A stretch of DNA of 34,276 nt. It comes from an uncultured Planctomyces sp. Its GTDB lineage: Bacteria; Planctomycetota; Planctomycetia; Planctomycetales; Planctomycetaceae. How positions within the stretch are numbered: the stretch's first letter is position 1; every line of letters begins with the position of its first letter. The notes below the pieces were generated by a model. The model was given only the letters and a program-made list of their open reading frames with translations, did no database searches and had not been told where the DNA came from. Shown in pieces: positions 1 through 34,276 of this stretch. The stretch lies in the NCBI GenBank assembly GCA_937904325.1, contig CALGTK010000288.1:1-34276 (forward strand). The letters run 5' to 3'. The translations under genes and the position numbers were made by a program.

Positions 1-2
1 CT

Positions 3-1286
3 GGAGGCCTCGCGCAGCAGGATAGCTTTGATATGAAGCCGGAATCGCCAGACACGATTCGCGGCGAGTTCAACCCGATCCCCACCGCGACGTCTGGCAT
101 TGAAATTTGCGAGCACCTGCCGATGCTCGCGCAGCGGAGTGAATCCTGGTCACTGGTTCGATCGCTCACTCATCCGACGAACGGGCACACGCTCGGACAC
201 TATTACATGCTGACCGGACGTTCGACTGCGCCGGTGTTTAAGGGCGATCGTAAACCTCGCCCAACAGACTGGCCGTCTATTTCGTCCGTCGTTGGCGACG
301 CTGTCCCGGCGCGGAACAACCTTCCGCCGTCGGTGATGCTGCCCGAACGGTTGGTGCATTGGTCAGGCGGAACGATTCCGGGAGCGTATGGCGGGATGAT
401 GGGCGGTCATCGCGATCCGTTTATCATCGAGGCAACGCACTATGGCGATCCATTCTGGCGAGGTGCCTATCCGGAATACACGTTTCACCAGCTTCCCCGA
501 AAGAATCCAACATCAGACAAACCGAAGCTGTTTCAGGCTCCGAGTTTGAAGTTGCCGACCGAGTTGAATTCAAGTCGGTTCGATCGCCGACTGAATCTGC
601 TTGGCTCGATTGATCGTCAACAGTTGGAACTGGAACGTTCGGCGGAAGGCACTCGATACGACATTCATCGCGAGTCGGCGATTTCGTTGCTGGCGAGTCA
701 GCGAATTCGCAAAGCGATCGAAGTCACAAAAGCTGACGGAAAAACTCAGGAACGTTATGGCCGCAACAGTTTCGGCTGGTCGCTACTGATGGCGTATCGG
801 ATGGTGCAGTCCGGCGTGAACATGGTTCAGGTTAATCTTGGCAACAACGAAGCGTGGGATACTCACGGTGACGCGTTCTGGCGACTTCGCGAGAGACTGC
901 TTCCACCCACAGATCGAGCACTTTCTGCATTACTGGACGACCTGAAGCAAAGCGGATTGCTCGACACGACGATGATTGTCATGGGCGGGGAGTTCGGTCG
1001 AACGCCAAAGATTTCGCACCTGGCCGATAACTACGATTCTCCTGGCCGAGACCACTGGGGGGCGGTGCAAACGCTGTTCTTCGCTGGCGGTGGCACAAAA
1101 GGTGGCAGTATTGTCGGTGCATCTGACAAAGACGCAGCATACCCGGCATCTAATCCACAGAAGCCAGAGAACATGGCTGCATCGATCTACAACGCTTTAG
1201 GCGTTCCCTCTACGGCGATATGGGCTGATGATCTGGGACGGCCACACCAGATTTATCATGGCGAGCCAATTGCCGGACTCGTCTGA
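3..1286 (+). CDS. DUF1501 domain protein, 5' end outside the window
   Basis: The reading frame is open from base 3, where it encodes GGLAQQDSFDMKPESP, the usual N-proximal part of DUF1501 proteins. The ATG at 33 is therefore internal, and the true start (normally with a Tat-type signal) lies to the left. DUF1501 belongs to the alkaline phosphatase/sulfatase-like fold, and its biochemical role in planctomycetes is not established. Typical segments are visible: AWDTHGD with an acidic/His pair, MGGEFGRTP, GRDHWG, and a closing NALGVP stretch. In many planctomycetes such genes sit beside DUF1549/DUF1553 genes. That partner would be expected upstream, out of view. The stop at 1286 is 21 bases from the convergent stop of the next gene. 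Family assignment is secure, function is not. Confidence 0.9.
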   Translation, partial: GGLAQQDSFDMKPESPDTIRGEFNPIPTATSGIEICEHLPMLAQRSESWSLVRSLTHPTNGHTLGHYYMLTGRSTAPVFKGDRKPRPTDWPSISSVVGDAVPARNNLPPSVMLPERLVHWSGGTIPGAYGGMMGGHRDPFIIEATHYGDPFWRGAYPEYTFHQLPRKNPTSDKPKLFQAPSLKLPTELNSSRFDRRLNLLGSIDRQQLELERSAEGTRYDIHRESAISLLASQRIRKAIEVTKADGKTQERYGRNSFGWSLLMAYRMVQSGVNMVQVNLGNNEAWDTHGDAFWRLRERLLPPTDRALSALLDDLKQSGLLDTTMIVMGGEFGRTPKISHLADNYDSPGRDHWGAVQTLFFAGGGTKGGSIVGASDKDAAYPASNPQKPENMAASIYNALGVPSTAIWADDLGRPHQIYHGEPIAGLV

Positions 1287-1307
1287 CTGCCGGGGTCTCT
1301 GAACGAG

Positions 1308-2192
1308 TTAATGGTTCAGGATGATTCGCTTTTCGAGGTCGTACTTTGCACCCGGGGAAAGTGTCGAGTACTTGTCCGCGTCGGATGTCGAAGCCGACCA
1401 CAGGGTTGGATTGTAAAGCAGTACGACGCCGCTCTTCTTTCCGATGACCTCGAACTTGTTTTGTCGGACCACAATGGCGGTCCCCTCGTCGATACCGATG
1501 CCGAGCAATGCCGGACGATTGATGCCATCGTTCATCTTGTTGTTGGGGTCGGTGAGAACTTCGATCAGGCCGCCTTGACGCTTACGTGGGATGACGTGCT
1601 GATCGATCGCTGAGTTTGTGATGAATCCAAACCCGCGTTGATGATCACCGATCAGAATGCGGCTGGATTTGGTGTCGCCACGGACGAGAAATGAACCCTG
1701 AATTGACGCACCAGCTGAACTCCCACCAATAACGCCGCCTCGTTCCAGGACGTTGCGAATTTCGGTTTCGGCAAGAGTTTCCAGATAGGCATCTGCAATC
1801 CGCCATTGTCGTCCGCCTGTGAACCACAAGGCGTCGGCTTCCTGGATCGGTTTTACGAAGGCGGGGGTGCCCGCCACGGTCCGATCGTGTGAATGAACAA
1901 CGGTCACGTTTGGCATTCCGAGTTCTTTGCGAGCGTACCTGGCGGAGCGATGTTCAGCGTAGTTGTAATCAGGCTTGCTGGAGGCCGCCGTAGGAATGAT
2001 TGCCAGTTTTGCATTTTTACCGCCCGCGATTTTTACAAAGTGGCGAAACATCGCGTTGTCGCCGTCGCCCCCACCAACGATTACCAGCGTGCCAGTCTTA
2101 GGGCCTGCTGTGACTTCAGCAGCAGTTGCATGGAACGTAGAATGCATCCCAACGGTGAAAAGTAGTACAGCCTGGAAAATGGTTTGACGCAT
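1308..2192 (-). CDS. Secreted cyanophycinase-like peptidase (family S51)
   Basis: The 294-residue product begins with a signal peptide (MRQTIFQAVLLFTVG, cleavage near ATAA). It then shows the S51 Rossmann-like core: VIVGGGDGDN near residue 40, FTGGRQWRI near 124-132, the nucleophile elbow GGSSAGAS with Ser159, and IDQHVIPRKR with His199. The last two match the Ser/His pattern of cyanophycinases, which cut cyanophycin (poly-Asp with Arg side chains) into beta-Asp-Arg dipeptides. GIGIDEGTAIVV is also typical. The start is set at ATG 2192 because a GGAG lies seven bases upstream; a TTG at 2198 is possible. It is the last gene of a minus-strand run of four secreted proteins. The substrate could be another isopeptide or dipeptide, since S51 also includes peptidase E. 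Confidence 0.88.
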   Translation of the reverse strand: MRQTIFQAVLLFTVGMHSTFHATAAEVTAGPKTGTLVIVGGGDGDNAMFRHFVKIAGGKNAKLAIIPTAASSKPDYNYAEHRSARYARKELGMPNVTVVHSHDRTVAGTPAFVKPIQEADALWFTGGRQWRIADAYLETLAETEIRNVLERGGVIGGSSAGASIQGSFLVRGDTKSSRILIGDHQRGFGFITNSAIDQHVIPRKRQGGLIEVLTDPNNKMNDGINRPALLGIGIDEGTAIVVRQNKFEVIGKKSGVVLLYNPTLWSASTSDADKYSTLSPGAKYDLEKRIILNH

Positions 2193-2199
2193 GATCAAT

Positions 2200-2204
2200 C
2201 TCCG
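2200..2204 (-). promoter_or_regulatory. Ribosome binding site deciding the S51 peptidase start
   Basis: On the minus strand CGGAG lies seven bases before ATG 2192 and only one base before the in-frame TTG at 2198. The spacing favours ATG 2192. Confidence 0.6.
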
Positions 2205-2239
2205 ATCAGTTCTGGTGGACGGCAGGTCCTGCTTTCAAT

Positions 2240-3016
2240 TCAGTTATTTGCTTCAGTCTTTGGCTTCTTCGCCTTCGGCTGCTTGATCTGGATGGGTCTG
2301 AACTTTGGCAGCTTGGACTTATGCGACTCCCAGTTGGGTTGCGTGGTCGCTTTGACGGCCGAGATCGTCAGATTGTCGATTTCCACCACTCCGTGTTTCG
2401 GACCAGCGATGCCGAAACCGTTTCCACCACTGGTCGATTCCTGGGCGAACGATTCTCGCTGGCCGTAGAGTGTCGGTCCGTCGGCGACTTGAATGAGGAA
2501 TTCAGTATTTTTCATTTCGGCCAGAGCGTGGTACCACTTACCAGATTGCCAGACAAAGCCCTTGGCCTCTGCGAGCTTCATGGTTTCGCCGTCTGACAGC
2601 AGCGTTGCTCCGTTTTTGCTGAATTGAACTCGACAGACGTGATGTCCGAATTCGATAAATGGGACGATTGCTGTTTCATCGCCTCCTGCGAACCGAAACG
2701 AGAATGCGACAACAAACTCGGCAGGCGTCACGGGGATGCTGAGGCGAGGTTCGTATCCAAAGTGATGTTTTCGCTTTGCCTGAAACTCGGCTGAAGACTC
2801 GCGGCCTCGCAGGACGCCTTCTTCGATGGCCCAACGAGTTCCCTGTCGCGACTGCCAGACGTCCTTCTTGAGCGGCCGTTCCTGCGAGAAATTATTCTGC
2901 AGAACAATTGTTCCAGGAACCGCCATGCGCGGTTTCAAAGTCGCTGGCGACTGAGCGTTGATGCTTGAAGTTACAAGGGAAAGCGAAAAAACCGTGGCGG
3001 CGATTAATCGTGTCAT
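2240..3016 (-). CDS. Secreted concanavalin-like protein (DUF1080-related)
   Basis: The 258-residue product starts with a signal peptide (MTRLIAATVFSLSLVTSSINAQ). One jelly-roll domain follows. LQNNFSQERPL, WAIEEGVLRGR, a long middle with FIEFGHHVCRVQF, WYHALAEMKN and a closing VEIDNLTISAV form the outline of DUF1080/LamG-like lectin folds. The tail after about residue 225 is lysine- and proline-rich. ATG 3016 is preferred over an upstream in-frame TTG at 3067 because it places the signal peptide at the N-terminus. The gene lies 67 bases after the sialidase and 47 before the S51 peptidase, all on the same strand, so co-transcription is likely. Function is inferred only as extracellular carbohydrate binding or hydrolysis; no catalytic residue can be assigned. 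Confidence 0.75.
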   Translation of the reverse strand: MTRLIAATVFSLSLVTSSINAQSPATLKPRMAVPGTIVLQNNFSQERPLKKDVWQSRQGTRWAIEEGVLRGRESSAEFQAKRKHHFGYEPRLSIPVTPAEFVVAFSFRFAGGDETAIVPFIEFGHHVCRVQFSKNGATLLSDGETMKLAEAKGFVWQSGKWYHALAEMKNTEFLIQVADGPTLYGQRESFAQESTSGGNGFGIAGPKHGVVEIDNLTISAVKATTQPNWESHKSKLPKFRPIQIKQPKAKKPKTEANN

Positions 3017-3083
3017 CGGAAGTTTAACCCTGATGCGTGTTCTTGAGGTGGGCGTTTGCGATATCAACTGAACGTTGAGCAGT

Positions 3084-4193
3084 TTATTTTAATAGTGTCG
3101 GATCGAGCACGGCATGTTTCACGCTTTGACGCTTGAAGGTATAGGTGATGTGAATTTTCCGATCAGATGCCTGAATGACGGCAGGGTAGGAAAACTCACT
3201 TTTGTTCTTTTCCAGTGTGACGACAGGTTTCCACGATTTACCGTCGGTCGAAATTGCAACGTTCAGCATCGCGCGGCCGGATGGAAAAGAACCTCGGCGA
3301 ACTGTGTGGTTGTAAACGATCAAGTGACGGCCATCGGCAAGTGTCACTGCGTCTGTGCCTGCGTTTGGATTCGGAAGTTCTGTCGCTGTGACGTCTCCCC
3401 AGGTCCGGCCCTCGTCTTTGGACCAGCTTTGGACGACCACGCTTTCCTGACTGCGGCAAAGAATCTGCAACCGCCCGTCGGCGTGCATCAGGATACTCGG
3501 CTGGATCGCGTTGAACCGTGAGGCGTCGTGAATTGGCCCGATGACCTCCCACGTTTTGCCAAGATCCCGGGTGACTTCGAAATGAACTTTCCAGCCATCA
3601 TTCTCTGTGCTGGTAGGGCATAGAATTGATCCATCCTTCATTTGCAGTGGTTTGTTTTTTACGGGACCGAGCAGATTTTGATTGGCTTTCGGAAGTGCGC
3701 TGTTTGTGCCGAGGCGACGAGTCTTTGACCAGGTCTTACCGTTATCGTCAGACGTCATCAGGGCTCCCCACCATAGCCGTGGGTTAACGCCGACCTTGTA
3801 GAACAGCATGAGCGGCCCGTCAGTTGGTCTGAAGAGTACGGGATTCCAACAGGCATATTCCTGATTCTCGCCTTCCGATCCGTCGGCCACTTCGACGGGT
3901 TTGGACCAACTCCCATCAACGTGTCGCGAAACCCAGATGCCTACGTCGGAGTCACTTTCACGAGTGCCGCCAAACCAGGCAGTAACGAGCCCGGTCGAAG
4001 TTTCAACGATCGTCGAAGCATGACACTGCGGTGTCTGCCGTCCTTCGAGTTGGTAAATCAACTCGGCAGAGACGACGGGGCCCGTGCCTGGTTTTGCAGG
4101 GTTGGGAAACTGCACATCGGCGTTTGCCTGCAACGCGAGGAAAAGGCTCAGGGCAGTGGCGTGGACAAAGCTTCCAGCGGCAGAGTATTTCAT
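3084..4193 (-). CDS. Secreted sialidase / BNR-repeat glycosidase-like protein
   Basis: The 369-residue product has a signal peptide ending near LQANA. It is a six-bladed-propeller-type protein with four recognisable Asp-box motifs: SDDNGKTW (148-155), TRDLGKTW (208-215), SKDEGRTW (258-265) and the degenerate STDGKSW (315-321). AWFGGTRES (72-80), WNPVLF (117-122) and NKPLQMKDGSIL (180-191) match the exo-alpha-sialidase/BNR_2 family. Family members release sialic acids or act on other acidic glycans, and the real substrate is unknown. An AAGGG lies about eight bases before ATG 4193. It is 36 bases downstream of the sulfatase gene. Sulfatase and sialidase-like enzymes together suggest use of sulfated or acidic extracellular glycans, which is inference from context. 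Confidence 0.88.
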   Translation of the reverse strand: MKYSAAGSFVHATALSLFLALQANADVQFPNPAKPGTGPVVSAELIYQLEGRQTPQCHASTIVETSTGLVTAWFGGTRESDSDVGIWVSRHVDGSWSKPVEVADGSEGENQEYACWNPVLFRPTDGPLMLFYKVGVNPRLWWGALMTSDDNGKTWSKTRRLGTNSALPKANQNLLGPVKNKPLQMKDGSILCPTSTENDGWKVHFEVTRDLGKTWEVIGPIHDASRFNAIQPSILMHADGRLQILCRSQESVVVQSWSKDEGRTWGDVTATELPNPNAGTDAVTLADGRHLIVYNHTVRRGSFPSGRAMLNVAISTDGKSWKPVVTLEKNKSEFSYPAVIQASDRKIHITYTFKRQSVKHAVLDPTLLK

Positions 4194-4229
4194 TTGGGGA
4201 CCCTTAACAGCGAAATATTGGCAGGTGTG

Positions 4230-5813
4230 TTACTGGTGAGTCAGTCGAGGGGCTGAGTAACCTTGTTTCCGAATTCTGGATAGCAGCGTCTGGAGTTCGG
4301 CGACTCGTTCGGGCTCTTTCCCGGCGAGATCATTCCGTTGCCCGATGTCGTTCTTAAGATTGTAAAGCTCAACGGGCGAATTGTTGTCCGCAAGGTATTT
4401 GTGACGTTTCTCCCATGCTGTGTTTCGACCAGACATGTAACCATCCTTGTGGTTAATCATCAGCCAGTCGCCGTGTCGAATTGCGTACTGATTTTCACGG
4501 GTGTTGTGAACGTGCGTGGTTCGAACCAGTTCGACGTTCCCTTTCAAAACAGGCAACAGGTTGTGCGAGTCTTCTGCGGCATCGTGAGCCAGGTCGAACC
4601 CGACGGCTGACGCAATTGTTGCCATGATGTCAATCTGGCTGACGAGCGCATCGGAAACTCGACCGGCCTGCGTAATACCCGGCCACTTGACAAGGTAGGG
4701 GACATGATGGCCACCTTCGTAGATGTCCCGTTTAAGTCCGCGTAGTGGGTGAGCGGACCAGTGCCCGAATTTTTCGTCTCGTGCGTATGCATATTTTTCG
4801 GGGCCGTTGTCTGCTGTGAAAATGACGACCGTATTTTCAGCCTGGTCACTTTGTTCGAGCGCTTTCAGCAAACGACCGCAGGCGTCATCCGTTTCAACCA
4901 CGAGGTCGCCATACGGACCTGCCTTGGATTTGCCGTCGAACTCATCGTTCGGAATGATCGGCGCATGCGGTGCCGGAAAGGCGAAGTAGAGGAAGAAAGG
5001 CAATTGTTCGTTTGCTTGCGACTTGATGTACTCGACTCCGCGCTTCGTAGTTGTCGGGATGTTCTGGTACGGATCCCAATCTGAGATCATCGGGCCGGGA
5101 CGACATTCCCAATTGCCTTCTTTGATCGGTTTCCATTTCGAGGAATCCATAACGGTGTCTGGAGCTCGTGGAACTTGATCGTCTTCGATCCAGCAATACG
5201 GCGGAAAGTTGATCACAGTGTCGCCGAAGTAGTGGTCGAAACCGTGGGCGAGTGGCCCGTCGGGGATGGGCTTCGACCAGTTGAACGCTTCGGGACCCCA
5301 TGTCTTCTTGCGGCCTTCGCCTGTCGGCTTTGCGTCTTGTTTCCTGATCGCATCCCAGTTCCAACCCAGGTGCCATTTTCCAATGGCATTCGTGTGGTAG
5401 CCCTTTGCCTTGAGCATTTCCGGCAGAGTCAGGCGTTCGGGCTTGATGACTGAGCCACCGAGTGAATTCACGATGCCATGAAAATCACGCCAGTGGTGGC
5501 GTCCAGTAAGCAGTGCATAACGACTCGGTGTGCAGATTCCGGACGACGAGTGTCCGTCTGTAAAACGTATTCCTTCAGCTGCAAGTCGGTTGAGATGAGG
5601 AGTAGGTATTTTGGATTTCGAGTGGTAACACCCAAGGTCACCGAAGCCGAGATCGTCAGCATAAAGTATCAGAATGTTTGGAAGCGAGGCGTCAGCATTG
5701 GCAGCAGGTCGGGCTGCATATACGCAGTTGGCGAATGACATCAGCAGTGCGTAAAGAACAAGTGAAATAGTTTGAGGATGCATGAGAAAGGGTTTTACTA
5801 TTTTGGGAATCAT
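4230..5813 (-). CDS. Secreted sulfatase (arylsulfatase A type)
   Basis: From ATG 5813 the product has 527 residues. A signal peptide follows a short basic N-terminus (hydrophobic stretch ISLVLYALLMSFANCVYA). Catalytic features of type I sulfatases are present: metal-binding Asp53-Asp54 in LYADDLGFGD, the formylglycine motif CTPSR at 94-98 (Cys94 is oxidised by formylglycine-generating enzyme), IGKWHLGW, and a later FTADNGPEKY with Asp-Asn ligands. It should remove sulfate esters from polysaccharides or small aryl sulfates. The start is uncertain: ATG 5813 and ATG 5783 both give a signal peptide and neither has a strong ribosome site. The open frame extends to 5936 without signal character. 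It is the first gene of the minus-strand secreted-enzyme run. Confidence 0.92.
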   Translation of the reverse strand: MIPKIVKPFLMHPQTISLVLYALLMSFANCVYAARPAANADASLPNILILYADDLGFGDLGCYHSKSKIPTPHLNRLAAEGIRFTDGHSSSGICTPSRYALLTGRHHWRDFHGIVNSLGGSVIKPERLTLPEMLKAKGYHTNAIGKWHLGWNWDAIRKQDAKPTGEGRKKTWGPEAFNWSKPIPDGPLAHGFDHYFGDTVINFPPYCWIEDDQVPRAPDTVMDSSKWKPIKEGNWECRPGPMISDWDPYQNIPTTTKRGVEYIKSQANEQLPFFLYFAFPAPHAPIIPNDEFDGKSKAGPYGDLVVETDDACGRLLKALEQSDQAENTVVIFTADNGPEKYAYARDEKFGHWSAHPLRGLKRDIYEGGHHVPYLVKWPGITQAGRVSDALVSQIDIMATIASAVGFDLAHDAAEDSHNLLPVLKGNVELVRTTHVHNTRENQYAIRHGDWLMINHKDGYMSGRNTAWEKRHKYLADNNSPVELYNLKNDIGQRNDLAGKEPERVAELQTLLSRIRKQGYSAPRLTHQ

Positions 5814-6069
5814 CGTAATCCGTTTCTGGACGTGGGCGAGAATAATGACCTCACGAAAAAACTTCCCGCAGGGATTCGAAGGTAAGATGACACCTGGTGG
5901 CGTGATTCTGCAACGGTGCCGCATGATGTCATGCATGTATCTGTACCGGCTTATTTCGGATCAAGCCGCGCGGCGCTGCATGTGCGACAGGACGAGGGCA
6001 CAACGCTCTTGGAAAGTGACGCCAGAGCAGCCTTCGTAACTGTTGATATTCGTAGTTCGTGATGCCGAC
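5814..6069. other. Intergenic region upstream of the sulfatase run
   Basis: These 256 bases separate the end of the mechanosensitive channel gene from the sulfatase start. They should hold the promoter of the sulfatase-to-peptidase run. I see no convincing promoter hexamers, terminator or RNA gene. Confidence 0.4.
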
Positions 6070-9000
6070 TTATGCGGCAGCAGGAGGCCTGTCTCGCAGA
6101 GCAGTGGCGACTGTTGGGTCAACAGATCGCAGGTGCAGATCCTGTTGCGGGAAGGCGATTTCGATCTGTGCGTCCCGGAATACTCGGTCGATGTTTGTGT
6201 GCAGTGCATCGATGACCGACAGTCGGTTGTCGAGGTCCGGCAGGTACGTGCGGACGACGAAGTTCAGAGTGTTGTCGCCGAATTCTTCAAACGTCACGTT
6301 GGGACCGGGGTTGCTCATTGTCAGCGGATGTTCGCGACAAACCTTTAGTAGCAATTGTTTTGCTTTGTCTACGTCAGAGCCGTACGCAATGCCAACGTTA
6401 ATCACCACTCGATTTGTTTTGTCGGAAAGTGTCCAGTTCAGCATTCGTCCGGTGATAAATTCCTTGTTTGGAATCACGTATTCCTTGCGGTCCCAATTAG
6501 TAATGGTTGTTGCTCGGATTCGGATACGCGACACGACGCCGGAGATATCATCAACCGTAACGACGTCGCCAATTCGGATGGGACGTTCGAATAGAAGAAT
6601 CAAACCGGCCACGAAGTTTGCGAAAATTTCCTGCAGCCCGAACGCCAGCCCGAATGTCAACGCGGTCGCCAGCCATTGTACCTTCGACCACCCTACCGAG
6701 ATGGCGTTAAAACTGAGCACGACCCCCAACAGAATAATGAGGTAACTCGTTAAGGTCGTGATTGCGTAGCGGACGGACTGATCCAGAGGAAGTCTTTGCA
6801 GGATCCACATTTCCATCAGACCGGGGATGTTGCGTGCACAGGCGAACGTAAGAATTGCGAGCAAGAGTGCGAGCCCAATGTCTCGCGGTGTGACGTGACG
6901 TACGACAGTGATGATCTTATGACTTTCTGCTTCGGTCGTAGTGGCCGGAGTCATGTTCATGCCTGGCATCGCTGTGCTGGCAAAACCAACATCATCGGGA
7001 GAAACGTCGACCGTGGTGGCCCAGAGGTGCCACTGATCGAGAATTCGTAACGCCGGTAAGGCGTCGACCCAGATGAGCCATGTCCCGACGAGTGATGTCG
7101 TAACGACGGCAATGCTTAACAAACGACGACTTTGTTCGGTGCTGGATTCAACATCGGCTCTGAGTTCTTCATCCGGAACGATGGCACCAGGAGTTGCCGA
7201 CGATGGATCAGTTGATCTTTCCGGTACCGGAGACGTCGCAGCGGCAGCATTGGTTTTGTCGCGTGAGGATTCCGTAGCGTCTTCAGCCGCCTTGATCGCC
7301 GCCGCCGCTTGTATGGCAGCCTGCTTTTGTGTCAGCAATTCGAGGCGTCTTTGTTTCGCATGCTCGATGCTCATCTGGCGGCGTTGAACGATTAACAACC
7401 GCTGCAGGAGTGCTCGTACGAGTTGCAGACCAAGAACAAGCACGATGGTTGCGAACAGACGCCATGAAAGCTGTTGAGCAGTGTAGTAGAAGCCGGCGAT
7501 CGTCAATCCTGCGAGGCTCAAAGGGGCCATGACGCTGCCCCAGTACCAGATCCATTTTGTCCGGATGAGCCATCCGGTCGGGTGACTGACGAGCAATTCA
7601 CATAGCACGCCTGAGTCAGGACGCAGTACGCGACGGAGGAAAATTGTCAGGACAAGAGCGGCGCAGATGAAGCCTGCCCGTTCGAGTATGTCCAGACCAT
7701 GTTCAGTATCGCTCATGTAAAGTGTGGTTGTGACAAAAACGAGCGGCAGACCGACCAATCCCAACCCTGGCAGAGTGTTGCGGAATAGGCGAATGGCTGA
7801 ATCGGGCCAATCGAAGTGGTGATCGGCAAGCCCGCCCAAACGACAGATTCGACGAAGCAGTTCAAACGGCAGGAACCCCCAGGCTGTGGCGATCAGCCCA
7901 CCGCCTACTGCTTGTGAAAAATCAGAACTGGCTGAGACCAGCATAAGTCGATAGCCCATGAACCAGATGAGGCCGGGCCACGTGATCGACATCAAGGTCG
8001 TGGCCCACGTGGCGTGCCATGTTGGTTCGAACGAAGTGCAGTTTCCGCGACGGGCAAGGGCTCCCGCTTCGTGAAGCTCACGTCGAATTTTTGGACGGAG
8101 CAGGATGAGTGCGGAAAAGGTGATGATTGCGATTCCGTAGAGCCACAGATTGCTGACTGCGTCTACCGTCAGCGTGTCAACAACGGATATCCAGCGAGAA
8201 GGTGCGAAGAATATCTGGTCAGACGTGTCGAGTTCGAACTTTGCATACAGTGGTTTGTTACTTCGGACCCACAGAACGCGTTCGTCGATGTAGATCAGGT
8301 AGCGTTGCGTTTCGGCGATCAGAACTTGTTCGGTCTGGTCAAGCTCAAAAAGCGTATCGAGGTAACTGTTGGAGCTTCTGATCAGTTGGTCGAGATATTC
8401 GGCTCGCCGGTCAAACACATGTCTTGCCGCATCTTCGAGTTTCTGTGCCTCGGCGTCTGAAATCCCAGCCGCTGCATCCGTGAGAATCATTTGCACGAAT
8501 GGTTCACGATTTGCAAGTTGTGCGCGTTGATCGTCTGCTTCGAACAGTTCGTACTGTGCATCTTCAATTTGCTCGCGTCGGTTTTGAACATTTGCTTGAC
8601 GTTTAAGAAGATCAGGCAAGTCGCCTCGTTGCCTTCGTAGAAGTCCGCCGATGGCGTCAGTCAGACCAATGGTTTCAACTTTCTGTTGGATGGCCGAGAA
8701 CTGTTTTTGTACGCCGTCGAGCCTGAGCTTTGTTGAATCAAGTTCTGTGCGGGTCTCTTCGATCGGAGTTGCCAGGTCGACAGATTGTTTTGCAAGTTGC
8801 TTATTGAGATCGGCATCCGCCTGGAGCAGCGGTTCGGCAGCGATCGCTTCATCGCGGGCACGTGTTAACGCGGCCTTGTTTTCCTGGGCCCGCCGTTCCG
8901 CGATTTCTTCGTCGAACAGTTTCAACTCGGCTTCTGCGAGCGAAACTTCCTGAGTCCGAACATCCCGCTCCAGCCGGACAAAGTCGGCCGCGTCTTCGGC

Positions 9001-9729
9001 ATCATATTTGGCCAGTTCGTTCTGCAATGCGGGCTGTTCTGCATCGATTGTCAGTCGCCGCGCTCTCAGTTCTGTGTGCCTGGCCTGTGTCATCAGTGCC
9101 GGTTCATCAGAAGGGGCAGGTGTGACGAGTTGTTTTTCGATATCTGCTGCACGCTGAGTTGCTGATAAGAGCAACGCTCGGATTTCCTTGCGGCGATTCG
9201 CGCGTGCGACCGGTTCCGCCTCGATCTGCACCAGCGAGTTCTTGAGTTCGGTTAACTGAACATCCCGGATGGAGCGTTCCTGATCGAGTTCAGGCAGCGT
9301 GACCAGTTTTGGCAGCTCAGGTTTGAGAGTCTGTAAAGTGGTCAGTCGCTGCTTTAACTTCGATACGCGTTGCTGGACGCCGTCGGTGTCGGATTTGAAC
9401 TGAGCCGCCGTCGCGGCGAGGTCGGAAATTCGCTTGATCCCGTCAGAAGCGACTTTCAGTTGATTGTCGGCTTTCTTCTTTAAGTCGTCGCTGAGATCGG
9501 CCGAATCAGCCACCTCTTTTCGGCGAGCTTCAATAACGTCAGGTGTGATTTGTTCGGCTGGAGATGCGGATTGCAGCAGGACGGCATGTCTGACGATTTG
9601 TGCGTGGGTCTGCCCGGAAAGAGCAAACAGCGTGATCGCGATCAGACACAGGGCAGGCAACCTGAGTGGTGGAATTGTGACTTCCGTAACGAGGGCTTCG
9701 CTTAATTGTTTCTGCATTGCAGAACGCAT
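6070..9729 (-). CDS. Large MscK-like mechanosensitive channel (MscS superfamily)
   Basis: The product has about 1219 residues. After a signal peptide (LPALCLIAITLFALSGQTHA) comes a long helical periplasmic region (about 40-500) rich in Glu, Gln, Lys and Ala with heptad-like spacing. Many membrane helices follow from about residue 523 (LWLYGIAIITFSALILL). The C-terminal MscS core (about 1030-1210) contains LAFGLQEIFANFVAG, LLFERPIRIGDVV, TNWDRKEYVIPNKEF and FPQQDLHLRS, all classic. Such channels open under membrane tension to release solutes after hypo-osmotic shock. An Ala-rich charged stretch (about 780-866) separates two groups of membrane helices. The start is ATG 9729 or ATG 9717; the frame stays open to 9894 but the extra residues look non-coding. 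It is transcribed alone, with 256 bases to the next gene. Confidence 0.93.
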   Translation of the reverse strand: MRSAMQKQLSEALVTEVTIPPLRLPALCLIAITLFALSGQTHAQIVRHAVLLQSASPAEQITPDVIEARRKEVADSADLSDDLKKKADNQLKVASDGIKRISDLAATAAQFKSDTDGVQQRVSKLKQRLTTLQTLKPELPKLVTLPELDQERSIRDVQLTELKNSLVQIEAEPVARANRRKEIRALLLSATQRAADIEKQLVTPAPSDEPALMTQARHTELRARRLTIDAEQPALQNELAKYDAEDAADFVRLERDVRTQEVSLAEAELKLFDEEIAERRAQENKAALTRARDEAIAAEPLLQADADLNKQLAKQSVDLATPIEETRTELDSTKLRLDGVQKQFSAIQQKVETIGLTDAIGGLLRRQRGDLPDLLKRQANVQNRREQIEDAQYELFEADDQRAQLANREPFVQMILTDAAAGISDAEAQKLEDAARHVFDRRAEYLDQLIRSSNSYLDTLFELDQTEQVLIAETQRYLIYIDERVLWVRSNKPLYAKFELDTSDQIFFAPSRWISVVDTLTVDAVSNLWLYGIAIITFSALILLRPKIRRELHEAGALARRGNCTSFEPTWHATWATTLMSITWPGLIWFMGYRLMLVSASSDFSQAVGGGLIATAWGFLPFELLRRICRLGGLADHHFDWPDSAIRLFRNTLPGLGLVGLPLVFVTTTLYMSDTEHGLDILERAGFICAALVLTIFLRRVLRPDSGVLCELLVSHPTGWLIRTKWIWYWGSVMAPLSLAGLTIAGFYYTAQQLSWRLFATIVLVLGLQLVRALLQRLLIVQRRQMSIEHAKQRRLELLTQKQAAIQAAAAIKAAEDATESSRDKTNAAAATSPVPERSTDPSSATPGAIVPDEELRADVESSTEQSRRLLSIAVVTTSLVGTWLIWVDALPALRILDQWHLWATTVDVSPDDVGFASTAMPGMNMTPATTTEAESHKIITVVRHVTPRDIGLALLLAILTFACARNIPGLMEMWILQRLPLDQSVRYAITTLTSYLIILLGVVLSFNAISVGWSKVQWLATALTFGLAFGLQEIFANFVAGLILLFERPIRIGDVVTVDDISGVVSRIRIRATTITNWDRKEYVIPNKEFITGRMLNWTLSDKTNRVVINVGIAYGSDVDKAKQLLLKVCREHPLTMSNPGPNVTFEEFGDNTLNFVVRTYLPDLDNRLSVIDALHTNIDRVFRDAQIEIAFPQQDLHLRSVDPTVATALRDRPPAAA

Positions 9730-10071
9730 CCATTCGTTGTTGTCGTCGTTGTGACATCGCGCACCGGTTCCACCGGACTTGACTCTTTTTCGGCATTCTG
9801 CCCTGTTCTGGATGAATCTTTGACAGATCTTCCAATCAGGAAGACTCGGAAATGCACTGCAGCCAGACGAGTACTGTCTGTCACTGGCCTGCATTCAGGT
9901 GCTGGAACTACCAGTCTGACGCGGTTCTTAAGGTGGTGCTCGACCGTGAGAGGCCAGTTTTTTGATAGGGTGCAGATTCTATATTCGCATGGTTTACCCG
10001 GTGTTGTCGAAGCAGGGAGCGCTGTAAGCTCATCGTCGAAAGCAATTGGTCTTCGGTGATCGGAGTAGTTT
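9730..10071. other. Divergent intergenic region
   Basis: This region lies between the channel gene (-) and the decayed gene (+) and must carry their promoters. The only suggestive element on the plus strand is TATATT at 9980-9985 as a -10 box with a poor -35. GGAG at 10062-10065 is a good ribosome site for ATG 10072. No structural RNA or terminator is visible. Confidence 0.3.
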
Positions 10072-10860
10072 ATGAAGACCGGATTGAATCAACGTGTTTT
10101 GTCGCTTGGTTTGGCATGTCTGTCGTTTGGGGCTGTCGCTTCTGCCGAACCGCTAGTTTTGACGTACGAGGTCCCGGCGTCGCGGGTTTACTGCAACGTC
10201 AAGATCACGGTTGATACTCCAGACAAAATCGACACGGATGCAGGGCAGACCAACTATGAAGGTCGCGCGTCGAAATCAGATGATGTCGCTCTGAAGTTTC
10301 AAGGCGGGTTGAGGAAATCTGCCAAAGTATAAGGTCGTTCGACTGGCGGTGGACCGTGACGTGGCTTTGGTGGACCTCGACGACCAGGTGGTGGAGGTTC
10401 TCCGAGGCCAGGGTTTCCGTTCAGTTCGTCTCGCGGGACGACGGCGCTGCAGCAGACAACTTCCAACATCAGTTTGACGCCGATGTGGGAAATATTGTCG
10501 CTGACTGGTGAGCCTCAGATTCCTGTGCCGCTCGGACATTTGTCGCTGCTTGTTTTCGATGCATTGCCGGGAGCAGCGAAGATTCATGGTCCGCAGAACA
10601 ATGGAGTCGTGCGTGGGCAGAAGGATGATTTCGATCACGGATTTCCGCGACGACCGTTCGACCCTCTATCAAAACCGAGTCGAACATCGGTTAGCCGAAA
10701 CATAAAATTTGCACGTAACGACTGTCGCAGAGTGCTGTGTTGCCGCCGTGTGCGACGAACGTAACCAAGCCGACCGACTGTACGACGACGAAGGCTGTTA
10801 TGACGTTTGATGAAACGCAGAGTTTTTCGGTGTAGTTCTATGTCGCAGTCTTCGAATACT
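10072..10860 (+). pseudogene. Decayed gene for a secreted planctomycete protein
   Basis: A good GGAG and an ATG at 10072 open a normal-looking secreted protein: a signal peptide (SLGLACLSFGAVASA), then LTYEVPASRVYCNVKITV and TNYEGRASKSDDVALKFQGG. The frame then hits TAA at 10330 and TGA at 10357. The same frame nevertheless continues as protein-like text: RGFGGPRRPGGGG, TSNISLTPMWEILSLTGEPQ, VPLGHLSLLVFDALPG. Further pieces appear in the second frame (ISITDFRDDRSTLYQ, near 10630-10675) and in the third (MTFDETQSFSV, 10800-10832). This is the signature of a gene of about 260-300 residues broken by two nonsense mutations and at least two frameshifts. Alternatively the first 86 codons still make a small secreted peptide. 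I recall planctomycete hypothetical proteins with a similar Gly/Pro-rich middle and LGNLSLL-type motif, but cannot name a family. Confidence 0.6.
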
Positions 10861-10927
10861 GGTTGAGAGTTGGGTATTGCTGAATTTACGGAAACTTCTA
10901 TTCCAGTTCTGGGCAGCAAGTGATCTC

Positions 10928-11809
10928 TCAATGCAACTGAGGCAACCGGGTGGGGATGGCGTGTGTTGCTGCCGGCACGGAACAATCTGCTGCAGCGTTT
11001 GGTTGCTCCGTGATTTCGAATTCGGTGATGAGCTCCTGACGGCGTTGTTCGGCTTGCTGGTCAATCAGGCCGAGGGCGGTCAGGGCTTTGTCCTGAGTCG
11101 TGACCAGGCCGATGATGAGGTATTGGATCAGGGCCATGCCGTAGCAGACCCAACCGGGTAATCCAGGGGCGATGGCGGCAAGGATCGCAAACACCGGCGA
11201 CGACTTATTCAGGTGCAGGCAGATGTGCCCCTTGAGGAACGGCCAGCTCTTGGCTTTGATTTGTGGCCACCACTTTTGCTTTCGATCGAAGTCGTGCTTC
11301 GGCGGCCGACTGTGCATCAGGGCGAAGAGTTCCTGGTCGGGCATCATCTGAATCACGCCGATGGCGAGCATGACTCGGAAGCCGAGCAGGATCCAACCGT
11401 AGTCGTTGTGGCTGACTTCGAGCATTGACACTGAATTGACAGCGACTGCCGGGGGCGAGTCGAATGTTGATTGAGTGCTCGTCCCGAAGTCGTTTGTGGC
11501 AGCGTTTGGGAGCGAAGGATCGACCGGGGCTGATTGGGTGAACCGTGAGTGGATAACCGGTTCGACCCACGGGAATAATGCTGTCTCCATGTTCTGCGTG
11601 GCGAGCAGAAGGATGAGCGCACCGCGGAACCACTGTTCGAGATCCTTTTCGAGTTCGTTGTCGAGTGTGCCGAAGCGGAGGACTCGCTTGATAAACCAGC
11701 GGAACAACGGGACCGCTACTGAGCCCACGATCAACCTCGTGACAGGTCGCAGGATGGGCTTCAGGAGTGAAACGTCAATTAACAGACGAAACAGGCTCCA
11801 CACGGTCAT
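10928..11809 (-). CDS. Hypothetical multi-pass membrane protein
   Basis: I do not recognise a named family. The 293-residue product has an amphipathic, basic N-terminus (residues 1-45) and then ELEKDLEQWFRGALILLLATQNME. A polar Ser/Thr/Ala-rich segment follows (about 88-130). After it come hydrophobic stretches YGWILLGFRVMLAIGVIQMM, SPVFAILAAIAPGLPGWVCYG and MALIQYLIIGLV. The C-terminus is charged (EQRRQELITEFE) and probably cytoplasmic. The ribosome site is weak: GGAG lies only one base from ATG 11809. It starts 53 bases after the stop of the PSD1/LamG gene on the same strand, so the two are probably co-transcribed. No function can be assigned. Confidence 0.75.
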   Translation of the reverse strand: MTVWSLFRLLIDVSLLKPILRPVTRLIVGSVAVPLFRWFIKRVLRFGTLDNELEKDLEQWFRGALILLLATQNMETALFPWVEPVIHSRFTQSAPVDPSLPNAATNDFGTSTQSTFDSPPAVAVNSVSMLEVSHNDYGWILLGFRVMLAIGVIQMMPDQELFALMHSRPPKHDFDRKQKWWPQIKAKSWPFLKGHICLHLNKSSPVFAILAAIAPGLPGWVCYGMALIQYLIIGLVTTQDKALTALGLIDQQAEQRRQELITEFEITEQPNAAADCSVPAATHAIPTRLPQLH

Positions 11810-11862
11810 TCTCCGGAAGACTGAAGTGGCAACGTCGAACGGCTCCGGCCGTTCAGATGCCC

Positions 11863-14800
11863 TCAGTCAACGTAGAGAAATTCGTTTGAGTTCAGCAGAA
11901 CGTGGCACAGATCTGTGAGAGCATTCAGATTGATCCCGCTGACTGACTGCGAGCCGTCCACCACCGCCCGCAAGTGGTTTCCTGCCTTCGACTTGTCGCG
12001 ACCGGGGGATTCCAGGGAGTCGAATTCCCAATGTCCGGAAAGCTCTCGACCAGTACCGCGGTGGATCCACAGTTCGTCATCTTTGAGCTTTTCTCGCGAG
12101 ACTCTGACGTTGTCGATCAGGCCATCCCAGCGACTTCGACGATTGCCATCACGATCGCCGATGACCAGCTTCAAATCAGAACTGAAATCCCCAATGACTT
12201 TGTGCGGGACGGAAGCCGTCTGCAGTGCCGCATCTGAGGCGGACAGGTCCTTCATTAAAAATTTGACTCCCGAGTCTCTCGAGTCGTCGACGTCCACCGT
12301 GACGGCGACGTAGTACGGACGGTTGAGCTCAGGACGAAGATTTGATGCGATCACTTCGTAGGTCAGTTGGTCGGTGCCGTTTCGTCTTGGCCGACCACCG
12401 ACGAGTTGCAGGATCAGGTTTCGTGGCTTGTACGCAGACTTGGTACTGGTGACTCCGAAGTTCCAGCCACGGTGAGCGGTATCTCCGTTCCAGTGCGAAA
12501 CGATCGTGCGGACATTCGCGTCGGGGTATAGAGAGCTAAGTTGGATCACTGCCTCGATCGTAAAGTCTTCGTCCGGCAGGCCCTTTGCAGTTTCCGTTTT
12601 GAAAGTGGTTGCTGCATGCTCGCCGTCGATTCTTGCGGCCGGGCTGGACGTTGTCGCAAACGTCTTAGTAATTTCTGGCGGCGACGCGGATTCCTGACTC
12701 AGGCTGTTCAGATAGCGGAATGCAGAGTCGAGTTCTGCATGGGCCGGTTTTCTGCCGAACGCGTATCGCCATGCCGTTTGAATTGCAGCCTGGCTGACGT
12801 TCGATCCGGGACTGAGAGTTTTGGCAATCGACTTGTCGACTCGTTTTGCGAAGGCACCGGCGCGGTCGAGCATCCATTTTCCGTTCATCATGAGCAGCGA
12901 TTGTGTGGGAGTCGTCGTGACGTCACGGTCTGCGGTGCTGTTGAATCCGTCGGCGACGTCGAATGCTTTAAGCATTGGGTCAGGAGAGTTACGGATGACC
13001 TTTGTGTAGATCGATCTTCGCGGCGTGGTTGCCGCCACGGCGGGGCCGCCTGTTTTTTTATCTAGCTCCCCGGAAGCTGCCAGGACGGCGTCACGAATCT
13101 GTTCGGCAGCCAGCCGTCGAATGTCCCACCGCCAACGGAGCCGATTGCGAGGATCTATTAAGGCGATTCTAGCTGCTTCGGGATGTGCGGCTGATTGGCG
13201 GTACGTTGCTGAGTTGAGAATCAGCCGGTGTAGAGTTTTGAAGCTTTGACCGTTCTCGACAAAGTAGTTAGTCAGCCAGTCGAGAAGCTCCGGGTGGCTG
13301 GGCGGTTCTCCGAGGTGTCCAAAGTCGCTGGACGTTTCAACGATGCCTTTTCCGAAGTGGTACTGCCAGATTCGGTTAACAATGACGCGTGTGGAGAGCG
13401 GGTTCTCCGGCGAAGTCAGCCATCGTGCAAGAGCCGCACGTCGCCCCGTTGATTTCGGAGCGAGCCTGGGACGGACGACTTCTGCAGGGGTCGGGTCCAG
13501 GACGGTCAGGATTCCGGGCAGGATGTCTTGCTTCCCGCGATCGTCAGGAATGGCCGTTGGTGTTGGCTTCGGCCCAGCGTCGGTCACGGTGAACGCTACA
13601 GGCAAGGCGGACGGTTTTAAGTCGTCAAACGTTTTGAGCTTTTCCGTGAGTGTGTCGACTTTATGCTGATCCTCTTCTTCTAATTTCATGCGGTCGTATT
13701 CGAAGTCGATCTGTCGTTGAACCAGATTCATGATCTGCCGCTCGTGCGTGTTCCATTCGTTCTCTGGTCGGTTGGCGATCTCGCGAACGTCGGGCGGGAA
13801 TTTTTCGACGGCCGACTTCCGCTTGCTGGCCATGTACGGAGCCTTAATGGCTGCGATCTGGTCTCGTAATTCCTGGGTTTTGGCTTTCCATTCAGATTGC
13901 TGCTCGTCGAACCTGGATTTCTGATCGAGCGTCGCGAGCGGGATGTCGTCACGCGGTTCGATTGACGAGAAGAAGGCCTGCAGGCGGAAATAATCTTTGC
14001 GCAGAATTGGGTCGAACTTGTGATCGTGGCATTTCGCGCAGCCGAAGCTCATCCCCAGGAAAGCTTCGCCAGTGATGTCAGTCAATTCGTCGATGATTGC
14101 TCGCCAGTGTCCGCGAACGTCTCGCTGATTGTATTCGTAGAGGTAAAGTCGCCAGTAAGCCGTGGCAACGACGGCGTCGGGGTTGTGAGGATCGAGCTCG
14201 TCGCCGGCGATCTGCTCGCGCACGAACTGGTCGAACGGTTTGTCGTTGTTAATCGACTGAATTACCCAGTCACGGTACCGCCACATGTTCGGTCGATAGC
14301 CGTCGGCTCGGTAGCCATCGGATTCCGAGTAGCGGACAAGGTCAAGCCAGTGTCGACCCCAGCGTTCGCCATATTGAGGGCTGTCGAGCAGGCGACCGAT
14401 CACTTTCTGCCAGGCATCGGGAGACTCATCGTTGATAAAGGTTTCGACTTCGTCATTGCTCGGCGGTAGACCGAGCATGTCGGCGTAGACCCGGCGGATC
14501 AGCGTGCGACGGTCGGCTTCTGGTGCCGGCGAAAGTCTGGCTGTCCGCAACTTTCGGATGATGAAAGAGTCAACTTCGTTGCGCGACCAACCTGCAGTCT
14601 CGGTGTCAGGAACGGGTGGGTTTGTGATCGGTTGAAACGCCCACCAAGCTCGATCTTCGTCGGTTATTTTTGGAGTGGCCGGTTCGTCCTCACGTAGAAC
14701 CGCGTCGTGTTCAGGCCAGAAAGCTCCGCCAGCAATCCACCTGGTCAGCAAACTGATCTCAGCGGCCGGCAACTTGCCACTGGGAGGCATCTCGAAGGAT

Positions 14801-15132
14801 TCCCAGCGGATGGCTTTAACCAGAAGACTTTCTTCAGGCTTGCCAGCAACCAGAGCCACACCGGATTCTCCGCCCTTGAGCAATGTGCTTAAAGCATCGA
14901 CACGCAGTCCACCATTTTGCTTTTCCTTGCCGTGGCATTTGAAGCACCGAGCCGACAGCAGCGGCCGGATCTTCGTTTCGAAGAATTCGGTTTTCGCGGC
15001 AGTGTCCGCCTTCGGGTTAGACTTTTCGGCGAACGCCGACTGCTGCGATGCAGTCAGGATGATGGCCAGCACGCCAGGGCCAATGGCAGCTGATGCAGAG
15101 AAGCAAGATGATTGTCGGGGAGAAGCGGTCAT
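11863..15132 (-). CDS. PSD1 / planctomycete cytochrome c protein with LamG insertion
   Basis: The product has 1089 residues. A signal peptide ends near QSAFA (about residue 35). A planctomycete cytochrome C domain follows with haem motif CFKCH (Cys63, Cys66, His67), CHGKEKQNGGLRVD and MPPSGKLP. DUF1549 spans about 183-392 and has a second CAKCHDHKFDP motif (Cys365, Cys368, His369). DUF1553 spans about 570-800 and includes NRIWQYHFGKGIV and TPTQSLLMMNG. A LamG-type jelly roll (about 850-1060) follows, and the protein then returns to the DUF1553 terminal motif LCHVLLNSNEFLYVD. These proteins are planctomycete-specific, periplasmic or secreted, and presumed to act with DUF1501 partners; the activity is unproven. 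AAAGG sits six bases before ATG 15132. Two short frames precede it and a membrane protein follows on the same strand. Confidence 0.95.
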   Translation of the reverse strand: MTASPRQSSCFSASAAIGPGVLAIILTASQQSAFAEKSNPKADTAAKTEFFETKIRPLLSARCFKCHGKEKQNGGLRVDALSTLLKGGESGVALVAGKPEESLLVKAIRWESFEMPPSGKLPAAEISLLTRWIAGGAFWPEHDAVLREDEPATPKITDEDRAWWAFQPITNPPVPDTETAGWSRNEVDSFIIRKLRTARLSPAPEADRRTLIRRVYADMLGLPPSNDEVETFINDESPDAWQKVIGRLLDSPQYGERWGRHWLDLVRYSESDGYRADGYRPNMWRYRDWVIQSINNDKPFDQFVREQIAGDELDPHNPDAVVATAYWRLYLYEYNQRDVRGHWRAIIDELTDITGEAFLGMSFGCAKCHDHKFDPILRKDYFRLQAFFSSIEPRDDIPLATLDQKSRFDEQQSEWKAKTQELRDQIAAIKAPYMASKRKSAVEKFPPDVREIANRPENEWNTHERQIMNLVQRQIDFEYDRMKLEEEDQHKVDTLTEKLKTFDDLKPSALPVAFTVTDAGPKPTPTAIPDDRGKQDILPGILTVLDPTPAEVVRPRLAPKSTGRRAALARWLTSPENPLSTRVIVNRIWQYHFGKGIVETSSDFGHLGEPPSHPELLDWLTNYFVENGQSFKTLHRLILNSATYRQSAAHPEAARIALIDPRNRLRWRWDIRRLAAEQIRDAVLAASGELDKKTGGPAVAATTPRRSIYTKVIRNSPDPMLKAFDVADGFNSTADRDVTTTPTQSLLMMNGKWMLDRAGAFAKRVDKSIAKTLSPGSNVSQAAIQTAWRYAFGRKPAHAELDSAFRYLNSLSQESASPPEITKTFATTSSPAARIDGEHAATTFKTETAKGLPDEDFTIEAVIQLSSLYPDANVRTIVSHWNGDTAHRGWNFGVTSTKSAYKPRNLILQLVGGRPRRNGTDQLTYEVIASNLRPELNRPYYVAVTVDVDDSRDSGVKFLMKDLSASDAALQTASVPHKVIGDFSSDLKLVIGDRDGNRRSRWDGLIDNVRVSREKLKDDELWIHRGTGRELSGHWEFDSLESPGRDKSKAGNHLRAVVDGSQSVSGINLNALTDLCHVLLNSNEFLYVD

Positions 15133-15167
15133 GGTTTACCTTTGGTTTGGGTAAACCGGTTGCGTTG

Positions 15168-15476
15168 TTAAGGAAGGCGACTTCGCAACCGGACGCGAGT
15201 TCTGGCAGGGGCGAGAAGTATAAACTGCCTGCCGGTGTTCGTGCAGGGTGGCTTGTGCGAATAGGTCGAGACCACGTTTTTTCGTATGCCTGGAAGAATG
15301 CGTTGAACCTTTGTCTGCAGAACTTCCCGTACGCTAGCTGTCAGGTTGACCTCGTCTTCGACCGGGGCACCATTTATTTTCAGGCAGACTTCGACGATGC
15401 CGGGGCTCTGGCTCATTTTCCCGTTGAATGCTGCACGGACGGTTTGATCAAGTTCGTCGAACGCGGAATCCGTCAA
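15168..15476 (-). CDS. Short unidentified reading frame, non-ATG start
   Basis: From TTG 15476 the frame encodes 102 residues; an internal ATG at 15416 would give 82. The text is protein-like: TDSAFDELDQTVRAAFNGKM, then SPGIVEVCLKINGAPVEDEV, LTASVREVLQTKVQRILPG and a basic C-terminus ARTRVRLRSRLP. I recognise no family. It starts 20 bases after the stop of the preceding short frame and ends 35 bases before the PSD1 gene, so it may be the middle gene of an operon. The absence of an ATG and of a clear ribosome site leaves open that it is a remnant. Confidence 0.4.
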   Translation of the reverse strand: MTDSAFDELDQTVRAAFNGKMSQSPGIVEVCLKINGAPVEDEVNLTASVREVLQTKVQRILPGIRKNVVSTYSHKPPCTNTGRQFILLAPARTRVRLRSRLP

Positions 15477-15496
15477 AATGTAGCCGCCGCACCGGC

Positions 15497-15787
15497 TTAG
15501 AGCACTTCCAGGACAAACAACTGGTCAGCGTACATCGACAATTCAACCACCCGAGTGTCGCCAGACAGGTCTTCGATTTGACTCGTTGTATCGGTCGGCT
15601 GATGAGTCCTGGAGAATTTAACGATTGCTCGACCGTCGCTGGCTCCGTCAATGTCCTTGATGTCGGATTCGCCCTCCGGCGAGCAGGACGTATCAATAAA
15701 CTTGGCAGTGTTACGTGGTTGGGCGGCACAATGTGGCTCAGATACCTCGATTATGTTGCTCGAATCGGCAATGATGACGGGAATGCG
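15497..15787 (-). CDS. Short unidentified reading frame with no standard start codon
   Basis: On the minus strand the frame is open from 15787 to the TAA at 15497-15499, about 96 codons, with no ATG, GTG or TTG near its beginning. The earliest candidate is ATT at 15784, in ATT-CCC-GTC-ATC. The translation is acidic and convincing as protein: PVIIADSSNIIEVSEP, GESDIKDIDGASDGRAIVKF, DLSGDTRVVELSMYADQ, LFVLEVL. The overlapping plus-strand frame is Arg/Cys/Phe-rich and reads like antisense. It may be a small gene with a rare start, the C-terminal remnant of a larger gene whose 5' half is lost (a TGA lies just upstream at 15788-15790), or chance. No family is recognised. Confidence 0.35.
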   Translation of the reverse strand, partial: RIPVIIADSSNIIEVSEPHCAAQPRNTAKFIDTSCSPEGESDIKDIDGASDGRAIVKFSRTHQPTDTTSQIEDLSGDTRVVELSMYADQLFVLEVL

Positions 15788-16055
15788 TCAAGGGCTCAGC
15801 CAGATGCTCTGTGGTTGGCGGCGTTATGTGGGGTTTCCGTTTGGGTCAGTCAATTTGGTTGGGTCAGGTTATTGTATGAGTGCCGAATGCTTTGCCAGGA
15901 GTCAGCGCGGGTACAATCACCAAAGATGATGGCCGCGGTCTGATGGCCTCATTAATCCGATCTCTTGATCATCTGATTCATTGGGCGGTGACGTTGCAAA
16001 GAGGCGCGGTCATAAGGCCAATGAATTCCGTTTTGGGTGTAAGGATGCAGATTCA
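15788..16055. other. Divergent intergenic region before lhgO
   Basis: These bases lie between the minus-strand short frames and lhgO. On the minus strand TTGACT is followed 19 bases later by CATAAC, near 15855-15825. This is a weak promoter candidate for the short frames and the PSD1 gene. No convincing plus-strand promoter for lhgO was found. Confidence 0.25.
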
Positions 16056-17255
16056 ATGCCAGCTTGTGATGTCATTGTGCTCGGTGGCGGGATCGTTGGG
16101 CTGTCGACGGCGTGGCGGCTTCGTCAGCGGCATCCGGCCTTGAAAATTCGGCTGATTGAAAAGGAATCGCGACTGGCTTTTCATCAGACGGGCCGTAACT
16201 CGGGCGTCCTTCACTCAGGCATCTATTACAAGCCGGGGTCGCTGCGAGCTGTCAACTGCCGTGAAGGCAAGAAGGCGATGGAAGCCTTTTGCGAAGAACA
16301 CGGAATTAGCTACGAGCGTTGCGGTAAAGTGATTGTTGCTGTCGACGAGTCCGAGTTCCCGAACCTCGACCGAATCTACGAACGCGGTCAGGCAAATGGT
16401 GTGGAATGCCATCCGATTGACGCCGACCGCCTCCGGGAGTTGGAGCCTCACACTGCCGGCATTAAGGCGCTGCATGTTCCTGAGGCGGGCATCGTCGATT
16501 ATGTCGGCGTCTGCGAAAAACTCGGTGAGCTGCTGAGAGCATCTGGCACTGAAATACAGCTTGAAACTCGCGTAACCGGCATGAGGCAACAATCCGGCAG
16601 CACGGTGGTTGAGACAACTGAAGGGGCGTTCGAGTCAAAATTTGTCGTGAATTGCACCGGTCTGTACAGCGACCGCGTCACGAAAATGAGTGGACAAACT
16701 CCTGAAGCCAGGACCGTGCCGTTTCGGGGCGAGTATTTCGAGTTGAAACCAGATGCTCAGCATCTTTGCCGAACGCTGATCTATCCCGTGCCTGATCCGA
16801 GGTTTCCGTTCCTGGGAGTTCACTTCACGAGGATGGCACTTGGGGGCGTCGAGTGTGGCCCGAATGCCGTGCTGGCATTTGCTCGGGAAGGCTACACAAA
16901 AATGGATATCAACCTGCGAGACCTGATCGAATCGTTGACGTATCCCGGCTTTATTCGAATGGCAGCTAAGAATTGGAAGACCGGCTGTGGCGAAATGTGG
17001 CGATCATTCAGCAAGGCTGCTTTTGTGAAAGCTCTACAACGGTTGATTCCCGAGATTCGTAGTGAAGATTTAGAGTATGCCCCGGCTGGTGTACGTGCTC
17101 AGGCGTTAGGCCGTGACGGGAAACTTCTGGACGATTTTCTGATTCAGGAGTCAGATCGAGTGGTCAATGTCTGCAATGCTCCGTCTCCGGCTGCAACGGC
17201 TGCGTTGAATATTGGGAATTTAATCGTTGATCGTTTAGCGGTCAGGTTTAACTGA
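16056..17255 (+). CDS. lhgO: L-2-hydroxyglutarate oxidase/dehydrogenase
   Basis: From ATG 16056 the product has 399 residues, the usual length for this FAD enzyme of the DAO family. It oxidises L-2-hydroxyglutarate to 2-oxoglutarate, passing electrons to oxygen or the quinone pool. The N-terminal dinucleotide fold is clear: [16 protein letters not shown] with Gly10-Gly12 and Gly15, and the acidic end of the second strand in LIEKES. The family segments [34 protein letters not shown] and FRGEYFEL follow, with a C-terminal GVRAQA and [15 protein letters not shown] at 16041-16045 fixes ATG 16056; the frame extends upstream to 15981 without good sequence. It appears to be monocistronic: minus-strand genes lie to its left and a 337-base gap follows. 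Confidence 0.95.
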
Positions 17256-17327
17256 CGGGGCAAGTTGCACTTCTTCGTTGGAGACGGTTGGACTGGTCTT
17301 GTCCGGAGAACCTGCCAATTCGGACCG

Positions 17328-17363
17328 GACCTTGAGCATTCCACGTGCTGTGCGCTCAAGGTC
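17328..17363 (+). repeat. Perfect 10-bp inverted repeat between lhgO and the vWA gene
   Basis: GACCTTGAGC (17328-17337) and GCTCAAGGTC (17354-17363) are perfect reverse complements around a 16-base loop. It lies 73 bases after the lhgO stop. There is no T-run behind it, so it is not a standard intrinsic terminator. It could slow RNA polymerase, protect the lhgO transcript 3' end, or structure the leader of the next gene. Confidence 0.5.
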
Positions 17364-17483
17364 GATGGAAACTGGTTGGAATGTCGAAAAAATGCTTCTC
17401 CACGTTCGCCCGTGGCGGGTACACTCAGGACGTTCTTTGCGGTTCTTAGCACTGGCTCCGGTCCGGTGGCTCGCAGAGGACAA

Positions 17484-17530
17484 TAGATTACGACTCGGGT
17501 TTCGAACCCGTGACGTACGATTACAAATTA
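17484..17530 (-). other. tRNA-Thr-like 3' half
   Basis: On the minus strand this reads as the second half of a tRNA. It has an anticodon loop TTTGTAA (anticodon TGT, Thr), a following stem half, a four-base variable loop, and a T-arm GGGTTCGAAACCC with canonical TTCGAAA loop. Seven acceptor-like bases come next. The matching 5' half (D-arm, 5' acceptor, 5' anticodon stem) is absent, and the first T-stem pair is a mismatch. It may be a remnant or an old integrase attachment site, or chance resemblance. Confidence 0.25.
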
Positions 17531-17592
17531 GCAGGATGTCGCGCGATTTCGTTCGGCATCAGCGGATTTCGCGAAATTCGGAGAACATCAGT

Positions 17593-20229
17593 ATGCCGTC
17601 CCGCACCACAATCATGGGGCTGTCTGTCACCCTGGCACTTTGTGTCGCACAAGCCGCCAGCGCCGAAGAGGCTCCTCAGGCAAAAGTGCTGCACTACAGT
17701 GGCGGATCGGGCGGTGGAGTCCAGGCCGTTCTGCTGGAAGCTCCGAAGTCGGCTGACACCTTGACTATCCGAGACCACATCATACTCGTCGATACTTCGG
17801 CAAGTCAGAACGGTGGTCACCGAGTTCAGGCACTCGCGACTCTCGACTCCTTCCTCGCCAACCTGGCAGACGGCAGTCGCTTTCGGCTGTTCGCGGTCGA
17901 CGTGGCCCCGGAAGAGCTGACCCAGGGGCTTACTGCTTCGATGGGGGCATCGGCTGACCGTGCTCGGGCATTGCTTGCTCGCCGGGCACCGCTCGGAGCA
18001 ACTGACCTTGGTCGGGCACTGCAGACTGCACTCGACGTTTCAAAAACATCGAAGAAAGCCTCAGTTACTTATATTGGTGACGGCGTCAGCGGTCTTCGAC
18101 TGATTCCAGCTGATCGGTTGCAGACGCTTGTCGACAGCTTCCGTGCAGGCAAAGTCGCAGTGAACAGTTACGCGATCGGACCTCGTCGTGATCTTCAGTT
18201 GCTCGGCGTTCTGGCAAACTGGACTGGCGGAAACATTGTCCTCGACGATGGTGCAACCGATGCTCGAGTTCTTGGCCATAAGCTGGCTCAAACTGCTGAA
18301 CAAACAGTTGTTTATCTTTCAGGCATCGCTGCCCAGGCAAGCGAGACTGATCAGACAAGCGAGACGAAACTACTACCTTCGACAGCTCTTCCTTTGCGAG
18401 GCGACCGTGCAACGGTTTACCTCACACGCGGACCTGCTCCGGCCTCACTCACAGCGAAAGCGGCGAGTGGTGACGTTCACTGGTCAGTAGCCACTGCAAC
18501 ATCGGATGCCGACAACGCGTTCCTGGCGACTCTCGCACAACGCGTTGAGCATTCACTGATTGATTCGCCATTCGCAGGTGAGCAGATGCTGACTGCCGCG
18601 AAGGCCGCGTTCGCACAACGCATCGATCAGTTGTCCGCTCTGGGCGACGCAGCCCTTCTTGATCGAGATCTGAAACAAGCGGCTGAGTTCGGCCAGGCGA
18701 TTCACCGTCTTGATCCGACAAACGAGCAGGCGGCGCGCCTCGTTAAGTCAGCGGCGAAATTCCAGACGATCAGTCAAGTGTCGCAGCCCGCCGATCCAAA
18801 TGCTCCATCTGCTGACGCTACGACTCAACAGCAGACTGGCAGTCTTATCGCAGAGATTGAAATTATCCAGCAAATCAAGACACAGCAGTTCCAGTCGATC
18901 GTGTCTCGAACTATTCAGGAAGCACGGCGGGTGGCGGAAGAGGACCCGGATGCGGCCCTGAGTACACTTAAACGAGCAATTGGAGCAGTCAGAGCTGCCG
19001 AAGACATTGATCCTGACCAGCGAATTGCTCTGGCCAAAAGGCTTCAGGGGGTTCTCGCAGATGTGAAAGGCCAGAAGGAAGTCGTGGAGAACCGGTCGAT
19101 CCGTGCTCAGGAACGCGTCGCGGCCATTCAGGCACAACGTCGATTGATCGATGACATTGCAATTGATGACGATCGACTCGAACGACTGATCGATAACGTT
19201 CGCTCGCTGCTCGAAACTGCGGAACACGGTGAGTCGGATAAGTATCTTGAAGCAGAATCTGTCGCAAAAGAGGCAGTCAGACTGCAGCCAGGAAAGGCAG
19301 TCTCAACTGCGGCTCAGGTTGTGTCAGAAGCGAGCTACCAGCTTCACGTGGCATACTATATGCGTACTCTGCGAGCCGACCGGTTTCTTGAAACTCTGGA
19401 ACAGGTCGAACGGTCGCATGTTCCATTTCCGGATGAACCACCAGTTCGTTGGCCACCGGCCGAGGTCTGGAAAGCACTCACGGAACGGCGAAAGCAGTAT
19501 GCATCGGTCGATCTCCACAAAGCAACGACGGCCGAACGTCGTATTACGGCTGCTTTGGACGATCAAACGACGATTAACTTTGCAGATACTCCGCTAGTGG
19601 ACGTCGTTGAGTATTTGCAGCGTCAGCATGACATCCCGATTATTCTGGATGTAGTCTCCATCGAGGAAGCTGGACTGCTGGTAGATGAGCCGATCAACCT
19701 GGTTCTTGCTGGCGTGACGCTTCAAAGTGCTCTGAAAATCATGCTTTCAGAATTTGAACTGACATACGTGATCGAAGATGAGGTGATGAAGATCACGACG
19801 ATCGAAGTCGCCAACGAAAAGCTGTCGACTCGCGTGTACCCGGTTGGTGACCTTGTGGTTGACCTTGATGCGATGTCGATGGGTGGCGGTGCCTCCGGAG
19901 CCTTCGGCGGCGGTCAACAAGGTGGTCAACAAGGTGGTCAGCAAGGTGGTCAACAAGGCGGCTTTGGTGGCGGCGGCGGTGGAGCCTTCAGTGTTGCTCC
20001 TCCGACACTGCCGAAGGGTATGACCAAGCAGAAAACGGAAAAAGCGAAGCCTGTCAAGCAGCCTGCTGACCCGGAACTGCGTAGTATTCTGGATGGGATT
20101 CTTCACGAATCGACGGCTGACGAGTCCGCGTCCAGCGAGCTGATTTCGTTCGATGGTTACGCTCAAGTGAAAGCGCCAGTGTTTCGTTTTGACAATAAGT
20201 CGATCGAAGAACTGAAAAAAAAACGGTAG
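17593..20229 (+). CDS. vWA and STN-domain periplasmic protein, upstream part of a split frame
   Basis: ATG 17593 is set by GGAG at 17580-17583 and a signal peptide (MGLSVTLALCVAQAASA). The 878-residue reading has a von Willebrand A domain from about residue 60 with the MIDAS motif DTSAS (67-71), GATDLGRAL and YIGDG. Long helical, repeat-like segments follow (about 300-640), including RTIQEARRVAEEDPDAALST. An STN/secretin N-terminal-like domain lies at about 657-752 (INFADTPLVDVVEYL, PINLVLAGVTLQSALKIML). A Gly/Gln linker of GGQQ repeats comes next. The frame ends in TAG directly after nine A (20215-20223). A -1 shift there continues without interruption into the next entry, giving a 1406-residue protein. 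No partner is known; location is inferred periplasmic. Confidence 0.85.
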   Translation: MPSRTTIMGLSVTLALCVAQAASAEEAPQAKVLHYSGGSGGGVQAVLLEAPKSADTLTIRDHIILVDTSASQNGGHRVQALATLDSFLANLADGSRFRLFAVDVAPEELTQGLTASMGASADRARALLARRAPLGATDLGRALQTALDVSKTSKKASVTYIGDGVSGLRLIPADRLQTLVDSFRAGKVAVNSYAIGPRRDLQLLGVLANWTGGNIVLDDGATDARVLGHKLAQTAEQTVVYLSGIAAQASETDQTSETKLLPSTALPLRGDRATVYLTRGPAPASLTAKAASGDVHWSVATATSDADNAFLATLAQRVEHSLIDSPFAGEQMLTAAKAAFAQRIDQLSALGDAALLDRDLKQAAEFGQAIHRLDPTNEQAARLVKSAAKFQTISQVSQPADPNAPSADATTQQQTGSLIAEIEIIQQIKTQQFQSIVSRTIQEARRVAEEDPDAALSTLKRAIGAVRAAEDIDPDQRIALAKRLQGVLADVKGQKEVVENRSIRAQERVAAIQAQRRLIDDIAIDDDRLERLIDNVRSLLETAEHGESDKYLEAESVAKEAVRLQPGKAVSTAAQVVSEASYQLHVAYYMRTLRADRFLETLEQVERSHVPFPDEPPVRWPPAEVWKALTERRKQYASVDLHKATTAERRITAALDDQTTINFADTPLVDVVEYLQRQHDIPIILDVVSIEEAGLLVDEPINLVLAGVTLQSALKIMLSEFELTYVIEDEVMKITTIEVANEKLSTRVYPVGDLVVDLDAMSMGGGASGAFGGGQQGGQQGGQQGGQQGGFGGGGGGAFSVAPPTLPKGMTKQKTEKAKPVKQPADPELRSILDGILHESTADESASSELISFDGYAQVKAPVFRFDNKSIEELKKKR
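19909..19956 (+). repeat. Four tandem 12-bp units encoding GGQQ
   Basis: Four in-frame copies of GGTGGTCAACAA run through the linker between the STN domain and the rest of the protein, with only two single-base variations (GGC in the first unit, CAG in the third). Being a multiple of three, copy-number change would alter only linker length. Confidence 0.9.
20215..20223 (+). other. A9 homopolymer at the -1 frame change
   Basis: Nine consecutive A occupy three Lys codons just before CGG TAG. Re-reading the last A gives ACG GTA GGT and opens the downstream frame to 21812. A ten-A template would make the frame continuous. Possible explanations are transcriptional slippage, -1 ribosomal frameshifting, a real one-base deletion, or a homopolymer sequencing error. 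Confidence 0.75.
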
Positions 20230-21812
20230 GTTCGAGTGGGACTGCGGGAACTGCGAAGGATGAGGGTCACGCTGAGCGTGAGCTTAAGTCTTCCAAAGCG
20301 AACCTGACCGATCAGAAGAAACGAGGGGCAAGCACCGCTGGTGTTAGACCCCGTTCTTCTGCGCAGCCTGAGTCTACGCAACGGCAAACTGGTTCGAAGC
20401 CAGTCGGTGCCAGACACGCGGTGACTGCAGCAGCGGGAAAAGCTGGTACGGAGCCGCCCGGCGAGGCATGGTATCGCCGGTTTAAGCAGACAACATATCC
20501 GCCGAAGGATGTCATTCGCGTCGTCGGAAAGCTGCACGCAGCAGAGAGGCACGACGAAAACGTTGCGTTGATAACAGCCGCCATTACGTTGGGGCAGTCT
20601 CAGCCCTGGATGTACGACGTGCTTCCCTTGTCGATGAAACTGGCCGGCCGACCTCAGCACGAAATCGAACGGGCTTTAACATCACGAATTGACTTTACAA
20701 CGACCAACATTGAATCACTGCTTCATTCTGCTTCGAGAATGAGTGTACTGGACGGCAAAGAACTGGCGTTGGAACTCTACCAGCAAGCGGCATGGCTCGA
20801 TCCGACACACCCAATTCCCTACGCGATGGCGATGAACCTCGCTCGCAAAGCGAAAGACGTGGATGCGACGGAGTGGGCCTGCACTGGAATTCTCACACAC
20901 GTCTGGACGAAAGATTTCCAGAAGCGTCACGATTCCGCCAGAGACGCGGCGGCCGACACCGTGCAGGAATTGTTCAAGGCGGGAAAAATGGACCGCCTGA
21001 AGACGTTCAAAGAGGCTGTTGTACAGGCCGAACGGCGAGATTTGCACATTAAGGTTGAGTGGTCAGGCGATGGCGATCTGGACTTGAGAATTAAGGAACC
21101 AATGGGAACAGAATGTTCTGTTGAGCAGACGAAGACAGCTTCTGGCGGACTCCACATTCACGACGGTTTCGGCCCTCGCCGGGATAACTGTTACGAAGAA
21201 TACATCTGCGTCGAGGCGGCCTCCGGGACCTACGAATTGCAGATCGAGCACGTTGACGGAAATATTGTCAGCAAACGTTGCGTGGTGACAATTGTCAGTC
21301 ATGTCGGCTCCTCTTCGAAGCGAGTTTATCGACACGTTGTGACGCTGGATGGACTGGGGGATGGGCTCGTGGCGACTTTGCCGTTCAAACTGCAGAACGG
21401 GCGTCGCAAGGAACTTGGACCGAAGCCGCAGAAACAGCGGTCAGTGCAAGGGGTAACTCGTCTGAAACGGCAGCAGATTATCGCCCGCGTGCGTCGAGGG
21501 CAGCCGCTGGTCGGAGGTCAGATTGCTGGACAAGCTGGAGCGGGGCAGGGGGCGACACCGCGCGCAGGATTTCGGTTACCGGCTGGAGCGTTCACAGCGG
21601 GCGTTGGATTCACGCCGATCATTGGCTTCATTAATGAGGGCGTTTCGTTGACGGCGAACGCTGTGGTGTCGGCGGATCGTCGATTTGTGAGGATTTCGGT
21701 CGCTCCCTTTTTTAACACGCTGCGAGAGATTCAGACGTTCAGTTTGCAGGGCGGAAACACAGCTCCACAAGGTGGCGGTGCCCTTCCTCAGGCCGGCGGT
21801 GCTGGTCAGTAG
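20223..21812 (+). CDS. Downstream part of the vWA/STN protein, reached by a -1 shift
   Basis: This frame is open from the A9 run to TAG 21810-21812 and encodes 529 residues with no signal peptide, no nearby ATG and no ribosome site. GTG 20421 is its first formal start candidate and has none. The first ~75 residues are a Lys/Ser/Ala-rich linker (KRGASTAGVRPRSS), then a helical region (ERHDENVALITAAI, ELYQQAAWLDPTHP). A YfaP/DUF2135-like beta-sandwich follows (WSGDGDLDLRIKEP, NCYEEYICVEAASGTYELQI). At the C-terminus, FTPIIGFINEGVSLTANAVV and SADRRFVRISVAPFF resemble the terminal motif of planctomycete secretin-like proteins. It ends in Gly/Gln-rich sequence. Continuity of style and the lack of a start argue that it is the second part of the preceding gene. 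Confidence 0.75.
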   Translation, partial: TVGSSGTAGTAKDEGHAERELKSSKANLTDQKKRGASTAGVRPRSSAQPESTQRQTGSKPVGARHAVTAAAGKAGTEPPGEAWYRRFKQTTYPPKDVIRVVGKLHAAERHDENVALITAAITLGQSQPWMYDVLPLSMKLAGRPQHEIERALTSRIDFTTTNIESLLHSASRMSVLDGKELALELYQQAAWLDPTHPIPYAMAMNLARKAKDVDATEWACTGILTHVWTKDFQKRHDSARDAAADTVQELFKAGKMDRLKTFKEAVVQAERRDLHIKVEWSGDGDLDLRIKEPMGTECSVEQTKTASGGLHIHDGFGPRRDNCYEEYICVEAASGTYELQIEHVDGNIVSKRCVVTIVSHVGSSSKRVYRHVVTLDGLGDGLVATLPFKLQNGRRKELGPKPQKQRSVQGVTRLKRQQIIARVRRGQPLVGGQIAGQAGAGQGATPRAGFRLPAGAFTAGVGFTPIIGFINEGVSLTANAVVSADRRFVRISVAPFFNTLREIQTFSLQGGNTAPQGGGALPQAGGAGQ

Positions 21813-21834
21813 GGCTGATTTCCGGATTCAGCCC
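21812..21834 (+). terminator. Hairpin directly after the vWA/STN gene
   Basis: GGGCTGA and TCAGCCC form a perfect seven-base-pair stem with a nine-base loop, starting at the last base of the stop codon. No T-run follows, so termination strength is uncertain. Confidence 0.4.
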
Positions 21835-21993
21835 CTCCGCCAATATAGAAACTAAGCCGCGAACGTCTGTTTTTCGACCGACGAACTGGTCGGGAGATTA
21901 CGGTCTCAATACGATTCGCGCCGGTTCTCTGTGAGCTGTCGCGTGGCGGCTCGACGGCAATCCGCATATCAGCGAAAAGTGTACGATTTTCTT

Positions 21994-22836
21994 ATGGCTA
22001 CGCCCCGAGTCTGCGTTCTACGAGCCCCTGGCACTAACTGCGATCCTGAAACTGCACATGCCTTTGAAATGTGCGGCGCGAAGGCCGAGCGAGTCCACTT
22101 GCTGCGGGTCCTGGAAGAGCCCACCGTGCTGTCCGGATTTCAGGTACTCTGTATTCCGGGTGGATTCAGCTACGGAGACGACATCGGTGCCGGTGTCATC
22201 TTCTCAAGTCACCTGCGAGGCCGACTATCTGATGCCCTTCACACATTTCTGACAGCCGACAAGCTTGTGCTTGGAATCTGCAATGGGTTTCAGACACTGC
22301 TGAAATCAGGAATCCTGCCCGACGGTGCGGCAGGGATTACGACCGACTCTGACTCTGAACGAGACACGACACTCACCTGGAATGATAACGGTCGATACAC
22401 CTCGTTGTGGGTGAATCTGGCAAACCTGAGCAGTAACAACGTTTTTCTGCGAGGCATTGATCAAATTGAAATGCCGCTCGCGCACGCCGAAGGCCGGCTT
22501 GTTGTCCGCGATCCGTCAATTCTCGAAACATGGCGTCAGAACGGTCAGGCGGCACTTTGTTATTGTTCTCCCCCGGCCGTCTCACGCGACGAGTCGACGG
22601 GCAACTGCAATGCCGACCACTGGTTGACCGCAGAACTGGAATACCCACTGAATCCAAACGGCTCGTTTGCCAACATTGCTGGCCTGGGCGACGCTACCGG
22701 GCGAGTCCTTGGGCTGATGCCACATCCAGAAAGATTCATCCACGCGACACAGCATCCCGAGTGGACTCGCCGGAAGCTGAGAGGTGATGGCGACGGACTC
22801 AAGCTCTTTCGGAATGCGGTCGAGTATTTCGGGTAA
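21994..22836 (+). CDS. purQ: Phosphoribosylformylglycinamidine synthase subunit PurQ
   Basis: The glutamine amidotransferase subunit of the FGAM synthase complex supplies ammonia to PurL in step four of purine synthesis, in the cytoplasm. The 280-residue product shows RVCVLRAPGTNCDPET, CIPGGFSYGDDIGAG (53-67), the nucleophile Cys96 in GICNGFQ, and the partner residues His244 and Glu246 in LMPHPERF. It is longer than the roughly 225-residue PurQ of Gram-positives, mainly because of extra sequence around 115-135 and 185-215. ATG 21994 gives the canonical N-terminus; no strong ribosome site is visible. metG follows after 147 bases on the same strand. PurL and PurS are not in the window. Confidence 0.96.
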   Translation: MATPRVCVLRAPGTNCDPETAHAFEMCGAKAERVHLLRVLEEPTVLSGFQVLCIPGGFSYGDDIGAGVIFSSHLRGRLSDALHTFLTADKLVLGICNGFQTLLKSGILPDGAAGITTDSDSERDTTLTWNDNGRYTSLWVNLANLSSNNVFLRGIDQIEMPLAHAEGRLVVRDPSILETWRQNGQAALCYCSPPAVSRDESTGNCNADHWLTAELEYPLNPNGSFANIAGLGDATGRVLGLMPHPERFIHATQHPEWTRRKLRGDGDGLKLFRNAVEYFG

Positions 22837-22872
22837 GACCTGAAGGTCAATTTTCGTTGTTCGTGCCGGAAT

Positions 22873-22931
22873 CATAAACGCAGAGAATTTTCTAAAACCT
22901 TTCGCCCGTATCCGTGTCTTCCGTGGTCAAA
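22873..22931. repeat. Candidate dispersed intergenic repeat
   Basis: Read on the minus strand, this purQ-metG gap contains ACCACGGAAGACACGGATAC and, further on, CTCTGCGTTTA. These resemble the CACGGAA/CTCTGCG-type dispersed repeats found in intergenic regions of many environmental bacteria. Only one copy lies in this window, so repetition is not shown here. Confidence 0.35.
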
Positions 22932-22983
22932 TCGCTTCGGCGTGCTTCTTCCCCAAAACAACGTTTCACAAGCGAACTTTCCT

Positions 22984-25062
22984 ATGACTGACCGAAGAAT
23001 TCTCGTGACGGCCGCTTTGCCTTACGCGAACGGGCAGATTCACATCGGCCACCTGGTCGAGTACATCCAGACCGACATCTGGGTGCGTTTCCAGAAGCTG
23101 CGTGGCAACCGCGCAGCCTTCTTCTGTGCCGATGACACGCACGGCACGGCAATCTCGATCCGGGCTCGTGCTGAACGGCGGAGCGAAGAAGAGGTCATCG
23201 CCGAAATGAGCGAAGCTCATCAGCGTGATTTTGCGGCGTTCGGTATTGAGTTTGATAATTACGGCTCGACCAACAGTTCGGAGAATCGCGAGCTTTGTGG
23301 CGAGATCTGGAAAGCGATCCGAGATGCCGGTCTGGTCAAGGAAAAAGACATAGAGCAGTTATTCGACCCGGAAGCTGGACTGTTCCTTGCCGATCGGTTT
23401 GTGCGAGGGACCTGTCCGAATGCAGATTGCAATGCTCCAAATCAGCCGGGAGATAATTGCAGCAAGTGTGGAAGGACATACTCGCCCGCAGAACTGGTTG
23501 ATCCCAAAAGCACATTGTCTGGAGCTGTTCCAGAAGTTCGCACGGCACGCCACCTTTTCATAGAACTGAGGCAGTTGCACAGCTTTCTCGACGAATGGTC
23601 GCAGTCAGGGAAGCATTTGCAGCCGGAAGTGGCCAACAATCTTCGTGGACAGTTCCTGGGCGATCCGGATTCAGAAGAAGGTGCGAAAGAACTTCGTGAC
23701 TGGGATATTTCCAGGCCTGCTCCTTACTTTGGGTTTGAGATACCAGACAGTCCAGGCAACTACTGGTATGTCTGGTTCGATGCGCCGATCGGGTACATGG
23801 CTTCGACGAAGCAGTGGTGTGATCGGATGGGCGAAAACTTCGATGACTGGTGGAAGAGTGACGACACTGAGATTCATCATTTCATTGGGAAAGACATCAC
23901 GTATTTTCACACGCTGTTCTGGCCGGGGATGCTCAAGACAGCCGGTTTCAGTCTGCCAGAGAAAGTCCACATTCACGGTTTTCTGAGAGTCGACGGCGAG
24001 AAGATGTCCAAGTCACAGGGCACCTTTATTATGGCTTCGACTTATCTGAACCACCTTGAGCCCGACTATCTGCGGTACTTCTACGCATCGAAACTCGGTC
24101 CAGGTCTGGGAGACATCGACCTGAATCTGGAGGAGTTCGTTAACCGTGTGAACTCGCATCTGGTTGGTAATATTGTGAATCTGGCGTCGCGATCAGCGAA
24201 GTTTGTCAGCGGAGGGACATTGTCCGAAGAGTATCCTGACGACGGTGGACTGTTTGCGGCAGCGGTGGCCAGAGCGGATCAGATCGCTGAGTTCTATGAG
24301 CAGTGTGACTTTGCGTCGGCAACGCTCGAAATTCTGCAGCTTGCTGACGAAGCCAATCGGTTTATCAATGATCGGGCTCCGTGGAAGCTGAAAAAGGAAC
24401 CGGATAAGGCGGAAGAAGTCCGCCAGATTTGCTCAATTGTTTTGAATCTGTTTCGGCAGATCGCCGTGTTTCTGCAACCTGTTCTTCCAAGGTTGGCTGA
24501 ACAGGCGGGCGAACTGTTGAACGCTCCGATTTCAAATTGGGATGATGCTAAAACTCCACTGACTGGAACGCCGGTCACTGAGTTCAAACACATGATGCAA
24601 CGAATTACGAAAGCACAGGTAGACACAATGGTTGATGAAAGCGTAGTTGACGAACCGGCTGAAGAAGGTGCTGCGGATAACGAATCGCCGTGGAGCGACG
24701 GCCCGGAAGCACTCGAAGCAGAACTGATGACGGAAGAATGTACGATCGATGACTTTGTGAAAGTCGATCTGCGAGTTGCTCGAGTCATCGAGGCGAAGGA
24801 CGTTCCGGAAGCCAACAAGCTGCTGAATCTGACTCTCAGTCTGGGTGGGGGAGAAACCCGAAACGTCTTTGCGGGAATTAAAGCTGCATATAAACCAGAA
24901 GACCTGGTTGGCCGATTGGTTGTGTGTGTCGCTAACCTGAAACCACGTCAGATGAAGTTCGGCCTGAGTGAAGGAATGGTCTGCGCCGCTGGTCCCGGCA
25001 AGGCTGATGTGTTTCTGCTCGACATTGACGACGGGGCTGTTCCCGGCCAACGCGTTCATTGA
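22984..25062 (+). CDS. metG: Methionyl-tRNA synthetase
   Basis: The 692-residue enzyme charges tRNA-Met with methionine. The class I signatures are intact: [11 protein letters not shown] with HIGH at 20-23 and KMSKS at 340-344. The zinc-binding knuckle is CPNADC...CSKC (Cys144, Cys149, Cys159, Cys162). The anticodon-binding helical domain covers about 390-540. A short acidic linker leads into a C-terminal tRNA-binding OB domain (about 590-692; [35 protein letters not shown]) as in long dimeric MetG. ATG 22984 begins the conserved [17 protein letters not shown]. An in-frame ATG at 22942 adds residues that do not look conserved, and neither has a clear ribosome site. Likely in line with purQ, but with 147 bases between them. 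Confidence 0.97.
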
Positions 25063-25143
25063 GGTATTATCCGGCTTATGAAATCGTAAGGTGTGGTAAC
25101 TGATTCGCCGGCACACCATCGCACGAATGTTCGAACCCTAATC

Positions 25144-25186
25144 GACGCTGATATTCACTAATCAACGATTAGCGAATATCAGTGTC
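25144..25186 (+). promoter_or_regulatory. Very strong hairpin ahead of the peroxiredoxin/hydroxylase fusion gene
   Basis: Bases 25144-25163 pair with 25167-25186 around a three-base loop AAC. There are nineteen pairs (one G-T) and one A/C mismatch at 25057-equivalent position 25157/25173. The left arm starts GACGCTGATATTC and the right arm ends GAATATCAGTGTC. It lies 81 bases after the metG stop and 37 bases before ATG 25224. No T-run follows. It could be an operator dyad, an RNA element of the leader, or the end structure of the metG transcript. Confidence 0.7.
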
Positions 25187-25211
25187 AATTAATGTTGTGT
25201 CAGTTCCAGAC

Positions 25212-25216
25212 AAGGA
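25212..25216 (+). promoter_or_regulatory. Ribosome binding site deciding the fusion gene start
   Basis: AAGGA lies seven bases before ATG 25224. The upstream in-frame GTG at 25182 sits inside the hairpin arm and has no such site, so ATG 25224 is preferred. Confidence 0.6.
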
Positions 25217-25223
25217 TGTGGTG

Positions 25224-26339
25224 ATGTCGTACTTAAAGGGCGATCCAGTTCCGTGGTTTAACGCCGATACTCATACGACGCCCCAGTTTCAGTTTAACGC
25301 GGCAGCTGGCCGCTATGTCGTGCTGAGTTTTCTTGGCTCGACTTCGCGGGGAGCCTCGGAGCAGGTTGTCCGGGACATAGAGCAGCGTCGCACGGAGTTC
25401 AGCGATGAACGAGTCTGTTTTTTTGGTGTGAGCATCGACCCGGTAGATTTCGACAACGAAAGAGTTCGCGAATTTGTTCCCGGTGTTCGCTACTTCAAAG
25501 ACTTTCAGCATATCGTCAGCGAAGGATACGGTGCTATTTCTAAGGGGCTCGCGGGAACGCAGGCCGTGTTGCAGTATCGACCGTTCTCGCTGGTTTTGGA
25601 TCAACGACTCAGAACGATTGCCAGTATTCCGATTAAAGATTCCGGCGTCGGGCACATAGACAAAGTACTGGATGTTGTCCGTCCGCTGCCAGATTTCGCG
25701 GGGCATTCAGATGCCGATATGCAGGCTCCGGTATTAATCGTGCCGAATATCTTTGAACCGGAATTCTGCAAAGAGTTGATCGAGATTTACGAAGGCCAGG
25801 GTGGAGAGGACTCGGGATTCATGAGGGATCAGGCTGGCAAGACGGTTGGCATTTACGATTACGGAACCAAGCGTCGCCGAGACCAGGTCATTGAGGACGA
25901 AGTGGTCCGCAAGAAATGTATGTTCAAGATTCACGACCGGCTGGCTCCAGAGATTCGTAGAGCCTACCAGTTTGATGCGACTCGCATGGAGCGTTACATC
26001 GTCGCCTGTTACGAAGGTGAGCATGGTGGTCACTTTAGAGCTCATCGTGACAACACGACAAAAGCAACGGCGCACCGGCGGTTCGCAGTTTCGCTCAACT
26101 TGAATGATGAATACGACGGAGGCTGCGTATGGTTTCCTGAGTACGGTAAGAAGCTCTTCAAGCCACCGGCTGGTGGAGCGTGCGTCTTTTCCTGCTCGCT
26201 TCTTCACGAAGCTACGCCGGTGACGAGCGGCCATCGATACGTTTTTCTGCCGTTTCTGTATGATGATGAGGCTGCCAAAGTTCGAGAGGCGAATCAGCAG
26301 TTTCTCGGCGGCAACGTGAACGCTCCGCCTGTAAAATGA
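25224..26339 (+). CDS. Peroxiredoxin-like / 2-oxoglutarate-Fe(II) oxygenase fusion
   Basis: The 371-residue product has two domains. Residues 1-150 follow the AhpC/TSA thioredoxin-like fold (GDPVPWFNADT, YVVLSFLGSTSRGASEQ, FFGVSIDPVDF, FSLVLDQRLRTIASI). The peroxidatic Cys expected around residues 42-45 is absent: the loop reads STSRGAS. Residues 168-345 are a prolyl-4-hydroxylase-type dioxygenase. The iron ligands are His274 and Asp276 in HFRAHRDN and His328 in LLHEATPV; Arg338 in GHRYVF should bind 2-oxoglutarate. This domain should hydroxylate a protein or small-molecule substrate. The peroxiredoxin-like part may serve in binding or redox sensing. Cytoplasmic, as there is no signal peptide. 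A DUF1080 gene follows after 31 bases. Confidence 0.9.
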   Translation: MSYLKGDPVPWFNADTHTTPQFQFNAAAGRYVVLSFLGSTSRGASEQVVRDIEQRRTEFSDERVCFFGVSIDPVDFDNERVREFVPGVRYFKDFQHIVSEGYGAISKGLAGTQAVLQYRPFSLVLDQRLRTIASIPIKDSGVGHIDKVLDVVRPLPDFAGHSDADMQAPVLIVPNIFEPEFCKELIEIYEGQGGEDSGFMRDQAGKTVGIYDYGTKRRRDQVIEDEVVRKKCMFKIHDRLAPEIRRAYQFDATRMERYIVACYEGEHGGHFRAHRDNTTKATAHRRFAVSLNLNDEYDGGCVWFPEYGKKLFKPPAGGACVFSCSLLHEATPVTSGHRYVFLPFLYDDEAAKVREANQQFLGGNVNAPPVK

Positions 26340-26356
26340 ACCATCGTAGCCTCTGG

Positions 26357-26363
26357 AAAAGGA
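26357..26363 (+). promoter_or_regulatory. Ribosome binding site for a GTG start
   Basis: AAAAGGA lies seven bases before GTG 26371 and supports GTG as the start of the DUF1080 gene. Starting there also places the signal peptide at the N-terminus. Confidence 0.65.
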
Positions 26364-26370
26364 ATAGTTC

Positions 26371-27045
26371 GTGAGATATCTGACGCTGATGCTCTGTTTG
26401 TGTGCTTTGCCCATCGCCATGACTCGGAAGGTGGAAGCAGCAGATAAGAAGCTCGAGCCTGGTTTTGTTTCGATCTTTGATGGCAAAACGCTGGATGGTT
26501 GGGAGGGGAACCTTAAGATGTTCCGCGTCGAGGCTGGTGCAATCGTCGCGGGAACTCAGGAGAAGCGAATTCCGAACAACGAGTTTCTCTGCACGAAAAA
26601 GAGGTATGGCGATTTCGAGCTGCGGCTTCAGGCCAGGCTGGAGGGCAAAGGCACGAACGCGGGAATCCAGTTCCGCTCAGAACGGATTCCGAACCATCAC
26701 GAAGTGATCGGTTTCCAGGCGGACATCGGTGTCATGAAAGGCAACGAGCTGATCTGGGGAGCTCTTTACGACGAATCACGCCGTCGTAAGTTTCTGGTCG
26801 TTGGTGACCAGGCAGAGCTGAAGAAAGCCGTTCGTACGGACGGGTGGAATGATTTTATCATTCGCTGCGAAGGGCCAAAGATTCAGATCAGAGTAAACGG
26901 CTATCTTGCCGTCAACTATGCCGAGAAAGATTCAGGCATCGCCAACACAGGGATTATCGGCGTGCAGATTCACAGTGGCGAGCCGGCTGAAGCGTCCTAC
27001 CGTAGAATCAGAATTAAAGAGCTGAAGTCTGCTGCGTTCAAGTAG
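26371..27045 (+). CDS. Secreted DUF1080 (3-keto-disaccharide hydrolase family) protein
   Basis: The 224-residue product starts at GTG with a signal peptide (LTLMLCLCALPIAM, cleavage near VEA). A complete DUF1080 jelly roll follows: FVSIFDGKTLDGWEGN (32-47), FRVEAGAIVAG, NNEFLCTKKRYGDFELRLQA, NAGIQFRSERIPNHHEVIGF, and the closing TGIIGVQIHSGEPAEASYRR and IRIKEL. Some members hydrolyse 3-keto-disaccharides; most planctomycete paralogs are uncharacterised. It lies 31 bases after the oxygenase fusion gene, so the two are probably co-transcribed, although one product is cytoplasmic and the other secreted. A terminator follows. Confidence 0.9.
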   Translation: MRYLTLMLCLCALPIAMTRKVEAADKKLEPGFVSIFDGKTLDGWEGNLKMFRVEAGAIVAGTQEKRIPNNEFLCTKKRYGDFELRLQARLEGKGTNAGIQFRSERIPNHHEVIGFQADIGVMKGNELIWGALYDESRRRKFLVVGDQAELKKAVRTDGWNDFIIRCEGPKIQIRVNGYLAVNYAEKDSGIANTGIIGVQIHSGEPAEASYRRIRIKELKSAAFK

Positions 27046-27096
27046 ACATTGACCAACGACGCGACGTGGTCGCGAAAGTTGACTGTGAAAAGTAAG

Positions 27097-27126
27097 GGCT
27101 CGGAAGCAGCAGTTCCGAGTCCTTTT
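27097..27126. terminator. Bidirectional intrinsic terminator
   Basis: CTCGGAA (27099-27105) and TTCCGAG (27113-27119) form a stem around a seven-base loop. TCCTTTT follows on the plus strand, and on the minus strand CCCTTACTTTTC follows. It lies between the convergent DUF1080 and folate cyclo-ligase genes. Confidence 0.75.
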
Positions 27127-27149
27127 GGCGTTCTGGTCGTCGTGTTTGG

Positions 27150-27791
27150 TCAGGCGAGTTCGTCTTTACGCCCGATGCCTTCGTGGGTGGCTGATTCAGT
27201 GATGACCTTGTCCATGAAAATGTCGTGTGACTGCATCGGGATTTCCGGGAACATCTGGCAATCAAAGGCCAGGGCGATCAGCGGGCAGTCGGGGCGAGCG
27301 TGTTCGAGCAGTTTGTCGTAGTACCCTTTGCCGTGGCCGGTGCGACCGCCGCGTTCGTCGAAGCCGACGCCTGGTACCATGATCAGGTCGATGCCTTCTG
27401 GCTGAACGACTTTCTCGGGCAGATGACGCAGTTCAGTCTTTGGTTCGAGAATGCGGTACATGCCTTCGGAGAGTTCGTCGACGCTCTCCATATGGAACAG
27501 CTCAAGCTCACCGTCTTTGTTGCACCAGGGAACGATGATTTTCTTGCCAGTGGCAAGTGCCGCCAGAAAGGCATGTCGAGTACGGACTTCAGCACGCACA
27601 TCAACGTAGAACAGCACCGTTTCAGCCTGTTCAAACTCGGCCAGAGACATGAACTTAGCGACGATCGTTTCGCTGATTTCGTCCTTGTTTACCTGGTTTC
27701 GTCGGTTTTCGTGAGCCTGCTTCCGAATTTGCGTCTTCAGCTCGGCAAGGTCCGTTGTTTGTGTTGATCCAGGTTCTGTCGACGAGGTCAT
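27150..27791 (-). CDS. fau: 5-formyltetrahydrofolate cyclo-ligase
   Basis: The enzyme converts 5-formyltetrahydrofolate to 5,10-methenyltetrahydrofolate using ATP, a one-carbon salvage step in the cytoplasm. The 213-residue product has the basic N-terminal helix (LKTQIRKQAHENRRNQ), a central VLFYVDVRAEVRT and KKIIVPWC, and the diagnostic IMVPGVGFDERGGRTG and GHGKGYYD (137-159), whose Gly-rich loop binds the phosphates. The length is usual for the family. GGGAG lies about nine bases before ATG 27791. It converges with the DUF1080 gene across the terminator, and 150 bases without a gene separate it from the coiled-coil gene upstream. Confidence 0.95.
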   Translation of the reverse strand: MTSSTEPGSTQTTDLAELKTQIRKQAHENRRNQVNKDEISETIVAKFMSLAEFEQAETVLFYVDVRAEVRTRHAFLAALATGKKIIVPWCNKDGELELFHMESVDELSEGMYRILEPKTELRHLPEKVVQPEGIDLIMVPGVGFDERGGRTGHGKGYYDKLLEHARPDCPLIALAFDCQMFPEIPMQSHDIFMDKVITESATHEGIGRKDELA

Positions 27792-27942
27792 CCCAGATGC
27801 TCCCTGAGGGTTGATGTTCGGTCAAACCGGGACGATACCAGGGTTAGAGAACGTTTTCAAATCGTCCAGAATACTTGACACAGTTCCAGTGACTGGCATG
27901 TCTTGCAACGCCAAATTGCATTCGAGCGAGTGACTTCGAGTT

Positions 27943-30900
27943 CTATTCCAGGCTTTCAAAGTACCGTCGAAGCCGGTCTTCGTACGCACGAGGCGCTCGC
28001 CGCTGACTGCCGGCGATGATTGCCTTTCGCAGTTCGGCGGGCAGCTTGGCGAACCAGGCGGCCTGTCGCAGTTGTCGCGATTCGATTTGGCGAGTTCGAT
28101 CGGTCGAATTAGGGGTGCGGCCGTCTTTAGAGGGCGTCGCTGTATCGACAACGTTGAGCGGCTCGTCTTTCGTTGGCTGGTTCTCTGTCTCAAGGCCAAC
28201 GTTAGAATCTCCTCCTCCCTCGGACTTCTGTGACGCCTGTGCATTCTGTGGTGGTAGCCCCGTGCCTGGCGGCTGGCCAGACGGCGGTTCAGAAGTTGCA
28301 GGCTGACCAGCTTCTGCAGCCGCTGCCTGAGCGGCCGCGTTGTCAGCGTTCTGTGTGGCGTCTGTGAGGGCAGCCTTCATCAGCTCAGACAACTGAGCCA
28401 GTAGTTCGGGATCTGCCATCAGACGGGCTGTTGCCTCAGGCGAGTCGGGGACGAAGCCGGTGCCCAAATCAGCAGACTGCGGTGGGCCCTGTTGAGGACT
28501 ACCGGGTTGTTCGCCATTTGGTGGCCCTGACTGAGGTTGACTGGCCGCGTCTGCTCCTGCTTGCGGAGTTCCAGCCTGTTCTGCGGAAGCGGATGAATCG
28601 CCACTTTCTGCAGGTTCGTCTCCGAGAGCTGAAGGACCTTCCGTAGTTGGCGAGTCTGCATCTGCGGATGCGGGAGGTTGCTGAGTCGATGGATCAACGC
28701 CCGCGAGTTCTGAAGTCTGATCATGGGGAGTGGTCGGTGGTTGTTTCGTAGTCGTCAGTAGTTCGGATGCGAGATCGAGTGCTTCTCGAATCGGCAGGTT
28801 GGCGACTTCTTCCTGACCGGACAGTTGCACGGCACCTTCCCCGGTTAGCTGCTGGGATTCCGAAAACTGCTTCATCGCCTGAGCCAACTTCCGGGCAGCA
28901 CTTTTATCATCGGTTGTCATCGCGGAAGAACTGTTCTCTGACGTCGAGTCGCCGTTGCCGGGCTTCGCTGGATCGAGCTTAGGATCAGGTGCTGATTGAT
29001 TATTAGATTCTTTAAGAGCGTTACGGGCGTCGGCGAGTTGCTCGACGGAATCCTGTTGCGACTTCGCGAGTTCAGCCAGTGCTTGAGCCAACGCCTGCTC
29101 GCGTTCGAGTTGCTGAGCCTTTGCAGCCAGGTCTGCGGCGGCTCTTTCCAGATTTTCAGCGATGGCCTTATCGGCGGTTACGGCGTCGAATCCATCAGGT
29201 GGAGTTCCCGGTGAGGTTACCTCTGGTGGAGCTTCAATGCCCGTTTCCGGCGTGGCTGCGGCGAGATCTTTGGCTGCTTTTCCAGCTTCGGTGGCTGTGC
29301 GTTGAGCATCGCGGATCGCCGATGCTGCGCTTGCATCTACTAACGCAGACTTTTCTGCGGCAGTGTCGGCTTTGTCAGTGACATTGCCCAATTCCGTAGC
29401 CTGCTTACCAGCCAGCTCTTTTGCTGCTGCGTCCAGCGTTGCTGCTGCTGCAGTCAACGCGTCGGTGGTTGTCTTCTGGGAATTCTTCGCCATTTCAGGC
29501 AGATTCTTGACCAGCTCCTTCGCAGCTTGTTTTGCCGCATCGGCTGCTTCGTCCAGAGCACCGGCGGCCTCGCCTGCGTCGTTCTTCGCAAGCTCTCCGG
29601 CTGCTTCGGCCTTAGCGGCAACTTCCTTTTGAGCTTTCGGATCGGGCGTTCCTGTTGGTTTTGCGGCCGCTGCCTGATCGGCTTCGGTTACAGCGGCTTC
29701 GAGTGCTTCGGCGAGTGCGTCACGGGCCTGTTTCCGAGCCGCGTCGGCTGCTTCTGAGTTTCCGTCAAGTGCCTGACGTGCGGCTTCGGCTCCAGCCTGT
29801 TGCGCCTGTTCAAGTGCGGCTGTCAGAGGGTCGGGTTTGTTTGCTGCCAGAGCAGCTTTGCCCTGGGGACGATCCTTTGCTTCCAGCGCGAGTTTTTGTG
29901 CCAGGTCCGATACGCTGAGCTGCTTTGTAGCTGCTTCCAATGGAGTGGCTGCCGCACCGGAATCAACATCCTGCGCAGCCTTGTCGGCGGATTCTTGAGT
30001 CGTCTGCGCCTCGTCAATTCGCCGTGCAAGGTCCATGGCGTCGGCGGTTTCGGGGCGGCCTTCTGCTCGTTGTTGCTCGATAAACGCGTCCGCGACTTTG
30101 CTGCGAGCCTCTGCCAGTTTTTGAATCCTATCGGCGACAGATTTCTCGGTTTCCAGGATTGTGTCGTCGACCGCCGCTTGAGCGTCCGCCACTTTGCTTA
30201 ATTGTTCTGCCGAGAGTTGAGCGAGTTGCTCAGCAGTTTTTGCGATTTCATTCCGCAGTTCCTGAGCGGCCGATGCAAGAACTCTGGCCGCTTCTTCGGC
30301 GTTTGGAGCAGCATCCTTCGCTGCGTCCGCTGCTTTCTGGCTGGCGTCTGTTGCAGATGTTTCAGCGGATGCCAGCGCTGCCTTGTCGTCCTGGTTGGCG
30401 GCCTGTTCCGCAGCAGCGTTTGCGGATTCCGTTTGCTCGGCAGCGGCGGCAATCTGGTCGAGCGGTGCCGTTGCTGCTTTCACTTTTTCGCCGGCCTGCT
30501 GGAGGGCCTGAGCAACTTCGGGGGATGTTTCTTTGACACCTTCCGCGATTCGTTCCGCAACATCCTGCACTGTCTTCTGTTCTTTCGTCATTTCTTTTGC
30601 TGTGGTGGCGTTAACTGGTTTTCCAGCGGCGATCTCTTTGGCTGTTTCAGCGATCTTTCGCTCCGCAGCGGCGGCGCGTTCAAGAGCTTCTGCGGCGCGG
30701 GCCAATTCTCCAATTTTGACGGCCGCTTCCATTCGTTTTGCTTCTGCCAGGGATTCCTGTGTGCTGGCCAACGCTCGTTCGACTGCGTCTGATGCGTTCT
30801 GTGTAGCGTCCTTGGCGGCCGCGAGTTTCTCGTCACTGTCGGCGGCTTGAGCTTTAGCTGCGTCTTCAGCGGCGTCGGCGGCTTTGGCGACCGCGTCCTC

Positions 30901-32319
30901 TGCAGCAGCGACCGTCGCCGTGAGTTCTTCCGGAAGTTCACGTTTTTCGGTGGCGCTGGTAGCTTCTTTTAACGCAACTTCCACGGCCGTCTCCTGCTGA
31001 GCCGCTTTGGCCGGATCGGTCGCAGTGTTGTCTTCGGCCTGCTGCTGTTGCTGCATGGCCTGTTCGAGTTGTTCCTTTGTTGCTTCAAGGTCCTTAACGG
31101 TTTGTGCGAGTTCAGTTGCTGTCTTGTCGGTTAGCTGAGCCTGCATGTCCTGTTGAAGTTTGTCCTGCAGGGCGGCAAGGTGACCTTCGACCAGTCGTTG
31201 GGCGTTGATGGCTTGCTCGGGTTCTTCGGAGAAAATCTGTTCTGACGCCTGAGTGGCTGCTTCGATGGCGCTCTGGACATGTTCAGCAGCTTGAGGGTTG
31301 TCAGCCACGGCTTCCGCCAGCTCTTCGAGTTCAGCCTTAATCTCATCCTGCTCGGTCGTGAGGTCACTCGATTCGTCAGCGTTGGAGAGGTCAGTCTTTT
31401 GCACTTTCGCGCGAACCTCGCTTTGCTTGTTCGCGAGTTCCTCGATTCTTTCGATGATGGATTCGGAGTCTGAGCTGATCAATCCCTGCGTATGCAACAC
31501 TTCATCGAGTAGTCGTTTCAAGCCCGCGACGACCTGCGCCTGCTCAACGGCTGACGCAGCAAATCGGGTAGCGGCGAGTTCTGCACCGGCGCGGTCAAGG
31601 TGCAGCCCGACTTCTTGTTTCTTTAGAATGATCAATCCTTTCGTCGCTCCTTGACCGATTGTCCCATCCCACGAACTGACGTCCGCCAGTGTTTCGACAA
31701 GATGCAGGAACAGTTCTTTAATATCCTGCTGATCCTCAATCGTGCGGACGGCGAGTTGCTCGCGCCGAGTCTGGGATTCTTCTGGAAGCCCTTTGGTGAC
31801 GGTCATGGTTGCTGTCTCGAGGTTGATCAGGCGTTTGATCTGCTCGGCAATTTCGGCATTGCGAAGGCGCCTCAGGAGGTTGTGCCGTTCGATGGCCAGG
31901 CGAACGACGATCTGTCGGATTGTGCTGCGTGCAGTAACAAACTTTGCTTCGCGATCGGCGGGCTTACTGAGTCGTTGCGCGTTGAGTAGAAGTTCGACCA
32001 CGTCGGCCATTTCAGTTTCGACCAGTTCACCGATGCTGCTGCGCATGGTGGTAATTTCTTTGTAGATCGGCAGGTCAGTCAGACCGTTGTCTTCAAGCTG
32101 GTGGATCTGAAGATCGACGGCGTTTGAGACAAGTTTCTGAGCCATTGCCCGTGCACGCTGTTGGTCGATTTGCTTGCGTCGCAGAGCAAGCTTGTCAACG
32201 GCGGTCGCAGATTCGGGGGTGATAGCTAAAGTCATCATCAAAACTGCGAGGCCAACAATGCCGAATCGATGTGGGTGTTCCGCAAAGTCGCTGGTCGAAT
32301 GAAAAAGCATCTGCGTCAT
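27943..32319 (-). CDS. Giant alanine-rich coiled-coil envelope protein, partner of the DUF4175-like protein
   Basis: The 1458-residue product has an N-terminal hydrophobic signal or anchor (FGIVGLAVLMMTLAI). A conserved helical head follows (about 45-270; LRRKQIDQQRARAMAQKLV, AIERHNLLRRLRNAEI). A huge Ala/Glu/Gln/Lys/Asp-rich region (about 300-1200) with coiled-coil spacing comes next, then a Pro/Gln/Ser-rich low-complexity stretch (about 1206-1360). The compact C-terminus WFAKLPAELRKAIIAG, RAYEDRLRRYFESLE is the most family-like piece. ATG 32319 overlaps the stop of the upstream gene by four bases (ATGA), and GGAG lies seven bases before it, so the two are translationally coupled. Such pairs are found in planctomycetes; their role is unknown, with an envelope or periplasmic scaffold as inference. 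Overlapping plus-strand frames are antisense artefacts of its repetitive codons. Confidence 0.9.
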   Translation of the reverse strand: MTQMLFHSTSDFAEHPHRFGIVGLAVLMMTLAITPESATAVDKLALRRKQIDQQRARAMAQKLVSNAVDLQIHQLEDNGLTDLPIYKEITTMRSSIGELVETEMADVVELLLNAQRLSKPADREAKFVTARSTIRQIVVRLAIERHNLLRRLRNAEIAEQIKRLINLETATMTVTKGLPEESQTRREQLAVRTIEDQQDIKELFLHLVETLADVSSWDGTIGQGATKGLIILKKQEVGLHLDRAGAELAATRFAASAVEQAQVVAGLKRLLDEVLHTQGLISSDSESIIERIEELANKQSEVRAKVQKTDLSNADESSDLTTEQDEIKAELEELAEAVADNPQAAEHVQSAIEAATQASEQIFSEEPEQAINAQRLVEGHLAALQDKLQQDMQAQLTDKTATELAQTVKDLEATKEQLEQAMQQQQQAEDNTATDPAKAAQQETAVEVALKEATSATEKRELPEELTATVAAAEDAVAKAADAAEDAAKAQAADSDEKLAAAKDATQNASDAVERALASTQESLAEAKRMEAAVKIGELARAAEALERAAAAERKIAETAKEIAAGKPVNATTAKEMTKEQKTVQDVAERIAEGVKETSPEVAQALQQAGEKVKAATAPLDQIAAAAEQTESANAAAEQAANQDDKAALASAETSATDASQKAADAAKDAAPNAEEAARVLASAAQELRNEIAKTAEQLAQLSAEQLSKVADAQAAVDDTILETEKSVADRIQKLAEARSKVADAFIEQQRAEGRPETADAMDLARRIDEAQTTQESADKAAQDVDSGAAATPLEAATKQLSVSDLAQKLALEAKDRPQGKAALAANKPDPLTAALEQAQQAGAEAARQALDGNSEAADAARKQARDALAEALEAAVTEADQAAAAKPTGTPDPKAQKEVAAKAEAAGELAKNDAGEAAGALDEAADAAKQAAKELVKNLPEMAKNSQKTTTDALTAAAATLDAAAKELAGKQATELGNVTDKADTAAEKSALVDASAASAIRDAQRTATEAGKAAKDLAAATPETGIEAPPEVTSPGTPPDGFDAVTADKAIAENLERAAADLAAKAQQLEREQALAQALAELAKSQQDSVEQLADARNALKESNNQSAPDPKLDPAKPGNGDSTSENSSSAMTTDDKSAARKLAQAMKQFSESQQLTGEGAVQLSGQEEVANLPIREALDLASELLTTTKQPPTTPHDQTSELAGVDPSTQQPPASADADSPTTEGPSALGDEPAESGDSSASAEQAGTPQAGADAASQPQSGPPNGEQPGSPQQGPPQSADLGTGFVPDSPEATARLMADPELLAQLSELMKAALTDATQNADNAAAQAAAAEAGQPATSEPPSGQPPGTGLPPQNAQASQKSEGGGDSNVGLETENQPTKDEPLNVVDTATPSKDGRTPNSTDRTRQIESRQLRQAAWFAKLPAELRKAIIAGSQRRAPRAYEDRLRRYFESLE

Positions 32320-34058
32320 TTGGAATCTCCAATGCCCAGTTCCCGCCGAATGATGGCATCGAGCTGTCGGGCGGATTCTTCATCGGTTTCCAACAAACCG
32401 GACAGGATACCTTGCCGGTCGGTCAGTTGGAGTTGGATCGGTTCGCTGTAGCTGACCGCCGGTTCCGCGTCGCCCCGGTAGTCGTATGCGGCGAAGGTGA
32501 CTTTCAGCACGTCCCCTTTTACCAGTTTCATCGCAGACAGGTCGAGAGGATAGGTGCCGCGGATGGACGTCTGTCGGGCCTTGCCTTTAAGGGACGTTGC
32601 AACTTCGACTTCGGTCTCGGAGACCTCACCGTCTGCACGTGCGACCTGAACGCGGGCAATGACTCGCGACAGACCGAAGTCATCAGAAGCCGACCAGATG
32701 ATCGGAGGCTGTGCGGTGGCGACGACGTTTCGCGTTCGTGCCGAAATGGCGAGCCTGGGCGGTTGATCTGTTTGTATCCGGATAGTCCCATAAATCGGAG
32801 CTTCGAGCTGGATGCCATCCAGGTCTGTCGCTTGAATCTGGTAACGGACCGTTTCAGAGACAACCGCAAATTCAGTGTTGGTAACGTCAAGTGTCCATTG
32901 GTGATTATTTGTGCCGTTTGGTGCGAGTTGGTAGTCGCTTTCGCCAATCGTTAATTCAACCATTTCCAGTGGTTTGTTCAGGCTGCGAATTGTCAAATCA
33001 ACTCGCGAGCCCTCAATGACGGAAAGGGCTCTCTTGAATTCAGACGGTTCGGCACGGGCTGTCACGGCGCGAACGTACTCGGGGGGCGTCACCGAAAGTT
33101 CGGGGGCGATGACCGGCAGCGGTGTTGCGTGAACCGTGATCTTTGGTGAGCGAGCGTCACCGATGAATGCCTGGATCGTGACGGAATCCATCAGCCGCGG
33201 CAGGTCGCCGATCAACACTGAAGAAGTGTCAGAACCTGCAGTCCTGACTTGGGTAGCGGGATTCTCAGAAGACTGAGCTATTTCGTTGATCGGTGAAAGT
33301 TGGACGTCGGTTGCGATTGCCTTGTCAAGGCTTTTTACGTGAATATTTCGCGAGGTCGTGGTTGGAGGCTGGCCAGCGAATCGAACTTCAAATTTCAGCG
33401 GTTGTCCGAACGGACTGTTGATCTCGGTGGTTTCCTGCTTGTGTTCATAAACCACTGATTGCCCGTTAATCAGGACGTCAGCGATCTGAGTTGCCGTTGG
33501 GTATTGCGAGCTTCCCATTAATATCCGATTGAGGTAAGCGTGGAAGTAGCCGGGGTATAATCCGCTGGCGAGCGTCGGCAGCGCGACGACAACAGCCAGG
33601 ATGATCATGCGGCGTTTGAAGTCGTGAATTGAGAGACCTTCAAACACCTGCAGCTGCGGAGTCAATCTGGCAGTTTTTGTAATTACTGCCGATTCAAGCT
33701 GTGCCGAGCCCCAGCGTGATGCTTCTGGTTGTTCGAACTGGAGTGCCGAAACGAGGTCGTTGTCGAGCCCGTGCTGGTGCTCGACGTTCAGTGCAAGTTC
33801 GATGAGGTCGTCGGCCTTTCCGAACCAGGGCTTAACGAATTTCCGCACTAACCACACCAGAACTGCGATCATCAGCGTCAGCAGGATGCAGCGTTGAGCG
33901 GTCGACATATCGAGAGCCCAGTCAGCAAGAAAGCCTCCACCAAAAATCAGCAAAGCAGATTGGAGCAGGAGTGATAGTCCGCTGATGCCGCGAATCATTT
34001 GCCTCGTATTGCGAAGGCGGGTTAGTTCCGAGCGAAGTTGGCCGAGCTGTGTGCTCAT
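32316..34058 (-). CDS. DUF4175-like membrane protein
   Basis: The 580-residue product starts with a short basic helix (ELTRLRNTRQMIRG). Two membrane helices follow (about 23-48, LSLLLQSALLIFGGGFLADW; and about 54-72, ILLTLMIAVLVWLV). A cytoplasmic segment is rich in ligand-like motifs (LNVEHQHGLDNDLVSALQFE). A third helix follows at about 150-168 (MIILAVVVALPTLASGLYPG), then a large extracytoplasmic beta-rich region with Ig-like units: PTATQIADVLINGQ, PVIAPELSVTPPEYV, IIWSASDDFGLSRVIARV. The ending ILSGLLETDEESARQLDAII is typical of planctomycete DUF4175-like proteins. It is coupled to the coiled-coil gene by a four-base overlap. No enzyme motif is seen. An assembly, secretion or envelope-stability role is inference. 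Confidence 0.82.
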   Translation of the reverse strand: MSTQLGQLRSELTRLRNTRQMIRGISGLSLLLQSALLIFGGGFLADWALDMSTAQRCILLTLMIAVLVWLVRKFVKPWFGKADDLIELALNVEHQHGLDNDLVSALQFEQPEASRWGSAQLESAVITKTARLTPQLQVFEGLSIHDFKRRMIILAVVVALPTLASGLYPGYFHAYLNRILMGSSQYPTATQIADVLINGQSVVYEHKQETTEINSPFGQPLKFEVRFAGQPPTTTSRNIHVKSLDKAIATDVQLSPINEIAQSSENPATQVRTAGSDTSSVLIGDLPRLMDSVTIQAFIGDARSPKITVHATPLPVIAPELSVTPPEYVRAVTARAEPSEFKRALSVIEGSRVDLTIRSLNKPLEMVELTIGESDYQLAPNGTNNHQWTLDVTNTEFAVVSETVRYQIQATDLDGIQLEAPIYGTIRIQTDQPPRLAISARTRNVVATAQPPIIWSASDDFGLSRVIARVQVARADGEVSETEVEVATSLKGKARQTSIRGTYPLDLSAMKLVKGDVLKVTFAAYDYRGDAEPAVSYSEPIQLQLTDRQGILSGLLETDEESARQLDAIIRRELGIGDSK

Positions 34059-34162
34059 GGAGTGATGTCCGGGGCAGGAAAGTGAGCGTCAATACCGGTT
34101 AGTTGAGGGGCGCCGATAAACGCTACGGAATCCTTATGTGTGGCGGAGATTATTATTAGTGA

Positions 34163-34276
34163 CTAGTTAGCGTTCGCCTTGGTCGCTCGTGACTGGGGTT
34201 TTGGTCGTGCCCCGTGAGTCAGCAGTCCGACGATCTTTGAGGCGACCGGGCGATCATGCGGAGCGGATGGACGATC
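34163..34276 (-). CDS. C-terminal end of an upstream gene, cut by the window edge
   Basis: A minus-strand frame enters from the right edge and ends at TAG 34163-34165 after 37 codons. It reads DRPSAPHDRPVASKIVGL, LTHGARPKPQSRATKANAN. The basic tail is plausible for a cytoplasmic C-terminus. It lies 104 bases upstream of the DUF4175-like gene on the same strand and could be part of its operon. Too little is visible to identify it, and a chance open frame of this size is possible. Confidence 0.35.
   Translation of the reverse strand, partial: DRPSAPHDRPVASKIVGLLTHGARPKPQSRATKANAN

Follow-up and report, generated by a model that had tools for sequence, protein, structure and literature searches.

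A run of nine adenines separates two reading frames of a planctomycete gene, and the comparative data favour one gene with two products. The proposed explanation is programmed slippage of RNA polymerase on this run, which would yield a short protein with von Willebrand factor A (vWA) and STN-like domains and a long form that also carries a TPR-like superhelix and a beta-sandwich. We give this reading a probability of about 0.7, in the absence of RNA or protein data. Genome comparison supports the conservation of the break, the run, the nearby stop and the selection on both halves; that the polymerase is the slipping machine and not the ribosome is inferred, as is the ratio of the products.

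The nine-A run and its two reading frames

The window, by which the whole analysed stretch of 34,276 nucleotides is meant, is contig 288 of an 8-Mb MAG (G000, 488 contigs). The features of the gene and its junction are the following.

17593..20229, plus strand: open reading frame of frame 0, the short form of 878 aa, from ATG 17593 to TAG 20227-20229; it includes a signal-peptide-like start, vWA, a long helical region, an STN-like domain and a Gly/Gln-rich linker (VWA_3 match, AlphaFold2 secondary structure)
17779..18237, plus strand: vWA domain, residues 63-215 (Pfam VWA_3, E 5e-13)
19528..19800, plus strand: STN-like alpha/beta domain, residues about 646-736 (AlphaFold2 secondary structure)
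20215..20223, plus strand: A9, the putative slip site, read AAA AAA AAA in frame 0
20223..21812, plus strand: open reading frame of the -1 frame, C-terminal half of the long form, 529 codons, stop at 21810-21812
20227..20229, plus strand: TAG stop of frame 0, end of the short form
20255..20293, plus strand: weak local hairpin, 15 pairs with 3 mismatches, CACGC/GCGTG core
20457..21032, plus strand: TPR-like alpha superhelix, residues 79-270 of the -1 part (predicted structure)
21036..21392, plus strand: beta-sandwich, residues 272-390 of the -1 part (predicted structure)
21642..21713, plus strand: C-terminal strand pair, residues 474-497 of the -1 part, with a resemblance to the C-terminal end of large paralogs from related genomes

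The initial annotation had described nine A followed by TAG and a -1 frame open for 529 codons, and the sequence bears this out: the TAG lies 3 nt 3′ of the run. It had also found no start codon, ribosome binding site or signal peptide belonging to the -1 frame, and none was present in the window sequence; the first ATG, GTG or TTG of this frame is GTG 20421. Its proposal that products of 878 and 1406 residues come from one gene by slippage on the run is the reading favoured here. The short form lacks the beta-sandwich and the secretin-like end, as had been anticipated, and the TPR superhelix as well, which the annotation had not named. The A9 is the only A-run of at least 7 in the window. In the 8-Mb genome A9 occurs 33 times, so that it is rare and not unique, and none of 30 other A9 loci from five genomes joined frames as the junction A9 does; the frame joining thus seems specific to this gene.

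Membership of the short form in VWA_3 was met with 49.7 bits against the curated Pfam cut-off of 27; one Isosphaeraceae homolog that was read appears to be without the vWA part. The STN name for residues about 646-736 is our assumption from sequence features, and Pfam gave no match for this domain. For the -1 half, neither Pfam nor NCBIfam gave a match in the window protein; the beta-sandwich showed a weak DUF2135 or pre-peptidase C-terminal resemblance in relatives. Domain borders were taken from the predicted structure. The domains, partly modelled, lead us to infer an exported, scaffold-like envelope protein whose function itself is unknown; export of both products is likewise an inference.

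Two further observations were made elsewhere in the window. A 23-bp palindrome (TAATCGACGCTGATATTCACTAATC...) lies at 25139-25191 between a metG-like gene and a 2OG-Fe(II) oxygenase gene, and a very similar one in a congener (L164 from 9195) makes it look like a repeated palindromic element. On the minus strand, 27943-32319 holds an open reading frame of 1458 aa that lies in a stretch of strong AT skew and has no Pfam match.

Conservation of the run and the break in two families

The closest relatives of the window bore names such as Planctomycetaceae bacterium, Gimesia, Schlesneria and Thalassoglobus, and the family numbered f1 was taken as Planctomycetaceae. Upstream and downstream halves adjoin each other in the relatives. 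The downstream half was present in 156 of the 170 genomes of this family searched; junction DNA was examined in some 130 of the 156, and an A-run was nearly always found at the break. A clear -1 break was detected in 113 genomes, with A9 in 109, A10 in two (G015, G109) and A8G in two Schlesneria-type sister genomes (G167, G172). Two apparent exceptions to the -1 offset (L063 in G191 and L071 in G093) proved to be -1 as well after a second indel, 5′ of the run, was counted. These second indels, in draft genomes, are probably assembly errors. A +1 break with A9 was found in five genomes of three genera: G008, G095 and G096 of one genus, and G106 and G030, which are single draft genomes. Finally, the Schlesneria-type genome G163 (L119 / L259) has A10 in frame and a single ORF of 1351 aa, which looks like a natural return to the fused state, unless assembly produced it.

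In a second family (f2), taken as Isosphaeraceae, A9 and the -1 break were present in all 38 genomes in which both halves were readable, G042, taken as the finished chromosome of Isosphaera pallida, among them; the register was nAA AAA AAA Axx with the stop 5 nt on in 36 of the 38. The -1 break was thus counted in 151 genomes (113 Planctomycetaceae and 38 Isosphaeraceae), 147 of them with A9, two with A10 and two with A8G. The genomes are related and many are MAGs, so these are not 151 independent events. The initial annotation had suggested asking whether run and break are conserved in homologs, and both are kept across genera of Planctomycetaceae and in the second family. This comparison rejects a strain-specific deletion.

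The run is held while its surroundings vary. Its codon register was 0 in 97 of the 151 genomes, 1 in 40 and 2 in 14, the peptides over it differ (LKKKR, QKKSN, AKKKP) and the flanking linker is variable; AAA makes up 45% of Lys codons in Planctomycetaceae and 19% in Isosphaeraceae. A stop in frame 0 follows within 0-27 nt 3′ of the run in 151 of 151. Outside the junction, A-runs never exceeded 8 in this gene region, about 0.5 Mb summed over the 151 genomes, and the absence of longer runs there together with the conservation across 151 genomes excludes chance. The frame change could be confined to an interval of at most 30 nt around the run in 29 genomes, and in one of these to 7 nt that fall within the run itself. 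In many cases the -1 frame becomes open merely a few nucleotides 5′ of the run, and between the run and the conserved domain not one stop was met in about 7200 linker codons of the -1 frame from 113 genomes. Purifying selection acts on the downstream half, with dN/dS mostly 0.04-0.17 in -1 and +1 lineages; the +1 genomes G095 and G096 gave 0.07, a constraint as in the -1 lineages.

In most other families of the class the gene is a single unbroken ORF of about 1300-1650 aa, and no long A-run was seen in the linkers of the fused ORFs that were read. In two genomes of family f16 and one of f12 the halves are separate genes (L292, L293, L294), of which the second reads as having its own ribosome site and a signal-peptide-like start. 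Fused, A9-broken and two-gene forms therefore make three architectures of one protein, and the fused and two-gene versions show that both halves serve one function. A gene tree left the number of A9 origins unresolved. The +1 version of the break, the fused and split-gene versions and the conserved hairpin described below go beyond what the initial annotation contained.

A hairpin beyond the short-form stop

A structure scan detected a strong stem-loop that starts 34-124 nt 3′ of the run (middle half 56-81 nt), past the stop of the short form and within the -1 frame. The stem has a median of 16 pairs among the strong hairpins of Planctomycetaceae. A hairpin score of at least 12 was reached by 47% of 77 thinned Planctomycetaceae sequences and 14% of 28 from Isosphaeraceae, and by 0% in each of three controls. 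Covariation supports the stem, both sides having changed in 10 of its 14 base pairs in Schlesneria-type genomes and in 8 of 17 in a mixed Isosphaeraceae set; since these alignments had also served to predict the structure, the test leans towards the hairpin. The hairpin of the window is much weaker than in most relatives, no comparable stem was found in the fused genes tested, and the in-frame G163 has one of 8 bp only. No Rfam family was detected in the window.

A T-rich tail (at least 5 T in 8) accompanied 10 of 45 hairpins. A 400-kb stretch of one genome (G175) contained 13 hairpins of score at least 11, and such rarity gives no support to a common genomic repeat; of eight intergenic ones in that stretch, six lie within 80 nt of a gene 3′ end. 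The position beyond the short-form stop suggests, as a hypothesis, that the hairpin forms the mRNA end of the short form. More speculatively, it might be a conditional mRNA end, either a terminator or a 3′-protecting stem, formed when ribosomes stop at the frame 0 stop and melted by ribosomes that translate the -1 frame. The run, the stop within 27 nt and the hairpin could then be one device in which slippage decides beforehand between stopping before the hairpin and translating through it, an idea that we put forward only tentatively and hold to be rather doubtful. Should it be true, slippage would gate the extent of the mRNA (a short end versus continued transcription) besides the reading frame.

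Proposed polymerase slippage, competing readings and known systems

In the mechanism proposed, RNA polymerase would slip on the nine-A run. Transcripts with nine A would be translated a few codons beyond the run to the frame 0 stop, giving the short protein with signal peptide, vWA, helical region and STN-like domain. A fraction of transcripts gaining one A, or losing one A in the +1 lineages, would have the frames joined and give the long protein, which adds the TPR superhelix, the beta-sandwich and the secretin-like tail. A gene of this kind is expected to have an A/T homopolymer of at least 8-9 at the junction, to retain it with both frames open and under selection, and to place it in any register and with frame changes in both directions. 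All of this is met, by the A9, A10 and A8 runs of the 151 genomes, by registers 0, 1 and 2 and by the +1 genomes.

The main competing reading, to be taken seriously and yet on balance unlikely, is programmed -1 ribosomal frameshifting on A_AAA_AAA as in dnaX, with the mRNA unedited. Its heptamer, A_AAA_AAA or A_AAA_AAG, is contained in every run and in the registers seen, almost all genomes show a -1 offset, and the A8G of G167 and G172 retains A_AAA_AAG, which in E. coli is the classic site of -1 ribosomal frameshifting. A slight surplus of structure immediately 3′ of the run in Isosphaeraceae points weakly the same way (at offsets 0-9, mean z about -1, and -0.4 to -0.7 in Planctomycetaceae). 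A ribosomal heptamer needs only 7 nt and allows AAG, yet runs of fewer than 8 A were never seen; polymerase slippage is favoured because a homopolymer of 9 nt is kept in any register and over different peptides. The A9 also serves the +1 breaks of five genomes in three genera, where an offset that is always -1 fails and which -1 ribosomal slippage cannot bridge. An SD-like stimulator was not enriched (7 of 113 against 12 expected, and 2 of 38 against 1.5), no strong structure stands at the usual ribosomal distance, and the strong hairpin, 34-124 nt off, is too distant for direct contact and is ruled out as a direct stimulator. The run length of nine, in turn, matches the RNA-DNA hybrid of the polymerase, which is 9-10 bp, and slippage on A9/T9 is efficient in bacteria (PMC5009743; PMC1088944).

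Three other readings were weighed against polymerase slippage. A phase-variable (contingency) tract, in which replication slippage toggles the long form between cells, would suit a homopolymer in the gene of a surface-type protein and the in-frame A10 of G163; about a third of genomes should then be in frame, as against one of about 157, and the offset stays -1 despite altered run length (A10, A8G), which makes it very improbable. No more credible is a pair of independent genes, the downstream ORF being translated from an internal start without any part for slippage. The halves are indeed two genes in f16 and f12, and a hairpin resembling those at gene ends sits between them, but the downstream ORF of the A9 families has no signal peptide and in many cases no start codon near its beginning, extends without a stop back to the run in each genome, and would not need the run to be conserved. 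That a homopolymer error or a real deletion would look the same had been cautioned in the initial annotation, and the concern has some ground in a homopolymer on a MAG contig; it is answered by run and break being kept in dozens of genera and a second family. The same run and break occur in many complete genomes, and several genomes of genus g53, to which Gimesia belongs, show them in a single contig. Error can be practically ruled out because the same A9 break stands in the I. pallida chromosome, finished with 109x Illumina and 31x 454 coverage.

A close parallel to the proposed polymerase slippage on this run is dnaX of Thermus thermophilus, where one gene likewise gives two products, with nine A on the sense strand and stop codons close by (PMC1088944). 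Its in-frame product is the long one and slippage yields the short one, whereas in planctomycetes the short form is in frame; the protein is another, and no conserved hairpin after the stop is described in the sources consulted. In mxiE of Shigella flexneri overlapping ORFs are joined by an inserted base and slippage gives the long product (PMC1088944), but the run is of U and the gene a virulence regulator, as opposed to an A run in an unrelated protein of two families. The two-ORF dnaX of Chlorobi and others in the GeneTack survey also has adjacent ORFs joined across poly-A (PMC3711429), in another gene and with a more variable run of 7-10. Frameshifts at A-runs are bypassed by polymerase slippage in Blochmannia and Buchnera (PMC5009743); those genomes are reduced and AT-rich, whereas the planctomycete genomes are large, their GC content is about 55% or higher, and the gene has no long A-run elsewhere. 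The -1 ribosomal frameshifting in dnaX of E. coli shares the A-rich slippery site and the direction; the planctomycete gene differs in lacking an SD-like element and a strong hairpin at the usual distance, in its +1 lineages and in its 9 nt instead of a heptamer. Open papers on slippage or frameshifting in Planctomycetes contained no matching case.

To our knowledge, few examples exist of cellular bacterial genes that put transcriptional slippage to productive use (dnaX, Shigella type III genes, some endosymbionts and IS elements). The planctomycete case seems to be a single chromosomal gene that has retained it throughout two whole families. In the genomes that carry it, the gene will probably be split or wrongly annotated by gene callers. 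Cultured strains of Gimesia, Thalassoglobus and Isosphaera are among the carriers, and with the covarying hairpin a connection of slippage to mRNA end formation can be put to the test. The same protein, being fused or encoded by two genes elsewhere, offers a natural experiment on why short and long forms are made.
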